64,000 bases of DNA from Bacteroidales bacterium (lineage in GTDB: Bacteria; Bacteroidota; Bacteroidia; Bacteroidales; Marinilabiliaceae), in contig SUWW01000005.1 in NCBI GenBank assembly GCA_015061285.1, forward strand, positions 17,072 to 81,071, in the 5' to 3' direction. Shown here in pieces: positions 1-64,000 of this stretch. The notes below the pieces were generated by a model. The model ran no database searches. It had not been told where the DNA came from and worked only from the letters and a program-made list of their open reading frames with translations. Positions within the stretch are counted from its first letter, which is position 1, and each line of letters starts with the position of its first letter. A program made the translations under genes and the position numbers.

Positions 1-269
1 TGCATTTTTACGATTGATTGGGACTTGCTGAGCGTCAGATATGCATTTTTACGACTGATTGGGACTTGCTGAGCGTCTGATATGCATTTTTACGATTGAT
101 TGGGACTTGCTGAGCGTCAGATATGCATTTTTACGACTGATTGGGACTTGCTGAGCGTCAGATACGCGTTTTTATGACTGATTGGGACTTGCTGAGCGTC
201 AGATATGCGTTTTTATGACTGCTTGGGACTTGCTGAGCGTCAGACACCCATTTTCATGACTGCTTGAAA
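1..269. repeat. 41-bp tandem repeat array, at least six units
   Basis: Units of exactly 41 bp begin at 1, 42, 83, 124, 165 and 206, with a decayed partial unit at 247-269. All carry the core GGGACTTGCTGAGCGTC. Units 1 and 3 are identical, and units 2 and 4 differ from each other at one base, so two-unit blocks seem to have been copied. The array is cut by the window's left edge. There are no unique spacers between units, so it is not a CRISPR array. A 41-bp period shifts frame every unit, so it is not a coding repeat. Function is unknown. Confidence 0.95.
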
Positions 270-320
270 TTTTCCGACGTTGGAATAGAGCTATTTATGA
301 GCATTATGGGCGGCGTTATA

Positions 321-352
321 TGGTAGAGACGTTTCATGAAACGTCTCTACCA
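321..352. repeat. Perfect 32-bp palindrome
   Basis: The two halves of 321-352 are exact reverse complements (half-site TGGTAGAGACGTTTCA, closing on a central TGAA). It lies about 140 bp beyond the dxs stop codon. No long T-run follows on the dxs strand, so it is not a typical intrinsic terminator. It more resembles a dispersed palindromic element; I see only one copy in this window. Confidence 0.9.
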
Positions 353-494
353 AACGTAATTATCTTGAAAATCCTTATAAATCTGAGTTATCTGTGCGAG
401 AAAGTATGTAGGGCTGTCATATTATGGCAGCCGCAGGTTCAGACGGAAATATACATTATATGGTGTGTCGCAGGCGCGGAGGCCTGCATACCAA
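353..494. other. Non-coding stretch with two more hairpins and dispersed motifs
   Basis: An imperfect inverted repeat (GGCTG...CAGCC) spans 412-432. A 6-bp stem GCAGGC/GCCTGC with a 6-base loop spans 470-487, directly after the dxs stop codon, and may help end dxs transcription although no T-run follows. The segments around 374-395 and 478-494 have close relatives at 10198-10225 and 10252-10272, after another gene end. No convincing gene is present. Confidence 0.6.
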
Positions 495-2402
495 TTATGA
501 ATTCTGATTTGTCAGTTTTGCGCGAATAGCCTCTTCGATAGATTTTTCGTCGAGGCCGCAGATAGCGTGGAGCTCGTCCACCGAACCATGCTCTATGAAG
601 CGGTCGGGCACGCCAAGACGCGTAAAGTCAAGATTGTCGTAGCCATTGTCGGATGCCCACTCCATAACGGCAGAACCGAAGCCGCCAGCGCGTACGCCAT
701 CTTCTATCGTAATAATATGCTTACACTTAGCAAAAGCCGTTGCTAAAGCTTGTGTGTCGAGCGGTTTGGCAAAGCGCATGTCGTAGTGCATAATATTTAT
801 GCCCTGTTCCTTGAGGCGCGAAACGATTTTCTGCACGCGCACGCCGAGCGGACCAACGGAAAGCACAGCAACGCCGTTGCCATCGCTAAGTTTTCGTGCT
901 GCGCCATCGCCAATGGTAAGCGTCTGCATAGGTTGCTGCCAATCTATTATGCTGCCACGTCCGCGCGGATAACGAATAGCTATCGGGCCATTCACCGTGA
1001 GAGCTGTGTACATCATATTGCGCAACTCCACCTCGTCCATTGGAGCGGCTATAATCATATTAGGTACGGGCAGCAGCATAGCTATGTCGAACACACCGTG
1101 GTGCGTAGGACCATCTTGCCCCACAAGTCCGCCGCGGTCGAAGCAGAGAATGACGTGCAACTTCTGGAGCGCCACATCGTGTATTATCTGGTCGTAGGCG
1201 CGCTGAGCGAAGGTGGAGTATATATTGCAGAATGGTATGTAGCCACTAATAGCCAAGCCAGCCGCGAACGTTACGGCGTGTTGCTCGGCAATGCCCACGT
1301 CGAAGCAGCGGTCGGGCATCTCCTTCATCATAATATTTAGGCTGCACCCCGAAGGCATAGCAGGCGTGATACCAAGAATCTTATCGTTTTGGCGTGCAAG
1401 TTCGAGAATGGTATTGCCAAAGACGTCTTGGAATTTAGGAGGTTGAGGCTTGTCGGTAGGAGCGTCGAGCGGTTCACCGTTTACAATGTCGAAGCGTCCG
1501 CTCACGGCGTGCCATTTGGTTTGATTCACCTCCGCAGGCACGAAACCTTTGCCCTTCACCGTAACTACGTGAAGCATCTTTGGTCCAGGGATATTCTTCA
1601 AATCTCTAAGAATCGACACGAGATACTCCACATCGTGACCGTCCACAGGGCCGAAATAGCGAATATTCAAGCCCTCAAACATATTCGTTTGGCGGTTGAT
1701 GAGGTTTTTGAGACTATTGTTGAACTTAGTTATGAAGCTCTTCCGCCCCGAGCCCGACAGACCGCGGCGTTCGAGAGCTTGCGACACGCGTCGGCGCAGT
1801 CTGTTGTATGTAGATGAGGTAGTTATGTCGAGAAGATATTGGCTCATGCCGCCCGTGACGTGGTCGATGGCCATATTGTTATCGTTGAGGATAACGAGCA
1901 TGTCGGGGTTGGCCGAAGCCATATTGTTGAGCGCTTCGAAAGCCTCGCCACCAGTGAGCGCGCCATCACCAATGATAGATACCACGTGGCGTTTCTCGCC
2001 CTTGAGCTGAGCCGCAATGGCCATACCCAAAGCTGCCGACACCGATGTAGAGGAGTGCCCTACGCCAAATGCATCGTATTCACTCTCGAAAATATTAGGG
2101 AACCCGCTTAGTCCGCCAAGTTTACGGTTCGATTCAAAGCGGTCGCGTCGACCTGTGAGTATTTTATGTCCGTATGCCTGATGACCAACGTCCCACACGA
2201 GCTTGTCGAAAGGAAGGTCGAATACGTAATGTACAGCAACCGTCAATTCCACCACGCCAAGACTTGCAGCGAAATGTCCGGGATTGTGCGACAACGCCTC
2301 AATGATGAAGTTGCGCAACTCGGTGCACACCTGTGGCAACTGGTCTACAGAGAGCTTCTTGAGGTCGGCTGGGCTATTTATTTTTTCTAAAAGGTTGTCC
2401 AT
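495..2402 (-). CDS. dxs: 1-deoxy-D-xylulose-5-phosphate synthase
   Basis: Condenses pyruvate and glyceraldehyde-3-phosphate to DXP with thiamine diphosphate, the first step of the MEP isoprenoid pathway, in the cytosol. The 635-residue product has the family's usual length. The thiamine-diphosphate motif [16 protein letters not shown] begins near residue 145. The pyrimidine-binding part carries [13 protein letters not shown], followed by [19 protein letters not shown] further in-frame start exists 13 codons upstream, but [11 protein letters not shown] fits family N-termini better and leaves room for a promoter box at 2427-2434. It is divergent from the OmpA-family gene. ispF, of the same pathway, is at 60550-61032. 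The usual DRAGLVG motif reads DRGGLVG here, a mild change. Confidence 0.97.
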
Positions 2403-2424
2403 AATTATCGCTATCCACGCGGGG

Positions 2425-2453
2425 CGCAAAGATAAAAACAAAATATCTTTGCG
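2425..2453. promoter_or_regulatory. Divergent promoter boxes forming an inverted repeat
   Basis: CGCAAAGATA (2425-2434) and TATCTTTGCG (2444-2453) are exact reverse complements 9 bp apart. Each contains TATCTTTG, a match to the Bacteroidetes -7 box TAnnTTTG, one facing dxs and one facing the OmpA-family gene. The dxs-facing copy lies 25 bp from the dxs start. A second candidate box for the + strand gene is TACTTTG at 2517-2523. Clear -33 elements are not visible. Confidence 0.55.
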
Positions 2454-2558
2454 GTTCGAGTTTTATGTTTACTTACAATATTCGTATGTAAGAGGCATAA
2501 CTCATAACATTTGCATTACTTTGCATATATAATAATGGTAATCAACAAATAAAAAACA

Positions 2559-3647
2559 ATGAAATATATCCAGATAGTGCTTATTGCGCTAACTATAGTG
2601 CTGATGAATGCGTGTGTGTCGGCCAAGAAGTATCGCGAAGTAGAACGCCAAGCAACGGCCGCACAGCAAAACTACGACGAGTGTAAAGTAGATGCCAATC
2701 TGCTGAAAAAACGAATAAAGCAGCTACAAGCCGACATTCAAAAACTACAAGCCGAAAAGGCTTCGCTCGAGCAAGACACCACGCTCTATGGCATGAAAAA
2801 CCGCACCTTGCTCAACCAGCTCGCAATACTCGAAAACGACCTTCGACTCCTTGCTGCACGACTTGGCAACACGCCTGAATATAAAGCCCTCATGGAGCAT
2901 CTGATGCAGATGCAAGACGAACTTCTCGACAGCGAAGACAAACGCCTCGACACCCAACGCGCTATCGAGGAACAGAAAAAAGCTTTGGATCTATCGCAAC
3001 AAGCACTGGAGGACAGCAAGCAGATGCTTCAGAACAGCCGTCAAGCTCTCGAAGGCAAAGAGGCTGAGCTTAGTGCTAAAGATCAGGAACTCAGCGCTGC
3101 TCACAAATCCATTGAAGAGCAAGCACAACGTCTGCGCGAACTCGAAGCGGCTCTCAATGCCAAAGAGAACGAAATGGCAGAGCTTCGCAATGCTATAGCT
3201 AACGCCCTTGTCGACTTCAGTTCCGACGACATCAAAGTGGAGCATCGCAATGGCAAAGTATACGTAATGCTTGAAGAGAAACTCCTTTTCGCTTCGGGTA
3301 AATATGACGTGAATGCTCAAGGCGCTGTGGCTTTGAAGAAGATAGCTAACGTCTTGGCAACTAAAGACAACTTGAATATTGTGGTAGAAGGCCACACCGA
3401 TAATGTGCCATATCATGGCCAAGTGCTCATCGACAACTGGGATTTGAGCGTGAAACGTGCTACCTCTGTTTTGCGTATTATGCTCAATGCCGCTCCTATC
3501 GACCCAAGCACCATACAAGCTGCAGGTTGTGCCGATAGCAATCCTATCGACAATGCGAACACAGCTGAGGCTCGTCGCAAAAACCGTCGTACTGAAATAG
3601 TTCTTACACCAAACATCGACCATATTATAGGCCAACTAAAGAAATAA
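2559..3647 (+). CDS. OmpA-family lipoprotein with coiled coil
   Basis: Predicted outer-membrane or periplasm-facing lipoprotein that tethers the envelope to peptidoglycan. The N-terminus is a signal peptide ending in a lipobox-like LMNAC (Cys near residue 19). Residues about 30-215 are rich in Lys, Glu, Gln and Ala in heptads, a long coiled coil. The C-terminal ~120 residues are an OmpA-like peptidoglycan-binding domain, with LLFASGKYDVN, VVEGHTDNVPYHG and the later ARRKNRRTEIVL. The 362-residue length suits the coiled-coil OmpA lipoproteins of Bacteroidetes. It stands 14 bp upstream of nadB, so the two may be cotranscribed, but no functional link is evident. Confidence 0.88.
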   Translation: MKYIQIVLIALTIVLMNACVSAKKYREVERQATAAQQNYDECKVDANLLKKRIKQLQADIQKLQAEKASLEQDTTLYGMKNRTLLNQLAILENDLRLLAARLGNTPEYKALMEHLMQMQDELLDSEDKRLDTQRAIEEQKKALDLSQQALEDSKQMLQNSRQALEGKEAELSAKDQELSAAHKSIEEQAQRLRELEAALNAKENEMAELRNAIANALVDFSSDDIKVEHRNGKVYVMLEEKLLFASGKYDVNAQGAVALKKIANVLATKDNLNIVVEGHTDNVPYHGQVLIDNWDLSVKRATSVLRIMLNAAPIDPSTIQAAGCADSNPIDNANTAEARRKNRRTEIVLTPNIDHIIGQLKK

Positions 3648-3661
3648 TAGATTATAAAGAA

Positions 3662-5257
3662 ATGAGAAAGGAATACGATTTTCTCGTCATCGGTTCTGGC
3701 GCGGCCGGTTTGTCATACGCGCTGAAAGTTGCAGAAAAAGGTAAAGTTGCGCTTGTGTCGAAAACAACGCTCGACGTAACAAACACTTCCTACGCTCAAG
3801 GCGGCATAGCTGCCGTAACCGACTTCTCGCAAGACGATTTCGAGAAGCATATTAGAGATACTCATATCGCTGGTGCTGGCCTTTGCGACCCTGATGCCGT
3901 ACGTATGGTTATCACAAAAGCACCCGACCAGATAAAGACGCTCTTGCAATGGGGTACCGAATTTGACAAACGCAAGGACGGCAACTTCGACCTCCACAAA
4001 GAGGGCGGTCACTCGGAGTTCCGCATTCTGCACCACTTGGATAATACGGGTTTCGAGATTCAGCGTGCACTCATCTCGCAAATCAAAAATCATCCTAATA
4101 TCGATGTATATGAGAACCACTTCGCCGTCGATATAATTACGCAGCACCACCTTGGCCGCAACAACGAGCCTTGGATGACCGACATTCGTTGCTATGGTGC
4201 ATACGTACTCAACGAACAGACGGGTGAACTCATCACGTTCCTTTCCAAAGTAACCATGATGGCTACAGGCGGTGTGGGCAATGTATACCACATAACCACC
4301 AACCCAACCATCTCTACTGGCGATGGCATAGCTATGGCATTCCGCGCTAAGGCTATCATTAAGAATATGGAGTTCATTCAGTTCCACCCAACATCGCTCT
4401 ACAACCCACACGAACGCCCTAACTTCCTCATCACGGAGGCTATGCGTGGCTATGGTGCTATACTCCGCCGTCGCAATGGCACTACATTTATGGAAAAATA
4501 CGACGAACGCGGTTGCCTTGCGCCTCGCGACGTTGTGGCTCGCGCTATCGATAGCGAAATGAAGATTTCGGGCGACGACTTCCTCTTCCTCGACGTCACT
4601 CATAAAGATGCCGAAGAAACGAAGCATCACTTCCCAATGATATACAACAAGTGCCTCTCTATAGGTATCGATATTACTAAAGACTACATACCTATCGTGC
4701 CTGCAGCTCACTATCTCTGCGGCGGCATCAAAGTCGACCTCCGCGGACGCTCGTCTATCAACAATCTATATGCAGCAGGCGAATGCTCTTGCACAGGCCT
4801 GCATGGCGCCAACCGTTTGGCAAGCAACTCGCTCCTCGAAGCCCTCGTCTATGCCGACGAAGCCGCTAAGGACTCTGCCGAAGTTATGGCTCGCACCGAG
4901 ATACGCCACGACGTGCCAGATTGGAACGACGAAGGCACCATACACAACGAGGAGATGATTCTCGTTACGCAGGCCAACAAAGAGGTTGAGACAATCTTGA
5001 GTAGCTACGTAGGTATAGTACGAAGCAACCTCCGCCTAAAGCGCGCGCTTGACCGTCTTGAGATTATCTACCGCGAGACCGAAGATCTCTACAACCAAAG
5101 CAAAGTCAGCCAAAAACTCTGCGAGCTCCGCAACAAGATTAATATTGGCTACCTAATTATAAAGATGGCGCAGAAACGTCACGAGAGTCGAGGTCTACAC
5201 TACACGATAGACTATCCAGAGCGCAACCCGAAGCTCGACACCTACCACATCGATTAA
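3662..5257 (+). CDS. nadB: L-aspartate oxidase
   Basis: Oxidises L-aspartate to iminoaspartate with FAD, the first step of de novo NAD synthesis. The N-terminal dinucleotide-binding motif VIGSGAAGLSYALKVAEKG is at residues 8-26. SYAQGGIAAV follows near residue 44, and IQFHPTSLY and GGIKVDLRGRSSINNLYAAG mark the fumarate-reductase/succinate-dehydrogenase flavoprotein fold. A helical C-terminal domain begins near residue 430. The 531-residue length is normal for NadB rather than for succinate dehydrogenase A, and the SYAQGG motif also favours NadB. nadA and nadC are not in this window. The comM-type gene starts 22 bp downstream on the same strand. Confidence 0.95.
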   Translation: MRKEYDFLVIGSGAAGLSYALKVAEKGKVALVSKTTLDVTNTSYAQGGIAAVTDFSQDDFEKHIRDTHIAGAGLCDPDAVRMVITKAPDQIKTLLQWGTEFDKRKDGNFDLHKEGGHSEFRILHHLDNTGFEIQRALISQIKNHPNIDVYENHFAVDIITQHHLGRNNEPWMTDIRCYGAYVLNEQTGELITFLSKVTMMATGGVGNVYHITTNPTISTGDGIAMAFRAKAIIKNMEFIQFHPTSLYNPHERPNFLITEAMRGYGAILRRRNGTTFMEKYDERGCLAPRDVVARAIDSEMKISGDDFLFLDVTHKDAEETKHHFPMIYNKCLSIGIDITKDYIPIVPAAHYLCGGIKVDLRGRSSINNLYAAGECSCTGLHGANRLASNSLLEALVYADEAAKDSAEVMARTEIRHDVPDWNDEGTIHNEEMILVTQANKEVETILSSYVGIVRSNLRLKRALDRLEIIYRETEDLYNQSKVSQKLCELRNKINIGYLIIKMAQKRHESRGLHYTIDYPERNPKLDTYHID

Positions 5258-5279
5258 CTAAATAAAAACGCCCAATTCT

Positions 5280-6830
5280 ATGCTTGTAAAAACCTTCGGA
5301 TCGGCAGTGTCGGGAATCGACGCTTACACAGTGACTATTGAAGTAAGTGTTACTGTAGGTATAAAAATATTTATAGTAGGATTGCCCGACAAAGCCGTAG
5401 AAGAGAGTCAGCAACGCATAGAATCGGCCATACGCTACAATAAATGGACGTGGCCAGGACGTAAAATAGTTATAAATATGGCGCCTGCCGACATCCGCAA
5501 AGAGGGCACGGCGTACGATTTGCCAATTGCAATAGGCATTTTGGCATCAACAGAGCAGATCTCTGCCGAGCGTCTGCATAGCTACATAATTATGGGCGAA
5601 CTTTCGCTCGACGGAAGCATCTTGCCCGTGAAGGGCATTCTGCCAATGGCAATAAAAGCCAAAGAAGAAGGCTTCGAAGGGTGCATATTGCCTGCTCAAA
5701 ATGCTGCCGAAGCCGCCGTGGTTGAAGGAATAAAAATTTACGGTGCACACAACCTCAATGAGGTGGCGCAATTCCTAAACACTGGCGAAGGCATCGAGCC
5801 TACGGTAATAGATGTCGATTCGGCTTTCAATGCAGGCATCAGCAGTTTCCCGTTCGATTTTTCGGAGGTGAAAGGACAAGAGAATGTGAAACGCGCGTTG
5901 GAGATTGCCGCAGCAGGCGGTCATAATATTCTGCTTATTGGTGCGCCAGGTTCGGGCAAGAGTATGATGGCTAAGCGATTGCCATCTATATTGCCACCGC
6001 TAACTAAGGCGGAAGCTCTCGAAACCACCAAAATCCACTCTGTGGCAGGCAAACTGAAAGGCTCTACTTCGCTACTTACGCAGCGACCATTCCGCAGTCC
6101 GCATCACACCATTAGCGATGTGGCGCTTGTTGGAGGCGGCTCGTTCCCGCAGCCGGGCGAGATTTCGCTTGCGCACAACGGCGTGCTCTTCCTCGACGAG
6201 TTGCCCGAATTCAAGCGTACTGTGCTTGAAGTGCTGCGTCAACCACTCGAAGACCGCACCATAAGTATTTCGCGTTCAAAATTCGCTGTGGAATATCCTG
6301 CAAGCTTTATGCTCGTTGCGAGCATGAATCCTTGTCCTTGTGGCTACTACAACCACCCCGATCGCCATTGCACATGTGCGCCAGGGGCAGTGCAGAAATA
6401 TCTTGGACGAATTTCGGGTCCGCTGCTCGATCGCATCGATTTGCATATCGAGGTAGTGCCAGTGCCATTCAACAAGTTGGCCGAAGTGCAGAATTCCGAT
6501 ACGCCAATAGAGTCGAGTGCTGCCATTCGCGAGCGTGTTGTGAAGGCTCGTGCCATACAGAGTCGACGCTATGCGCCATATCAGGGCATTCACTGCAATG
6601 CTCAAATGACGCCAGCTCTACTTCAGAAGTTTGCCCAGCCCGACGATGCTGGACGCGAGATGCTCCGCAAGGCAATGGAGAAGTTTGGACTTTCGGCTCG
6701 TGCCTACGACCGCATCCTACGTGTGGCTCGTTCCATTGCCGACCTTGACGCGAGTGAGTATATTCAGCGTCAGCATATTCAAGAAGCTATTGCATACCGC
6801 ACACTCGACAGAAGTTCGTGGGGCAATTGA
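5280..6830 (+). CDS. comM: YifB/ComM-family AAA ATPase (Mg-chelatase-like)
   Basis: A cytosolic AAA+ ATPase of the YifB/ComM family; in naturally competent bacteria ComM is a hexameric helicase that promotes branch migration of incoming DNA. Residues 1-170 form the family's N-terminal Lon-protease-like (S5) domain. The AAA core has Walker A GAPGSGKS near residue 220 and Walker B VLFLDELPEF near 305, followed by ASMNPCPCGYY with the cysteine-rich loop typical of the family. The Mg-chelatase C-terminal domain ends the protein near residue 510. At 516 residues the length is standard. The role of ComM in Bacteroidales is not established, so the function is inferred from family. Confidence 0.93.
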   Translation: MLVKTFGSAVSGIDAYTVTIEVSVTVGIKIFIVGLPDKAVEESQQRIESAIRYNKWTWPGRKIVINMAPADIRKEGTAYDLPIAIGILASTEQISAERLHSYIIMGELSLDGSILPVKGILPMAIKAKEEGFEGCILPAQNAAEAAVVEGIKIYGAHNLNEVAQFLNTGEGIEPTVIDVDSAFNAGISSFPFDFSEVKGQENVKRALEIAAAGGHNILLIGAPGSGKSMMAKRLPSILPPLTKAEALETTKIHSVAGKLKGSTSLLTQRPFRSPHHTISDVALVGGGSFPQPGEISLAHNGVLFLDELPEFKRTVLEVLRQPLEDRTISISRSKFAVEYPASFMLVASMNPCPCGYYNHPDRHCTCAPGAVQKYLGRISGPLLDRIDLHIEVVPVPFNKLAEVQNSDTPIESSAAIRERVVKARAIQSRRYAPYQGIHCNAQMTPALLQKFAQPDDAGREMLRKAMEKFGLSARAYDRILRVARSIADLDASEYIQRQHIQEAIAYRTLDRSSWGN

Positions 6831-6868
6831 AAACCAGAATACTATAAAAACTGCGAGATAGTTTGTTT

Positions 6869-8530
6869 ATGAATAAGTATGTATTGATATTGTCGTTAAT
6901 TATAGGCGTTGTGCTAACGTCGTGCAACGAATACAATGTGGCGCATTTCAAAAGGATGTCCTACGAAGGCTACGAACCCTATTACGACCAATTGCAGCCA
7001 TCAGATAGTATGTATCTGAATCCAATACTATCAGGTTCGCACCCCGAGCCATCGGTTTGTCGCGTTGGCGGTACATATTATATGGTGACAGCATCGCTTA
7101 CTCAATACCCATCATTGCCAGTCTATTCGAGCAACGATTTGGTCACTTGGTATCATCTGGGTCATGCTGTGAATTGTCTCGATTTCGAAGCGCAAGACAT
7201 GACCGAAGGCATACATTCGCCAACCATACGCTACAATAAGTACAATAAATACTACTACATCATTGCCAACGATCTTGGAGGTTGTGGCACATTCATAGTA
7301 AAAACTACCGACCCTAATGTGGGTTGGAGTGGACCTATCTTCCTTCCACAAATCGACGGTACGGACCCATCGATATTCATTGGGAAAGGTGGTAAAGTGT
7401 ATATAATTAGTTGCAATGAGGCTACGCATGGAAGTCCACGATGGAAGGGACATCGAAGCATACGTATGCATATGTATGACACCAAAAACGACAGCATTGT
7501 TGGTACATCAAGAATACTCGTTGATGGTGGATTGAACAAAGGCAAACACCCTACACTGAAGTCGCCTAAGATGTTTCGCGGTGATTCTAAGTATTATCTC
7601 ATGTTTTCAGAATGCTATCCCGATGGTGTGTGCAAGGAGGTTATGTATGAATCGCGTAACGTCACTGGACCTTTCAAGCCATGCGAAGTGAATCCGGTCT
7701 TTGAGCAAGAAGCCATTTACGACGATGAGCAATTCAGTATGTCTTTTGCAGGTTATGCCGATGTGGTCGACACAGAAGATGGCAATTATTGGGCTGTTGT
7801 GTCAGGTTGTCGCCCTATGGCTCAAAATAGATATATGGCTGGTATGGAGACTTTTCTTTTGCCCGCAAATATTACCAAAACGGGTCAGCCTGTAATAATG
7901 AGAGCCCCCGATAGAGTGCCTGTAATAGTGCACAAACAAGATCTTGATATAGTGGCTCAGCGAGAATACATGTCGGGAAATATTGATTTTGAATATCGAT
8001 TCGACAAAGGTAGATTGCCCCGCTATTTCGATCTTTTGCGAAAGTCTGAAGTGCCTTTCTACGATTTGAAAAACAAGCAACTCAATCTTTCGCTATTGCC
8101 TACGAGTGTCGATTCTATGAGCGCACTATCGTTTGTTTCGCGACGTATTCAGCATAAATATTTTGCAGCGGAGACAGAACTCGATTTTGTGCCTACGAGT
8201 AGCAACGAGTTGGCTGGCCTTATTGTTGTGCGCGACGAACGTAACTATTCTGTTTTAGGTATTACATATAAGGCAGGCATAAAAACAGTTGTTGTGGCCA
8301 CTGTTGAAGCTGGTGTAAAATCTATTCTTGCCGAGTTGCCTATATCTTCGCTCGATGCCATAACATTGCGTATACTAAGCGATGGCAGAAACCTATCGTT
8401 CGAAGTGAACGATGCCAGTCAGACAAAAGAGCTATGTAAATTACCTCTCATGCATCTCACTACCGACGATGTGAGTGATTTCAGCGCGGCTTTTGTAGCT
8501 ATGTATGCTACAAGCAATTGGGGTAATTAA
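6869..8530 (+). CDS. GH43-like lipoprotein, catalytic residues altered
   Basis: A predicted surface or periplasmic lipoprotein: the signal peptide ends at LTSC (Cys near residue 18). The N-terminal half matches the GH43 five-bladed propeller: NPILSGSHPEPSVCRVGGTY near residue 50, SSNDLVTWYHLGHAV, and GTDPSIFIGKGGKVYI near 170. The C-terminal ~190 residues resemble the beta-sandwich of GH43 xylosidases/arabinofuranosidases. In active members the first motif reads HPDPS, with Asp as general base; here it is HPEPS. The expected general-acid motif EGP appears to be replaced by LKSPKM. It may therefore be inactive, a binding protein, or a divergent subfamily. Start chosen at ATG 6869; a TTG lies two codons upstream. 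It sits alone 38 bp after comM. Confidence 0.8.
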   Translation: MNKYVLILSLIIGVVLTSCNEYNVAHFKRMSYEGYEPYYDQLQPSDSMYLNPILSGSHPEPSVCRVGGTYYMVTASLTQYPSLPVYSSNDLVTWYHLGHAVNCLDFEAQDMTEGIHSPTIRYNKYNKYYYIIANDLGGCGTFIVKTTDPNVGWSGPIFLPQIDGTDPSIFIGKGGKVYIISCNEATHGSPRWKGHRSIRMHMYDTKNDSIVGTSRILVDGGLNKGKHPTLKSPKMFRGDSKYYLMFSECYPDGVCKEVMYESRNVTGPFKPCEVNPVFEQEAIYDDEQFSMSFAGYADVVDTEDGNYWAVVSGCRPMAQNRYMAGMETFLLPANITKTGQPVIMRAPDRVPVIVHKQDLDIVAQREYMSGNIDFEYRFDKGRLPRYFDLLRKSEVPFYDLKNKQLNLSLLPTSVDSMSALSFVSRRIQHKYFAAETELDFVPTSSNELAGLIVVRDERNYSVLGITYKAGIKTVVVATVEAGVKSILAELPISSLDAITLRILSDGRNLSFEVNDASQTKELCKLPLMHLTTDDVSDFSAAFVAMYATSNWGN

Positions 8531-8668
8531 GAACTCTAAATGCATAATTCATAATTGATGCATATATGGATGTAGCAAATCCGTAGAAAGCCGTATATCT
8601 ACTCAACCCTCTGCTTTCTACTCTACGCTTTACCCTCTACGCTCTACTCTCTACCCTCTACTCTAATA
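8531..8668. other. Intergenic, pyrimidine-rich CTCTAC repeats
   Basis: Between two convergent genes. 8602-8664 is a strand-biased low-complexity tract made of variants of CTCTAC and CCTCTAC. Just upstream, 8538-8556 carries TAATTCATAATTG, related to a segment at 17647-17663. No gene or clear terminator hairpin is visible. Confidence 0.6.
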
Positions 8669-9187
8669 TCACTCGTACCATTTTTTGTACATGGCGTAGT
8701 TTGTTGCATAATGAGCAATGCGTTCGTGAGCTACGTCGGGGTCGAGATCTTTTACTTTTTTTGCTGGCACGCCAGCATAAATCGAATTTGGCTCTGTTAC
8801 TGTGTTGGCGAGCACCAAAGCGCCAGCAGCAATTATGGTGTTGCTCGTAATTATAGCGCCGTCGAGTATAGTAGATCCCATGCCAATAAGTACATTGTCG
8901 CCGATGGTGCAGCCATGTACAGTAGCGTTGTGACCTATGGTGACATCGTTGCCAATGACAACTGGCGCCTTGCCGTATGTCCCATGTAGCACGGCTCCAT
9001 CTTGTACGTTCACATTGTTGCCAAGCGTTATTGGAGCCACATCGCCACGAAGCACAGCGCTAAACCAAATGCTGCAGCCATTCCCTGTTATTACTTCGCC
9101 AACGATGGCTGCTGTAGGTGCTACGTATGTGTCGTCGCCAATCTGTGGAGTTTTACCTTCGATAGATATTATGTTCGGATTGTTCAT
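8669..9187 (-). CDS. Gamma-carbonic-anhydrase-like hexapeptide protein (YrdA family)
   Basis: A small left-handed beta-helix protein built of hexapeptide repeats, 172 residues. The repeat region runs from about residue 15 to 145, with the family signature GDVAPITLGNNVNVQDGAVL. His residues in GAVLHG and in IGHNATVHG fall where the metal ligands of gamma-carbonic anhydrases lie. Homologues are trimeric metal-binding proteins; carbonic anhydrase activity has been shown only for some, so the activity here is uncertain. It ends with a short C-terminal helix (YATNYAMYKKWYE). It is convergent with the GH43-like gene and lies upstream of tRNA-His on the same strand order. Confidence 0.88.
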   Translation of the reverse strand: MNNPNIISIEGKTPQIGDDTYVAPTAAIVGEVITGNGCSIWFSAVLRGDVAPITLGNNVNVQDGAVLHGTYGKAPVVIGNDVTIGHNATVHGCTIGDNVLIGMGSTILDGAIITSNTIIAAGALVLANTVTEPNSIYAGVPAKKVKDLDPDVAHERIAHYATNYAMYKKWYE

Positions 9188-9316
9188 GTGTATATGTTTT
9201 GGTGATGAGTAAAGGTAGGAAAACGCAATAGGAAAACACTATTAATCAACGAATTTTCGTATGTATATAAATAAAAAAGCAGACATTTCAATTGAAATAT
9301 CTGCTTTGAAAACTTG

Positions 9317-9391
9317 GGTGGAAGAAGGGATTCGAACCCTCGACCCTCGGAACCACAATCCGGTACTCTAACCAGCTGAGCTACATCCACC
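9317..9391 (-). tRNA. tRNA-His (anticodon GTG)
   Basis: The minus strand folds as a cloverleaf: acceptor GTGGATG with CTTCCAC, D-arm GCTC/GAGT, anticodon loop TTGTGGT, T-arm GAGGG/CCCTT with loop TTCGAAT. Anticodon GTG reads His codons. The extra G at 9391 before position 1 and the C at position 73 are the hallmark pair of tRNA-His. Two stem pairs are mismatched as I fold it: C27 with A43, and U6 with U67. CCA is not fully encoded. Confidence 0.93.
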
Positions 9392-9409
9392 ATCTTGGTT
9401 TTGCGGTCG

Positions 9410-9417
9410 CAAAGATA
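9410..9417 (-). promoter_or_regulatory. Promoter -7 box for tRNA-His
   Basis: The minus strand reads TATCTTTG here, an exact match to the Bacteroidetes -7 consensus TAnnTTTG, ending 18 bp before the tRNA 5' end. Confidence 0.55.
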
Positions 9418-9469
9418 ATGCGATTTTGTCGTAATATTGCACTCTTGAAACAAAAAAAATATAATTTCT

Positions 9470-10144
9470 GTGAATGCTAATATAAACTCCTCAAATACTG
9501 ACGATTGCAATTTCGACTCGAAGCTACGCGAACTGAAATTTATATTCCATAGTCGCATGAATGGCGAGGCATCGATGCAAATGAAGCGCCTAAATGCCGT
9601 TTATAAGATTAATTATGGCGTCAGTTTGCCGCATTTGAAAGAGATTGCCCACGAAGTGATTTTCTCGCCCGAAGAGTGCGACAAACTTTGGACTACCAAC
9701 ATACGCGAGGCTATGCTTGTGGCTTGCATTCAACTGCCCGATGCCGAAGCAACAGTCGAAAAGATGCTTCGTTGGTCGGCTGATGTGACTACGGCCGATA
9801 TGGCAGAGTTAGCTTCGTTTCTGCTTTTCTATCGTACGCACGAGTTAACCGCTTTTTGCGAAGCGCTTGTCAAGCGAAACAATCCATACGATTTTACTAT
9901 TGCCGTTCATAGTGCGGCGCGCGCACTTCAGCATTCACTCCCAGCTACCGACGCTGCTAATGTGATTTGCGATGCGATTATGCAGCGCACTGAGTTTTCT
10001 CTTAGCGAAGTCCGGGGCATAGCCATGCTCATCAACCGTCTGAATATCGATAGCCAAACAGCACCTCTTGCCCAAAAGGTGGTCGACTACTTGACAAATA
10101 TCAATACCGACGACGCTCAGAAGATTTTGTTTTCGGTGGAGTAG
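9470..10144 (+). CDS. AlkD-like HEAT-repeat DNA alkylation repair family protein
   Basis: A 224-residue all-helical protein resembling the DNA alkylation repair (AlkC/AlkD) HEAT-repeat family. The recognisable N-terminal pattern is MNGEASMQMKRLNAVYKINY followed by GVSLPHLKEIA, which family members share as 'YKVNFGVP..RLKEIA'. Helical repeats continue to the end (EAMLVACIQLPDAE, MAELASFLLFYR). AlkD-type enzymes excise alkylated purines from DNA, but many relatives are uncharacterised and I cannot confirm the catalytic Asp. The start is a GTG at 9470; the next ATG, at 9556, would remove residues that still look homologous. It stands between tRNA-His and hppA. Confidence 0.7.
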   Translation: MNANINSSNTDDCNFDSKLRELKFIFHSRMNGEASMQMKRLNAVYKINYGVSLPHLKEIAHEVIFSPEECDKLWTTNIREAMLVACIQLPDAEATVEKMLRWSADVTTADMAELASFLLFYRTHELTAFCEALVKRNNPYDFTIAVHSAARALQHSLPATDAANVICDAIMQRTEFSLSEVRGIAMLINRLNIDSQTAPLAQKVVDYLTNINTDDAQKILFSVE

Positions 10145-10189
10145 TGTAAAATGGAACGCGGATTCTACAGATTTGAATAGATTCTCGCA

Positions 10190-10272
10190 GATAATAAATC
10201 TTGGTCATTCATATAAATCTGCGTTATTCGTGCCTTTATTAGCAATTGCTGGCTCGGAAGTCTGCATACCAA
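10190..10272. repeat. Dispersed intergenic repeat copy
   Basis: Two pieces match the region after dxs: ATATAAATCTGCGTTAT (10201-10217) resembles 375-391, and GAAGTCTGCATACCAAT (10257-10273) resembles 478-494. Both copies lie in a gap beyond a gene end. I see no coding potential. Confidence 0.5.
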
Positions 10273-10275
10273 TAT

Positions 10276-10313
10276 ACAAAAAGCCGCCGCACGTTTTTCT
10301 TACATGCGACGGC
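10276..10313 (-). terminator. Intrinsic terminator of hppA
   Basis: On the minus strand a stem GCCGTCGCA/TGCGGCGGC (9 bp, one mismatch) spans 10283-10313, followed by a run of T residues at 10278-10282. It lies 25 bp beyond the hppA stop codon. Confidence 0.85.
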
Positions 10314-10337
10314 CGTAATTATATATCCTTATAAATA

Positions 10338-12572
10338 TTACAATATGCTATAAACGAGAGTCAAGCCAGCCATAACGACTGATACCATAGACATAAGTTT
10401 TATAAGTATGTTGAGCGATGGACCACTGGTATCTTTGAACGGATCGCCAACGGTGTCGCCTACAACGGCAGCTTTGTGGCAGTCGGAACCTTTGCCGCCG
10501 TGGTTGCCTTTCTCGATGAACTTCTTAGCATTGTCCCAAGCGCCACCAGCATTGTTGAGCATAATAGCCAAGGTGAAACCAGCCGTCAAACCACCGCCGA
10601 GCAAACCAATAACGCCTGCTACGCCCATTGTCAAACCAACGACTATAGGCACTATGATGGCAAGCAACGATGGTAAAATCATCTCGTGCTGAGCACCTTT
10701 GGTAGAAATCTCTACGCAGCGAGCATAGTCGGGAGTGCCACTGCCGTCCATAATGCCCTTTATCTCGCGGAACTGGCGACGAACTTCGTCAACCATCTTA
10801 CCTGCTGCACGGCCTACAGCCTTCATACTCATAGCGCTGAAGAGGAACGCCATCATTGCGCCGATGAACAAACCGCCAAGCAATAGCGGGTTGAACATTG
10901 AGAGGTTGAAATAGCTAACGAAATTGTCTATCGTGGCTGTGTGAATATCTTGAATGCCAGTCTTGCTTACGAAATCGGCAAGTATATCGGGGGTCTTGCC
11001 AATCCACATACGTATCTCTTCTATGTATGCAGAGAGCAGAGCCATAGCCGTCAATGCAGCCGAACCGATAGCAAAGCCTTTACCTGTGGCAGCTGTGGTG
11101 TTGCCAAGGCTGTCGAGAGCATCGGTGCGTTCGCGAACCTCAGCAGGAAGCCCCGACATTTCGGCGTTGCCACCAGCATTGTCGGCAATAGGGCCAAAAG
11201 CATCGGTAGCCAAAGTAACGCCAAGCGTAGAAAGCATACCTACAGCGGCAAAGCCGATACCATATACGCCATTAGCAAAACTTTCGAAACCACCTGCGAG
11301 GCCAAATGCTGCTATGATGGCCAATGCTATAACAATAACAGGCAGCCATGTAGATTGCATACCCACAGCCATACCTTCGATAATGGTTGTTGCGGTGCCT
11401 TGCTCGGTTTGTTGTGCAATGCCTTGTGTAGGTTTATACTCGTCGGAAGTGAAGAACTCGGTGCCTTGACCTATAATAACACCAGCTACCAAGCCAGCTA
11501 CTACTGCGCCAAATATGCCCCACGTAATCCAACCTGTTGCCGCCATGATAGCTATGGCTATAAGTATAAGTAGTGAACTACCGCCAGTGCCAAGTAGCAA
11601 AGCATTGAGGAGGTTTTTCTGTGTAGCTCCCTCTTTGGTGCGGACTGCAAATACACCTATTATAGAAAGAAGAGTGCCTATGGCTGCTACAATCATAGGA
11701 GCTATTACGTAGCTCAGTTGAGCCTCTTCGCTCACGAGCGGTATGGCAGCGCCAAGAGCCGCAGTAGAGAGAATAGAGCCGCAATACGATTCATAGAGGT
11801 CGGCGCCCATACCAGCAACGTCGCCTACGTTGTCGCCTACGTTGTCGGCAATGGTGGCTGGGTTGCGAGGGTCGTCTTCGGGAATGCCAGCTTCTACCTT
11901 ACCAACGAGGTCGGCACCAACATCGGCTGCTTTGGTGAATATGCCACCACCCAGTCGTGCGAAGAGAGCCTGAGTCGAAGCACCCATACCAAACGTAAGC
12001 ATGGTAGCTGTAATCTCTATCATTTTCTGGTGCTGAGTGGTGCCTGGACTAACAAAGTCGAGTCCCAAGAAAGTGAGTCCGTTAGCCATGTGTTCTGGTG
12101 TAAATATGAGGCTATCGAGAATCCAGAACCATAGAGCTATATCGAGTAGGCCGAAGCCAACAACCACGAGACCCATAACAGCACCGCTTCGGAAAGCTAT
12201 CTTAAGACCAGAGTTGAGCGATTTGGTTGCTCCATTGGCAGTACGTGCTGAGGCATTGGTGGCGGTCTTCATGCCAAGATAGCCGCATAAGCCCGAGAAG
12301 AAACCGCCCGTAAGAAATGCTACTGGCACAAAAGGATTCTGCACTCCTAAATAGGCAAGAACCGCCAATATTACTACCAATACTAAGAATACTTTCAATA
12401 CCACACCATATTGGCGGCGCAGATAGGCCATTGCGCCCGAACGCACATAGCTCGCTATTTCTGCCATGCGAGGTGTTCCTTCGCTATTCTTCATCATGCT
12501 TCTGTAGAAGAGCCATGCAAAGAGCAGCGCTACTACCGAACTTATCGGTACAAGAATGAATAGAGATGACAT
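10338..12572 (-). CDS. hppA: Membrane-bound ion-translocating pyrophosphatase
   Basis: Hydrolyses cytosolic pyrophosphate and uses the energy to pump Na+ and/or H+ across the inner membrane. The 744-residue protein has about 16 hydrophobic segments. The pyrophosphate-binding motif DVGADLVGKVEAG appears near residue 220, followed by EDDPRNPATIADNVGDNVGD. The motif GNTTAATGKGFAIGSAALTA has Ala and Gly at the positions that distinguish the K+-dependent group from the K+-independent H+-pumping group (which have Lys and Thr), so a K+-requiring, Na+- or Na+/H+-transporting enzyme is likely. Characterised Bacteroides enzymes can move both ions. It is a single gene with its own terminator. Confidence 0.96.
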   Translation of the reverse strand: MSSLFILVPISSVVALLFAWLFYRSMMKNSEGTPRMAEIASYVRSGAMAYLRRQYGVVLKVFLVLVVILAVLAYLGVQNPFVPVAFLTGGFFSGLCGYLGMKTATNASARTANGATKSLNSGLKIAFRSGAVMGLVVVGFGLLDIALWFWILDSLIFTPEHMANGLTFLGLDFVSPGTTQHQKMIEITATMLTFGMGASTQALFARLGGGIFTKAADVGADLVGKVEAGIPEDDPRNPATIADNVGDNVGDVAGMGADLYESYCGSILSTAALGAAIPLVSEEAQLSYVIAPMIVAAIGTLLSIIGVFAVRTKEGATQKNLLNALLLGTGGSSLLILIAIAIMAATGWITWGIFGAVVAGLVAGVIIGQGTEFFTSDEYKPTQGIAQQTEQGTATTIIEGMAVGMQSTWLPVIVIALAIIAAFGLAGGFESFANGVYGIGFAAVGMLSTLGVTLATDAFGPIADNAGGNAEMSGLPAEVRERTDALDSLGNTTAATGKGFAIGSAALTAMALLSAYIEEIRMWIGKTPDILADFVSKTGIQDIHTATIDNFVSYFNLSMFNPLLLGGLFIGAMMAFLFSAMSMKAVGRAAGKMVDEVRRQFREIKGIMDGSGTPDYARCVEISTKGAQHEMILPSLLAIIVPIVVGLTMGVAGVIGLLGGGLTAGFTLAIMLNNAGGAWDNAKKFIEKGNHGGKGSDCHKAAVVGDTVGDPFKDTSGPSLNILIKLMSMVSVVMAGLTLVYSIL

Positions 12573-12730
12573 TGTGTTTTAGTTATTTATTTGTTTGTAA
12601 ATGTTTGGTTTACACTTCGTCGTCGTTTTATTGACGATTTCTTGTCGTGAATATTTTGATAAAAATAGTGAAAAAGTGTTACAAACGTTCAAATGTGAAT
12701 AATAATTACTCACATGTAATAGGTATAACA

Positions 12731-12738
12731 TATTTTTG
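12731..12738 (+). promoter_or_regulatory. Promoter -7 box of the cobalamin locus
   Basis: TATTTTTG matches the Bacteroidetes -7 consensus TAnnTTTG and lies just upstream of the riboswitch, so the RNA would start close to the first conserved stem. No clear -33 element is visible. Confidence 0.5.
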
Positions 12739-12747
12739 CCGCCGATT

Positions 12748-12908
12748 GGCTCGGTGGCCGCAAGGCTAACGATTAAATAGGAATCGTGTGAAAATCGCGA
12801 ACTGTCCCGCAGCTGTGTAAGCTCGCCAACGTCATGCGCACAATGCCATTGTCACAATACTGCGACGAGAAGGCGCTCATGATGAGCTAAGTCAGAAGAC
12901 TAACCAAT
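12748..12908 (+). promoter_or_regulatory. Cobalamin riboswitch (AdoCbl/B12 element)
   Basis: The leader carries the conserved class signatures in order: GGCTCGGTGGCCGCAAGGCT near 12748, AATAGGAATCGTGTGAAAAT (12775-12794), the CGAACTGTCCCGCAGCTGT core (12798-12816), a B12-box-like GCCATTG (12845-12851) and the closing AGTCAGAAGAC (12890-12900). It precedes btuB. In this class, adenosylcobalamin or another cobalamin binding usually shuts off expression of the downstream transporter genes. I see no clear terminator hairpin with a T-run after it, so control may act on translation initiation. Confidence 0.93.
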
Positions 12909-13027
12909 CATTTTCTGAATAATAAAACCAACGTGTCTCGAGGGTTAGACAACGCTGTATGTGGTGTCGAGTGCTATGCCGACATCATGTCGCTTGTTTT
13001 GCCTCCGAATTATTGAACGAACAACAG

Positions 13028-14932
13028 GTGACGCCCTTATTGGCAGTTATATTATTATCGGCACAAACAATTGATACTGTGCATATTGATGAGGTGACTA
13101 AAGTTGCACGTTCCACAAAACGTGCGATGGTCAGTTTTTCTGCTGATAGCATTGTTATGGGCACGACTAACTTTCAGAATATCAGTGATGTGCTTAAGCT
13201 TCAACCCTCTGTTGTGGTGAAAGATTACGGCGGAATTGGTGGTATGAAGACAATCAGCGTGCGTAGTTTTGGTTCGCAGCATACGCAAATCAGTATCGAT
13301 GGCATTCCGCAAGCCAACGCACAAACTGGCGCAATCGATCTGGGCGTGTTCCCGCTAAATACAACTAAAGAGCTGAATCTTAGTATTATAGATAATGCCG
13401 ACATGCTTCTCCCTGCGCGTAGTGTGGCGGCGGCTTCGCTTCTCAATATTCAAGGTGCAGACATCGTGGCAAATTCCGACTATGCGGCGGCTTTTTGTGA
13501 ATATGGTGAGTTTGGTACAATTCGTCCGTATGTTTCTATAAATAAGCATATTAGTAGTGATGATGCACTTTTCGTCTCTGCTTCGCTCGACCGAACAGAA
13601 GGCGACTACACCTTCGAACTAAAAAATGCCGATACCACAACGAGCCACAAGCGTCAGAATGGCGATGCTCGGCAAGTGCGTCTGCAAGCAGACTATCAGC
13701 ACATTGGCAATGTTGGCGTGAAGTCGAAAATATATTACTATGATGCAAATCGAGGTTTGCCTCGCGCAACAACCTACTACAATCTTATTTCGCACGAGCG
13801 CTTAACGGATAGGAACCTTATTGCGCAAACTTCTGTGAATAAGCATATTGGCGTGTTTGCGCTGAGTGCGTTTGCTCGCTATAACTATTCGCTCGAGGAG
13901 TATAAAAATCCAGATGCTTTGGGCTCGTCGCTTGCTGAGGCTAAGTATGCTCAAAATGAGGTTTTTGTGGGCTTTGCGGCGATGGTTTCACCTATAAATT
14001 CGCTGATTGTTAGTGCAGCAGCCGACATTGCCAATAGTCGATTACGTTCTGAGCAAGTCGAAGGCTCGCCAATGAGGAATCATCTTAATGCGGCACTTCG
14101 TGCTAAGTATATATATAACAACTTGTTAGCTACGGCGTCGCTCATTGCTACTGCCTATCATGACAAAAATGCCGAGACGCGACATCGGCTAAATGCCGCA
14201 GCATCGTTGGCTTACGCACCTTTCGAGTGGTTGAACATACATACCGCATATAAAAAATCGGAGCGATTGCCATCGTTCAACGACTTGTATTACAGCGGAG
14301 TAGGCTCTCGCAGTCTTTCGCCTGAGCAAGCCACACAGTTCGATGTGGGCATGCAAATATCGACGCGAACGAAACTCGTAACAACTTCATTTTCCGCTGA
14401 TTATTACCATAATAACATCACGGACAAAATTGTGGCAATACCTACCAAAAACATCTTTGTTTGGTCGATGATGAATGTTGGTAAGGTCGAGATTGATGGT
14501 GTGGATATGAGTCTTGATGCTAATTGTCACATTTCCAACGATATAAACATTCGCGCATCGGCAAATAGCTCATATCAGCATTCGATTGATGTAACTAACA
14601 GGTCGTCAAATACTTATGGACATCAAATTGCATACATACCCCGAATTGCATACGGAGGGATGTTGCTTGCGTCAATTCGTTGGTTTTCGGCTACTTACGC
14701 GCTTCAGCGACAGGGTAAACGCTACGTACTCAACCAAAATACTACCGAAAATCGTCTTGAAGGATTTACCGATCAAAGTGTCAGTGTTATGTATGCAAAT
14801 GGCTGTAAGTCAATAAAATATCAAATAGCATTGACTTGCCGAAATGTTGCTGATGCTCAATACGAAGTGGTGAAAAATTTTCCAATGCCAGGGCGCTCGT
14901 TTGCTGCGTCTGTAAAAATTACATATAAATGA
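13028..14932 (+). CDS. btuB: TonB-dependent cobalamin receptor, BtuB-like
   Basis: An outer-membrane beta-barrel that imports cobalamin with energy from TonB. The plug domain is visible near the N-terminus: ISDVLKLQPSVVVKDYGG, ISVRSFGSQHTQISIDGIPQ. The rest is an alternating-strand barrel ending in aromatic-rich strands (PGRSFAASVKITYK). The riboswitch upstream and BtuG downstream support cobalamin as substrate. The start is uncertain: GTG 13028 puts a hydrophobic signal-like stretch (PLLAVILLSAQ) at the N-terminus; TTG 13013 or ATG 12959 would add 5 or 23 residues unlike a signal peptide. The mature protein is about 620 residues. The stop is one base before the start of the BtuG-like gene. 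Confidence 0.88.
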   Translation: MTPLLAVILLSAQTIDTVHIDEVTKVARSTKRAMVSFSADSIVMGTTNFQNISDVLKLQPSVVVKDYGGIGGMKTISVRSFGSQHTQISIDGIPQANAQTGAIDLGVFPLNTTKELNLSIIDNADMLLPARSVAAASLLNIQGADIVANSDYAAAFCEYGEFGTIRPYVSINKHISSDDALFVSASLDRTEGDYTFELKNADTTTSHKRQNGDARQVRLQADYQHIGNVGVKSKIYYYDANRGLPRATTYYNLISHERLTDRNLIAQTSVNKHIGVFALSAFARYNYSLEEYKNPDALGSSLAEAKYAQNEVFVGFAAMVSPINSLIVSAAADIANSRLRSEQVEGSPMRNHLNAALRAKYIYNNLLATASLIATAYHDKNAETRHRLNAAASLAYAPFEWLNIHTAYKKSERLPSFNDLYYSGVGSRSLSPEQATQFDVGMQISTRTKLVTTSFSADYYHNNITDKIVAIPTKNIFVWSMMNVGKVEIDGVDMSLDANCHISNDINIRASANSSYQHSIDVTNRSSNTYGHQIAYIPRIAYGGMLLASIRWFSATYALQRQGKRYVLNQNTTENRLEGFTDQSVSVMYANGCKSIKYQIALTCRNVADAQYEVVKNFPMPGRSFAASVKITYK

Positions 14933-14933
14933 T

Positions 14934-16766
14934 ATGAAGTCGCATTTGAGAATATATAAAATATTGATATTCACAGCATTGACTATATGCGCTTGCGACG
15001 ATATGGACGATAAAAATCCGTCGACGGCAGTAGATGGTCAAACCGACGGGTTGATTGTGCTTTGTGAGGGGCTGTTCAATATGAATAATTCGTCGTTGTT
15101 TGTAACTGACGGAAATAGTGCTACTTACAACGCTTTTGAGACTGTGAATGGGCGTAAAATTGGCGACACGGCAAATTCGATGATTGTTTACGGCAGCAAA
15201 ATATATGTCGCAGTAGATATTTCTGGCACGATAGAAGTGATTGAACGACAGACGCTTAAGTCGCTTGGGCAGATCGATATGAAGACCGCTACTGGGACCT
15301 CGCGCGAGCCACGATGCTTAGTTGGTTACGATAAATATGTATACGTATGTTGCTACGACAACACCCTTTGCCGCATCGACACCGCGACATTGTCAATCGA
15401 TACTGAGGTGCAGGTCGGTCGCAATCCCGACGGCATTTGTGCCAGCGATGGAAAAATTTTCGTAAGCAATTCAGGCGGCCTCTCTGCGCCAAACTACGAT
15501 TCCACGGTCAGCGTTGTCGATGCCGCTTCGATGACTGTTCAACGTACAATTGATGTTGGTTTGAATGCAGGCAAAATGGCGCAAACTCCGCTTGGTATTG
15601 CTGTGCTGGTTCGTGGTGATTATGAGGAAGTTGAGCCATACATTGCCATCATTGATAGCGAAAAACTGATTTCGCGCATAAACATTTCTGCTACGAATTT
15701 TTGTGCTACTAACTATGGAATACTCTGTTATACATATAGTTATGAAACAAAATCGGCAGAATTCTACTCCGTTTATAGCGACGGCGCGATAGAACTTTGG
15801 CAACCCGAAATGCAACCACAAACGCCTTATAGCCTGATGTTTAACACTAAAAATGGTGATATTTTTATTGGCGATGCAAAAGACTACACCGTGAGTGGCG
15901 ATGTTCTGTGTTTCGATAGTCGCGGTAACCATAAATACACCGTTTGCAATGTTGGACTGAATCCTAATACCATAATTGTGGCTCAAACGACTATAAATAA
16001 AGATATTACGTCCGACGAAAACGTCTATATAAATCCCGCTGAAGTTGTAAGTTACACACCAGCTCCAGGACAGTTTGTAAACACGATAACTTCTTGTTAT
16101 AAAGATGGTTATAGCTATGAAGACGTTTTGTCAGAGGCGCTTAGCCGTTTGGAGCAGTGTAGCCCCATTACGCTTGGCGGTTGGGGCGGTCGCATTGTGG
16201 TGCGCTTCGATGAGCCAATTGTGCGCACCGAAGGCACTGAACTTCATATAGTTGGTAATGCTTTTAGTGGTTCTGCAGAGCCAGGAATTGTTTGCGTGTC
16301 AAGCGATGGCGAAACTTGGTACGAGTTGACCGGAAGCGCGGCTGAACTTGCTCATAATTATAGTATTACATATAAAAATGGCACGCCAATAACTTGGACC
16401 GACAGCGAAGCGAAAAGTGGCACGGTGGAGACCAACGAATACCACACTCAGCCATATTTCCCGCTGTGGCTCGATGCTGAGGAGCTGCACTTCGAAGGCA
16501 AACGCCTGCCCGACGTTGGTGCATACGAAGAGAGCGCTAAGCGTTGGACATTCACGCCGTTCGATTGGGGTTATGTGGATAATCTCAGTGAAGCTGATGG
16601 CGGTGCAGATTTCGACCTCGACAACGCCGTGGACGCCAACGGAAATGCTGCAAGCGTTGATAATATTAGATACGTAGCCATCTACACTGCTGTTATGCAG
16701 ACGTGCGGCTCGTTGGGCGAAGTATCAACCGAAGTAAGTAAAATTCAAACTATAAAACATTTGTAA
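14934..16766 (+). CDS. btuG: BtuG-like beta-propeller lipoprotein with extra C-terminal domain
   Basis: Predicted surface lipoprotein (lipobox ending at ICAC, Cys near residue 21) that would capture cobalamin and pass it to BtuB, as BtuG does in Bacteroides. Residues about 40-355 are a YncE-like/DUF5074 seven-bladed propeller, with repeats such as VGRNPDGICASDGKIFVSNS and VGLNPNTIIVAQT. Residues about 375-605 form a second domain (PGQFVNTITSCY, ITLGGWGGRIVVRFDEPI, PDVGAYEESAKRW), which resembles separate 'cell surface' lipoproteins often found near such loci. The product is 610 residues, longer than a bare propeller. It overlaps nothing and follows btuB by one base, so translation is probably coupled. 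Confidence 0.83.
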   Translation: MKSHLRIYKILIFTALTICACDDMDDKNPSTAVDGQTDGLIVLCEGLFNMNNSSLFVTDGNSATYNAFETVNGRKIGDTANSMIVYGSKIYVAVDISGTIEVIERQTLKSLGQIDMKTATGTSREPRCLVGYDKYVYVCCYDNTLCRIDTATLSIDTEVQVGRNPDGICASDGKIFVSNSGGLSAPNYDSTVSVVDAASMTVQRTIDVGLNAGKMAQTPLGIAVLVRGDYEEVEPYIAIIDSEKLISRINISATNFCATNYGILCYTYSYETKSAEFYSVYSDGAIELWQPEMQPQTPYSLMFNTKNGDIFIGDAKDYTVSGDVLCFDSRGNHKYTVCNVGLNPNTIIVAQTTINKDITSDENVYINPAEVVSYTPAPGQFVNTITSCYKDGYSYEDVLSEALSRLEQCSPITLGGWGGRIVVRFDEPIVRTEGTELHIVGNAFSGSAEPGIVCVSSDGETWYELTGSAAELAHNYSITYKNGTPITWTDSEAKSGTVETNEYHTQPYFPLWLDAEELHFEGKRLPDVGAYEESAKRWTFTPFDWGYVDNLSEADGGADFDLDNAVDANGNAASVDNIRYVAIYTAVMQTCGSLGEVSTEVSKIQTIKHL

Positions 16767-16801
16767 TAAATATTTCTATAACCAATAATAAATTCAAAAA
16801 A

Positions 16802-17497
16802 ATGACAAAGAAATTTTTATCTATGGCAGCTATTGCTGCATTATGCGCTTCTTGCATGACCTCATGCGACGATGATGATGACGACGCCATCACTACAATC
16901 ACTTTCGAGGAGTTCGGCCTTGCAAAAGACTCTGTATCGATAGGATACGACGTTACTGAAAAGAATATCACGTTCGATAATTTCTATTCTGATGATTATT
17001 ATGGAATGCCATATAATAGTGGATTCACACTTTCTTCAATGACCGACATGGAGACCGCTGGTTATATGAATCAGTATTCTGTTTATGCTACGAGTGGTGC
17101 AGGTAATAGTACTGCTTTCGTTATTTACAACTTCTGTTCCGATAGCTGTTTCATCAAAGCTAAAACCGCATTCGAGCCTAAGAGCGTAGACGTTTGTCTC
17201 ACTACATATACATATCTCTCTGCTAAGAATGGCGATGACTATGCAAAAAAATTTGGCAACGACGATTGGTTTGCGGCAACCTTCACTGGCTATGATGAAT
17301 CTGGCTCTGAGGTCGGCTCTGTTGAAGTAAAACTTATCGATGGCGCGTCTTGGATGGATTCTTGGACAAACGTAGACCTTAGCGAACTTGGCAAAGTGAA
17401 CAAAATCTTCATCTCGTTCGATGGTAGTGACAAAGGCGATTGGGGTTTGAACACTCCTGCATACATCGCCCTCGACAACTTGAAGGTAAAGTTCTAA
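16802..17497 (+). CDS. DUF4465 lipoprotein, BtuH-like cobalamin-binding candidate
   Basis: A 231-residue secreted protein with a lipobox-like signal (CASCMTSC) followed by an Asp-rich linker (seven Asp residues within CDDDDDD), typical of surface-exposed Bacteroidetes lipoproteins. The body matches the DUF4465 pattern: TFEEFGLAKDSV, DVCLTTYTYL, and at the end WTNVDLSELGKVNKIFISFD and WGLNTPAYIALDNLKV. Members of this family next to btuB/btuG include the B12-binding protein BtuH. It lies 35 bp after the BtuG-like gene, within the riboswitch-controlled unit, and an intrinsic terminator follows it. Confidence 0.82.
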   Translation: MTKKFLSMAAIAALCASCMTSCDDDDDDAITTITFEEFGLAKDSVSIGYDVTEKNITFDNFYSDDYYGMPYNSGFTLSSMTDMETAGYMNQYSVYATSGAGNSTAFVIYNFCSDSCFIKAKTAFEPKSVDVCLTTYTYLSAKNGDDYAKKFGNDDWFAATFTGYDESGSEVGSVEVKLIDGASWMDSWTNVDLSELGKVNKIFISFDGSDKGDWGLNTPAYIALDNLKVKF

Positions 17498-17535
17498 ACA
17501 TACAATGTAAACATACACTGTAAGTCTATAGACGT

Positions 17536-17574
17536 ATGCGCCGCTTTTGTGATAAATAGCGGCGCATTTTTATT
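17536..17574 (+). terminator. Intrinsic terminator between the two DUF4465 genes
   Basis: Perfect 10-bp stem ATGCGCCGCT/AGCGGCGCAT (17536-17545 with 17558-17567), then TTTTATTG. It closes the btuB-btuG-DUF4465 unit, leaving the second DUF4465 gene downstream to rely on read-through or its own promoter. Confidence 0.9.
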
Positions 17575-17694
17575 GTCTTCTATCCTTTTGTGCCCAAGAG
17601 GCAGAACCATATCGCATAAATTATGATGGTGCAGTTTGTGCCTCGTAATTCATAATTCATAACTATTTTAGCTGCTACACTCAGAGCAATAGAT

Positions 17695-18435
17695 ATGAAG
17701 AGAGCAGCAAACGCCATTTTCATCGTAATTATATGTATGCTAACCGCTTGCCACAGCACGCCCGAGCGCACAACGTTCACTACCGTTGGTTTTGAGCAAC
17801 GCACGCTCGGTGGCAACTACACCTACGGGGCTTACAACATCACCGACGACTACACCGAGAGCGGATTCTATTTCCCCGTTGAACGTCATAGCGATCTCGG
17901 ACCATACAATTTTAGTGGCATTGGCATAAGTAACAAATTCGATGTCAACACATTTGGCGAGAGCAATGCTATGAGTTGTTATGCTGGTAGTGGCTGCTAC
18001 GATTCGCGAAACTTTGCCATTGTTCACTACTTTGGCGAAGATCGTCTTGTGCCAACCATCAAACGCTCGAGCGGTCTTAACTTCATACCTACGTATGCAT
18101 ACTTCTGCATCACCACATATTCGTATCTGATGCTTAAGCAAGGCTGTACCACACCGCCAATTAGAGCTTTCGAACTCGGCGACAGCCTCTATGTTACTAT
18201 TACTGGTTACAACAATAGCAACGAAGAGATTAGTAGCCTAAATGTTACGGCTGCGCGCTATATCCAAAGCGACACCACAATACTGAAAAAATGGACAAAG
18301 GTCGATTTGACGCCGCTTGGTGAAGTAAACTATTTGCAATTGCGCATATTCTCTACCGTTACCGATTTTCGCGTCGGGCTCAGCGATATTCCGCCATATA
18401 TATGCATCGACGATTTCACAGTGAAAGATCTGTGA
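17695..18435 (+). CDS. Second DUF4465 lipoprotein, divergent BtuH-like paralogue
   Basis: A 246-residue lipoprotein (signal peptide ending MLTACHS). It shares the DUF4465 layout with its neighbour: TFTTVGFEQRTLGG at the start, YFCITTYSYLMLKQG in the middle, KWTKVDLTPLGEVNYLQLRI and PPYICIDDFTVKDL at the end. Sequence identity with the first copy is low by eye. The final motif reads VGLSDIPPYICIDD where the first copy has WGLNTPAYIALDN. It is separated from the first copy by a terminator and about 120 bp containing a dispersed TAATTCATAATTCATAA motif. Cobalamin binding is inferred from context only. Confidence 0.75.
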   Translation: MKRAANAIFIVIICMLTACHSTPERTTFTTVGFEQRTLGGNYTYGAYNITDDYTESGFYFPVERHSDLGPYNFSGIGISNKFDVNTFGESNAMSCYAGSGCYDSRNFAIVHYFGEDRLVPTIKRSSGLNFIPTYAYFCITTYSYLMLKQGCTTPPIRAFELGDSLYVTITGYNNSNEEISSLNVTAARYIQSDTTILKKWTKVDLTPLGEVNYLQLRIFSTVTDFRVGLSDIPPYICIDDFTVKDL

Positions 18436-18458
18436 TGCGTATCAGTATGTAGATGGAA

Positions 18459-19493
18459 CTACTTGATAATTACCAACGTAGCGCCATATCCATATTCGCG
18501 AAACGAAGCATCTTGATAAGTATGTTGCTTGTACTTATGGTCGAGTTCGCGACGAAGTTCGGTTTTCAGTCTACCATTGCCCACTCCGTGTATAAATACA
18601 ATGCGTCTGCCGTGATTATTGGCATTGGCGTCCATTGTGCGGCGGAAAGTATCAAGTTGCACCTCAAGCATCTCGCCATTCGACATGCCTGCAGTGGTTT
18701 CAAGCAATTCATTTATATGTAAATCAACTTCGAGCGTGTCGTTCTTAGGCTTCGACGATTTCGAAAGAGGTTTAGGCGTAGCAGCGGGTTTAGCTTGCGC
18801 CAAATCGTTTTTCGACACTTGCTGGAGTTGCTCCATTTTTATGACGAATTCGTCTTTTATTATAGGGATAACAATGGCGCGGTCGTCGGTGTAATCGTTA
18901 GTTTGATAGCTACCCTCTCGAACGAGGCGAGCCGAGCGCATGATAATTTCTTCGCAGAAAGGCGGTTGTGGAACAAACACGCCCGAACGACGGAAAAGTA
19001 GCAACTGTATAGTCCATTTACGACCATCGAGCGAACGAGGGTCGAGGCGCTTAAGTTCTATCTGAGTATTTGGCTCAAGAGTGCCATGAGCTACGAGCGT
19101 AACATTCTCGCTGTCAACCTGCTGCATAATAGTAAAAAAAGCATACAGATTACTATCGTTTATAGCATGAAGGCGCACAAAGCCCGACTGACCATCTTGA
19201 GTGAAAGCTATGGCAAAACGAGGATTGTTTTCGTCGGCCGCATCGGGTGAGAAGCTAAAGTCGGGCTCCTCTTCTACTGGCTGAAGCTCATTTTTGCGCT
19301 CTTCGGTTTTGCGCTGCAATTCTTGTGTTTTTTGCGCAGCATGCTCTTCTACAACAACCACTTGAGATTGTGTGGTGGGGATTTCAAAACCATCTTCATC
19401 TTCCACAAAGACCAAAGTGCCTTCAATACGCGCTACAATGCCGCCGCCCTCTTCGTTGAGGAATCGAACCTTATCGCCAACTTGAACTCTCAT
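18459..19493 (-). CDS. DUF2027/Smr-domain protein
   Basis: A 344-residue cytosolic protein. Residues 1-70 contain an SH3-like start, MRVQVGDKVRFLNEEGGG and LVFVEDEDGFEIPT. A Lys/Glu/Gln-rich linker follows, then a DUF2027 beta-rich domain (about 105-215). The C-terminal ~90 residues are an Smr domain: LEVDLHINELLE and IVFIHGVGNGRLKTELRREL. Smr domains cleave or nick nucleic acids in MutS2 and related proteins, but this protein lacks the MutS ATPase and is not MutS2. An upstream in-frame ATG 19 codons earlier is disfavoured because a -7 box lies at 19519-19526. It converges with the second DUF4465 gene. Confidence 0.85.
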   Translation of the reverse strand: MRVQVGDKVRFLNEEGGGIVARIEGTLVFVEDEDGFEIPTTQSQVVVVEEHAAQKTQELQRKTEERKNELQPVEEEPDFSFSPDAADENNPRFAIAFTQDGQSGFVRLHAINDSNLYAFFTIMQQVDSENVTLVAHGTLEPNTQIELKRLDPRSLDGRKWTIQLLLFRRSGVFVPQPPFCEEIIMRSARLVREGSYQTNDYTDDRAIVIPIIKDEFVIKMEQLQQVSKNDLAQAKPAATPKPLSKSSKPKNDTLEVDLHINELLETTAGMSNGEMLEVQLDTFRRTMDANANNHGRRIVFIHGVGNGRLKTELRRELDHKYKQHTYQDASFREYGYGATLVIIK

Positions 19494-19518
19494 ATCTATT
19501 AAATTTTGTATACGTATG

Positions 19519-19526
19519 CAAAAGTA
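19519..19526 (-). promoter_or_regulatory. Promoter -7 box for the DUF2027/Smr gene
   Basis: The minus strand reads TACTTTTG, matching TAnnTTTG, 26 bp upstream of the chosen ATG. This supports the shorter start of the gene. Confidence 0.5.
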
Positions 19527-19642
19527 CGTCAGAAAGCTAAGCTTGCGCAATTTTGGTTTTGCTTTATTTAGAGGATAATATAAATTTGGGTAAAAACTGA
19601 CTAAAAAAGAACCTCAGTATAGACGAAAATATCTATTGATAT

Positions 19643-21817
19643 ATGGAACAAGATTTGACAGCCAAGCTGAAGCAATTTTTTGGCTTTGACACTTTCAAAG
19701 GAAACCAAGAAGCCATAATACGCAACATCCTCGATGGTAAAGATACTTTCGTACTTATGCCTACAGGTGGTGGCAAATCGCTATGTTATCAGTTGCCTGC
19801 CTTGATAGGCGATGGTGTAGCAATTGTCATTTCGCCTCTTATAGCCTTGATGAAGAATCAAGTAGATGCTCTACGAGGCTATAGCACCAACGACAATATA
19901 GCTCACTTCCTCAATTCGTCGCTCAACAAGCAGGCCATTCAAGAGGTGAAAAATGATGTCATTAGTGGTCAAACCAAGCTATTGTATGTCGCCCCTGAGT
20001 CGCTCACCAAAGAAGAGAATGTAGACTTCTTGCGCAAGGTGAAAGTTTCGTTTTATGCTGTCGATGAGGCACACTGTATTTCGGAGTGGGGACACGATTT
20101 TCGCCCCGAATATCGGCGCATACGACCTATCATCGATGAGATAGGTAAGGCTCCTGTTATTGCTCTTACGGCAACGGCTACACCCAAAGTGCAGCAAGAC
20201 ATTCAGAAAAGTCTCGGCATGACAAATGCCACTGTTTTCAAATCATCGTTCAATCGCCCTAATCTCTACTATGAGGTTCGTCCTAAAGTTGATGCTACCA
20301 AAGAGATAGTACATATTTTGCAAAGCAATCCAGGCAAATCGGCCATTGTGTACTGTCTCAGTCGAAAGAAAGTGGAAGAGATGGCTCAAACGCTGATAGT
20401 GAACGGCATAAAAGCAGCTCCATATCACGCAGGTCTCGACGCTGCCACGCGTGCTGCCAATCAAGATAAATTCCTTATGGAAGAGGTTGATGTGGTGTGC
20501 GCTACTATCGCTTTTGGTATGGGTATAGATAAGCCCGATGTTCGTTTCGTGATACACTACGACATACCCAAAAGCCTCGAAGGCTATTACCAAGAGACGG
20601 GTCGTGCCGGACGCGATGGAGGTGAAGGCCGATGCATAGCATTCTATAGTTATAAAGACATAAAAAAACTCGAAAACTTTATGGAGGGTAAGCCAATTGC
20701 CGAGCAAGAGATAGGTCGACAATTGATAAATGAAACCCTTGCCTACGTTGAGAGTGGCGATTGTCGTCGACGCACGTTGCTAAAATATTTTGGCGAAGAC
20801 TACACCGAACCCAATTGCGGAGCTTGCGACAATTGCAAAATGCCCAAAGAGAGGTTCAACGCTCAAGATGCTATGCTCAAACTAATATCGGTGGTGAGCG
20901 AGCTCGGTGGCCGATTCAAAACAGAACACATAGTATCGTTTATCACAGGCGAAGCAACTCACGACATAAAAACCTACCGACACGACAAACATGAACTCTT
21001 TGGCTGCGGCAAAAATAAGGATGCGCGTTTCTGGACCTCGGTAGTTCGTCAGGCCATTGTTGGTGGATACTTAATAAAAGAGATTGAAAGCTACGGATTG
21101 TTGAAGCTAACCGACAAAGCTCTTGAATATGAAAAACATCCGCAGCAATTGATGTTTACTCTCGATCGCGATTATTCCAATGCTACCGACGATGAAGCAG
21201 CTGCAAGTGGTGCTGCATTAGATGAAGAACTCTTTGGTATGCTCAAATCGCTGCGTAAAGATGTAGGAGCTAAGATGCACGTGCCGCCCTACGCAGTATT
21301 TTCCGATGCTGCTTTGGAGGCAATGTCGACATATTATCCTATAGATATTGCCGAATTGCAAAAAAATATCCCTGGCGTGGGTGAAGGCAAGGCAAAGAAA
21401 TTTGGACAGCCCTTTGTGGAACTCATCGCGCGACATGTAGAGCAGAACGAAATCGAACGACCTATCAGCTCGGTCATGAAAAATCTTGTGAGCGACAAAA
21501 CTCAAGATAAAGTTGAGATAATTCGCGCTGTTGATGACAAAAGAGACCTTGCCGAACTTGCCGACAACAAGAATATGGAATTTGGCGAACTGCTCAAGAA
21601 GTTGGAGTCGATTGTGTATAGCGGTACCAAGCTGAATATCAAATATTATATCGATGAAGAGCTCGACGAAGATGAGTTTGATGATATATATGAATATTTC
21701 AAAGAGGCCGAAACCGACGATATAAAAACTGCTATGCAAGAGTTTAGCGACGAAGATTATCCCGAAGAACATATTCGCCTTGTGAGAATATATTTCATAT
21801 CGATGGTAGGTAACTAA
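19643..21817 (+). CDS. recQ: ATP-dependent DNA helicase RecQ (long form)
   Basis: A 3'-5' superfamily-2 helicase for recombination repair and restart of stalled forks. Walker A MPTGGGKSLCYQLPAL is near residue 38, the DEAH box VDEAHCISEWGHDFRPEYRR near 140, and motif VI QETGRAGRDGGEGRC near 320. The RQC zinc-binding cysteines are in CGACDNC after residue 390. An HRDC domain follows near 520-600 (AVFSDAALEAMSTYYPID, PGVGEGKAKKFG). An acidic C-terminal extension (EELDEDEFDDIYEYFKEAE) completes 724 residues, longer than E. coli RecQ (about 610). A second, shorter RecQ is encoded at 51279-53168. Confidence 0.95.
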   Translation: MEQDLTAKLKQFFGFDTFKGNQEAIIRNILDGKDTFVLMPTGGGKSLCYQLPALIGDGVAIVISPLIALMKNQVDALRGYSTNDNIAHFLNSSLNKQAIQEVKNDVISGQTKLLYVAPESLTKEENVDFLRKVKVSFYAVDEAHCISEWGHDFRPEYRRIRPIIDEIGKAPVIALTATATPKVQQDIQKSLGMTNATVFKSSFNRPNLYYEVRPKVDATKEIVHILQSNPGKSAIVYCLSRKKVEEMAQTLIVNGIKAAPYHAGLDAATRAANQDKFLMEEVDVVCATIAFGMGIDKPDVRFVIHYDIPKSLEGYYQETGRAGRDGGEGRCIAFYSYKDIKKLENFMEGKPIAEQEIGRQLINETLAYVESGDCRRRTLLKYFGEDYTEPNCGACDNCKMPKERFNAQDAMLKLISVVSELGGRFKTEHIVSFITGEATHDIKTYRHDKHELFGCGKNKDARFWTSVVRQAIVGGYLIKEIESYGLLKLTDKALEYEKHPQQLMFTLDRDYSNATDDEAAASGAALDEELFGMLKSLRKDVGAKMHVPPYAVFSDAALEAMSTYYPIDIAELQKNIPGVGEGKAKKFGQPFVELIARHVEQNEIERPISSVMKNLVSDKTQDKVEIIRAVDDKRDLAELADNKNMEFGELLKKLESIVYSGTKLNIKYYIDEELDEDEFDDIYEYFKEAETDDIKTAMQEFSDEDYPEEHIRLVRIYFISMVGN

Positions 21818-21867
21818 TTATAAGTAAGCGTAATAAAGCATATTTCTTAATCTGAATATTATGTGCG

Positions 21868-21875
21868 TATCTTTG
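21868..21875 (+). promoter_or_regulatory. Promoter -7 box
   Basis: TATCTTTG matches the Bacteroidetes -7 consensus, 46 bp upstream of the DUF4097 gene and after the recQ stop codon. Confidence 0.5.
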
Positions 21876-21920
21876 CGCCGTTTTTGAAATCAAAATCAAC
21901 AACAATAAATAGGTATCCCT

Positions 21921-22958
21921 ATGAGAAAGATTTTACTCGCATTGCTACTTGCTTGCACAATGAGTGTGGGAGCACAGATAAAGAAGTTCGACATGCTAAC
22001 GGTGTTCGAGCAACGATTTGATCTCACTGCAACCAAAATAAACGTTGATGGACAGTTTTGTCATGTTGTGGTAAATGCAACCAACGACAATCGATGTGTT
22101 TTGATAGGCAAGCTTGAAGCTATGGAACGAAGCGACGATTACAAAGTTATTGTCGACGAAGCAAACGGTGAGGCAAACGTCTCTGTTACGGTCTCTTCGG
22201 CTGCTAAATCCTCGTTTGCTGGTGAACTTACGTTGCTCGTATCGCCCAATGCCGTAGTGAACATCAAAACCGAGTCGGGCTACGTAGATATTGTAGATGT
22301 AAAAAATGCCGACATCACAGTGAAGAGCAACAGCGGTAAATTGCGTACTTCGGGTGTAGAAGGCAAGTTGAACCTCGCCACACGCAGCGGTGAAGTCACG
22401 CTGAAAAACATGAAAGGCGATTTCAGTGTCGAAACAGCAAGCGGCACCATAACAGCTAACAATATGGAAGGCTCTATCAACTGCGAATCAATCAGTGGGT
22501 TGATAACTGTTACGAATGTGAATGGTTCGTTGAAGAGCAAATCGACATCGGGCAATCAGGATATAAATATCGTTAGAGGCAATTTGAATGTTGATGCAAG
22601 TTCTGGTACAACAAAAATATCTGATGTAGAGGGCGTTATAAAAGCAAAAACCTACTCAGGCGCAATGAGTTTCTTCAAAGTAAAATGCGAGATGCACATA
22701 GAAACGTTCAAGGGTCAAATATCTGGAAGTAAGGATATTACGCTGACGGCATCGAGCGATTTCGTATCGGATCAAGGCAAGATAAACATGCGCCTTACCA
22801 ACGACAAGAAAGAGCTGACGTTCAAACTTGCTTGCACCGAGAATAAAAAAGCTAACCTTATGGCTAAAGGCACAACCAAGCAGAAGAAACTCAACGAGGG
22901 TGATGGTCCGATTGTAATTACTGCCACCTCGCGCTCGTCATCAATAGTATTTCAGTAA
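21921..22958 (+). CDS. DUF4097-type secreted beta-repeat protein
   Basis: A 345-residue exported protein (signal peptide ending MSVGAQ). Its middle is a run of short beta repeats in the pattern 'xSxSGxxxxxxxxGxxxxxT': VKSNSGKLRTSGVEGKLNLA, TRSGEVTLKNMKGDFSVET, ASGTITANNMEGSINCES, ISGLITVTNVNG, STSGNQDINIVRG, ASSGTTKISDVEG. This is the DUF4097/DUF2807 'toast-rack' or adhesin-like fold. No enzymatic motif is visible. It is three bases from rimM, so it may be cotranscribed with rimM and prfB, but no functional link is known. Its precise role is unknown. Confidence 0.72.
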   Translation: MRKILLALLLACTMSVGAQIKKFDMLTVFEQRFDLTATKINVDGQFCHVVVNATNDNRCVLIGKLEAMERSDDYKVIVDEANGEANVSVTVSSAAKSSFAGELTLLVSPNAVVNIKTESGYVDIVDVKNADITVKSNSGKLRTSGVEGKLNLATRSGEVTLKNMKGDFSVETASGTITANNMEGSINCESISGLITVTNVNGSLKSKSTSGNQDINIVRGNLNVDASSGTTKISDVEGVIKAKTYSGAMSFFKVKCEMHIETFKGQISGSKDITLTASSDFVSDQGKINMRLTNDKKELTFKLACTENKKANLMAKGTTKQKKLNEGDGPIVITATSRSSSIVFQ

Positions 22959-22960
22959 AA

Positions 22961-23515
22961 ATGTGCACGTCGCTAACGGACAATCTTTTGCAATGTGGCA
23001 CCGTGGTTAAGCTCCACGGCACTCAGGGAGAGATAATAGTAAGAGCTGATGATGGTTTTACTATTGACTTTCTCGATCGCCATTTTGTTCATATAGAGAT
23101 AGATAGAGCGCCAGTGCCATTCGAAGTGGAGATGTTTCGCCCCAAGAGCGAAATGGAGAGCATAATTAAGATGAAACTCGTTCCTTCGCAAGATTATGCG
23201 CGTCGTTTGCTTGGTAGTAAGGTTTTTGTCGATCGCTCTGAAGCACAACTAAATAGTTATGCCGATGATGCCGATGACGATATGGCTGTTGGTTTGCTCG
23301 TTGGCTACGAAGCGTCAGATGTAGACGAAGGAATCTTGGGTAAGATTATTCGTATTGATAATATGAATGGAGTTAATCCGCTCTTTGTGATTGAGCGCGA
23401 AGATGGACGAGAACTGCTCATACCCATAACAGAAGAACTTATCAACAGCATCGATCAAGAGCAGCAAACTATTGAATTTTGTCTACCCGAAGGACTGACA
23501 ACATTAGACGAGTGA
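22961..23515 (+). CDS. rimM: Ribosome maturation factor RimM
   Basis: Assists maturation of the 30S subunit head by binding ribosomal protein S19. The N-terminal RimM domain opens with CGTVVKLHGTQGEIIVRADD; the C-terminal PRC-barrel domain begins near residue 100 (VGLLVGYEASDVDEGILGKI) and ends with ELLIPITEELI and IEFCLPEGL. The 184-residue length is typical. Only two bases separate it from the previous gene. In many bacteria rimM sits with rpsP, trmD and rplS; here it instead lies upstream of prfB. Confidence 0.9.
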   Translation: MCTSLTDNLLQCGTVVKLHGTQGEIIVRADDGFTIDFLDRHFVHIEIDRAPVPFEVEMFRPKSEMESIIKMKLVPSQDYARRLLGSKVFVDRSEAQLNSYADDADDDMAVGLLVGYEASDVDEGILGKIIRIDNMNGVNPLFVIEREDGRELLIPITEELINSIDQEQQTIEFCLPEGLTTLDE

Positions 23516-23555
23516 TAGAAAATATAAATACGTATATATATACATACAACAGATA

Positions 23556-24666
23556 ATGGTAACACAAGATCAGATAAAAGATCTCAGTGGGCGCGAGTTA
23601 GCGCTAAGGAGGTATCTTTGACGTCGATCGTCGACGTATGGAACTTGAAGAAGACGAACTTCGTTCGCAAGCCCCCGATTTTTGGAACGATGCCAAGCGC
23701 GCTGAGGCTCACATGAAAAAAGTGAAGAACAACAAGCGATGGATTTCGGGCTATGAAGGTGTGCAAAGTGCAGTGGAAGAGTTGCAACTTGCTGCCGAAA
23801 TGCTAAAAGATGGCTCAGCCACTGAAGCTGAGCTCGACGCTGCTTATGCCGAAGCCTCGAAACTTGTAGAAGACCTCGAACTTGCCAACATGCTACAGAA
23901 AGAGGAAGATCAGATGAGCGCCGTACTCAAGATTGTGGCTGGTGCAGGTGGTACCGAAAGTCAGGACTGGGCATCGCAACTTATGCGTCTCTATCAGCGT
24001 TGGGCAGAGAGCAAAGGCTATAAGGTAAGTATAGCCAACTTGCAAGATGGCGATGAAGCTGGTATTAAGACTGTTACTATGAACATTGAAGGCGATACCG
24101 TATATGGCTATTTGAAGAGTGAGAATGGCGTACATCGTTTGGTGCGTGTGTCGCCATACAATGCGCAAGGTAAGCGCATGACTTCATTTGCGTCGGTTTT
24201 CGTCACACCTCTTGTCGACGACACAATAGAGGTGAATGTAGAGCAAGCACGCATCAGTTGGGATACATTCCGAAGCAGTGGTGCGGGTGGCCAAAATGTC
24301 AATAAAGTGGAGTCGGGAGTACGACTTCGTTATCAATACAAAGACCCATACACAGGTGCCGAGGAGGAGATTCTCATAGAGAACACCGAGACGCGCGACC
24401 AACCCAAAAACCGCGAGAATGCTTTGCGTCAATTGCGTTCCATTCTCTATGAAAAAGAGATGACGCATCGCCGCGAAGAGCAAGCCAAGGTTGAGGCTGG
24501 TAAAAAGAAAATCGAATGGGGCTCGCAGATACGTTCTTACGTGTTCGACGATCGTCGCGTGAAAGACCATCGTACAGGTTATCAGACCTCTGATGTGCAA
24601 GGCGTGATGGACGGCGACATTGATGGCTTCATAAAAGCATACTTAATGCAATTTGGAGCAGAGTAG
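23556..24666 (+). CDS. prfB: Peptide chain release factor 2, programmed +1 frameshift
   Basis: Recognises UGA and UAA stop codons and triggers peptide release. Translation starts at ATG 23556 and reaches an in-frame TGA at 23619-23621 after 21 codons. The site is the classic prfB signal: TAAGGAGGT (23605-23613), then TAT, the slippery codon CTT and TGAC. A +1 shift at CTT continues into the main frame, giving about 369 residues. Family motifs follow: the GGQ region SSGAGGQNVNKVESGVRL, and SPYNAQGKRMTSFASVFVTP. Frameshifting falls when RF2 is abundant, so the gene autoregulates. The internal Shine-Dalgarno-like element is notable in a phylum that seldom uses it for initiation. Confidence 0.96.
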
Positions 24667-24689
24667 GTCAATAATTACAAATAAAGAAA

Positions 24690-25526
24690 GTGGAGCAGAC
24701 AACACTCACCGCTCCCGGCGGAATAATACCGGGGCATCAGATACTTAGAACCGAGAAACTTGTTAAGCGATACGGCAGCCGCACCGTGGTGAATGGCCCA
24801 TCGATACAAGTGGCGCAAGGCGAAATTGTAGGTTTGCTCGGTCCGAATGGTGCAGGCAAGACTACTACGTTCTATATGACCGTGGGTCTTATTGAGCCCA
24901 ACGATGGTCATATATATCTGGACGACACCGAAATAACAAAGTATCCTGTCTATCGTCGTGCTCAGATTGGCGTGGGCTATTTGGCACAAGAGGCATCGGT
25001 GTTTCGTACACTAAGTGTGGAAGACAATATCATGTCGGTGCTTGAAATGACAAAATTTTCTAAGGAGTATCAAAAACAGCGACTTGAGGAACTGATAACG
25101 GAGTTTGGTCTGAATCACATACGTAAGAGCAAGGGCATACAACTCTCGGGTGGCGAACGCCGTCGAACCGAGATTGCCAGAGCCTTGGCCATCAACCCAA
25201 AGTTTATCATGCTCGACGAACCCTTTGCTGGTGTTGACCCAATTGCGGTTTACGACATTCAGAAAATCGTCTATAAACTCAAGTATAAGAATATCGGTGT
25301 ACTTATTTCGGACCACAACGTGGGTGAGACGCTTGCTATCTGCGACCGTGCATACATACAAGTAGAAGGACGCCTATTCCGCGCAGGCTCGGCCGAAGAA
25401 CTTGCAAACGATGCCGAAGTACGCCGCGTATACTTGGGTAAAGACTTCATCTTGCGACGCCGTTCATTCGACGACGACGATGACTTTGAGGCAAAAACAC
25501 AAACATCGACCGAAAACGAGCAATAG
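24690..25526 (+). CDS. lptB: LPS export ABC transporter ATP-binding protein LptB
   Basis: The cytosolic ATPase of the LptB2FG complex that extracts lipopolysaccharide from the inner membrane for transport to the cell surface. Walker [10 protein letters not shown] is near residue 53, the signature [15 protein letters not shown] near 155 and Walker [14 protein letters not shown] near 178, followed by the switch His in LISDHNVGE. At 278 residues it is longer than E. coli LptB (241), with about 18 extra residues at the N-terminus and an acidic C-terminal tail (DDDDDFE). The start is GTG 24690; the family-like region begins near residue 19. It follows prfB by 23 bp. Confidence 0.93.
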
Positions 25527-25539
25527 TTCATTTTGTGTA

Positions 25540-25547
25540 CCTTTGCA
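25540..25547 (+). promoter_or_regulatory. Promoter -7 box for lysS
   Basis: TACCTTTG matches TAnnTTTG and lies between lptB and lysS, 75 bp upstream of the lysS ATG. Confidence 0.5.
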
Positions 25548-25622
25548 CTTCGTAATTAATATACATAGTAAAAAAAACGACAGCTCATTGTAAACCGATG
25601 AGCAAAACATAAAAAACAAAAA

Positions 25623-27344
25623 ATGGCAATAAACGAACTTTCAGAGCAAGAGCAAGGTCGCCGCAATAGCCTCCAAGAGCTCTATAAGCTCGGCATAAAT
25701 CCTTATCCAGCTGCACTTTACCCCGTCGACGCGTATAGCAAAGAGATAAAAGAAAACTTCTCGGCTGATGCACCACAGCGCAAGGTTTGCATTGCTGGTC
25801 GCATCATGAGTCGCCGTATTATGGGTTCGGCTTCGTTCTTCGAGATAAAAGATAGTCAAGGCCGCATTCAAGTATACATACGCCGCGATGACATTTGCCC
25901 AACCGACGATAAGTCGCTCTACAACAATGTGTTCAAAAAATTGCTTGATATTGGTGACTTCGTAGGTGTGAAAGGATTCGTTTTTGCGACTCAAACAGGT
26001 GAAACGTCGGTTCATTGCGAAGAACTTACAGTGCTTTCTAAGAGCCTACGTCCACTGCCTATCGTGAAAGAGAAAGATGGTGTTGTATATGATGCCTTCT
26101 CCGACCCTGAGCAGCGCTATCGTATGCGCTATGTCGACCTCATCGTGAACGACCCTGTGCGCGACATATTTACCAAACGTGCACAAATTCTTCGCACCAT
26201 GCGTCGATTCTTCGACGAACATGGTTGCCTTGAGGTGGAAACTCCTGTGCTTCAGGCTATTCCTGGTGGTGCTTCGGCTCGCCCATTCATCACTCACCAC
26301 AACTCGCTCAACATCGATTTGTATATGCGAATAGCTACCGAGTTGTATCTGAAACGCCTTATTGTTGGTGGTTACGATGGTGTGTATGAAATAGGTAAGA
26401 ACTTCCGTAACGAAGGCATGGACCGCACACACAACCCAGAGTTCACCTGCATGGAGATATATGTAGCATACAAAGACTACAAATGGATGATGGACTTCAC
26501 CGAAGAGCTTCTCGAAAAGATTGCTCTCGAAGTGAATGGTTCTACCGAAGTTCAGTTCGGCGACCACGAAATCTCTTTCAAGCGTCCGTTCAAACGCGTA
26601 ACTATGATTGAGGCTATCAAAGAGTTCACAGGTTTCGATATTACTAATATGAACGAGGACGAACTCCGTGATGTATGTAAAAAATGTGGCGTAGAAATCG
26701 ATGAAACGATGGGCAAAGGCAAACTCATCGACGAACTCTTTGGCGCCAAATGTGAGGGTAACTACATACAGCCAACATTCATCACCGACTATCCTGTAGA
26801 GATGTCGCCACTTTGCAAGAAGCACCGCGACAACCCAGAACTCACCGAACGTTTCGAACTTATGGTGAACGGTAAAGAACTCTGCAACGCATATTCAGAA
26901 CTTAACGACCCAATTGACCAATATGAGCGTTTCCAAGATCAGCTCCGCCTCAGCGAAAAAGGCGACGACGAGGCTATGTTCATAGATATGGACTTTGTTC
27001 GTTCGCTTGAGTATGGTATGCCTCCTACGTCTGGTATGGGTATGGGCATCGACCGCCTTGCAATGCTTATGACAGGTCAACAAGCCATTCAAGAGGTGCT
27101 CTTCTTCCCTCAGATGAAACCAGAGAAGAAAGTACAAAAAGATACACCTGAACAGTTTGCTGAACTTGGCATTTCGGCTGAGTGGGTTGAGGTTATATAT
27201 AAACTTGGCATAACCACAATAAACCAGTTGAAGACATTGAACCCTAACAAGTTGCATCAAGACTTGTGTGGGCAAAACAAGAAGTTGAAACTCGGACTTA
27301 CCAACCCAACGCAAGACGAAGTGCGAGGCTGGATAGAAAAGTAA
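25623..27344 (+). CDS. lysS: Lysyl-tRNA synthetase, class II
   Basis: Charges tRNA-Lys with lysine. An N-terminal OB-fold anticodon-binding domain ([20 protein letters not shown] near residue 52) precedes the class II core. Motif 2 is [20 protein letters not shown] near 263, and motif 3 is [11 protein letters not shown] near 475. The protein has 573 residues against about 505 in E. coli. The extra ~70 C-terminal residues ([20 protein letters not shown] and [19 protein letters not shown]) look like a small helical, helix-hairpin-helix-like domain. It begins a same-strand run lysS-gpsA-pgi. Confidence 0.96.
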
Positions 27345-27363
27345 GTTTCAGATACTTATAGCC

Positions 27364-28377
27364 ATGGAAGAATCAACAATACTTGGAGAAAGTCCACGAA
27401 TAGGTATGATAGGCAGTGGTAGCTGGGCTACCGCTATTTCGAAAATGTTGTTATGCAACGCCGACCACTTAAATTGGTATGTGCGCGACGACAAAAATAT
27501 CGAAGCTTTTCGCCGAACGGGACACAATCCAAGTTATCTGACGGGAGTAGAGTTCAACGTAAATAAAATTACATTCTCGAGCGACATCAACGAAGTGGTG
27601 CGCAACTCCGATGTGCTGATTATGGCCATACCATCAGCATTTCTAAAGTCGGCATTGAAGAATCTCACCGAATCGCTTAGCAACAAGTATGTAATATCAG
27701 CTATAAAAGGTCTAATCCCCGACGAGAATATGATTGTGGGAAGTTGGCTTAACAAGCGTTGCGGTGTGCCCGTTGAGAACATTGGTGTGATTAGCGGTCC
27801 GTGCCATGCCGAAGAGGTTGCCTTGGAGCGTTTGTCGTATCTGACAATAGCTTGCCAAAATGTGAAACTTGCCCGCGAATATTCAAAACTTATAGCTTGT
27901 CATTTCATAAAGACATCCGTAACCGATGATATTTATGGTACGGAATATTCGGCTGTTATGAAGAATATCATGGCTATAGCAGCAGGCATATTCCACGGAC
28001 TTGGCTACGGCGATAACTTCCAAGCAGTGCTTATATCCAATGCTATTCAAGAGATTAAGCGTTTTGTAGATACCATTCACCCCATCACACGCGACATCAA
28101 ATCGTCGGCCTACCTTGGCGACCTCTTGGTGACATGTTATTCGCAGTTTAGCCGCAACCGCACTTTCGGAGCAATGCTCGGCAAAGGCTATAGCGTAAAA
28201 TCGGCTCAGATGGAGATGCTTATGGTGGCTGAAGGATATTATGCCGTGAAAAGCATTCATGAGATAAATGAAAAGTATCTTGTGTCGATGCCTATTACAG
28301 ATTGCGTATATAATATTATTTACGGCAAAGTGTCGCCCATAATAGAGTGTATGCTGCTTACCGACCAATTACATTAG
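27364..28377 (+). CDS. gpsA: Glycerol-3-phosphate dehydrogenase [NAD(P)+]
   Basis: Reduces dihydroxyacetone phosphate to sn-glycerol-3-phosphate for phospholipid synthesis. The N-terminal nucleotide-binding motif is [17 protein letters not shown] (residues 13-29). The family's NAD-domain motif appears as [12 protein letters not shown] near residue 88, and SAIKGLIPD near 115. The catalytic Lys is in [15 protein letters not shown] near residue 200. The C-terminal helical domain contains [20 protein letters not shown]. At 337 residues the length is normal. It is 19 bp after lysS and 32 bp before pgi. Confidence 0.95.
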
Positions 28378-28409
28378 AAACAACAAACCTTATAAACACA
28401 ATTAGAAAC

Positions 28410-29756
28410 ATGGGAAACATCAAATTAGACCTTAGCCGCGTATATGGCGTGGTTGACAAAAGCAAAGTAGAGGCTTTGAAAGGTGAAGCTGAAGCTGCCA
28501 TCAAGACACTTCATGCAGGAAATGGCGCTGGCAACGATTTCCTCGGCTGGCTCAACTTGCCATCATCCATTACCGATGCTCAATTTGCAGAAATCGAAGC
28601 TGCAGCTAAAGATATGCGCTCGCGCGTTGACTACGTTGTAGTAGCAGGCATTGGCGGTAGCTATCTTGGCGCTCGCGCTGTCATTGAAGGTCTTTCTGAT
28701 ACTTTTGATTACCTACGTAAAGACCGCAAAAATCCTATCATTATATATGCTGGCCATAACATAGGTGAAGATTACCTCGCAGAACTTCTCGACCTCCTCA
28801 AAGACAAGAAATTTGGCGTCGTAGTTATATCTAAATCCGGTACTACCACCGAAACCGCTATTGCTTTCCGTCTACTCAAAGAACTTGTTGAGAAGACCGC
28901 AGGCAAAGAAGAGGCTAAACATCGTATCATCGCCGTTACCGATAAGGCTAAAGGCGCTCTCAAGACTCTCGCAACAAACGAAGGCTACAAGACTTTCGTT
29001 ATTCCTGATAATGTCGGTGGTCGTTTCTCTGTACTTACGCCTGTAGGCCTCGTACCTATCGCTATTGCTGGTTACGACATACGTGCACTTGTGAAAGGTG
29101 CTGCCGATATGGAGAAAGAGACCGCTCTCGACGTTCCTTTCGAGAAAAACCTCTCTATGCAGTATGCTGCAACTCGTAACGCTCTCTACCGCAATGGTAA
29201 GGCTATCGAGATTCTCGTAAACTATCAGCCTAAACTTCACTACTTCACCGAATGGTGGAAACAACTCTATGGCGAAAGCGAAGGCAAAGACGGCAAAGGC
29301 ATCTTCCCTGCTGGCGTTGACTTCTCTACCGACCTTCACTCTATGGGCCAGTGGATTCAGGAAGGCGAGCGCATAATTAGCGAAACCGTTGTTAGCGTTG
29401 AGAATCCTGCTAAGAAACAGGTTATTCCTTCCGATGCCGACAACCTCGATGCTCTTAACTTCCTTGCCGGCAAACGCGTAGACCAAGTGAACAAGATGGC
29501 TGAGCTCGGTACGCTTATCGCTCATACCGATGGTGGCGTACCTAACATCCACGTTAGCGTTCCACAACTCGATGAGTATAACCTCGGTCAGCTTATCTAC
29601 TTCTTCGAGAAAGCTTGTGGTATAAGTGGTTACATGCTTGGTGTGAACCCATTCAACCAGCCAGGTGTTGAGGCATACAAGAAGAACATGTTCGCCCTCC
29701 TCGAGAAACCAGGCTACGAAGAGGCAACCAAAGCAATCAAAGAGCGCTTGAAATAA
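28410..29756 (+). CDS. pgi: Glucose-6-phosphate isomerase
   Basis: Interconverts glucose-6-phosphate and fructose-6-phosphate in glycolysis and gluconeogenesis. Conserved pieces: [19 protein letters not shown] near residue 80, [19 protein letters not shown] near 142, and [19 protein letters not shown] near 205. The C-terminal signature region is [20 protein letters not shown] near 390. The 448-residue product matches the short Gram-positive-like form rather than the 549-residue E. coli form. The start at 28410 ([11 protein letters not shown]) is chosen over an ATG 63 bp upstream that would overlap gpsA. A strong terminator follows. Confidence 0.96.
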
Positions 29757-29777
29757 ATAGCGACCTTATAAACAATT

Positions 29778-29824
29778 CCAACGGAGGAGATAGACGCAAG
29801 TTTATCTCCTCCGTTGGTTTTTAT
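29778..29824 (+). terminator. Intrinsic terminator of pgi and left hairpin of a flanking pair
   Basis: Perfect 15-bp stem CCAACGGAGGAGATA/TATCTCCTCCGTTGG (29778-29792 with 29803-29817), loop GACGCAAGTT, then TTTTTATAT. The 29-bp core at 29786-29814 recurs identically at 31499-31527, on the far side of the next gene. Confidence 0.93.
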
Positions 29825-29831
29825 ATTTCTA

Positions 29832-29839
29832 TAACTTTG
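29832..29839 (+). promoter_or_regulatory. Promoter -7 box of the ATPase gene
   Basis: TAACTTTG matches TAnnTTTG, 22 bp before the ATG at 29862 and after the pgi terminator, so the ATPase gene has its own promoter inside the hairpin-flanked segment. Confidence 0.55.
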
Positions 29840-29861
29840 CAAAAATCAATGAGCCAACGCT

Positions 29862-31469
29862 ATGCAAAACTTACCAATAGGAATACAGAGTTTCTCTAAG
29901 TTACAAGATGAAGGAGCCCTATATGTAGATAAAACAATGTTTATATATCGTCTTGTGAACGATGCTTCTGTTTACTTCCTCAGCCGTCCGCGACGTTTTG
30001 GTAAGAGTTTGTTGTGTAGTACGTTGAAGGCTTATTTTGAAGGAGATAAAGAGCTTTTCAAAGGTCTTGCAATAGAGAAATTGGAGACCGAATGGCAGAA
30101 ATACCCAGTATTCTATTTCGATTTCAATGGCGAACGATACGACTTGGCAGAGAACTTAGAAAAAGTTCTAAGCAGACACCTTACGCAGTGGGAAGAGATT
30201 TACGGATGTGCCGATCCGAACGAGACTGTTGCTGGGCGTTTCTACAACGTCATAATCAAGGCGCACGAAAAGACTGGCAAGCGCGTAGTTGTTATCGTTG
30301 ATGAATACGACAAACCTTTGCTCGAAACGATGGAGAATCAGGATTTGATAGAGCAAAGTCGTGCCTTGTTCAAAGGGTTCTTTGGCAATTTGAAAAAACT
30401 CGACGAGCATCTCAAATTCGTATTCTTTACGGGTGTTACGAAATTCTCTAAAGTCTCTATCTTCAGTGACTTAAATCAGCTCTACGACATCTCACTCGAT
30501 CCTCGCTACGAAGCTATCTGCGGCATTTCTAAAGATGAACTTACAACTGCGCTCCATGAGCATATCAACGCTATGGCAGAGCACAACAATATCTCATACG
30601 ACAAGTGTGTGGCGTTGCTCAAACAGAATTATGACGGCTATCACTTCTCCGAGAACATGACCGACATATTCAATCCGTTTAGCATACTGAGTGCATTGTC
30701 GTCTAAGAAGTTCGGCTTCTATTGGTTTGCTACGGGCACGCCTACGTTCCTTGTAAGACAGTTAGCGTCCGTTGATAATGAGTTTGATTTCAAGGAGTTA
30801 ATTGATGGCGTTTCGGTGTCGATTGGAGAAATTACCGACTATCGACCAGACAATCCTAATATTATACCACTGCTCTATCAGAGTGGCTATTTGACCATAA
30901 AAGCGTTCGATAAATGGGCTCAAATATACACACTCGCATATCCGAACGAGGAGGTGAAATATGGCATGCTCAACTCTCTTGCGCCAGAAATCACAAGCAG
31001 AGGCGACACGACTATCTCGCTTGTAAAAATGAGAAAGGCGCTCATTTCTAAGGATGTCGACACAATGTTGCTCATCTTGAAATCTGTTTATGCGTCGTTG
31101 CCATACATAAAGCCTATCTATCGTGAAGATATGGATGATGAGGATCGCCAAGATGTGTTGAATAGATATATAGAACGTGATTTTCAGAATGTTATATACG
31201 TCTTCTTTCTCTTGATGGGGCAACCTACATATTCGGAAGTTCAGAACGCTCTTGGTCGTGCTGATTGCATCGTGGAAACCGACAAATATGTATATCTTTT
31301 CGAATTCAAGGTTGAATCATCAGCAGATGAGGCTCTTACGCAAATAAAAATGCATGAGTATGCTTCGCGTTATTCAGCCGATAATCGCGAAGTTATCTGC
31401 GTAGGTGTAAACTTCGGTCGCAAGAAGCGAAACATCACCGAATGGAAGGTAGAGACTTGTAGGAAGTAA
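29862..31469 (+). CDS. AAA-ATPase-like protein with PD-(D/E)XK nuclease-like C-terminus
   Basis: A 535-residue protein of the large Bacteroidetes family pairing an AAA-ATPase-like domain with a PDDEXK_9-type domain. The N-terminus has the typical LPIGIQSFSKLQDEGALYVD and Walker A-like RPRRFGKSLLCSTL near residue 43. VVVIVDEYDKPLL near 145 is the Walker B region. The C-terminus carries GRADCIVETDKYVYLFEFKV near residue 463, in which D...E.K fits the nuclease core. The family is abundant and its function is not established; roles in defence or mobility have been suggested only by context. The gene is bounded by two copies of a 29-bp hairpin core. Confidence 0.85.
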   Translation: MQNLPIGIQSFSKLQDEGALYVDKTMFIYRLVNDASVYFLSRPRRFGKSLLCSTLKAYFEGDKELFKGLAIEKLETEWQKYPVFYFDFNGERYDLAENLEKVLSRHLTQWEEIYGCADPNETVAGRFYNVIIKAHEKTGKRVVVIVDEYDKPLLETMENQDLIEQSRALFKGFFGNLKKLDEHLKFVFFTGVTKFSKVSIFSDLNQLYDISLDPRYEAICGISKDELTTALHEHINAMAEHNNISYDKCVALLKQNYDGYHFSENMTDIFNPFSILSALSSKKFGFYWFATGTPTFLVRQLASVDNEFDFKELIDGVSVSIGEITDYRPDNPNIIPLLYQSGYLTIKAFDKWAQIYTLAYPNEEVKYGMLNSLAPEITSRGDTTISLVKMRKALISKDVDTMLLILKSVYASLPYIKPIYREDMDDEDRQDVLNRYIERDFQNVIYVFFLLMGQPTYSEVQNALGRADCIVETDKYVYLFEFKVESSADEALTQIKMHEYASRYSADNREVICVGVNFGRKKRNITEWKVETCRK

Positions 31470-31493
31470 ATACTCTGTCTAAAGTCAATAATC

Positions 31494-31530
31494 TTGAAGG
31501 AGATAGACGCAAGTTTATCTCCTCCGTCTG
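31494..31530 (+). repeat. Right hairpin copy after the ATPase gene
   Basis: 31499-31527 is identical to 29786-29814 (29 of 29 bases), in the same orientation. The stem here is GGAGATA/TATCTCC with the same loop; outside the core the flanks differ, so the outer stem is lost. Only a weak T-run follows (TGTGTTTATT). It may act as a terminator for the ATPase gene or mark the end of an inserted unit. Confidence 0.85.
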
Positions 31531-31650
31531 TGTTTATTACAGAAGGCCTTAACCTCGCGCGCCAAGGACGCAATCTGCGCCGCTAAATTTCAACTATGTA
31601 TAATGTGGAAATTGCTAATTTTGAGCGTTTACAACAAAAATCATAAAGTT

Positions 31651-31884
31651 ATGGCTACAATCATACTACAAGTGCCCAACGAAAATCTTGCCGACAAAGT
31701 GAAGCAGGCTTGCGAAATGCTTGTGGGCGTCACTTCTGTGAAAATACAAAAAGAGAATTGTGTGTCCCCTAAATACGATATAACCAAAACTAAGGGGTTC
31801 AAAGAAGCAATGGACGACGTTGCTCAAGGTAGAGTTTATCATGCAGAAAGCGTAGACGATTTATTCAATAAAATCCTTGGTTGA
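31651..31884 (+). CDS. Antitoxin-like protein of a type II toxin-antitoxin pair
   Basis: A 77-residue protein, MATIILQVPNENLADKVKQA at the N-terminus, with GFKEAMDDVAQGRVYHAESV near the C-terminus. This layout (short beta strand plus helices, then a toxin-wrapping tail) matches the small antitoxins found before YafQ/RelE-type toxins in Bacteroidales. The start at 31651 is preferred over an ATG 48 bp upstream that adds an unrelated sequence. Its stop codon is two bases before the remnant of the toxin gene, so the partner is broken and the antitoxin appears solitary. Confidence 0.75.
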   Translation: MATIILQVPNENLADKVKQACEMLVGVTSVKIQKENCVSPKYDITKTKGFKEAMDDVAQGRVYHAESVDDLFNKILG

Positions 31885-31886
31885 AT

Positions 31887-32158
31887 ATGTAAACCATCGA
31901 TTATACTAAACGATTCGAAAAGGACTTGAAGCGTTGTCAAAAGCGCGGCTTGAATATTCAACTTATTCGAGAAGTCATACAAATCCTTGCTGATACAGGT
32001 TGTTTGCCCACAAAATACCACCCACATAAATTATCCGGGAATTATCAAGGGCATGGGAGTGTCACATTCAGCCAGATTGGCTAATGACGTGGGCTCAGAA
32101 CGACACGCACCTTACACTACTCTTCTTGTAAACAGGTACACATTCGGATATTTTCTAA
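31887..32158 (+). pseudogene. Decayed YafQ/RelE-family toxin
   Basis: Translated with frame changes, this reads like a YafQ toxin: TIDYTKRFEKDLKRCQKRGL, IQLIREVIQILADTGCLPTK, YHPHKLSGNYQGH, then in another frame WECHIQPDWLMTWAQNDTHL, and finally a THSDIF-like end. Codon 2 is TAA directly after the ATG at 31887. A one-base loss near 32047 breaks the frame at GGGCATGGGAG, and two further length changes near 32122 and 32131 disrupt the end. It is therefore inactive as written. The gene order antitoxin-toxin and close spacing are as in intact modules. Confidence 0.82.
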
Positions 32159-32166
32159 CTATTTCG

Positions 32167-32194
32167 TTGTTTAGTGACAAACGCGATAACTTTG
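32167..32194 (+). promoter_or_regulatory. Promoter of the aldolase-like gene
   Basis: TAACTTTG (32187-32194) matches the -7 consensus and a TTG lies 17 bp upstream at 32167-32169, close to the usual -33 position. The remaining gap to the gene start at 32331 holds no visible ORF or hairpin. Confidence 0.5.
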
Positions 32195-32330
32195 CACTAA
32201 CCATATGCAGAGCATACTGCATTTTCCTATCCCATAAATTTCAGTATTCCACGTAGGATTTTGATTTCCACGGCTGAACAAAAAGCTATATTTTCACTGA
32301 GCATAAATTTTGACATAATTTCACATAAGT

Positions 32331-33308
32331 ATGAAAGATATTTCAGCAATAATGGGCTATCGTGATAGTATCCGCGTCGTCGATGCTACAATGCGCGACG
32401 GCGGTTTGGTTAACAACTTTGCTTTCTCTGATGAATTTGTAAAAGATCTCTATAAAGCCAACATTGCAGCTGGCGTAGACTATATGGAGATTGGCTACAA
32501 GGCCTCTAAAAAGCTCTTCAAAGAGAGCGATTTCGGTAAGTGGAAATTCAGCGATGACGACACCATCATAAAGGTGATTGGCGAGAATAACGAGAAAAAG
32601 GTAAAACTTGCTGCTATGGCCGACGTTGGTCGATGCGACTTCAAAGAGGATATTCACGACCGTGCCAACAGTCCGCTCGACCTTATCCGCGTGGCATGCT
32701 ACGTACACCAAATTCCAGGTGCAATAGAGATGATTGAAGACGCCAAAAACAAAGGCTACGAGGTGAGCTGCAACATTATGGCCATCTCTACCGCTCAAGA
32801 GGGCGACATCCGCACTGCGCTCGACATGATTTGCCAATCGCCTGTCGATTGCGTATATATAGTTGATAGCTACGGCTCTATCTATCCTGAGCAGATGGCT
32901 CGCATTGCCGATTTGTATATGAACTTTGCCACTAAATACAACAAGAAACTCGGTATTCACGCCCACAACAACCAGCAACTTGCGTTTGCTAATACTATCG
33001 AAGCTGTTGGCGATGGCGTAGATTGGCTCGATGCTACCTATGGCGGCATGGGTCGTGGCGCTGGCAACTGCTACATTGAGAGCCTTATTGGTTTCTTGCG
33101 CAATCCTAAGTACAGCTTGCCTCCAGTTTTGAATTTCCTCGAGAAGCACATTCAGAAACTCAAGCAGCAAGGCGTTGTTTGGGGCTACGACACTCAATAC
33201 CTTATCACTGGTGTGATGAACCAGCACCCACGTTCGGCTATTGCATTCACCGCCGACAAACGCCAAGATTTCGGCAAATTCTACGACGAAATTTGCGCTC
33301 AGGAATAA
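32331..33308 (+). CDS. DRE-TIM metallolyase, aldolase-like
   Basis: A 325-residue protein of the HMGL-like/DRE-TIM family, which includes isopropylmalate synthase, homocitrate synthase and 4-hydroxy-2-oxovalerate aldolase. The metal and substrate motif is VVDATMRDGGLVNNF near residue 17 (DATMRDGG in place of the canonical DTTLRDG). Metal-binding His are in LGIHAHNNQQLAFANTIEA near 205, followed by LDATYGGMGRGAGNCYIE. It lacks the C-terminal regulatory domains of LeuA. Bacteroidetes homologues are called 'aldolase catalytic domain-containing protein'; the substrate is unknown. It is a single gene with its own promoter and terminator. Confidence 0.83.
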   Translation: MKDISAIMGYRDSIRVVDATMRDGGLVNNFAFSDEFVKDLYKANIAAGVDYMEIGYKASKKLFKESDFGKWKFSDDDTIIKVIGENNEKKVKLAAMADVGRCDFKEDIHDRANSPLDLIRVACYVHQIPGAIEMIEDAKNKGYEVSCNIMAISTAQEGDIRTALDMICQSPVDCVYIVDSYGSIYPEQMARIADLYMNFATKYNKKLGIHAHNNQQLAFANTIEAVGDGVDWLDATYGGMGRGAGNCYIESLIGFLRNPKYSLPPVLNFLEKHIQKLKQQGVVWGYDTQYLITGVMNQHPRSAIAFTADKRQDFGKFYDEICAQE

Positions 33309-33340
33309 AATTTCGACTACTACTTATAGTCGTTTGCATA

Positions 33341-33382
33341 AAGCTTCTCATAGATACAAACCTCTGTGAGAGGCTTTTTTTC
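33341..33382 (+). terminator. Intrinsic terminator after the aldolase-like gene
   Basis: Stem AAGCTTCTCA/TGAGAGGCTT (33341-33350 with 33367-33376, one G-T pair), followed by seven T residues. It may work in both directions because the next gene converges on it. Confidence 0.88.
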
Positions 33383-33383
33383 G

Positions 33384-34562
33384 TTAGTATACACGTTTTG
33401 CGCGAGAGAAGCCAAGTCCAATTGTTATGTCTATACCATGCGCAATGCCATTGTAGGTGCCGCTTTGCATGTGGAAAGACGTTGGGGTGATTGCATAACG
33501 AATACCCAACTGATAATAGTAATAATTGAGTTTCCCTTGGTAATTCTGACTAAATGCATACCATTCATGACCTAATTCCACGGCAACACCAGGTTTCCAG
33601 ACGGCATCAGCCTCGAAATCTATACGCTCTTTTTCTGGCAGATTGTCAGTAAAATCAGACGATTGCATACCTCCCGATGGCAATAAATACCATTTGGACG
33701 ATAGCGGAATTTTATAACCTAAATACAACTGATAGTTCGCGCTCATGTAATTTGTTTTCTTGGGCATCTCTATGCCATGGTTGACAAGCTCTATCTGCGT
33801 ATCACTAATCCCCAAATTGAAGGCAGCCAGAAATACAAATCGTTGATATGTCATAAAGAACTGCATACCGAAATTGCCACACACCTTATCAATATCACCC
33901 AACGAACTTGTTGAAATTCTCGGTCCTGCAAGCAAACCAAAATAGAAACCAAATTTCTGATATGGCTCATATTTATAGCGCATATAGGTACGCGTGAAGG
34001 TTTCGAGCGATTTTTCGGGCGCGGTGGATAGATATTCGTCGCAAAGGTCGTTTATGGCATTGCGGTCGCTTGAGGTTATATAGTTTATGTATAAAATTAA
34101 GAAGCGTTTGTCGGCCTCGCTAATCGTGTTGTTTGTTGATATAGAGTTTTTTATGTCGACGCCATGCTCGTAGACATAGCTCATCGCGCTATAGAAGAAG
34201 TTGTCGAACCGATGTTGTCTTTTGCCACGGCTTTCGGCATAATAGGTAGAATCGTTGGTGGTTTTTATGTTGGATAGCAAGTCGTTATAAAGACCATTTA
34301 TAAGATACAACAAGCGATATTCGTCGAGCGAAAAAGCAATGTTGCTGCCGGTTTCGAGCGTTGTTTGGGCGTAGGTGAGCAGTTCGCGCACAGCGGTAGT
34401 GTCGTGTCTGTCCAGAGTACTCTCGTAGACGAGGTTTCGGCATTTCTGAATTTTGTCGGTAAAAGTCTCGCGCTGCATAATTTCAGGCTCACTGTTTTGA
34501 GCTGAGGCGCAAAGCGATGCAATAAATGCAGCGGCAGTAACAATAGAACGTAAAGCTTTCAT
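33384..34562 (-). CDS. Exported protein of unknown function, possible outer-membrane barrel
   Basis: I do not recognise this 392-residue protein. It has a clean signal peptide (AFIASLCASAQ). Residues about 25-200 are helical, with LLYLINGLYNDLLSN and DEYLSTAPEKSLETFTRTY. From about residue 210 the sequence becomes an alternating beta pattern rich in Gly, Tyr and Phe (FGFYFGLLAGPRI, NYQLYLGYKIPLSSKWYLLP, YYYQLGIRYA, ITIGLGFSR), as in small outer-membrane beta barrels. It is separated from neighbours on both sides by a terminator and a hairpin repeat, so its context gives no clue. Confidence 0.75.
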   Translation of the reverse strand: MKALRSIVTAAAFIASLCASAQNSEPEIMQRETFTDKIQKCRNLVYESTLDRHDTTAVRELLTYAQTTLETGSNIAFSLDEYRLLYLINGLYNDLLSNIKTTNDSTYYAESRGKRQHRFDNFFYSAMSYVYEHGVDIKNSISTNNTISEADKRFLILYINYITSSDRNAINDLCDEYLSTAPEKSLETFTRTYMRYKYEPYQKFGFYFGLLAGPRISTSSLGDIDKVCGNFGMQFFMTYQRFVFLAAFNLGISDTQIELVNHGIEMPKKTNYMSANYQLYLGYKIPLSSKWYLLPSGGMQSSDFTDNLPEKERIDFEADAVWKPGVAVELGHEWYAFSQNYQGKLNYYYYQLGIRYAITPTSFHMQSGTYNGIAHGIDITIGLGFSRAKRVY

Positions 34563-34616
34563 AATAAATAGTCTGCTAAGGATTTTCTGCTTGTAAATTT
34601 ATACACTTTTCCGCTC

Positions 34617-34661
34617 TACTGACGAAAATGAGTAAAAATATCAAATTTTGTCAGTAGGGAA
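34617..34661. repeat. Hairpin repeat, copy A
   Basis: CTACTGACGAAAAT...ATTTTGTCAGTAG forms a stem with one bulged base. Beyond it comes GGGAATTTT, which reaches the stop codon of the minus-strand ATPase gene. Copies B (35893-35942) and C (36028-36078) share the arms CTGACGAAAAT and ATCAAATTT(C/T)GTCAGTA in the same orientation. Confidence 0.85.
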
Positions 34662-34663
34662 TT

Positions 34664-35878
34664 TTAGCCTTGGGCGGTTCCCAATAGCCATTCAATCACA
34701 TTGCGCTTCTGTATGCCATCGATTGTGGTATTGTCGAAGTCGGTTGTGAGAAGATATTTGGGATAAGTATCACGAATACGGCGCAGCGACGAAAGTTCTC
34801 GGCTAAGTGTTTTTTCGTCATTAGCGGTGTAGGCCACTTGATAGTATTCGCGCTGCCCATCGTATTTCTGAACCACAAAATCCACTTCTCCGTTATCTAT
34901 TCTGCCAGCAAACACCTCTCCACCACGAGCCAAGAGTTCGAGGTAGACCACATTTTCAAGTTTATGACCTAAGTCGGCATCAAGAGCATTCGATTGCATA
35001 ATATTTTTCAGTCCCAAATCGACTACATAATATTTATAATTACTCTGTAACAGGCGTTTACCTTTTATATTATAAAGCCGCACGGGATACAACAAGTACG
35101 ACTCCGTAAAAAATTGCAGATACTTTTGCACAGTGTTGTGCGACAGCTTTTCTGTAGTTACGCGGCGAAGCTCTTCTGTGATATTATTCGGCGAAACAAC
35201 ACTGCCTATGGAGTCGAACAAGAACGACAAGACTTGCCGAAGCGTGTCGTACTTACGCAAGTTGTTACGTTTCACAATATCCTTCACCACAATTGTTTCA
35301 TATAGCGATTTCAGATATTCGTTTACCATTTCGGGTGCAGCGATCGACAATCTAACTGCCTCAGGGAAAGACGAACTATTCATATACTGACGAAACAATC
35401 GGTCTGGATTCGTATTCCCCTCAAAAGAATCTACATACTCCGAAAACGAGAAAGGGCGCAAGTTTAGCGCTATATATCGTCCAGAGAGCAATGTGCCTAA
35501 TTCGCTTGAAAGCAGATAAGCGTTGGATCCCGTCACATACAAATCGACATTGGGCTTCACAAATAGCGCATCCACAAGTTTCTCAAATTGCGGTACTGTC
35601 TGCACCTCATCAAGGAAGACATAACATTTCTGTCCGTCAGGAAACCGAGATGCGATGACGTCGTAGACCTCTTGCCAATTTGCAAAACTGCTATTTTCGC
35701 GCTCCTCAAAATTGAGCGACACTATCTGATCGTCTTGCACGCCAGCGGTTTTTAGCCACTGCTGAAACATTAGCATAAGCGTTGATTTGCCACAACGACG
35801 TATGCCAGTGATGACTTTTATGATATGCTGGTCGCGCAAAGCTATGAGCTTCGACAAATACTTTTCTCGTTCTATCAT
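34664..35878 (-). CDS. AAA_14/DUF4143 ATPase
   Basis: A 404-residue protein with an N-terminal AAA ATPase domain and a C-terminal DUF4143 domain. Walker A is ITGIRRCGKSTLMLMF near residue 20 and Walker B CYVFLDEVQTVPQF near 87; DLYVTGSNAYLLSSELGTLL follows. The middle resembles a winged helix (ITEELRRVTTEKLSHNTVQK). The end shows a PD-(D/E)XK-like core: HKLENVVYLELLARGGEVFA then GEVDFVVQKYDG and YYQVAYT. The family is very common in Bacteroidetes and archaea and its role is unknown. The gene sits between hairpin copies A and B, the stop codon touching the repeat edge. Confidence 0.88.
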   Translation of the reverse strand: MIEREKYLSKLIALRDQHIIKVITGIRRCGKSTLMLMFQQWLKTAGVQDDQIVSLNFEERENSSFANWQEVYDVIASRFPDGQKCYVFLDEVQTVPQFEKLVDALFVKPNVDLYVTGSNAYLLSSELGTLLSGRYIALNLRPFSFSEYVDSFEGNTNPDRLFRQYMNSSSFPEAVRLSIAAPEMVNEYLKSLYETIVVKDIVKRNNLRKYDTLRQVLSFLFDSIGSVVSPNNITEELRRVTTEKLSHNTVQKYLQFFTESYLLYPVRLYNIKGKRLLQSNYKYYVVDLGLKNIMQSNALDADLGHKLENVVYLELLARGGEVFAGRIDNGEVDFVVQKYDGQREYYQVAYTANDEKTLSRELSSLRRIRDTYPKYLLTTDFDNTTIDGIQKRNVIEWLLGTAQG

Positions 35879-35892
35879 ATCTCACACGTTTT

Positions 35893-35942
35893 ATACTGAC
35901 GAAAATACACAAATTTATCAAATTTCGTCAGTAGGGAATTTT
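35893..35942. repeat. Hairpin repeat, copy B
   Basis: ACTGACGAAA (35895-35904) pairs with TTTCGTCAGT (35923-35932) around a 18-base AT-rich loop; then AGGGAATTTTTA, as in copy A. It lies 15 bp upstream of the ATPase start codon, so it occupies the promoter or leader region of that gene. Confidence 0.85.
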
Positions 35943-36027
35943 TATAGCATGTATTTATATTCGACTTAACAGTCTTGAAAGCCGCGTAATTACTTAGAAT
36001 ACAAGCAATGAATAATCAAATTATTTT

Positions 36028-36078
36028 CTACTGACGAAAATGAGTGAAAACATCAAATTTCGTCAGTATGAGTTTTTT
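36028..36078. repeat. Hairpin repeat, copy C
   Basis: TACTGACGAAA (36029-36039) pairs with TTTCGTCAGTA (36058-36068). Its first half (CTACTGACGAAAATGAGT) is identical to copy A. After the stem comes ATGAGTTTTTTTT, so on the + strand it resembles an intrinsic terminator, although no + strand gene ends here. 85 bp separate it from copy B. Confidence 0.85.
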
Positions 36079-36085
36079 TTACATA

Positions 36086-36125
36086 AAAATTTGCGGCTCA
36101 CCGAATTTCTCCGACGAGCCGCAAA
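36086..36125 (-). terminator. Intrinsic terminator of the rhamnogalacturonan gene set
   Basis: Perfect 10-bp stem TTTGCGGCTC/GAGCCGCAAA (36090-36099 with 36116-36125), followed on the minus strand by AATTTTTATG. It lies 22 bp beyond the GH106 stop codon. Confidence 0.88.
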
Positions 36126-36146
36126 ATATTTATACAGAGTCTGTTT

Positions 36147-38915
36147 TTACTTTATCTCCAAAGTCACAGGACCTTGCAAGCCCATATCCTCGATTGGCCA
36201 CCAAGCGTAATCGCGACGTTTACCTTTCACATCGAGGAGGTTGGTGTCTTTGTATTTACGCCACTTCACGCCATCGCGGTCCATCTGGGCGATGAGGTTG
36301 GCGGCGGAGCCTTTCACCTTTATCTCGATGGTGTTGTCGCCAGGCGTCACATAATTAGTAATGTCGGCAACGAACGGCATCGACCAAAGCGAAGCGGCCA
36401 GATTGCCATTGATGGTCACTTCGGCAACCTCTTTCACGTTCTTCAATCGGAGCATAATACTCTTAGCTTCGGCAGGAATTGTGAACTTGTTCGTGTAGAC
36501 GGCAGTAGCCGAGTTGCGCGAGAAAGCCGAGTCGGGCAAGGCGTTCCAATAATTAAGAGTGTCAATATTATACGTAGCGTTCAAATCTACTTCGGGCGTG
36601 CTCTCCACGAAACGCATCGTCCATCCATTAGCAAGTTGCACGTGCTGAACGTCGTCAACGGGCACATAGCTCCATTGTGGAACGTCCACCTTCTTGTTGT
36701 ACGTACGCAAAATGGTAGTCTGACCTGATTCAAGCTGAATACGCAGCGTCTTATCGGCATTCACCTGTGCGCGACCTATGCGGCCATCGAGCGGATTGTA
36801 GAACACAGCATCGGCAAAATCGACAGCAAGCGAAACAGATTTTGCATCGATGTCGGCAGTGTCGAGATTTGCGATGAAATATGTATATCCATCTTTATTG
36901 CTACGGCGAATGTAGCGCAAACCATTACGAACGGTCATATTCTCAACCGTCAACTCTTCGGCGTAGAGTTTGAGAGCCGAGGCAACATCGGTAGAGAAGC
37001 CTACGCAGCCATTGCCAACGCCAAACAAGCCATTGGCTTGCTTAGGCAAGTGGTCGAGAGCAGCCTTCAACGCAGCACGCTCGCCATCGTTAGACAAACC
37101 TGGCACGCTCGAAGGATAATCGCCGGCAAAAATCACCGTAGCACCACTCTCGGCAAGGCTGACAAGCTTCTCTAGCACTTTAGCGTGCATGAAACGCGCA
37201 TTGGGCACTACGATAGTTTTATACGCAGCACCGCCAGCCGTAACGAGTTTGTTATTCTTAGTGCTTAGTTCAAGAATCTGACGGTCGGAGATATAATCGG
37301 TCTGATAGCCAAGCGTTTCCACCTCGTCGATAACCTTCATAAAATCGGCCGCAACAATTTGCAGACGTTCGATGGAGAGCGGTAAGTATTTGGTATTCTG
37401 ATTATACCAAATATCATACATAGGGAAATATACAAGCACATCGGCATCGGGTTTGCCGGCCTGAAGGAAAGTGAGGCAACGCTCTACATACTTATTGAGA
37501 TGCTTCAGTTCGGGCCAGAAAACATTCGTAGGGCTGTAGTCGACCGAAGCGTAGAACTTCCAGCCTGGCCACGCGTCTTGCTCGGGCGAATATGCCGCGC
37601 CGTGGTAGAAAATGCGGTTGATGCCCGCAAGGAAGAGCGCGTCGAGTTCGGGTTTGCAGAGCGCAGGCGTCATGCGGAAATGTTCGGTAGCCCAAGTGAG
37701 CGCTTCGGCAGAGGTATAAGGCTTGCCCATTGTATGCGCAGCCGACGAGGCAAACTTCATAATAGCCTTATCGGACTCGTTTTTACGCTGGAAAGTGTCT
37801 GGCACAACGAGGTCGCGCACTTTGACCTTAGCGCGTCCGTATGTCTCGCACTCAGGTGTTTCGGAGAGCGCGTAGAGGTCGAGGAGGTTGCCCACAGAGC
37901 CGTGAGCCTGTTCACGTGCCGTAGAACCGTGAGAATGAAGCCATTCGGTCCAAGTCTGCATGAACGAACAGCGAAGAAGGCTGTCGACTGTTTCGCAATA
38001 ATCGGCCTTCACGCGACGAGCGGTGTCGTTAGCCTCGGGCGTGAGTAGCTGAGGTAGATAGTCGAGCACGTCGTAGCCATGCTGCTTTTGGAAAGCGTTG
38101 AACATATCGGCTGTATAATCAGCGCCATAGACCTCATACGAATCGGAGAACATCATTTTGGGCCAAGGAATTCCAGCCTTTGCAAAAGCCGTGTCGAAGC
38201 GTGCGAGATAGTGATTTACAGCCTTTGGCGAGAAATAGTCCATAACGAAACCTTCGCCGCCAGGAGCAGCGCGTTTCACCATTTGGAACGTATGTCCGTG
38301 CCACAAGGCGTAAATATTCCACTCGCCAGCGGGAGCAGCCCACGTGAGAGTGTCGTTGTTTACATACGTAGTAACATCAACACGCTCATTATTAGCATTA
38401 TATGCATAAACACCAATGAGTTTAGCCTCTCGACGATGTTTTGGATTGGCAAGCTGAGTGTCCCACACGAGAGGTTGCTCGCCATTGGCAGTCATTGTGG
38501 TTTGGCTAACGTCGAGGCGAGCGGCAGAATATTCAGGCGTTACATTCGGACCGCCGAAAGGCCAACCAGTGCCGCAAGTCATGTCGAGCGTCATGCCGTG
38601 CGAGGCAGCCTCTTCGCGAGCATAATTATAAACAGCCATCCACTCGGGCGAGAGAAAAGAAATGTCGTTCTCGTCGTTGCCTTGCACGCCGTAGATTGGG
38701 CAGAGTTCGAGACCGCCCAAACCGCTGTCGGCATACTTAGCTATGAGGTTGCGCAGGTTGGTGCTATCTACTGCACTACCCATCCACCACCAACGAGCGC
38801 ACGGCTTAGCATCGTTGCCACCGTCTGGCCATTGATCGTACTGTTGGCTGCACGCACTGAGCAAAGTAGCCGCAGCAGCCAATGTTAGTGTATGTAACTT
38901 ATTGATATTTAGCAT
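36147..38915 (-). CDS. GH106 alpha-L-rhamnosidase
   Basis: A 922-residue lipoprotein (lipobox LLSAC) predicted to remove terminal alpha-L-rhamnose from rhamnogalacturonan fragments. The GH106 start is visible: CARWWWMGSAVDSTNLRNLI near residue 41, GLGGLELCPIYGVQG, and WMAVYNYAREEAASHGMTLD followed by MTCGTGWPFGG. The central TIM-barrel region includes PKMMFSDSYEVYGADYT and YTSAEALTWATEHF. The C-terminal ~130 residues are a GH2-type sugar-binding beta domain (FTIPAEAKSIMLRLKNVKEV). It is the last gene of the PL11-GH105-GH106 set, two bases after GH105, which suggests cotranscription. Confidence 0.9.
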   Translation of the reverse strand: MLNINKLHTLTLAAAATLLSACSQQYDQWPDGGNDAKPCARWWWMGSAVDSTNLRNLIAKYADSGLGGLELCPIYGVQGNDENDISFLSPEWMAVYNYAREEAASHGMTLDMTCGTGWPFGGPNVTPEYSAARLDVSQTTMTANGEQPLVWDTQLANPKHRREAKLIGVYAYNANNERVDVTTYVNNDTLTWAAPAGEWNIYALWHGHTFQMVKRAAPGGEGFVMDYFSPKAVNHYLARFDTAFAKAGIPWPKMMFSDSYEVYGADYTADMFNAFQKQHGYDVLDYLPQLLTPEANDTARRVKADYCETVDSLLRCSFMQTWTEWLHSHGSTAREQAHGSVGNLLDLYALSETPECETYGRAKVKVRDLVVPDTFQRKNESDKAIMKFASSAAHTMGKPYTSAEALTWATEHFRMTPALCKPELDALFLAGINRIFYHGAAYSPEQDAWPGWKFYASVDYSPTNVFWPELKHLNKYVERCLTFLQAGKPDADVLVYFPMYDIWYNQNTKYLPLSIERLQIVAADFMKVIDEVETLGYQTDYISDRQILELSTKNNKLVTAGGAAYKTIVVPNARFMHAKVLEKLVSLAESGATVIFAGDYPSSVPGLSNDGERAALKAALDHLPKQANGLFGVGNGCVGFSTDVASALKLYAEELTVENMTVRNGLRYIRRSNKDGYTYFIANLDTADIDAKSVSLAVDFADAVFYNPLDGRIGRAQVNADKTLRIQLESGQTTILRTYNKKVDVPQWSYVPVDDVQHVQLANGWTMRFVESTPEVDLNATYNIDTLNYWNALPDSAFSRNSATAVYTNKFTIPAEAKSIMLRLKNVKEVAEVTINGNLAASLWSMPFVADITNYVTPGDNTIEIKVKGSAANLIAQMDRDGVKWRKYKDTNLLDVKGKRRDYAWWPIEDMGLQGPVTLEIK

Positions 38916-38917
38916 AA

Positions 38918-40066
38918 TTATTTCTTTAGCGAAACGGGTGCAGAAATCTTATAAACTTCCGAAGCTGCAAGCAAGAAGCAGCCGATGCCGTAATCCTCGA
39001 AATCAGGCGTTGAAGTTGCTGTAGCAGGCTGACCGTCAGAAGGTTTGCTGCCAGTGCCTTGTACGTATGCCAAAGAGCCATTCTCGCGGATAGAGTTGTT
39101 TACCAAGCCGTTCCAAGCCTTGAGCATAACCGGCATATAGGTCTTGCTGTCGAGCACGCCCGTACGTATGCCCCACGCGAGGCTGTAGACGAAGAGCGAA
39201 GTTCCTGTGGTCTCCATGCCGCCGTAGTTCTCTTCGCAGAGCATGCTTGCGTTCCAGAAACCATCTTTGCGCTGACATTTTGCGATAGCCTTAGCCATGG
39301 CAGTGAAGTCGGCAACGTAGGTAGCACGATGAGGATCGTCTTGTGGAAGTTCGTTCAATATACGTACGTAGTTGGCCATAGCCCAGCCGTTGCCGCGCGA
39401 CCAGAAGCAAGGTTTGCCGTTGACCTCTTTGAACGGAGCCACAAAAGCTGCGTCGCGATACCAGAGGCCATATTCGGCGCACCAAAGACCGCCGCCAATG
39501 GTGTTGCGCGTTGCAGCGTACATATTCCACATCTTCTCGAAGATGGCTTTGTCGCCGAGCGTAGCACCGAGTTTAGCAAGAACTGGCATACCCATCTGCA
39601 CAGCGTCGACCCAATACCAATCGTCGTTTTCAGGCTGGTTTACAAGCATCTGCACGAGAGCTTTGGTGTTGCGAAGTTTAGCAGCATCGGGCTCCATGCG
39701 ATAGAGGTCGATGTAGGTTTGTGCGCAGCAATAGTCGTCGGCATTGCGGTCGGTGTTGCCATAGCGGAACCCCCATTTGTGGAATTCAGCCCATGAGTAA
39801 GCATAATCGTAATATTTAGCATCTGGATAGATTTCGTAGAGCGCCATCAAACCTTCGTAGTATACACCACGAGTCCAGATGTTGCTTGGACGCATCTTAT
39901 TTACGTATGAAGGCAACGTCACGTCGGGGTTGGTCTTCATGAAGTAGGCATTAACCTTTTTGGCAGCGTTAAGCACATCGGTGCTTTTAGGTAGTTCTTG
40001 CGCAGTAGCTGTCAACGAAGCTGCGCATACGAAACCAAGAATGACTTGTCTAAGGTTGGTTTTCAT
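38918..40066 (-). CDS. GH105 unsaturated rhamnogalacturonyl hydrolase
   Basis: A 382-residue protein with a signal peptide (SLTATAQ), no lipobox, so probably periplasmic. It removes the 4,5-unsaturated galacturonyl residue left by rhamnogalacturonan lyases. The (alpha/alpha)6-barrel motifs of YteR/GH105 are present: WTRGVYYEGLMALYEIYPD near residue 62, DDWYWVDAVQMGMPVLAKLG near 150 (the Asp in WVD fits the catalytic acid), WCAEYGLWYRD and FWSRGNGWAMANYVRILNEL. GH88 is the nearest alternative family, but the RG partners around it favour GH105. It lies 24 bp after PL11. Confidence 0.9.
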   Translation of the reverse strand: MKTNLRQVILGFVCAASLTATAQELPKSTDVLNAAKKVNAYFMKTNPDVTLPSYVNKMRPSNIWTRGVYYEGLMALYEIYPDAKYYDYAYSWAEFHKWGFRYGNTDRNADDYCCAQTYIDLYRMEPDAAKLRNTKALVQMLVNQPENDDWYWVDAVQMGMPVLAKLGATLGDKAIFEKMWNMYAATRNTIGGGLWCAEYGLWYRDAAFVAPFKEVNGKPCFWSRGNGWAMANYVRILNELPQDDPHRATYVADFTAMAKAIAKCQRKDGFWNASMLCEENYGGMETTGTSLFVYSLAWGIRTGVLDSKTYMPVMLKAWNGLVNNSIRENGSLAYVQGTGSKPSDGQPATATSTPDFEDYGIGCFLLAASEVYKISAPVSLKK

Positions 40067-40090
40067 TTTTGTGGAGTAAATTGATTTTTA

Positions 40091-42103
40091 TTATTTGTTT
40101 CTAAATAATTTATACAATGCATAACTAAGATGCGGAGGTTGGTTGTACGACACGTTTTGTGCGGCAAGCGACATGCGATACTGATGATCGTGAGTGAGCG
40201 TAACTACCCGATACTCAGTAGGTACTGTGGTGGTATATATATATAATGACGGGCCGAAATTGAGCACAATCTCCTCGCGCCAATCGCCAAAGATGTCACC
40301 AAGGAAATTAGGCGTGTTTTTTGTGCCATTGCAAGTGAACCCATCGAGTTTTTGAAGCACTTCACTCTGTTTGGTTGTCGAATTCCATTTATATACGCAT
40401 GAAGCACCTTTGGCATACATAGCCCCCGGGCCGCCATCGAACAAGGGGAACAACGGGCGCTGCTGCTTTGTAGTGTCGTTTCGTTGTTCGGCGCGAGCGC
40501 GTTTGTTTCTGCGTATGCCGCCATCGAATAGTTCGTCTTGGAGGTCGCCGTCCCAATAGATGCGGAAGTTTACTTGTGGACGTTTTTCTACGCCTTTGTT
40601 TATGATGTTGCCATGAGCATCGTAGACGTAGCTATCGGAGAGGCTCCAGAATTCCATGCCATCATAATTAGGGTCGATGTCGGCAGCTATTCCGCGGCCA
40701 TTGTCATCGCTCGATTCGGTAGCCCAGAGAATTTCGCCAGTGCGGGCATCGCGTAGTTCAGCGCCGTAGGCCATAAAGTCGTTGGCTGTATGTTTCAGTC
40801 CAGCATGGCGTCCCGATTCGTGAGGCATAAATATTTCCAAACCATCACGGTCGGGCACGATGTCGGCTACGTGCAGGGCATCTCCGTGTCCCCAGCCAGT
40901 GCTGTGGAGCAAAGTGCCATCGTGGTCGAGAGCGGCAGCTCCATATATTATTTCGTCGAAGCCATCGTTGTCGACATCGGCAACCATTACGCTATGAGCG
41001 CCTTGGCCGTAGAGCGTGTTGAGCGGATCTTTTTCTGGTGTGGAGTATAGCCATGTCTTGGTGAGTTTGCCATCAGCAAATTGCCAAGCACATACGTATG
41101 CATAAGTATAATAGCCACGACACATAACAATATTATGATGTCCAACGCCCTGACTGTCGGGCAGATAAGCTACGCAAGCTAAATAGCGTTCGGAGCGATT
41201 GCCATTGCCATCGCCCCAACCATTTTTGTCGAGAGAAACCACATTGCGGTTTGGTTCATAATACACAGTATGCATAGCAGCGCCTGTCTCACCATTGAAG
41301 ACGGTCAGAAATTCTGGTCCGTCCATTACGTGACCTGTTTTATTGACGTAGCAAGCTGAGTTGTTGGTAGAGCGAATTTGCTCATCGTCGGCAGCTTCCG
41401 AAACGTATTTTCCACTACCATCGACAGAGCCAGGAGCTGTTTTGCATGCCATTTCGGCTTTGCCATCACCGTTGAAATCGTATACGAGAAATTGCGTATA
41501 GTGAGCGCCAGCACGTATGTTTTGCCCAAGGTTGATGCGCCATAGTTTATGTCCATTGAGCTTGTAGCAGTCGATAATTACAGGAGAAGTGTATCCTTTG
41601 TGCGAATTGTCGTGCGAATTCGATGGATCGAACTTCACTATTAATTCGTATTCGCCATCGCCATCTACATCGCCTATGCTGCAGTCGTTAGCCATGTAGA
41701 AATTCTCGCGGCCATCGGGCGTGGTGTGGTTGGCTGGCATATCGAGCGCGATTTGCAAAACTGGTCTTGACCATACAGAATCTATAGTAAATGTCTCGGT
41801 CGATTTGTTATTGGCATCGAGTGTAACTATTTCATATTTACTATGTTGTGAACCGTTGGCGTCGGAAAAGCTTGTAGCTGTCTTCAAGTTGTGCGCCGAA
41901 GAAATTTTGTTGCCGTCGCGCATAATGCAAAATGATGTTTCTGGAGAATCGGTAGCCAACAAACGCCATGACAAGAACACGCCACTGTCGGTTTTGATGG
42001 CGATAGCGCCGCGGTTAAGTTGTTCTATGTCTGGTTTTTGAGCGTTGCAGCCAACAAACGAGAGAAGTGCAGATACAATAAGTAGAATTTGTCTCTTTCG
42101 CAT
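40091..42103 (-). CDS. PL11 rhamnogalacturonan lyase
   Basis: A 670-residue lipoprotein (lipobox FVGC) that cleaves the rhamnogalacturonan-I backbone by beta-elimination. The N-terminal beta domain (GAIAIKTDSGVFLSWRLLAT) precedes an eight-bladed propeller with Ca2+-binding Asp-rich loops: CSIGDVDGDGEYELIVKFDP, LVYDFNGDGKAEMACKTAPG, MVADVDNDGFDEIIYGAA. The end GDWREEIVLNFGPSLYIYTT is typical of PL11. It is the first gene of the set, and its promoter box lies at 42140-42147. With GH105 and GH106 downstream it gives a complete route from RG-I backbone to rhamnose and unsaturated galacturonate. No SusC or SusD homologue is present in the window. Confidence 0.93.
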   Translation of the reverse strand: MRKRQILLIVSALLSFVGCNAQKPDIEQLNRGAIAIKTDSGVFLSWRLLATDSPETSFCIMRDGNKISSAHNLKTATSFSDANGSQHSKYEIVTLDANNKSTETFTIDSVWSRPVLQIALDMPANHTTPDGRENFYMANDCSIGDVDGDGEYELIVKFDPSNSHDNSHKGYTSPVIIDCYKLNGHKLWRINLGQNIRAGAHYTQFLVYDFNGDGKAEMACKTAPGSVDGSGKYVSEAADDEQIRSTNNSACYVNKTGHVMDGPEFLTVFNGETGAAMHTVYYEPNRNVVSLDKNGWGDGNGNRSERYLACVAYLPDSQGVGHHNIVMCRGYYTYAYVCAWQFADGKLTKTWLYSTPEKDPLNTLYGQGAHSVMVADVDNDGFDEIIYGAAALDHDGTLLHSTGWGHGDALHVADIVPDRDGLEIFMPHESGRHAGLKHTANDFMAYGAELRDARTGEILWATESSDDNGRGIAADIDPNYDGMEFWSLSDSYVYDAHGNIINKGVEKRPQVNFRIYWDGDLQDELFDGGIRRNKRARAEQRNDTTKQQRPLFPLFDGGPGAMYAKGASCVYKWNSTTKQSEVLQKLDGFTCNGTKNTPNFLGDIFGDWREEIVLNFGPSLYIYTTTVPTEYRVVTLTHDHQYRMSLAAQNVSYNQPPHLSYALYKLFRNK

Positions 42104-42139
42104 GGTTATAATAAAGGCTTGTAATTATGTTGCGTACGC

Positions 42140-42147
42140 CAAAGATA
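42140..42147 (-). promoter_or_regulatory. Promoter -7 box for PL11
   Basis: The minus strand reads TATCTTTG, matching TAnnTTTG, 37 bp upstream of the PL11 start. The rest of the 213-bp divergent gap shows nothing else I can name. Confidence 0.5.
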
Positions 42148-42316
42148 GGTTAACAACTGCAAAAAGAAATTAGAAAAAGAAAAATAGGAAATAGAAAAGC
42201 GCATTTGAGTGCAAGCGGAGTTTTTGATAAAGAGCAAATCATAATCATAAAATATGTTCATTGCATACAACTCTCATAAAAATTATCCACTTTCGCGGCG
42301 TAATTCATACATATAT

Positions 42317-43354
42317 ATGAAGATTCAAAAAACGAAGCAAAAGACTGAAAGCAAGCGCGTTGCACAAGTGTATTATGATGCACATGGCCGACGTGTTGTG
42401 TTGGGTAAGCAAATGAAAACCGAGCGTGCGATGCCTACCGAAAAGCCCGAAAAGTCGCCTAAGCCAAAGCGTGGCGAGCTACAAGCGCTGCATACCATGA
42501 AGGTACATGGCGAAGTGCCGCTCTTGGAGTTTCTTTTTAGTCGTCTCACCGACATGCCCAAGTCGACTGTAAAGCATTATCTTACCAATAAACAAGTGCT
42601 CGTAAATGGCTCTTGCATAACGCAATACAACTTCACACTCTATAAGGAAGACGTTGTCGTAATAGCTAAATATGCTCAGCGCGATGCCAAAAAGCCTTTA
42701 GAAAAGCCCGATATTATCTACGAAGACAATGAGATTATCGTCATAAACAAACCTTCAGGATTGCTGTCGGTCGAGAGCGATACCGAGCGAAACAAAACGG
42801 CATATCGTCAGGTGGAGCAATATGTTAGAGCTAAGGACAAAACAGCCCGTGTGGTTATAGTTCACCGCATCGACCGCGACACTTCGGGCGTACTGCTCTT
42901 TGCTAAAAACGAATACGTCAAAGAGACGCTTTTCAAACATTGGAACGATATTGTTACAAAACGCGAATATATTGCGGTGTGCGAAGGCAAATTCAGCGAA
43001 AAACAAGGCACCGTGAAGTCGTATCTTATGCAGAATGTGAATAATGTAGTCTATTCGAGCCACGATGCTAAAAATGGCCAACTTGCTGTGACGCACTACA
43101 AGGTGCTCAAGGAGTGCAGAGGCTATTCGCTCGTTGATGTGAATATCGATACAGGTCGCAAAAATCAGATACGCGTACATATGAAAGATCTTGGCCATCA
43201 GGTTGTTGGCGATAATAAATATGGAAATGTCAGCGATCCGCTTGGACGACTTGGTTTGCATGCATATAAACTTGAATTTACCCACCCCATAACCAAAAAA
43301 CAGATGAAGTTCACGGCTAAAATGCCAGTGGAGTTTAGCAAAATGTTCAAATAA
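42317..43354 (+). CDS. RluA/RluD-family pseudouridine synthase
   Basis: Converts uridine to pseudouridine in rRNA or tRNA. About 75 basic N-terminal residues precede an S4-like RNA-binding domain (LLEFLFSRLTDMPKSTVKHY near residue 82). The catalytic domain contains IIYEDNEIIVINKPSGLLSV near 137 and the active-site HRIDRDTSGVLLFAKN near 185 with its catalytic Asp. GRKNQIRVHMKDLGHQVVGD near 283 is the second family motif. The start at ATG 42317 is chosen because the 21 upstream in-frame residues look unrelated. Which RNA position it modifies cannot be told. Three bases separate it from the next gene. Confidence 0.92.
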   Translation: MKIQKTKQKTESKRVAQVYYDAHGRRVVLGKQMKTERAMPTEKPEKSPKPKRGELQALHTMKVHGEVPLLEFLFSRLTDMPKSTVKHYLTNKQVLVNGSCITQYNFTLYKEDVVVIAKYAQRDAKKPLEKPDIIYEDNEIIVINKPSGLLSVESDTERNKTAYRQVEQYVRAKDKTARVVIVHRIDRDTSGVLLFAKNEYVKETLFKHWNDIVTKREYIAVCEGKFSEKQGTVKSYLMQNVNNVVYSSHDAKNGQLAVTHYKVLKECRGYSLVDVNIDTGRKNQIRVHMKDLGHQVVGDNKYGNVSDPLGRLGLHAYKLEFTHPITKKQMKFTAKMPVEFSKMFK

Positions 43355-43356
43355 TT

Positions 43357-43716
43357 ATGACTCCTAAATTGAGCATAAAAGTTGCTGCGGCGCTCTATGC
43401 CGTAATGACGGTAGTGCATATATATCTATGCTATAGTGGTATGACAACAATAATGTCGATAGCAGGATTTCTTGCACTTACGGCTTTGGAAATAAGCAAA
43501 ATAGTGTTTGTGAATAAGAGCAGAGCGAAATATGGCAACGAAGCCGGCACTCGAATTTTGGCAACCGAAGTAATTACGTTTGGTCTTGCCTTGGGTCTGT
43601 TGTTTGTGTTTGCCTCGCCAATAGAATGCCGTCTAAAAGCAATGCCAATTGTTTTTTGCATCGATCTGATGGTTCTTCGTACGAGTAGTGGGCTCATACT
43701 TGCTGCTAAAAAATGA
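43357..43716 (+). CDS. Small membrane protein of unknown function
   Basis: A 119-residue protein with about four hydrophobic segments (VAAALYAVMTVVHIYLCY, IMSIAGFLALTALEI, ILATEVITFGLALGLLFVF, AMPIVFCIDLMVLR). I do not recognise the family. Its tight packing, two bases after the pseudouridine synthase and overlapping the DMT transporter by four bases (ATGA), indicates translational coupling with both. Confidence 0.75.
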   Translation: MTPKLSIKVAAALYAVMTVVHIYLCYSGMTTIMSIAGFLALTALEISKIVFVNKSRAKYGNEAGTRILATEVITFGLALGLLFVFASPIECRLKAMPIVFCIDLMVLRTSSGLILAAKK

Positions 43717-44633
43717 CACATTCAGGAGAAATAGTCGCACTAATAGTGTCGATGTTGTGGACCACCTCTGCCATAGTTTCGGAGGTGACGAGTAGACGTT
43801 TGGGCGTGCTTGCAGCCAATGCTTTCCGAATGATATTGTCGCTCAGCTTTATAGGCATAATACTCTTTGTCGGCGGCGGCATGCACCTCATTGTCGAGAG
43901 TGATGCGCGTGCGTGGGGATGGCTCTTAGCTTCAGGTTTTGTGGGCTATACATTTGGCGATTTTTGCCTTTATCGGGGCTACGACATCATTGGCTCACGT
44001 TATACACAACTGCTAATGACGTTGGCTGCACCATTTGCAGCGTTGGTCGGTTGGTTTATACTTGGCGAGCAATTGACTTTTATGGTGTTGTTGGGAATGT
44101 TGCTTACGCTTACAGGCATAGGTATGACAATACTTGGCAAAGGCGACAACGAAGAACACCATCGCATAGCGCTCAAATTGCCGCTTCGTGGAGTTGTGTT
44201 CGGCGTGTTGGCTGCTGTTGGTCAAGGTGTTGGATTGGTGCTTAGCAAAATGGGCGTTACACATTTGGCTACAGATGGTGGCGCATTCATGTCGTCGTTT
44301 GCTGGCACGTTCATTCGTGGCATAGCAGGATTGTCGGGATTTCTGGTGCTGCTGTTCTGGCGTGGCAAGCAGAGAGATATGCGCAAAGGTTTTCAAGGTA
44401 ATACGCCAATATTTCTCATTGCGGCAGCTATCTGCGGCCCTACAATAGGAGTATCACTCTCGCTATTGGCTGTGCAGCTTACTAATGTGGGCATTGCGCA
44501 AACCATTATGAGCACTTCGCCCATACTTATTCTGCTTCCTACGTATGTCATTTATCATCAGCCACTTACTATTAAGTCGGTAATAGGTACGATAATAAGT
44601 GTGGTGGGCGTGTCGATGCTATTCATAGCCTGA
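43713..44633 (+). CDS. EamA/DMT-family transporter
   Basis: A 306-residue inner-membrane protein with ten predicted segments in two homologous EamA halves: WTTSAIVSEVTSRRLG and SGFVGYTFGDFCLYRGYDI in the first, VVFGVLAAVGQGVGLVLSKM and GVSLSLLAVQLTNVGIAQTI in the second. The conserved end is IIGTIISVVGVSML-like (VIGTIISVVGVSMLFIA). DMT proteins export or import small metabolites, and the substrate here is unknown. The gene overlaps the small membrane protein and ends the same-strand run. Confidence 0.87.
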   Translation: MTHSGEIVALIVSMLWTTSAIVSEVTSRRLGVLAANAFRMILSLSFIGIILFVGGGMHLIVESDARAWGWLLASGFVGYTFGDFCLYRGYDIIGSRYTQLLMTLAAPFAALVGWFILGEQLTFMVLLGMLLTLTGIGMTILGKGDNEEHHRIALKLPLRGVVFGVLAAVGQGVGLVLSKMGVTHLATDGGAFMSSFAGTFIRGIAGLSGFLVLLFWRGKQRDMRKGFQGNTPIFLIAAAICGPTIGVSLSLLAVQLTNVGIAQTIMSTSPILILLPTYVIYHQPLTIKSVIGTIISVVGVSMLFIA

Positions 44634-44683
44634 AGACTCTTTTGAACTTCAAGCTTATTCTGTAGCTAATGTCAAATAGTAAA

Positions 44684-44716
44684 TTGCTTATTAGTTGAAT
44701 AGGAAAGTTATCTTTG
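44684..44716 (+). promoter_or_regulatory. Promoter of the LytTR gene
   Basis: TATCTTTG (44709-44716) is an exact -7 match, with a TTG at 44684-44686 placed about 22 bp upstream as a candidate -33 element. The gene starts 22 bp downstream at 44739. Confidence 0.6.
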
Positions 44717-44738
44717 CAATCCATACACAATCATAAAA

Positions 44739-45596
44739 ATGGATTTAGAAAAGAAAATATCGCCGTATCTGTTACAGAAAGGAAACATTGTGAAAATGGT
44801 GCTGCTCACAGCATTGTTCGCGGTGATATTTATAAACCTTTTCGAACCATTCAACTCGCGCCATTGGGTGCCTAATATCAGCGATTTCAAATATTCGCTC
44901 TATTCCTCACTGCTCATTTTGCTTGGTATGGGCGTTGTAGCCATTAGCCGTACCATCATGTACAAGAAAATCTCCAAGAAAGGCAAATCGCTAAGCTATA
45001 TGCAGTTTTTCTTGTGGATAGCCGCCGAAGTGTGCTCTATGGCGCTTGTGTTTGTGGCATTCGAGAAGATTATTCTTACAAACGACACTCGTTCGTTGTT
45101 CGAACTCTATAGCGTGGCCTTGCGCAACACGTTTCTAATCCTCTTCATCCCCTATTCGGTGCTTTGGCTCTATTTCTCGTGGGCCGACAAGAATAAGAAA
45201 CTCAAGGTGATAGAGGAACACGTGTCGCCATCGGCTCCAGAAACCATGCAGATGGTGAATTTCCGCAACGAAAAAGGCGATATACGTTTCAGCGTGAAAT
45301 TGTCCGATTTGGTATATATACGTAGTGCCGACAATTACATTGTTGTATACTACATAGGAAGTCGCAAAGATGTGCTTAGCTCTAAGATGATACGTAAGTC
45401 GATGAAAGATATTGAGGAAGAACTCAAGCCTCGCGGAGTCTTACGTTGTCATCGCTCGTTTATGGTTAATTCTATGCATATAAAATTGCTCGAGCGCACA
45501 AGCAATGGCCTCTCTGTGAAACTCGACACGCCTAAAGGTGAGTCTATTCCTATTACCAAAAGCTACATTTCTGATATATATGCTCTCTTCGGCTAA
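44739..45596 (+). CDS. Membrane-anchored LytTR-family transcriptional regulator
   Basis: A 285-residue protein: residues about 20-150 contain four transmembrane segments (MVLLTALFAVIFINLF, YSSLLILLGMGVVAI, FFLWIAAEVCSMALVFVAF, FLILFIPYSVLWLYFSW), and residues about 180-283 form a LytTR DNA-binding domain (SDLVYIRSADNYIVVYYI, LKPRGVLRCHRSFMVNSMHI, SIPITKSYISDIYALF). It lacks a receiver domain and any kinase, so the membrane part probably senses or anchors. The znuA gene starts 22 bp after its stop codon, which allows cotranscription with the zinc transporter. Confidence 0.88.
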   Translation: MDLEKKISPYLLQKGNIVKMVLLTALFAVIFINLFEPFNSRHWVPNISDFKYSLYSSLLILLGMGVVAISRTIMYKKISKKGKSLSYMQFFLWIAAEVCSMALVFVAFEKIILTNDTRSLFELYSVALRNTFLILFIPYSVLWLYFSWADKNKKLKVIEEHVSPSAPETMQMVNFRNEKGDIRFSVKLSDLVYIRSADNYIVVYYIGSRKDVLSSKMIRKSMKDIEEELKPRGVLRCHRSFMVNSMHIKLLERTSNGLSVKLDTPKGESIPITKSYISDIYALFG

Positions 45597-45618
45597 CGGT
45601 TTGTATTTTAGAGTATTT

Positions 45619-46464
45619 ATGAAATATTTATATCTATTCTTTTCAATATATATACTTACAGCGTGTAGCCATACCAAACCTACTACTAATGCTGGCAACG
45701 ACAAACCAACGATAACTGTAAGCATTCCCGCTCAAAAATATTTCGTCGAACGTTTGGCAGGTGATGCTGTTGAGGTTAATGTGATGATACCCAAGTCGGT
45801 TGGTCATGCCGATTACACACCACAACCGCGTCAAATTATGGCGTTAAGTGGTTCGGTCGCTTACTTGGCTCTCGGAAATCTCGATTTCGAAATCACATGG
45901 CGCGAGCGTCTTATCGATGCTTCGGCAAATAGCAATTGGATTGACCTTGATAATGGTATAGAACCCATTATTGCCCACCATTTACATGCCGACGAGCATC
46001 ATCATCACGATCCTCATTATTGGCTTTCGCCCAAGCGTGTTATGGTGATGATAGAGAACTTGCGCGAGGCTCTTTACACCATCATTCCCGATGAGGTGTC
46101 GCATATCGATTCTGCTACAACCATTTTTAGTGCCGAAGTTGCTAAGTATGATAGTGTTATGCATACTCTCAGCACACGTGCCTTTCTTATCTATCACCCC
46201 GCATTGACTTGTGTTGCGCAAGACTACAACCTTGTGCAACTCGAAATAGAGCACGATGGTAATGCTCCTACGCCCAAAATTCTTGAAGCTCAGTTGAATA
46301 GAGCAAAAGAGTTGAATGTGTCGACGGTTTTTGTTCAGCCTGGCTACGACACTACTAAAGCTGAGTCGATTGCAGCACAGATAGGAGCTCGCGTGGTTAA
46401 TATCGACCCCGAAGCAGAAGACTGGCAAAATACGATGCAAACCATTATATCTACATTGAAATGA
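45619..46464 (+). CDS. znuA: Zinc ABC transporter substrate-binding lipoprotein ZnuA
   Basis: A 281-residue cluster A-I solute-binding protein (lipobox ILTAC, Cys near residue 17). It starts the mature part with VSIPAQKYFVERLAGDAVEV and DYTPQPRQIMALSGSVAYLA. The zinc-loading His-rich loop is HHLHADEHHHHDPHYWLSPK near residue 118. Further ligands come in FLIYHPALTCVAQDYNL near 190. YDTTKAESIAAQIGARVVNI closes the C-lobe. The ATG 45619 is preferred because upstream in-frame residues overlap the LytTR gene. Its stop overlaps the znuC start (ATGA). Confidence 0.9.
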   Translation: MKYLYLFFSIYILTACSHTKPTTNAGNDKPTITVSIPAQKYFVERLAGDAVEVNVMIPKSVGHADYTPQPRQIMALSGSVAYLALGNLDFEITWRERLIDASANSNWIDLDNGIEPIIAHHLHADEHHHHDPHYWLSPKRVMVMIENLREALYTIIPDEVSHIDSATTIFSAEVAKYDSVMHTLSTRAFLIYHPALTCVAQDYNLVQLEIEHDGNAPTPKILEAQLNRAKELNVSTVFVQPGYDTTKAESIAAQIGARVVNIDPEAEDWQNTMQTIISTLK

Positions 46465-47210
46465 CCGAATCGGATACGCATAAGCAACTTATCAGCCTAC
46501 GCAATGTGAGCGCAGGTTACGATGGGCGTGTGGTTGTCAGTAATGTGTCTATAGATATAAACAGCGATACGTTTGTGGCTTTTATTGGCCCTAATGGAGG
46601 TGGCAAAACCACCATTCTCCGTACTCTGCTTGGTCAACTTGCGCCTATGAGTGGCGAAGTGGTGCGCCAACCCAATCTCAAGATTGGTTACCTGCCCCAA
46701 ATAAACGACTACGATTTGCAGTTTCCCATCACAGTGCGTGATGTTGTGCTTTCTGGACAACTTGAAGGCAACCGCTTGTTTCCAAGCCGCGAGGCTAACG
46801 AGAGAGTAGACGAATTGCTCCATTTTGCAAAACTCGACAACTTGCAAAACCAATCAATTGGTGCTCTGTCGGGTGGGCAACGACAACGAGCTTTTTTATG
46901 TCGTGCCATAATGGGCAATCCTCAACTGCTCATTCTCGATGAACCTGTCACGTATATGGATAAAGTGTCGGAGACAAATCTTTATCGTCTTCTGCCTGAG
47001 CTCTCGAAGCAGATGGCCATTGTGCTCGTTTCGCACGACATTGGTACTATAGCCGGTGTGGTGAAAACGATAGCATGTGTCAATCGAACGCTCTACTATC
47101 ACCCCTCAAATCGCATAACCGATGCAATGTTGAGTATATATGAATGTCCGGTAGAACTCGTCACGCATGGCGCAGTTCCACATCGCGTACTTATAAATCA
47201 CCATTCGTAA
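46461..47210 (+). CDS. znuC: Zinc ABC transporter ATP-binding protein ZnuC
   Basis: The 249-residue cytosolic ATPase of the Zn importer. Walker A is GPNGGGKTTILRTLL near residue 43, the signature LSGGQRQRAFLCRAI near 137 and Walker B LLILDEPVTYMDKVSE near 158, followed by the switch His in VLVSHDIG. VGYLPQINDYDLQFPITVRD resembles metal-type ABC ATPases. It overlaps znuA by four bases and touches znuB by one (TAATG). Confidence 0.92.
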   Translation: MTESDTHKQLISLRNVSAGYDGRVVVSNVSIDINSDTFVAFIGPNGGGKTTILRTLLGQLAPMSGEVVRQPNLKIGYLPQINDYDLQFPITVRDVVLSGQLEGNRLFPSREANERVDELLHFAKLDNLQNQSIGALSGGQRQRAFLCRAIMGNPQLLILDEPVTYMDKVSETNLYRLLPELSKQMAIVLVSHDIGTIAGVVKTIACVNRTLYYHPSNRITDAMLSIYECPVELVTHGAVPHRVLINHHS

Positions 47211-48031
47211 TGATAGAATTGCTACAATATCCGTTTGTCGTTAGAGCTCTTATTATGGTGCTGCTGCTCTCTGTTGTGGCAGGCTTCGTGGGCACTTGCA
47301 TTGTGGTGCGTAGGCAAGTTTTCGTAGCAGGAGGCATCACTCATGCGGCTTTCGGTGGTATAGGTATAGCCTACTATATGGGACTATCCGTCACAGCGGG
47401 AGCAATGTTCTTTGCTTCACTTACTGCACTTGCTATCGACATTCTGTCGCGCCGTAAAAGTCTTCGCACCGACAGCGCTGTGGCCATATTTTGGTCGCTC
47501 GGAATGGCTTTGGGCATCATATTTATGTTTCTCACTCCGGGCTACACACCCAATCTGATGGGATTCATGTTTGGCGATTTGCTTACCGTCACCACAACAG
47601 ATATATATGTGGTAGCCTCAATAGCCGCAGTAGCAGTGATTACATCTGTAATATTTTATCGTCCAATTCTCTACACCGCCTTTGCTCCCGATTTTGCTAA
47701 ACTTAGTGGCTGGCCAGTGTCGTTTATAAGTAGCGCTATAGCAGTGGTGTCGGCGCTTGCTATTGTGGTGGCTATTAAGGCTGTAGGTATAATATTGGTA
47801 TTGTCCGTATTCACCATTCCGCCAACGGTGGCTGCATTGTTTGTTGTGCAACTCAATCGCATGTTTGCGGTCTCTACGTTGATAGCAATAGTTGGAAGTC
47901 TTATCGGTTTTACGATTTCGTTTGTCTACAACATGCCGTCGGGTGCTATGATTACCGTGGTTCTTGTTGTAATATTTATAATTACGAAAGCAATCAAATA
48001 TCTATCAAATCGCCAAAAGTGTAAAGTATGA
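47210..48031 (+). CDS. znuB: Zinc ABC transporter permease ZnuB
   Basis: A 273-residue permease with about eight hydrophobic segments: FVVRALIMVLLLSVVAGFVG, FVAGGITHAAFGGIGIAYYM, NLMGFMFGDLLTVTTTDIYV, VGIILVLSVFTIPPTVAALF. The motif RQVFVAGGITHAAFGG is that of metal-type permeases. ATG 47210 is chosen because it is one base inside the znuC stop and starts MIELLQYPFVVRAL; an upstream in-frame start would lie within znuC. Its stop overlaps the following gene start (ATGA). Confidence 0.92.
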   Translation: MIELLQYPFVVRALIMVLLLSVVAGFVGTCIVVRRQVFVAGGITHAAFGGIGIAYYMGLSVTAGAMFFASLTALAIDILSRRKSLRTDSAVAIFWSLGMALGIIFMFLTPGYTPNLMGFMFGDLLTVTTTDIYVVASIAAVAVITSVIFYRPILYTAFAPDFAKLSGWPVSFISSAIAVVSALAIVVAIKAVGIILVLSVFTIPPTVAALFVVQLNRMFAVSTLIAIVGSLIGFTISFVYNMPSGAMITVVLVVIFIITKAIKYLSNRQKCKV

Positions 48032-48927
48032 AACATATATTGTCGATAATTATAACAATTTTTTCGGCCTCAATATCGGCTCAAAATGTGGTGAATATAT
48101 GGGACGGAGTTCCTCTCTATTCTGTAGAAAATGCGGAATACACCGAAGGTGTAATTACACTGAAAAATGGCGCTGAACGCATAGTACGCGTAACTACGCC
48201 TACGCTCGAAATATTCACGCCTAAGAGCAAAACAGAGAATAGCCCCGCAGTGGTGGTTTGTCCTGGAGGAGGATATGCGCGTTTGTGCTACGACAAAGAG
48301 GGTGTTGAAATAGCAAAATGGTTGGCAGAAAATGGTTTTGTAGCCGCCGTGCTTAAATATCGATTGCCGAGCGATGCCATTATGAGTCGTCGCCCTTTTG
48401 GCCCATTGTCTGATGCGCGTCAAGCTGTTAGATATTTGCGACAGAATGCTAATAAATATGGTGTTGATAATAAGAAGATTGGCATAATGGGTTTTTCGGC
48501 AGGCGGACATCTTGCAGGCTCAGCCGCTACGCTTACCATAGATACGCTTGGCTCTGCACGACCCGACTTTGCAGCGCTCATCTATCCAGTTATTTCGTTC
48601 GACAAACAGATTACGCATGCAGGCACGCGCCAATGTCTTATAGCCGGGCTGCCCGACGAAGCAGAACTTGCTAATTTGTTTTCGCTCGATACTCAAGTTG
48701 GAATGGATATGCCTCCAGTATTCATAGCATGTGCATTCGACGATACGGCTGTGCCATGCTACAATTCGTTGCGTTTTGCTGATGCAATGGCTCGAAATAA
48801 GCAACTGTGCGAATTGCATGTCTATTCAAAAGGAGGTCATGGCTTTGGACTTGGAACCGACCGCCCAGCAGGCGAGTGGACAAAGAACTTCATTACTTGG
48901 TTTTCACATTTTGTGGCCGATAAGTAA
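48028..48927 (+). CDS. Secreted alpha/beta-hydrolase (esterase)
   Basis: A 299-residue exported protein (signal peptide ending SASISAQ). It has the alpha/beta hydrolase fold with the oxyanion region VVVCPGGGYARLCYDKEGVE near residue 75, the nucleophile elbow IGIMGFSAGGHLAGSAAT near 152 (GFSAG), a late Asp in FIACAFDDTAVPCYN and a His in YSKGGHGFGLG. This pattern is common in BD-FAE-like and acetylxylan-type esterases of Bacteroidetes; the substrate is unknown. It overlaps znuB by four bases (ATGA), so it is coupled to the zinc operon, an unexpected pairing. Confidence 0.85.
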   Translation: MKHILSIIITIFSASISAQNVVNIWDGVPLYSVENAEYTEGVITLKNGAERIVRVTTPTLEIFTPKSKTENSPAVVVCPGGGYARLCYDKEGVEIAKWLAENGFVAAVLKYRLPSDAIMSRRPFGPLSDARQAVRYLRQNANKYGVDNKKIGIMGFSAGGHLAGSAATLTIDTLGSARPDFAALIYPVISFDKQITHAGTRQCLIAGLPDEAELANLFSLDTQVGMDMPPVFIACAFDDTAVPCYNSLRFADAMARNKQLCELHVYSKGGHGFGLGTDRPAGEWTKNFITWFSHFVADK

Positions 48928-48947
48928 ATTCAACGCACAATAAATAA

Positions 48948-48955
48948 TAAATTTG
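48948..48955 (+). promoter_or_regulatory. Promoter -7 box for pheS
   Basis: TAAATTTG matches TAnnTTTG, 23 bp before the pheS ATG. Confidence 0.45.
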
Positions 48956-48978
48956 CAAATCGAAATTTTTTATATACG

Positions 48979-50001
48979 ATGATTTTAGATAAAATATCTT
49001 CACTCTTAGACGAAATAAACAATCTCGACGCAAAGACCTCTGAGGAGGTTGAAAATTTGCGTGTAAAATACCTTAGCAAGAAGGGCGAGATTACCGCTCT
49101 TTTCGATGATTTTCGCACTGTAGCGCCCGAAATGAAGCGCGAAGTGGGCCAGAAACTCAACGAGTTGAAAGTTTCGGCACAGAACAAGATTAACGCTCTC
49201 AAAGAGAAGCACGCTGCAGAAGCTGCACAAGCAGAGCGTCTCGATGTCTCGCGCGAAGGTACATCGCATGAGATTGGTGGCCGTCACCCTATTTCGATTG
49301 TCAAAAACGACATTATAGATATTTTTTCGCGTCTTGGTTTCACTGTTGCCGAGGGCCCAGAAGTGGAAGACGATTGGCATGTATTCACAGCGCTCAACTT
49401 CCCGCTTGAGCACCCAGCTCGCGATATGCAAGATACCTTCTTCATCAACACCAATCCCGACATACTCTTGCGTACGCATACCTCGAGTGTGCAAGTGAGA
49501 GTGATGGAGCATCAGCAACCGCCTATTCGCGCCATCTTCCCAGGTCGTGTGTTCCGCAACGAGGCTATTTCGTCGCGTGCTCATTGCATATTCCATCAAG
49601 TTGAAGGCCTCTACGTAGCCGAGAATGTCTCGTTTGCCGACTTGAAGCAAACACTTCTCTATTTTGCTAAAGAGATGTTTGGTCAGCAATCGCAGATTCG
49701 TCTTCGTCCATCATATTTCCCATTCACAGAACCTTCGGCCGAAATGGACGTTAGTTGTTCGCTTTGTGGTGGTAAGGGCTGCTCTGTATGTAAGGGTACA
49801 GGTTGGTTGGAGATTCTTGGCTGTGGTATGGTAGATCCAGCGGTTCTCGAAGCTAATCATATCGATAGTAAGAAATATAGCGGCTTTGCCTTTGGTATGG
49901 GTGTAGAACGTATTGCTATGCTTCGCTATCAGATAAAAGATATTCGACTATTTTTCGAAAACGATGTCCGATTCTTGAAGCAATTCCAATCGGCGCTATA
50001 A
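48979..50001 (+). CDS. pheS: Phenylalanyl-tRNA synthetase alpha subunit
   Basis: The catalytic subunit of the alpha2beta2 PheRS. Residues 1-90 form the tRNA-binding coiled coil. The class II core begins GGRHPISIVKNDIIDIFSRL near residue 94; PEVEDDWHVFTALNFPLEHP and FPGRVFRNEAISSRAHCIFH (motif 2) follow. Motif 3 is in FAFGMGVERIAMLRYQIKDI near 310. Near residue 257 there is a cysteine-rich insert CSLCGGKGCSVCKGTGWLEI, found in many PheS. The 340-residue length is normal. pheT is not in this window. It lies 12 bp upstream of the phosphatase gene. Confidence 0.96.
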   Translation: MILDKISSLLDEINNLDAKTSEEVENLRVKYLSKKGEITALFDDFRTVAPEMKREVGQKLNELKVSAQNKINALKEKHAAEAAQAERLDVSREGTSHEIGGRHPISIVKNDIIDIFSRLGFTVAEGPEVEDDWHVFTALNFPLEHPARDMQDTFFINTNPDILLRTHTSSVQVRVMEHQQPPIRAIFPGRVFRNEAISSRAHCIFHQVEGLYVAENVSFADLKQTLLYFAKEMFGQQSQIRLRPSYFPFTEPSAEMDVSCSLCGGKGCSVCKGTGWLEILGCGMVDPAVLEANHIDSKKYSGFAFGMGVERIAMLRYQIKDIRLFFENDVRFLKQFQSAL

Positions 50002-50013
50002 CTATGTAAAACT

Positions 50014-51261
50014 ATGGAGAGAAAATCGAACGTTCGCCTCTATAAAGAGCGACTCAATTTGCTGCTCGATGTGGCTCAAATCGTCAACGAAGATCATACA
50101 ATTGACGATCTTATGAATACGTTCAAAAATCTTCTCCAAGAAGAGTTAGGCATAGGCAAAATTCTCGTATATACGCTCAACTATGGCACGTGGGTTAATC
50201 TCCTCGCCAGTAATATTAGCGAAGAGCAACTCGCGGCCATTAATGTTCAGCGTGACCTATCGCATATCAGCCAAATAGAGATAATTGCTGGCGACAATGA
50301 AGCGCTGCGTGGCATCGATGCGGTGATTCCGCTTTATCACAAGTTCCATATTATCTCCTACGTACTCATTGGCGATAGCGAACTCGGCGATGGCGTAAGT
50401 CCAACGTTGCGCAACCTCAAGTTTGTGCAAATTCTTGCCAACCTCATAATAGTATTTATAGAGAACAAAAAGTTGCAACAGCAGCTCATTAAGCAAGAGA
50501 CACTTCGCCGAGAGCTTGAAGTGGCTGCCACCATTCAAGAAGGCCTTGTCCCTGGGCATGACGATTTGCCACATTCCAAATTCTTGCGCGTGCGCACGCT
50601 TTACAAACCACATCTTGGTGTGGGGGGCGATTACTACGACGTCATACAACTCTCGCGCACTCGCATTGGTTTTTGCATTGCCGATGTGTCGGGAAAAGGT
50701 ATCAGCGCGGCACTGCTCATGAGCAATTTCCAAGCTATAGTGAGGTCGCTTTTTACATCTACGATCGACCTCCGTGTGCTGCTCAACGAACTCAATCGCC
50801 GCGTATGTAAAATCACCTCTGAAGATAAATTCCTTACGCTTTTCATTGGTCGCTACGACAAACTTACAGGTCGTATTAGTTATATAAATGCGGGCCATCT
50901 GCCTCCTATCGTATATAACCCACTCAACGACTCAATGGTGCTGCTTGAGCGTGGCTGCATAGGTATAGGTATGCTCGAAAATCTGCCACAAATTGATGTC
51001 GGTCATATCAATATAGGCACACGCACTCGATTCTTGGCCTACACCGACGGTCTTGTGGAGATAGATAACGGTTGCCGCATTGAAGATGCGACGCAAGATT
51101 TGAAAGATATTATGCGCAAATCGACAAACATAGTGCAAGTGGTGAATCGTGTTGAAGAGATTGCTAATACATATTCTGCTAATGGATTGGCTTTCGACGA
51201 CATCTCGGTGCTTGCTTTTGAGTTCAAGCGCCGTGGGCTATTTGCCCCATTCAAGTCGTGA
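50014..51261 (+). CDS. SpoIIE/RsbU-type PP2C serine phosphatase
   Basis: A 415-residue cytosolic protein. Residues 1-150 resemble a GAF-type sensor domain (ERLNLLLDVAQIVNEDHTID at the start). A coiled linker (IENKKLQQQLIKQETLRREL) leads to the phosphatase with the usual AATIQEGLVPGHDDLPHSKF entry near residue 178. Metal-binding acidic residues are in LGVGGDYYDVIQL near 208 and FCIADVSGKGISAALLMSNF near 225; ITSEDKFLTLFIGRYD, GHLPPI, FLAYTDGLVEI and FDDISVLAF follow. Such phosphatases usually act on anti-anti-sigma factors or other partner switches; no partner gene is near. It ends convergent with recQ2. Confidence 0.9.
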   Translation: MERKSNVRLYKERLNLLLDVAQIVNEDHTIDDLMNTFKNLLQEELGIGKILVYTLNYGTWVNLLASNISEEQLAAINVQRDLSHISQIEIIAGDNEALRGIDAVIPLYHKFHIISYVLIGDSELGDGVSPTLRNLKFVQILANLIIVFIENKKLQQQLIKQETLRRELEVAATIQEGLVPGHDDLPHSKFLRVRTLYKPHLGVGGDYYDVIQLSRTRIGFCIADVSGKGISAALLMSNFQAIVRSLFTSTIDLRVLLNELNRRVCKITSEDKFLTLFIGRYDKLTGRISYINAGHLPPIVYNPLNDSMVLLERGCIGIGMLENLPQIDVGHINIGTRTRFLAYTDGLVEIDNGCRIEDATQDLKDIMRKSTNIVQVVNRVEEIANTYSANGLAFDDISVLAFEFKRRGLFAPFKS

Positions 51262-51278
51262 TAGCATTTCTTTTTCAA

Positions 51279-53168
51279 CTACTTATTTAGGCGATAGACA
51301 TTGTCTTCGCAAAGAATCTTTTCATTGTCTAACATTCGGCGAAGAACGGTTTTTAGACGTTCGCTATTCACAGGCTCTAAACGCTTCAGCAGTTCGTCGT
51401 AGGTAAGGGGTTCGCAAAGAACCGATTCCGTTTTTTCTTCTATGTATATTTCGTTATTAGCCTGCTTCGTGCGTTCTATGCATACGTCGCATTGCCCGCA
51501 TTCAGGCGCATCGAGTTGTCCGAAATAGGCCAAAAGTTGCTGACTTCGGCATTTGTTTGTCTGTAGATAATTGATGACACTCTCGCTGCGACGCCGTGCC
51601 GATTCGAGCCTGAAATCGTAAACCTCGCGAGGAAAGCGTAAGAATCGATCTTCCACACGATTTTGACGTAGTCCAACGACAGTGGCATGTTTGCGCGGAT
51701 TGTAGTTAACCACGCCCAAGCGAGCAAGCATTTTCAAATCTTCGTAGACCTTTTGCCTATCCGATTGAGCTACGCGAGCAATGCGATTCTCGTCTATAAT
51801 GGCATATTCTACGAAAAGCCCAGTGTATAGGCGAAGTGTGGCTTTTATTGTGTTGTCGAGGGCTGGATATGAGCGCTCAATGTCGTAGAGGCGTTCGCGA
51901 TCTACAACAAACATCAGTCGCGATGGTAGGTCGGCCTCCTTTTCATAATTCATGTAGCCTGCGTTGTCGAGCAAGTCGAAAGCGTAGTGAACGTTGGTGA
52001 GTGAAAGGTGAAATTTGGCGCAAAAGTCGCCAATATCAAACATGGTAGAAAAGCCTTCGCCTTCGCCAACACCAATGACACAGCGGTAGCAAAACGAATT
52101 ATATATTCTTTTTATCTCGTCGATAGGCGGAAAACTATTTGTTACGTTACGTCGGAGTTTGGGCGGATCGTCGGCATTCCATAGAAACACCGCAAAAGAT
52201 TTTTTGCCATCGCGACCGGCGCGCCCAGCCTCTTGAAAATAAGCCTCAAGACTGTCGGGGGCGTCCATATGTATTACTACACGTACATCTGGTTTGTCGA
52301 TGCCCATACCAAAGGCATTAGTGCATACTATCACACGCGTTTTCCCTTCGGTCCAACTCAATTGTCGGCGGTTTTTTTCTTCAGATGATAGTCCCGCATG
52401 AAAATAGTCGGCATTTATATTTTGTGAGACGAGAAATTCCGACAATTCGCGAGTGCGACGGCGGTTGCGTACGTACACAATGGCGCTTCCAGCAACGCTA
52501 TTGAGTATATGCACCATCTGTTGCTCCTTTTCGTCGCATCGTCGCACTATGTAGGCAATGTTGGGACGAGCAAAACTTTTGGTAAACAGATTTGGTTTGC
52601 TAAAATGCAAGCGTGCCATGATGTCGTTGGCTACGTCGGGCGTGGCGGTTGCTGTTAGTGCCAAAACTGGAATATTAGGCAAGTATTTACGAATATCGGC
52701 AATGCATAGATATGAAGGCCGAAAGTCGTAGCCCCATTGCGATATGCAGTGAGCCTCGTCTACCACAAGCAATCCAACCTTCATGTAGGCGAGTTTCTCT
52801 TTGAAAAAATCTGTCGCAAGTCGCTCTGGCGATAAGTATAGAAATTTGCATGCGCCATATATACAATTATCCAAGGCTGCGTTCATTTGGTCGAACGTCA
52901 TGCCAGTGTAGATGGCCGCTGCTGATATGCCACGTCGGCGCAGACCCATCACTTGGTCTTTCATGAGCGCTATTAGCGGTGTAACTACTATACATACACC
53001 ATCCATAGTTAGCGCTGGCACTTGGAATGTTATCGACTTACCGCCTCCCGTAGGCATCAATCCCAAAGTGTCGCGTCCTTCGCCAATAGATTTTATTATC
53101 TCGGGTTGCAACGGACGAAAAGCATCGTAGCCCCAATATTGTTTGAGTATCTGTAAATATTTCTCCAT
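51279..53168 (-). CDS. ATP-dependent DNA helicase RecQ (short form)
   Basis: A 629-residue RecQ-family helicase. Walker A is LMPTGGGKSITFQVPALTMD near residue 36, and the DEAH box VDEAHCISQWGYDFRPSYLC near 135. Motif VI is FQEAGRAGRDGKKSFAVFLW near 307. Zinc-binding cysteines are at CRSQQLLAYFGQLDAPECGQ with CDVC near residue 565, later than in canonical RecQ, where they follow motif VI. No HRDC domain is visible. This layout marks it as a distinct paralogue of the long RecQ at 19643. The stop codons of this gene and the phosphatase are 17 bp apart. The next gene on this strand ends 9 bp upstream of its start. Confidence 0.9.
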   Translation of the reverse strand: MEKYLQILKQYWGYDAFRPLQPEIIKSIGEGRDTLGLMPTGGGKSITFQVPALTMDGVCIVVTPLIALMKDQVMGLRRRGISAAAIYTGMTFDQMNAALDNCIYGACKFLYLSPERLATDFFKEKLAYMKVGLLVVDEAHCISQWGYDFRPSYLCIADIRKYLPNIPVLALTATATPDVANDIMARLHFSKPNLFTKSFARPNIAYIVRRCDEKEQQMVHILNSVAGSAIVYVRNRRRTRELSEFLVSQNINADYFHAGLSSEEKNRRQLSWTEGKTRVIVCTNAFGMGIDKPDVRVVIHMDAPDSLEAYFQEAGRAGRDGKKSFAVFLWNADDPPKLRRNVTNSFPPIDEIKRIYNSFCYRCVIGVGEGEGFSTMFDIGDFCAKFHLSLTNVHYAFDLLDNAGYMNYEKEADLPSRLMFVVDRERLYDIERSYPALDNTIKATLRLYTGLFVEYAIIDENRIARVAQSDRQKVYEDLKMLARLGVVNYNPRKHATVVGLRQNRVEDRFLRFPREVYDFRLESARRRSESVINYLQTNKCRSQQLLAYFGQLDAPECGQCDVCIERTKQANNEIYIEEKTESVLCEPLTYDELLKRLEPVNSERLKTVLRRMLDNEKILCEDNVYRLNK

Positions 53169-53177
53169 GCAACGTTT

Positions 53178-53657
53178 TTACTTTTGAGCGCTGTTTGGTT
53201 TTTTGGCTCTGTTGGGCGATGCCGTCATAGATCGGCAGGTGAGTATTATAGATGAGTGCATATTGCCTTCATCGTCTTGCTGACCAATAATGACGTACAA
53301 ATCTTTTTTGTTTGGAGTGCCAAAAGCTTGTCGCACTTCCACGTGGTTATAGAATTCGTCGTAGTCTTCTACATCAATGCTATAGTAATTCGACGAATAC
53401 TTATTCATTTTTACAATGCGAAGGTAGAGCCTTATTTGGTAGCAGTCAATCTCAATATAGTTATTGGTGATATACATCATGCCATCGGCAGGCAAGGCTT
53501 TGTCCATAGCCCATGTGCTTTGTCGATATTTGAGGATTTTCCAACACTCCACTTGCTCAGGTGCTGCCTTCTTTTGAGCGAAAGCGCACATAGTGCTCAT
53601 AAGTACGAAAATTGTCGTAATTATGAAAACTCTTGCTTGTGGTAGGGTAGTGTTCAT
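53178..53657 (-). CDS. Small secreted protein of unknown function
   Basis: A 159-residue exported protein with signal peptide ending MCAFAQ. The mature part is probably mostly beta (MMYITNNYIEIDCYQIRLYL, KKDLYVIIGQQDDEGNMHSS, IILTCRS) and ends with a basic tail. I do not recognise the family. It lies 9 bp upstream of the short recQ on the same strand, and may be cotranscribed with it. Confidence 0.7.
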   Translation of the reverse strand: MNTTLPQARVFIITTIFVLMSTMCAFAQKKAAPEQVECWKILKYRQSTWAMDKALPADGMMYITNNYIEIDCYQIRLYLRIVKMNKYSSNYYSIDVEDYDEFYNHVEVRQAFGTPNKKDLYVIIGQQDDEGNMHSSIILTCRSMTASPNRAKKPNSAQK

Positions 53658-53712
53658 TGCAAAAGGTCTCTTTCTCGCAAGATAAGAAATATATTGGTGT
53701 ATATATGCATGA

Positions 53713-53757
53713 AGCGAAGCAAACCGCCATTTGTTGCAAGCGACGGTAAGCTTCGCT
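53713..53757. other. Hairpin beyond trpA
   Basis: AGCGAAGC (53713-53720) pairs with GCTTCGCT (53750-53757), and inner bases ACCG/CGGT extend the stem. It lies 20 bp after the trpA stop codon and upstream of the small secreted protein. T residues follow the stem on the + strand (TTGTTTTTTAG) rather than on the trp strand, so the terminator role for the trp operon is uncertain. Confidence 0.5.
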
Positions 53758-53777
53758 AAGTATTGTTTTTTAGAACT

Positions 53778-54551
53778 TTAGTTTTTCTTTATGCTGTCTA
53801 CGAATGCTTTTATCGACTCTTCAGAAACGCCATTTGTTTTGATATGGTTTACAAAAGCAGTGCCGATGATAGCGCCCGAAGCGTGTGCACAAGCATGACG
53901 GAAACCTTCGTTGTCTTTCACACCGAAGCCAATCATACGCTTGTTTTTTAGTCCAAGCGACGAGACGTGGTCGAAGTAGCGGCTTCGATAATCTTCGCTT
54001 GTTTTGATGTTGCCCGTTATACCAGCCGAAGCTACCATATAAATAAAACCATCGGCATTGGCATCGAGGAATTTCATGCGTTCGTCGGGTGTTTGAGGTG
54101 CGATAAGAGGTATGTTGCGTAGACCATATTTATCGAAAAGAGTCTTGTAGTTGTCGAGATACTCTTGCCATGGAAGGTCGGGCACGATGAGCGCATCTAC
54201 GCCGCAGTTGGCTGCATCGCGAAGGAAATTTTCAACACCATAGTGCATGATAGGATTTATATATCCCATCAGCGTGACGGGTATGGTTATGGACTTGCGC
54301 ATATCCTTCAATTGCGTCATAAGCACATGAAGTGTCATGCCGTTGTTGAGGGCATCGAGACTTGCGCGTTGAATTACAGGACCATCGGCCAAAGGGTCGG
54401 AAAAAGGCATACCAATCTCTACAAAGTCAACGCCAGCTTTTTGCAAGCCAGTGAGCACCGCCATGGTGTCGTTGAGATTTGGGTATCCTGCTGTAAAATA
54501 GATAGATAGCAATCCATCTTTTTTGCTGAATATATCGTCGATTCTATTCAT
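53778..54551 (-). CDS. trpA: Tryptophan synthase alpha chain
   Basis: Cleaves indole-3-glycerol phosphate to indole and glyceraldehyde-3-phosphate within the alpha2beta2 complex. The signature VDFVEIGMPFSDPLADGPVI near residue 39 carries the catalytic Glu and the DPLADG Asp. ALIVPDLPWQE near 128, FIYMVASAGITG near 168, and IGFGVKDNEGFRHACAHASG near 207 follow. The 257-residue length is normal. It is the last gene of the operon, six bases after trpB. Confidence 0.96.
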   Translation of the reverse strand: MNRIDDIFSKKDGLLSIYFTAGYPNLNDTMAVLTGLQKAGVDFVEIGMPFSDPLADGPVIQRASLDALNNGMTLHVLMTQLKDMRKSITIPVTLMGYINPIMHYGVENFLRDAANCGVDALIVPDLPWQEYLDNYKTLFDKYGLRNIPLIAPQTPDERMKFLDANADGFIYMVASAGITGNIKTSEDYRSRYFDHVSSLGLKNKRMIGFGVKDNEGFRHACAHASGAIIGTAFVNHIKTNGVSEESIKAFVDSIKKN

Positions 54552-54556
54552 CGGTT

Positions 54557-55744
54557 CTATTTATCAAAAAAACGTTTCATATAAGTAGCCATATCTTTAT
54601 CGCCTCTGCCCGAGATGGTCACCACCACATTGTCGTCCTTCTTGAATTTCAGCTTAGGTAGTGCGGCCAACGCATGCGACGATTCGAGAGCTGGAATAAT
54701 GCCCTCTTTCATAGTTAAGAGACGAGCAGCAGCGAGAGCTTCGTCATCGGTAGCAGAGAGAACGGTTTCGCGTCCACAATGAGCGAGGTATGCGTGCAAC
54801 GGACCTACACCGGGATAATCCAACCCAGCCGAGATAGAGTATGGCTCTACAATCTGCCCATCATCGGTTTGCATAAGCATAGTGCGGCTTCCATGAATGA
54901 TGCCTTCGGTGCCACGTGCTATGCTGGCTGCAGTCTCGCCGCTGTCGAGGCCAAGACCGCCCGCTTCTACAGCAATAAGTTTTACGCTCTCATCGTCGAG
55001 GAAGTTGTAGAACGAGCCTGCAGCATTGCTTCCACCGCCGATGCACGCTATCACATAGTCGGGAAGTTCATTGCCGGTGTGCTCCTTGAGTTGCTCGCGC
55101 ATCTCTTTGCTAATAATACTTTGCAGACGAGCAACGAGGTCGGGATAAGGGTGAGGACCAACCACCGAACCAATGACGTAGAAAGTGTCTTCGGGATTCG
55201 AGATCCAGTCGCGCAGGGCTTCGTTGGTGGCATCTTTCAGAGTGCAGTTGCCGCTTGTAGCAGGCACCACCTCGGCGCCGAGCATACGCATGCGAGCCAC
55301 GTTAGGCGCTTGGCGTTCAATGTCGAGCGCGCCCATATATACTTGGCATTTCATATCGAGCAATGCGCATGCTGTAGCGGTAGCCACACCATGTTGTCCT
55401 GCGCCAGTTTCGGCGATGATGCGCGTCTTGCCCATCATCTTAGCCATAATCACTTGGCCAATAGCATTGTTGATTTTATGAGCTCCCGTGTGAGCCAAAT
55501 CTTCGCGTTTCAAATAGATATTGGTGCTATATATATCAGATAGCTTTTCGGCGTATGTTAGTGGAGTAGGACGTCCAACATAGTCTTTCATCAACTGCGT
55601 AAATAGCTTCTGAAATTCATCAGATGCAAGAATTTTCAGGTAGTTCTGACGCAAATTCTCCACATTGGGGTAGAGCATTTCGGGAACCCAAGCGCCCCCA
55701 AAATGGCCATACATACCATTATCGCTTACAGAATATTTTCCCAT
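54557..55744 (-). CDS. trpB: Tryptophan synthase beta chain
   Basis: Condenses indole with serine to tryptophan using pyridoxal phosphate. The PLP lysine is in LAHTGAHKINNAIGQVIMAK near residue 87, and the phosphate-binding glycine loop in ACIGGGSNAAGSFYNFLDD near 230. GRPTPLTYAEKLSD and ETGAGQHGVATATACALL are as in the trpB1 group. At 395 residues it has the usual length. It lies between trpF and trpA, 27 bp after trpF. Confidence 0.97.
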   Translation of the reverse strand: MGKYSVSDNGMYGHFGGAWVPEMLYPNVENLRQNYLKILASDEFQKLFTQLMKDYVGRPTPLTYAEKLSDIYSTNIYLKREDLAHTGAHKINNAIGQVIMAKMMGKTRIIAETGAGQHGVATATACALLDMKCQVYMGALDIERQAPNVARMRMLGAEVVPATSGNCTLKDATNEALRDWISNPEDTFYVIGSVVGPHPYPDLVARLQSIISKEMREQLKEHTGNELPDYVIACIGGGSNAAGSFYNFLDDESVKLIAVEAGGLGLDSGETAASIARGTEGIIHGSRTMLMQTDDGQIVEPYSISAGLDYPGVGPLHAYLAHCGRETVLSATDDEALAAARLLTMKEGIIPALESSHALAALPKLKFKKDDNVVVTISGRGDKDMATYMKRFFDK

Positions 55745-55771
55745 CGGATAGTTATGAATTGTTATGTTTTT

Positions 55772-56410
55772 TTACTGTGACTTTTTGATTTTGGCAAGAG
55801 CTTTATGTAGCAATTCGTAGTCTTTTATGCCAGGTGCAAGTTCGAATCGGCTATTTAGGTCGATAGCATAGGCACCACTTTGTGCGGCTACGTTAATATT
55901 GTCTATACTTATGCCGCCAGAGAGAAACCAAGGCTTTCGGAGTGGTTGACGCAAAATGAGTTGCCAATCGAACTCTTTGCCAGAACCGCCAAAATTGGGA
56001 GTCTTAGTATCGAATAGATAGTAGTCTACATAGTCTTCGTATGACCAGATGTGGTCGAAGTCGTGTTCGTCTTCAATGCTGAAAGCCTTGATTACTTCAA
56101 AACCCGATTCTCGCAGTGTGTGGCATAGCTCAGGTTTCTCGTTGCCGTGCAGTTGTATGGTCTGAAGGCCATAAGTAGCTGCCGTTTGACGAATTTCGGT
56201 TTCTGTGCTATTTACAAACACACCAACTCTGTGAACCCTTGAAGGAATTATGCTCAGCATATCAGGTTTTACCTTGCCGACCACATATCGCGGCGATTTG
56301 GGGTAGAAGATAAAACCCACATAATCGGGTTCAAGGAAGAGAATGCGGCATAGGTTGTCGATGTCGGTTAAGCCGCAAATTTTGATTTTTACTTGGCTGC
56401 GTTTTTCCAT
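55772..56410 (-). CDS. trpF: Phosphoribosylanthranilate isomerase
   Basis: Isomerises phosphoribosylanthranilate to CdRP. The N-terminal KIKICGLTDIDNLCRI contains the catalytic Cys, and GFIFYPKSPRYV follows; the catalytic Asp is in the region YLFDTKTPNFGGSGKEFDWQ near residue 132, with FLSGGISIDNINVAAQSGAY near 162. The 212-residue size is normal. Its start lies 22 bp inside the trpC 3' end, a short overlap that keeps both genes intact. Confidence 0.95.
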   Translation of the reverse strand: MEKRSQVKIKICGLTDIDNLCRILFLEPDYVGFIFYPKSPRYVVGKVKPDMLSIIPSRVHRVGVFVNSTETEIRQTAATYGLQTIQLHGNEKPELCHTLRESGFEVIKAFSIEDEHDFDHIWSYEDYVDYYLFDTKTPNFGGSGKEFDWQLILRQPLRKPWFLSGGISIDNINVAAQSGAYAIDLNSRFELAPGIKDYELLHKALAKIKKSQ

Positions 56411-57192
56411 GCTAATGAATATTTATTGCAGAAGTCGATACACATTTCCCCGGGATTTTCACATTTCATGAACGTTTCGCCTATCAAGAATCCATCGAAT
56501 CCTTCGCTGCGTAGATGTATCATGTCGTCGATACTACGTATGCCGCTTTCTGAGATTCGAGGCATCTCTTTGGGCAAGAGATGGCTAACTCTGATAGAGC
56601 GCTCGAGATCGACTTCGAATGTACGCAAATCGCGATTATTTATGCCTGCTACAGTTACTCCTTCGGCTACATAATCTGTTTCGTCCTCATTATGAAGTTC
56701 TAAAAGCACTTCCATGCCAAGTTCTTGGGCAAGGCGGGCAAAACGTTTCACTTCGTCGCGAGATAGTATAGCCGCAATAAGCAGAATTGCAGAGGCTCCG
56801 TTGGCGCGTGCCTCCACAATCTGATATTCGTCGATTATGAAATCTTTTCTGAGTATAGGTATTTTAACCGATGCTACGGCTTCGCGAAGGTCTGCTATAG
56901 AGCCTCCAAAAAAGTCGATGTCTGTCAGACAAGATATGGCACTTACTCCAGCTTGCTCGTAGAGTGGTGCAACATCTTTGGGCGAAATAGCACCTTGGTG
57001 TATCAAGCCTTTAGATGGTGATTGACGTTTGAACTCGGCTATTATACCATTGCGCTCACGTATTCCGAGTGCAAAAGGCAATGTTTGAGGCGCATCGTCG
57101 AGTTGGCGTTCAAGCAAGGCAAGCGGTTGCTTCTTTTTGAGTTCGGCAACAACCTCTCGCTTTCGAGCTACTATTTTGTCGAGGTAGTTCAT
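56389..57192 (-). CDS. trpC: Indole-3-glycerol phosphate synthase
   Basis: Closes the ring of CdRP to indole-3-glycerol phosphate. The catalytic Glu-Phe-Lys region is GIIAEFKRQSPSKGLIH near residue 48. ILRKDFIIDEYQIVEARANG near 113, EVLLELHNEDETD near 160, and VAGINNRDLRTFEVDL near 180 follow, with ESGIRSIDDM close to the end. At 267 residues it is a stand-alone enzyme, not fused to trpF. It begins one base before the trpD stop region. Confidence 0.95.
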   Translation of the reverse strand: MNYLDKIVARKREVVAELKKKQPLALLERQLDDAPQTLPFALGIRERNGIIAEFKRQSPSKGLIHQGAISPKDVAPLYEQAGVSAISCLTDIDFFGGSIADLREAVASVKIPILRKDFIIDEYQIVEARANGASAILLIAAILSRDEVKRFARLAQELGMEVLLELHNEDETDYVAEGVTVAGINNRDLRTFEVDLERSIRVSHLLPKEMPRISESGIRSIDDMIHLRSEGFDGFLIGETFMKCENPGEMCIDFCNKYSLAWKNAAK

Positions 57193-57193
57193 C

Positions 57194-58201
57194 TTATGAG
57201 TTTAGTTCTATAAACTTTTTGAATGCTGCAAGAGCCTTTTTGCTTTCGAGAGATTCTCGCGCAATGGCAACGCATTCAAGAATATCCTTTTGAGGATCAA
57301 GCGTTTGAATGGCAAATGCCGAATTTGCCAAAACAACCTCTTTATGGTCGATTTTTGAAGATCCTTCGAGTACTGCGTCGAATAATTTTACTGCCTCTTC
57401 TTTCGTAGCACCGCCTTCGAGGTTTTTAGCGTCAGCAATGTTGAGTTTTAGGTCGCTTGGCTTAAATATTTTTTCGTATCTGTTGTTGGTGATTTTGAAA
57501 TCGCCTGTGAGTGATATTTCGTCGTAGCCATCGATGCTTGTTTCGATGCAATAATCTATGCCAAGTTTTTGGTATACAGCATTATAAAGACGCATCTGGT
57601 TGAGGTTTGCCACGCCCAAAAGTTGGCATTTCGGTAGCGATGGATTGACAATCGGGCCGAGCAAATTGAAGCAAGTTGGGAATTGCAATGCCTTACGTAT
57701 TGGCGCAACAAACTTCATGGCACGAGCAAAAAGTGGTGCATGTAAATATGCAATGTTTGCCTCGTCGAGCGATCGTTGTAGCTTGTCTCGGTCGTTGGTG
57801 AACTTCACGCCGTGTTCTTCGATCACATTTGATGCTCCACTGACCGAAGTGGCAGCATAATTACCATGCTTAACAACCTTATAACCAGCGCCTGCAACAA
57901 CAAAGCAAGCGCAAGTAGAGATGTTGAACGTGTTCTTTTGGTCGCCACCAGTGCCCACAATGTCGATATATTTATCGGCATCGAGTACGGCAGGAATGCC
58001 CGTTTCAAGAATGCCATCGCGGAATCCGAGAAGTTCGTCTATGGTGATACCTCGCATCTGCAATCCCGTCAAAAAGGCGGTTATCTGCTCGTTGGGTATC
58101 TCTTCTTTAGTAATACTAATAAGTATTTCTTTGGTCTCCTCGCGAGTAAACTCCAAATGACTCAGCATTCGGGCGAGAATGTCTTTCATAATTATAGCCA
58201 T
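57194..58201 (-). CDS. trpD: Anthranilate phosphoribosyltransferase
   Basis: Transfers phosphoribosyl from PRPP to anthranilate. The PRPP-binding motif is DIVGTGGDQKNTFNISTCAC near residue 84, and KHGNYAATSVSGASNVIEEH near 112. APIRKALQFPTCFNLLGPIV is near 165, and TGDFKITNN and LEGGATKEEAVKLF lie further on. The start may be the ATG at 58201 or the second Met four codons later. Length 335 residues. It is separate from trpG, unlike the fused form in some gamma-proteobacteria. Confidence 0.95.
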   Translation of the reverse strand: MAIIMKDILARMLSHLEFTREETKEILISITKEEIPNEQITAFLTGLQMRGITIDELLGFRDGILETGIPAVLDADKYIDIVGTGGDQKNTFNISTCACFVVAGAGYKVVKHGNYAATSVSGASNVIEEHGVKFTNDRDKLQRSLDEANIAYLHAPLFARAMKFVAPIRKALQFPTCFNLLGPIVNPSLPKCQLLGVANLNQMRLYNAVYQKLGIDYCIETSIDGYDEISLTGDFKITNNRYEKIFKPSDLKLNIADAKNLEGGATKEEAVKLFDAVLEGSSKIDHKEVVLANSAFAIQTLDPQKDILECVAIARESLESKKALAAFKKFIELNS

Positions 58202-58214
58202 AATGATAAGTATG

Positions 58215-58778
58215 TTAGTGGTTTATAAAATTACTTATGATGTTTTTCCCTTCGGGCGTAAGCACCGATTCGGGGTGAAATTGAATGCCTCGAATGTCGA
58301 ACGTCTTGTGGCGAATTGCCATGATATAACCCTCAGGACTTGTGGCTGTTACCTCTAAGCACGAAGGCAAATTTGCATTGTCGACAACCCACGAATGGTA
58401 ACGTCCAACAAGGATTTCATTGGGAAGATTGCGGAATATGTAGTCGTCGGCTACAATTTTGGCTGGTGTTTGAACTCCGTGGTAGACGTCCGAAAGGTTA
58501 GTGAGTTTTGCTCCGAAGTATTCACCAATTGCCTGATGACCAAGACATACACCTAAAATTGGTTTCTTATCCTTATAGGTTTCTATGACTTTGAGTAAGA
58601 GACCCGCTTCGGAAGGAATGCCTGGTCCTGGCGAGAGTACAATTTTGTCGAACTTCTCAAGTTCGCTCATCTCAAATTGGTCGTTTCTATACACAGCTAC
58701 TTCGGTGTTAAGTTCCTTCAGTAGGTGCGAAAGATTGTATGTAAATGAATCGTAATTATCTATTATTACAAGTTTCAT
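58215..58778 (-). CDS. trpG: Anthranilate synthase glutamine amidotransferase component
   Basis: Supplies ammonia from glutamine to TrpE. The class I glutamine amidotransferase triad is visible: Cys in PILGVCLGHQAIGEYFG near residue 79, His and Glu in GIQFHPESVLTPEGKNI near 168. IIDNYDSFTYNLSHLLKEL opens the protein and VLSPGPGIPSEAG is near 49. 187 residues is normal for the stand-alone domain. It lies 27 bp after trpE. Confidence 0.96.
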   Translation of the reverse strand: MKLVIIDNYDSFTYNLSHLLKELNTEVAVYRNDQFEMSELEKFDKIVLSPGPGIPSEAGLLLKVIETYKDKKPILGVCLGHQAIGEYFGAKLTNLSDVYHGVQTPAKIVADDYIFRNLPNEILVGRYHSWVVDNANLPSCLEVTATSPEGYIMAIRHKTFDIRGIQFHPESVLTPEGKNIISNFINH

Positions 58779-58805
58779 AAAACGAATAAAATCAATGGTT
58801 TATGA

Positions 58806-60233
58806 TTACATTTCTTCGGCCATAAATATGGCTTTGCGCAATGCTCCAAGTTTGTTGTTGACCTCTTGCAGCTCATAATCTTCATTACTTTTTGCTACAA
58901 TACCTCCTCCAGCTTGAAACCAAAGTTCATTGTTGCGGCTAACGAAAGTGCGTATGGTTATGGCTTGATTGAGAGAACCATCGAAGCCAATCATACCTAT
59001 GCAACCGCCGTATGCACCACGATTGTGCGGCTCTATTTCGGAAATAAGTTGCATTGCTCTGACCTTAGGAGCACCCGAAAGCGTACCCGCAGGGAAAGTG
59101 TCGATGAGCGTCTTTATAGGGTCGGCGCCTTCGTTGAGTTTGCCACTTACACGACTAACTAAATGAATCACATGACTGTAGTATTGCATCTCTTTGTAGA
59201 AATCAACTTTCACATCGTGGCAGTTGCGGCTGAGGTCGTTGCGGGCAAGATCAACAAGCATGACGTGTTCGGCATTCTCTTTGGGGTCGTTGCGTAAGTA
59301 TTGCGCATTCTTGGCATCTTGATCGGGGTCGCCCGTGCGTTTGGTTGTGCCAGCTATTGGATCTATGTATGCTTTGCGTTCTCTACCATCTATTCTACAA
59401 TGCGTTTCGGGCGATGAACCGAAGATGCGAAAACCGCCCATGTCGAAGTAGAACAGATAAGGCGAAGGGTTAATGCTACGCAGAGCGCGATAGAGTTTGA
59501 AATCGTCGCCTTCGTAATGTTGCACAAAGCGGCGTGAGAGTACAATCTGGAAAACATCGCCTCGTAAACAATGTGCTATGCCTTTACGAATATTGGCTTT
59601 ATGCTCTTCATCGGTCAGTGGACTTGTGGTTTCTCCTATGGGATGAAAGTCGTACGATGGAATGTTGTTGCGGTTAATCAATTTCTCTATGACGTCAATT
59701 TCGCTCGGCTCTCCTTCGCCTATTAGGTTTATGATATGCATCTGATTTTTGAAGTGGTCGAATGCCACTATCGATTTGAAGAGTACGTATAGCACATCGG
59801 GAGCATCATTGCGTTCTTGGGTTTCATCTTTCACTGCTATGTTTTCAAAATATCTAACAGCGTTAAATGAAGTGTAGCCAAACAATCCGCAGTGCTCTCC
59901 ATTTCCTTCGATAGCAAATGCATTCAAGAATTCGTTTATGGCATCGTCGGTGCCGTAGCTACGCGTAATGTCGCGTGTAATAGTTTTATTGTCTGGGAAT
60001 TCCAATGTTGCTTTGCCGTGTGATATAGCCACTTGAGCTATCGGGTGGATGCCTATGTATGAGCGAGCGTTGTCGCCTCCATGATAATCCGAGCTCTCCA
60101 TTAGCGCGCTGCGAGTGTATTGGTCGCGCAGTCGCATATATATGCTCACTGGCGTGTACAAGTCGCCAAGGATAGACTTAGCTTCGGTCTTGTATTTATA
60201 TTTTGTATTCATATCTATGTTGTTATTTATCAA
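58806..60233 (-). CDS. trpE: Anthranilate synthase component I
   Basis: Converts chorismate to anthranilate. The feedback-site region is ALMESSDYHGGDNARSYIGI near residue 39, a version of the LLES motif that binds tryptophan in other TrpE proteins. The chorismate-binding core includes VFQIVLSRRFVQ near 226, IFGSSPETHCRID near 270, DPIAGTTKRTGDPDQDAKNA, and LVDLARNDLSRNC, with TFPAGTLSGAPKVRAMQLI near 376 and GAYGGCIGMIGFDGSLNQAI. 475 residues. It is the first structural gene, 22 bp after the leader terminator. A second possible start is the ATG seven codons later. Confidence 0.96.
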   Translation of the reverse strand: MINNNIDMNTKYKYKTEAKSILGDLYTPVSIYMRLRDQYTRSALMESSDYHGGDNARSYIGIHPIAQVAISHGKATLEFPDNKTITRDITRSYGTDDAINEFLNAFAIEGNGEHCGLFGYTSFNAVRYFENIAVKDETQERNDAPDVLYVLFKSIVAFDHFKNQMHIINLIGEGEPSEIDVIEKLINRNNIPSYDFHPIGETTSPLTDEEHKANIRKGIAHCLRGDVFQIVLSRRFVQHYEGDDFKLYRALRSINPSPYLFYFDMGGFRIFGSSPETHCRIDGRERKAYIDPIAGTTKRTGDPDQDAKNAQYLRNDPKENAEHVMLVDLARNDLSRNCHDVKVDFYKEMQYYSHVIHLVSRVSGKLNEGADPIKTLIDTFPAGTLSGAPKVRAMQLISEIEPHNRGAYGGCIGMIGFDGSLNQAITIRTFVSRNNELWFQAGGGIVAKSNEDYELQEVNNKLGALRKAIFMAEEM

Positions 60234-60254
60234 TTATCGACTTTACGTATGATT

Positions 60255-60292
60255 CAAAAAAGAAAGCCCTACCAAGAAATCTCGGTAGGGCT
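60255..60292 (-). terminator. trp leader terminator (attenuator)
   Basis: On the minus strand AGCCCTACC (60284-60292) pairs perfectly with GGTAGGGCT (60265-60273), followed by TTCTTTTTT at 60256-60264. It lies between the leader peptide and trpE, 22 bp before the trpE start. Its 5' arm continues into CCGAGATT (60278-60285), complementary to an earlier leader segment. Confidence 0.93.
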
Positions 60293-60342
60293 CTGTATTT
60301 TACTGAACAATGGGAATGTCAATAAACCTCATCTCCGAGATT
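60278..60342 (-). promoter_or_regulatory. trp leader antiterminator pairing
   Basis: AATCTCGG (60335-60342), inside the end of the leader peptide coding region, is the exact complement of CCGAGATT (60278-60285), which shares CC-G bases with the 5' arm of the terminator. The 8-bp pairing would exclude terminator formation. A ribosome stalled at the Trp codons (60359-60367) would leave this segment free; one reaching the stop codon (60329-60331) would cover it. Confidence 0.75.
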
Positions 60343-60382
60343 GGAAATAAGACTTACGCCACCACCATATGTTATTGTACAT
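60329..60382 (-). CDS. trpL: trp operon leader peptide
   Basis: A 17-residue reading frame, MYNNIWWWRKSYFQSRR, runs from ATG 60382 to TGA 60331-60329. It contains three consecutive TGG codons (60367-60359). Three Trp in 17 residues is hardly expected by chance in a gap just upstream of trpE. The peptide is followed by an attenuator hairpin and preceded by a promoter, the order of the trpL leader of enteric bacteria. It would act as a sensor of charged tRNA-Trp, not as a product. The assignment rests on sequence arrangement alone. Confidence 0.88.
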   Translation of the reverse strand: MYNNIWWWRKSYFQSRR

Positions 60383-60411
60383 CTGATTCATTTTTCGTTT
60401 TTTCGATGCGA

Positions 60412-60443
60412 CAAATATCAGTTAATTTTTGCTAAAGCACAAA
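60412..60443 (-). promoter_or_regulatory. Promoter of the trp operon
   Basis: On the minus strand a TTTG (60440-60443) is followed about 20 bp later by GATATTTG (60412-60419), close to the Bacteroidetes -33 TTTG / -7 TAnnTTTG pair. Transcription would begin roughly 20-25 bp before the leader-peptide ATG at 60382. Confidence 0.6.
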
Positions 60444-60549
60444 TGGATTTTATTATTTACGTATAACGCGTAACGAAAACGTAGTGTTGCATGTAATAAA
60501 AGTCATTTTGCTGCTTTCAAGTCAATTATTGCGTTACGAGTGATAATTA

Positions 60550-61032
60550 TTATTCTTTCATAATCAGAACCACAGCGTATGCCGACGCACCTGTGCCTTC
60601 GCCTTCAAACGAGAGTTTTTCCGTAGTTGTAGCCTTCACCGAAATGCGATCATCATCGATGCCGATAGCTTGGGCTATTTCATGTTGCATTTGCGGGATG
60701 AGGTCCTTGAGTTTTGGCTTTTGCATAGCTATTGTGCTATCAACATTACTTACGCGATAGCCCTTTTCTGCAATGATTTCAACGCAGCGACGCAAAAGTT
60801 TGCGGCTATCTATGCCTTCAAAGTCCTTACTGTTATCTGGGAAATGGAAACCAATGTCGCGCATAGCAGCAGCGCCAAGTATCGCATCGCAGATGGCGTG
60901 CAATAGGACATCGCCGTCAGAATGTGCTACCCAACCCTTTTCGTATGGTATTTTCACTCCACCGATAGTAAGTGGTAGCCCAGCTTCGAGACGATGGACG
61001 TCATATCCGTAACCAACTCTAATATCGAGCAT
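60550..61032 (-). CDS. ispF: 2-C-methyl-D-erythritol 2,4-cyclodiphosphate synthase
   Basis: Cyclises CDP-ME-2-phosphate in the MEP isoprenoid pathway, as a homotrimer with a bound divalent metal. VGYGYDVHRL at the start contains the metal ligands Asp and His (DVH), and HSDGDVLLHAICDAILGAAA near residue 35 the rest of the signature. DIGFHFPDNSKDFEGIDSRK follows, with NVDSTIAMQKPKL near 98 and ISVKATTTEKLSFEGEGTGA near 132. The 160-residue length is standard. It is 18 bp after porV on the same strand. Confidence 0.96.
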   Translation of the reverse strand: MLDIRVGYGYDVHRLEAGLPLTIGGVKIPYEKGWVAHSDGDVLLHAICDAILGAAAMRDIGFHFPDNSKDFEGIDSRKLLRRCVEIIAEKGYRVSNVDSTIAMQKPKLKDLIPQMQHEIAQAIGIDDDRISVKATTTEKLSFEGEGTGASAYAVVLIMKE

Positions 61033-61050
61033 ATCTAAGAATATAAATAC

Positions 61051-62250
61051 TTATCGTTTGTTATTTCTGCCATTCGAGGTTCCACCCATATTGAACGCTT
61101 TACCGAGGTCGAAGCCAAGGGTGATGCGTATCGTATTGGCAAGTGCGCTATTGGCATTTGAATTGCCTACCGAGAATATGTATGATACGGCCAAATCTAT
61201 CATTTGATATTTAAGACCTCCACCAATGGTAGCATATTTCAAATTTCCTTTGTTCTCGTGGTTATAGTGATAACCGCCGCGTGCGAAGAAAAGGTTGTTG
61301 TAGGAATATTCTATACCGCCTTGAATATCAATTTCTTGAAGTTCCTCTTTGCCGCCATTAGGTGCGTCGTTGAAAGAGTGGAATATTGCCGACACAACTG
61401 ATTGATCGTAGTATGCCATTTTGCGTGAATATGCATCATCGGCTTCTTCGCCGTCGGTGTAACGGTATGTAGGTGTAGGTACAAGTAATTTGTTGAAGTC
61501 TACTGTAGCGCCCACTTTATTGTATCGGTCTAATTCGTATTCGAAGCCAGCACCAATGCGCATGTTGGCAGGTAAGTATTCGTTGGTAGCACCATTGTCG
61601 TAAGTGATTTTGGTACCTATGTTTGATATGTTTATACCAGCCATAAAGGTGGCGTTGTTGCCGCCCAAATGAAGGGGTTTATTGTAGTAAAATGCGAGGT
61701 CGGCCGCGAAAGCATTTCCAGCCGAAAAACCGTCATCGTCTTGCTGAAATCCGAGGTCGGAATGTATATATCTCAATGCTACAGCGCCCGAGAAATTGTT
61801 TGATAGTAGTATTGAATATGCTCCATCAATGCAGAATTCGTTAGGCTTATACGTACCAGTGGTGTTGCCATCGTCATCGGTGAAGATGAGGTCGCCAAGC
61901 GAGAAGTAACGTATTGACGCACTTATTGTTTGACGTTTATCGAAACGATAATAGCCTGCTAAATAGAAGAGGTTGATGTCGTTAACAAGTTTGCGCAGCC
62001 AAGGTGTAACTGAGAGAGAGACACCGCTTCGGCTTTCCATAAAAGCATATTTAGCTGGATTCCAATATTGAGAATTTACGTCAGGCGATGTAGCTACACC
62101 AGCATCACCCATTGACGTGCCTCGTGCTTCGGGGGCGATATTGAGCATTTGCACGCTCGAAGGAATAGGGTTATAGTCGTTTTGTGCGATGCTTGTTATG
62201 CTTATAGTGGTTAATGTGGCTATGAGGCATAGAGTTTTTGCATTTTTCAT
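61051..62250 (-). CDS. porV: Type IX secretion outer-membrane protein PorV
   Basis: A 399-residue outer-membrane beta barrel (FadL-like fold) with signal peptide ending TSIAQ. PorV is the shuttle that hands type IX substrates to the PorU sortase. The family opening MLNIAPEARGTSMGDAGVAT and SQYWNPAKYAFM are present near residue 34; the rest alternates beta strands (FARGGYHYNHENKGNLKYAT, LKYQMIDLAVSYIFSVGNSN) and ends with NTIRITLGFDLG. It lies 86 bp after porU, the usual gene order in this phylum. Confidence 0.9.
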   Translation of the reverse strand: MKNAKTLCLIATLTTISITSIAQNDYNPIPSSVQMLNIAPEARGTSMGDAGVATSPDVNSQYWNPAKYAFMESRSGVSLSVTPWLRKLVNDINLFYLAGYYRFDKRQTISASIRYFSLGDLIFTDDDGNTTGTYKPNEFCIDGAYSILLSNNFSGAVALRYIHSDLGFQQDDDGFSAGNAFAADLAFYYNKPLHLGGNNATFMAGINISNIGTKITYDNGATNEYLPANMRIGAGFEYELDRYNKVGATVDFNKLLVPTPTYRYTDGEEADDAYSRKMAYYDQSVVSAIFHSFNDAPNGGKEELQEIDIQGGIEYSYNNLFFARGGYHYNHENKGNLKYATIGGGLKYQMIDLAVSYIFSVGNSNANSALANTIRITLGFDLGKAFNMGGTSNGRNNKR

Positions 62251-62336
62251 TTCTATATTGTTCTATCTTTTTGATTTTTGATAAGGTTATAATTATCGCG
62301 TTAAACGTATCAACGCATTTCTCGTGTTTTTATTGT

Positions 62337-64000
62337 CTACTTGAATAAAATTTTTCTTTTGAAACTTCCACTGCGGCCAGTTTCGTCTGTTATGTTTATG
62401 TCGATAATATAAATGCCTTTGCCTAATGTAGCAGTGTTAGGCATTTCGGATATGAGATTGATTAAGTCAGATTGACCTTGCGTTGTAGTGGTAGTAATTG
62501 TTTTTTGCGTCATTAGTCGGCCACTAATAGAGTAAATGGCCATTTTTAGTGTCAAACGTGAACTTGAGCCATTATGAGTGAAAAACAAGTTTAAGTCGCT
62601 TGAGCCACTAATGTATGGACATGGGTAAATCTCAGTTGTACCGAATTGGATATTGCTATTCTTGTCGACAAAGAACTCGATAGTTTTTTCAGATGAGTTG
62701 TTGGCATTGTCCCAAGCTTTGAGCGTGAGTGTATAGTTCTTCATGTTTTCCAGTTCGGGCAAAGTATAATCAAGAGATCCCGAAGTATAGCTATTGGGTG
62801 AGTAGATGAAGTAGCTATTTAAGTTATATGGATTGTTTCGATCATCATTCAATACTATAGTAATGTCATGACCAATGCCCATACCACTAATGTTTATTCC
62901 AGAGTTATCACTCAACGATGCATGAAGTGTAGGCGTTGCACCTGTTGTACTACCATCACCGAAACCAAGATATTCAACCCAAGCAGTTATCTCAGGACCT
63001 ATTGTGTCGTTGGCGGCTTCTGTATCAATACCACCTAAAAGCAGCGTATTTGTATATCCTCGTGCTTCAACATTATTGTTGGAAACGGCGTAATAGCTAA
63101 TTCTTCCACATCCTTCATCAGAGTAGCTGTCTTTGGGCAGTACTATTGTAGTATTGAACAATCCATTTTCTACTGTGGATAATCCATTGTATAAGACACT
63201 GTTGTAGTTCTCAAAAGTGTAAACTTCGCTAATTGCGCCTTTGGTAGATATAGAATCTTTTTTGTTGTATATGGTGATATTTATTTGCCCGTTGAAATCG
63301 TCCAATATGTTTCCTTGTTGATCTCTAATAGAGCCGCTAATTTTATTGACGGATAGAATCTTCAAAGGTTCGTCACAAACGTCGAATGCAATGTCGTTTA
63401 TACTATCAGTGCTGATGGTATAATTTTCGTCATAAGCTAATGTAATAGCAGGATCGCCTATTAATACATACTTCAAAGAGTTTATATTGCCGATAGTTTT
63501 TTGTTTTGCATATTTTACGGCATCGCCTACCGTATATCGTTTCCCATTACTATCGGTGTCGAGAACTCGGCCTAAAAATGCACGAGAAATTTTGTAATTA
63601 TAGTTACTATAGGTAATTCTGTTGGCTGCGAGAGAGCCTATTGCACCGCAATTAGAAGGAAGAACCATATACTTAGACAAACTTGTAATGCCGCGATCAA
63701 ATGATCCTGTATGGCAAGCAGCACTTATAACAAAAGGGTATTTGCCTTTATTGTTCCATTTTACATAATCACTTAGATTTAATAATGCCCATGTTGCCCA
63801 TCCTGTATCTGAACCATGTCCTGTATAGTCTACAAACAAAGCACCGTTATCAAAAATAGATTGTAAATCTTCAATAGCTTGATAATAGCGAAGTCCACTT
63901 GTAGTATATGTTGCTGTATATGCCTCCTGATATATTTTAGTTTCATTTAGGATAGGGTATTTGTTGGCAACCCACTTGGCTTTTTGCTCTGAAAATATCA
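62337..64000 (-). CDS. porU: Type IX secretion sortase PorU, 3' part (partial)
   Basis: A C25 (gingipain-like) cysteine peptidase that removes the signal of T9SS substrates and attaches them to the cell surface. The frame is open to the window's right edge, so the N-terminus is missing; the first TTG at 63837-63839 is internal, not a start. The visible part carries the catalytic His in FVDYTGHGSDTGW and the catalytic Cys in FVISAACHTGSFDRG. Later parts are beta-sandwich modules and a C-terminal sorting-like domain (IQFGTTEIYPCPYISGSSDL, LKMAIYSISGRLM, GKGIYIIDINI). About 554 residues are visible of a usual length above 1,000. Confidence 0.9.
   Translation of the reverse strand, partial: IFSEQKAKWVANKYPILNETKIYQEAYTATYTTSGLRYYQAIEDLQSIFDNGALFVDYTGHGSDTGWATWALLNLSDYVKWNNKGKYPFVISAACHTGSFDRGITSLSKYMVLPSNCGAIGSLAANRITYSNYNYKISRAFLGRVLDTDSNGKRYTVGDAVKYAKQKTIGNINSLKYVLIGDPAITLAYDENYTISTDSINDIAFDVCDEPLKILSVNKISGSIRDQQGNILDDFNGQINITIYNKKDSISTKGAISEVYTFENYNSVLYNGLSTVENGLFNTTIVLPKDSYSDEGCGRISYYAVSNNNVEARGYTNTLLLGGIDTEAANDTIGPEITAWVEYLGFGDGSTTGATPTLHASLSDNSGINISGMGIGHDITIVLNDDRNNPYNLNSYFIYSPNSYTSGSLDYTLPELENMKNYTLTLKAWDNANNSSEKTIEFFVDKNSNIQFGTTEIYPCPYISGSSDLNLFFTHNGSSSRLTLKMAIYSISGRLMTQKTITTTTTQGQSDLINLISEMPNTATLGKGIYIIDINITDETGRSGSFKRKILFK

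Follow-up and report, generated by a model that had tools for sequence, protein, structure and literature searches.

How transcription of the tryptophan biosynthetic genes is controlled is the question raised by a locus in the window, by which we mean the whole stretch of 64,000 nucleotides analysed here (Bacteroidales bacterium, contig SUWW01000005.1). On its minus strand, the genes follow the order trpE-trpG-trpD-trpC-trpF-trpB-trpA (60212-53778). The first gene of the operon, trpE (58806..60212), has TIGR00564 trpE_most as its best model, with 405 bits, under the curated cut-off of 517.7. The remaining genes, trpG to trpA (53778..58778), were also assigned by profile models, those for trpG_papA, trpD, trpC, trpB, and trpA each scoring above a curated cut-off, and the best one for trpF reaching 183.7 bits against a cut-off of 215. 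Between trpE and the upstream gene ispF (60550-61032, same strand) there is a leader, in which an earlier note on this DNA had recognized the logic of enteric trp attenuation. Comparison with relatives supports this architecture, consisting of a Trp-codon leader peptide, a pause hairpin, an antiterminator, and a terminator, and it is highly probable that the leader controls the trp operon by ribosome-mediated attenuation of transcription, from which we infer a response to tryptophan.

All the pieces named in that note are found in the sequence. The leader peptide frame, MNQMYNNIWWWRKSYFQSRR followed by a stop codon (60329..60391, minus strand, as all the leader features described here), counts 20 codons from its first ATG and 17 from the second one, an alternative start at 60382 that corresponds to the frame originally proposed. 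Its three consecutive Trp codons, TGG TGG TGG (60367-60359), would constitute the sensor, and Trp-run frames in relatives agree with this assignment. Just past these codons, folding predicts a 15-bp pause hairpin, absent from the earlier note, with region 1 as its 5' arm (60357-60343), region 2, which spans the stop codon, as its 3' arm (60336-60322), and AATCTC as its loop. The terminator that had been claimed is present and strong: a stem of 14 pairs, counting G-U (60294-60263), with the loop ATTT, followed by CTTTTTT, with the T-run CTTTTTTG at 60255..60262. It is placed between the leader frame and the first gene, and is the sole terminator-like site in 60200-60560 on both strands, with a mean of 0.1 in shuffled sequences. 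The whole leader (60405-60255) folds at -48.2 kcal/mol versus -29.6 (sd 3.6) for 200 dinucleotide shuffles, none of which was as low (0/200; z -5.2).

The antiterminator had been proposed as an 8-bp complementarity, and AATCTCGG (60342-60335) and CCGAGATT (60285-60278) are indeed exact reverse complements; by plain arithmetic, about 0.02 such 8-bp Watson-Crick matches would be expected between the spacer and the terminator. When the ribosome edge is placed 10 nt beyond the third Trp codon, the minimum-energy fold of the nascent RNA predicts an antiterminator that includes this helix, with its 5' side at 60326..60342 (60342-60333 plus 60328-60326) and its 3' side at 60278..60291 (60291-60287 and 60285-60278). 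The 3' side is common to the terminator 5' arm and loop, and these common bases, together with the coevolution described below, indicate that antiterminator and terminator are mutually exclusive.

According to the mechanism that we propose, when charged tRNA-Trp is plentiful, the ribosome would reach the stop codon and cover region 2, so that the terminator would form and transcription would stop near 60255. With uncharged tRNA-Trp, the ribosome would wait at the Trp codons, covering region 1 and leaving region 2 free to capture the terminator 5' arm and loop as they emerge, ahead of the synthesis of the 3' arm. Once this antiterminator is formed, the RNA polymerase would continue into trpEGDCFBA.

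Upstream of the frame, the promoter-like pair that had been pointed out consists of TTTG (60443-60440), a candidate -33 element of the Bacteroidetes, and the candidate -7 element GATATTTG (60412..60419), 20 nt downstream. The latter has one mismatch to TAnnTTTG, which has been named as the -7 consensus (PMC9723704). The pair fits the Bacteroidetes form, whereas a scan for sigma-70 promoters gave no match on the leader strand. When the best TAnnTTTG site up to 70 nt upstream was searched in 64 of 66 leader rows (the other 2 being too near the locus end), it was exact in 34 versus 1.8 expected from shuffles, carried one mismatch in 28 versus 24.2 expected, and more mismatches in 2. The leader of the window belongs to those with one mismatch, a level often reached by chance for a single sequence.

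A search for the same Trp-rich leader in relatives, suggested as a check, gave a clear answer. Among the 80 best TrpE relatives from named genomes, 63 have a Trp-run leader and a hairpin before trpE or trpB, as counted by an automated scan followed by inspection by eye, in which L030 and L051 were excluded as spurious and L067 was kept. In L001-L011 the leader stands before trpE, whereas the other 52 have trpB as the first trp gene and the leader in front of it. Seven of the remaining relatives were not assessable, and 10 had no leader in the upstream DNA examined, that is, within about 220-300 nt upstream of trpB. A strict terminator scan was passed by 45 of the 63 leader-bearing relatives, and a relaxed scan plus folds revealed a hairpin in all the other 18, with L057 lacking a T-run and L044 and L079 having weak ones. 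Within the family of the window, 71 genomes gave 66 full TrpE matches, 50 of which were examined (30 loci and 20 stretches; L081 is the window itself, and L083, from the genome of L001, was represented by L001). A leader and a terminator were present upstream of trpE in 49 of these 50, the other one, L106, being cut by a contig edge. The peptides range from MNTNIWWWRPSL to MGICFCNNNWWWQTSYLTSGR, and what stays constant is a run of 2-4 Trp codons, at times interrupted (WHW, WRW). One of the relatives, L038, is a Clostridiales-labelled MAG with a leader and a Prevotella-type trpB-trpE arrangement, and is probably mislabelled or contaminated.

Covariation was scored in three alignments: A3, with window-like sequences (15, 14 of them distinct, mostly from the same genus); A2, of Prevotella type (26); and A4, from other genera of the same family (16). 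The covariation that had been anticipated for the terminator is evident in all of them, with 98.7%, 99.0%, and 98.1% of cells paired in A3, A2, and A4, respectively, and with both sides altered in 31, 30, and 15 cells; in no group did any of the 500 shuffles reach the covariation score. The pause hairpin, which would sequester region 2, is clearest in A2, where 97.0% of cells are paired and the score exceeds all shuffles; it is weaker in A3, with 80.3% paired and a score reached by 37/500 shuffles. For the antiterminator, 84.0% of cells are paired in A2, again with a score exceeding all shuffles, and 83.8% in A4, where 23/500 shuffles reach the score, a marginal result; in A3, no antiterminator covariation was detected, either for the register of the earlier note or for a stop-codon register. 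Column 34 of A2 pairs in both helices, with column 18 in the pause hairpin (GC 17, AU 8) and with column 103 in the antiterminator (CG 17, UA 6, UG 2), and therefore the changes run together across two exclusive structures.

The expectation of covariation did not hold for the exact 8-bp helix, which is not conserved beyond the sister species. In A3, 61.7% of its cells are paired versus 60.0% after shuffling, and all eight pairs are kept by at most two sequences, the window and the sister species L001. Several relatives instead have, as judged by eye, a CCGGAG-like motif at their stop codon that pairs with CUCCGG in the loop and 3' arm of the terminator. Our reading of these sequences is that the antiterminator register itself shifts, the window and L001 probably using AATCTCGG:CCGAGATT and the relatives other registers.

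The coevolution of leader and terminator was also examined without an alignment, by pairing each leader segment in silico with its own terminator and with all the others. This duplex test, like the switch modelling below, started from 109 loci. Of these, 38 yielded no row, owing to the strict criteria applied to ATG and terminator, to absence, or to a contig edge, and the 71 rows were reduced to 66 by removing 5 duplicate genomes and then to 51 by removing 15 rows more than 85% identical. The mean energy of the own leader/terminator duplexes is -18.99 kcal/mol versus -15.03 (sd 0.43) for permuted partners, with 0 of 20000 permutations as low, and the effect is gone when the segments are reversed (z -0.73). 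Against mononucleotide shuffles of their own segment, 44 of the 51 homologs perform better (z below -1.5), with the window at z -2.47. The own partner ranks first among the 51 in only 2 and 6 cases (median ranks of 7 and 5), which is expected among relatives and still limits this test. The equivalent test for regions 1 and 2 gives z -8.0, but the reversed control is also low (z -4.3), so it is not clean and counts as weak evidence.

Whether such a leader can work as a switch was addressed by folding. When the full-length RNA is folded at equilibrium, the terminator prevails whichever of the three ribosome states is assumed, with a median P of about 0.96; antitermination must therefore be kinetic, as the decision in E. 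coli trp attenuation is likewise held to be. Since equilibrium folding is thus uninformative on the switch, nascent-RNA folding was used instead, with the RNA extending to the terminator loop plus four bases and the ribosome edge assumed to lie 10 nt past the A-site codon. For the 51 homologs, the median number of expected leader-terminator pairs is 3.8 without ribosome, 2.0 with the ribosome at the stop codon, and 7.1 with shuffled spacers, and rises to 13.5, 14.2, and 14.3 when the ribosome occupies the three successive Trp codons. In 41 of the 51, stalling gives at least 3 pairs more than either the free or the stop state, and 10 miss this mark. The claim that a stalled ribosome frees region 2 and a ribosome at the stop codon covers it thus stands in these model folds for most homologs, whereas in the window's leader it applies to the third Trp codon and fails for the first and second: the expected pairs are 8.7 free, 3.0, 5.8, and 12.2 at the three successive codons, 4.1 at the stop, and 8.1 shuffled, a weaker switch than most, in which the pause hairpin forms again if the ribosome stalls at the first Trp codon. 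Antitermination in this species is consequently predicted only with the ribosome held at the third Trp codon, and sensing may fall to that codon alone.

Several other explanations have to be weighed against attenuation. The hairpin could simply terminate ispF, which lies upstream on the same strand, and the WWW frame could be a chance occurrence, given that TGGTGGTGG is common genome-wide (101 copies versus 57 for the backward pattern). We regard this as very improbable, since leader and hairpin recur before trpE, trpB, trpD, or trpC, the leader-terminator pairing coevolves, and none of the 30 other TGGTGGTGG copies examined, out of the 101, has the same setting, with WWW in a short frame that begins at an ATG and a terminator after it. 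Hardly more credit is due to control by a protein sensing tryptophan or tRNA, or by a T-box, with the peptide being incidental. Even though protein- and tRNA-sensing control of trp genes is known in Bacillus, no T-box was found at the gathering score in the window, nor at E up to 10 in 60200-60520, the genome itself gave no Trp_repressor match, and what recurs is a short frame containing a Trp run.

Two further possibilities give the leader a different or an additional role. It could encode a stalling peptide that senses free tryptophan, like TnaC, a leader peptide stalled by free tryptophan; here, the peptide sequence around the Trp run is highly variable from group to group, and the downstream genes serve to make tryptophan rather than degrade it, which leaves this as the most remote of the explanations considered. 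Somewhat less far-fetched, although still improbable, is that the terminated leader RNA, predicted to be roughly 150 nt, or the peptide acts in trans besides its action in cis, for which there is a precedent in peTrpL of Sinorhizobium (PMC7298713); the N-terminus of the peptide, however, varies among relatives. Ribosome-mediated attenuation in cis is thus the reading that we retain, an ordinary mechanism that is well supported.

The relation of this leader to catalogued RNAs was examined with Rfam, which at cut-off gives no match in the window's leader. The whole Bacteroid-trp model (RF01692) aligns to 60284..60411 with 21.7 bits, well under the gathering score of 49 (E 4.3). With relaxed limits, ten families were listed for the leader, RF01692 being ninth by E-value with eight better, among them His_leader (21.3 bits, E 0.21). 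By score, the leader is therefore outside the family; by layout, it falls in register with the model, with the Trp run in a hairpin, the terminator 5' arm at the model end, and trp genes downstream. No RF01692 match at E 0.1 or less was found in its own genome, and none of 14 leader-bearing loci tested reaches the gathering threshold. In the 71 genomes of the family, 30 have a match at E 0.1 or less and one is above the cut-off. The 32 places listed score between 49.7 and 32.9 bits; 28 of them are upstream of trpE, 3 before trpB, trpD, or trpC, and 1 at a contig end without a leader seen. Across 295 genomes of the class, 21 have a match at E 0.01 and 10 are above the cut-off, and each of the 20 RF01692 loci retrieved carries a Trp-run leader and a terminator adjoining trpE (12), trpB (4), or trpD (4). 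The most likely placement of the leader is as a divergent relative of the Bacteroid-trp type; its own score is at chance level, and the link rests on these intermediates. Both occur in the same phylum, before trp genes, with a Trp run in a hairpin and a model end in the terminator 5' arm, but the leader studied here is too divergent for the model cut-off. Since the model as aligned stops at that arm, the rest of the terminator is left out.

Compared with the two Trp codons of E. coli trpL, the leader of the window has three. Trp codons, pause hairpin, antiterminator, and terminator appear in both in the same order and with the same logic (PMC6414381); they differ in that the antiterminator of the window uses the terminator 5' arm and loop, and that of many relatives the loop and 3' arm. 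The proteobacterial Trp leader (RF00513) gave no Rfam match at the gathering score in the window, nor up to E 10 in 60200-60520.

This leader is not the first of its kind in the phylum, since Weinberg et al. listed Bacteroid-trp, a Trp leader RNA of the Bacteroidetes, as early as 2010 as a probable RNA and probable cis-regulator and not a riboswitch (PMC2864571), and it was noted in 2019 upstream of trp in Flavobacterium psychrophilum, where the parallel with E. coli was drawn (PMC6414381). Clues of leader peptides upstream of amino-acid operons of F. psychrophilum followed in 2021 (PMC9723704), and the Bacteroides thetaiotaomicron map includes 5' UTR frames reminiscent of leader peptides (PMC7366714). 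Nothing closer to a worked-out mechanism in Bacteroidetes was found in the literature searched, outside which most subscription journals lie. What is modestly new here is the range missed by Rfam, the separate leaders on split trp genes, and the occurrence of leaders for His and Phe/Tyr alongside in this genome. A catalogued RNA motif of the Bacteroidetes, little described in the literature searched, becomes an explicit and testable switch, in a family where the Rfam model recognizes few of the leaders, and leader-bearing cultured relatives such as Prevotella ruminicola and P. communis would allow direct tests of transcription-translation coupling in the phylum.

The leader also seems to have travelled with its genes. 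TrpE of the window is 72-93% identical to the 80 best relatives (about 72-77% for the Prevotella-type ones) and mostly 50-55% identical to that of other genera of its own family, and two TrpE types are present in its genus. A FastTree phylogeny of 49 sequences places L007 and L010, from Paludibacteraceae, inside the clade of the window's genus (support of the enclosing nodes 0.84 to 0.98). Since their leaders are also similar to that of the genus, the operon was likely transferred together with its leader. In addition, three relatives with split trp genes have a separate Trp leader and terminator on the trpB (L189), trpD (L190), and trpC (L191) units.

A wider reading, whose chances we judge to be about even, is that the trp genes of Bacteroidia are widely under the control of a single old attenuator family, which Rfam often misses and which has followed the genes when the operon was split or transferred, the antiterminator being repeatedly rewired (loop and 5' arm, or loop and 3' arm) while the switch was kept. 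Ribosome-mediated attenuation would then be a main mode of amino-acid control in these bacteria, considering the His and Phe/Tyr leaders and the absence of a TrpR match, and the window's species may sense through its third Trp codon alone.

Beyond the trp genes, a scan for leaders before leuA-type and homoserine dehydrogenase genes found none at L185, L186, and L188, and was ambiguous at L184. On the reverse strand of L182, in the genome of the window itself, MILNVHHHHHHHSLQQ with its stop codon and then a GC-rich terminator lie just upstream of hisG, forming a His leader peptide. On the reverse strand of L183, MLTARFYFGFYFYFFGYCQKSGGCCK, also ending in a stop codon, and a terminator precede the prephenate dehydratase gene (pheA, PDT), as a mixed Phe/Tyr leader, and the gene after this pheA is, by eye, an aminotransferase-like frame. 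Elsewhere in the window, a cobalamin riboswitch is found at 12730-12922 on the plus strand (85.6 bits), and a long frame at 62337-63998 on the minus strand, which leaves the window at its end, resembles by eye a C25-type peptidase that is secreted and carries a sorting tail.
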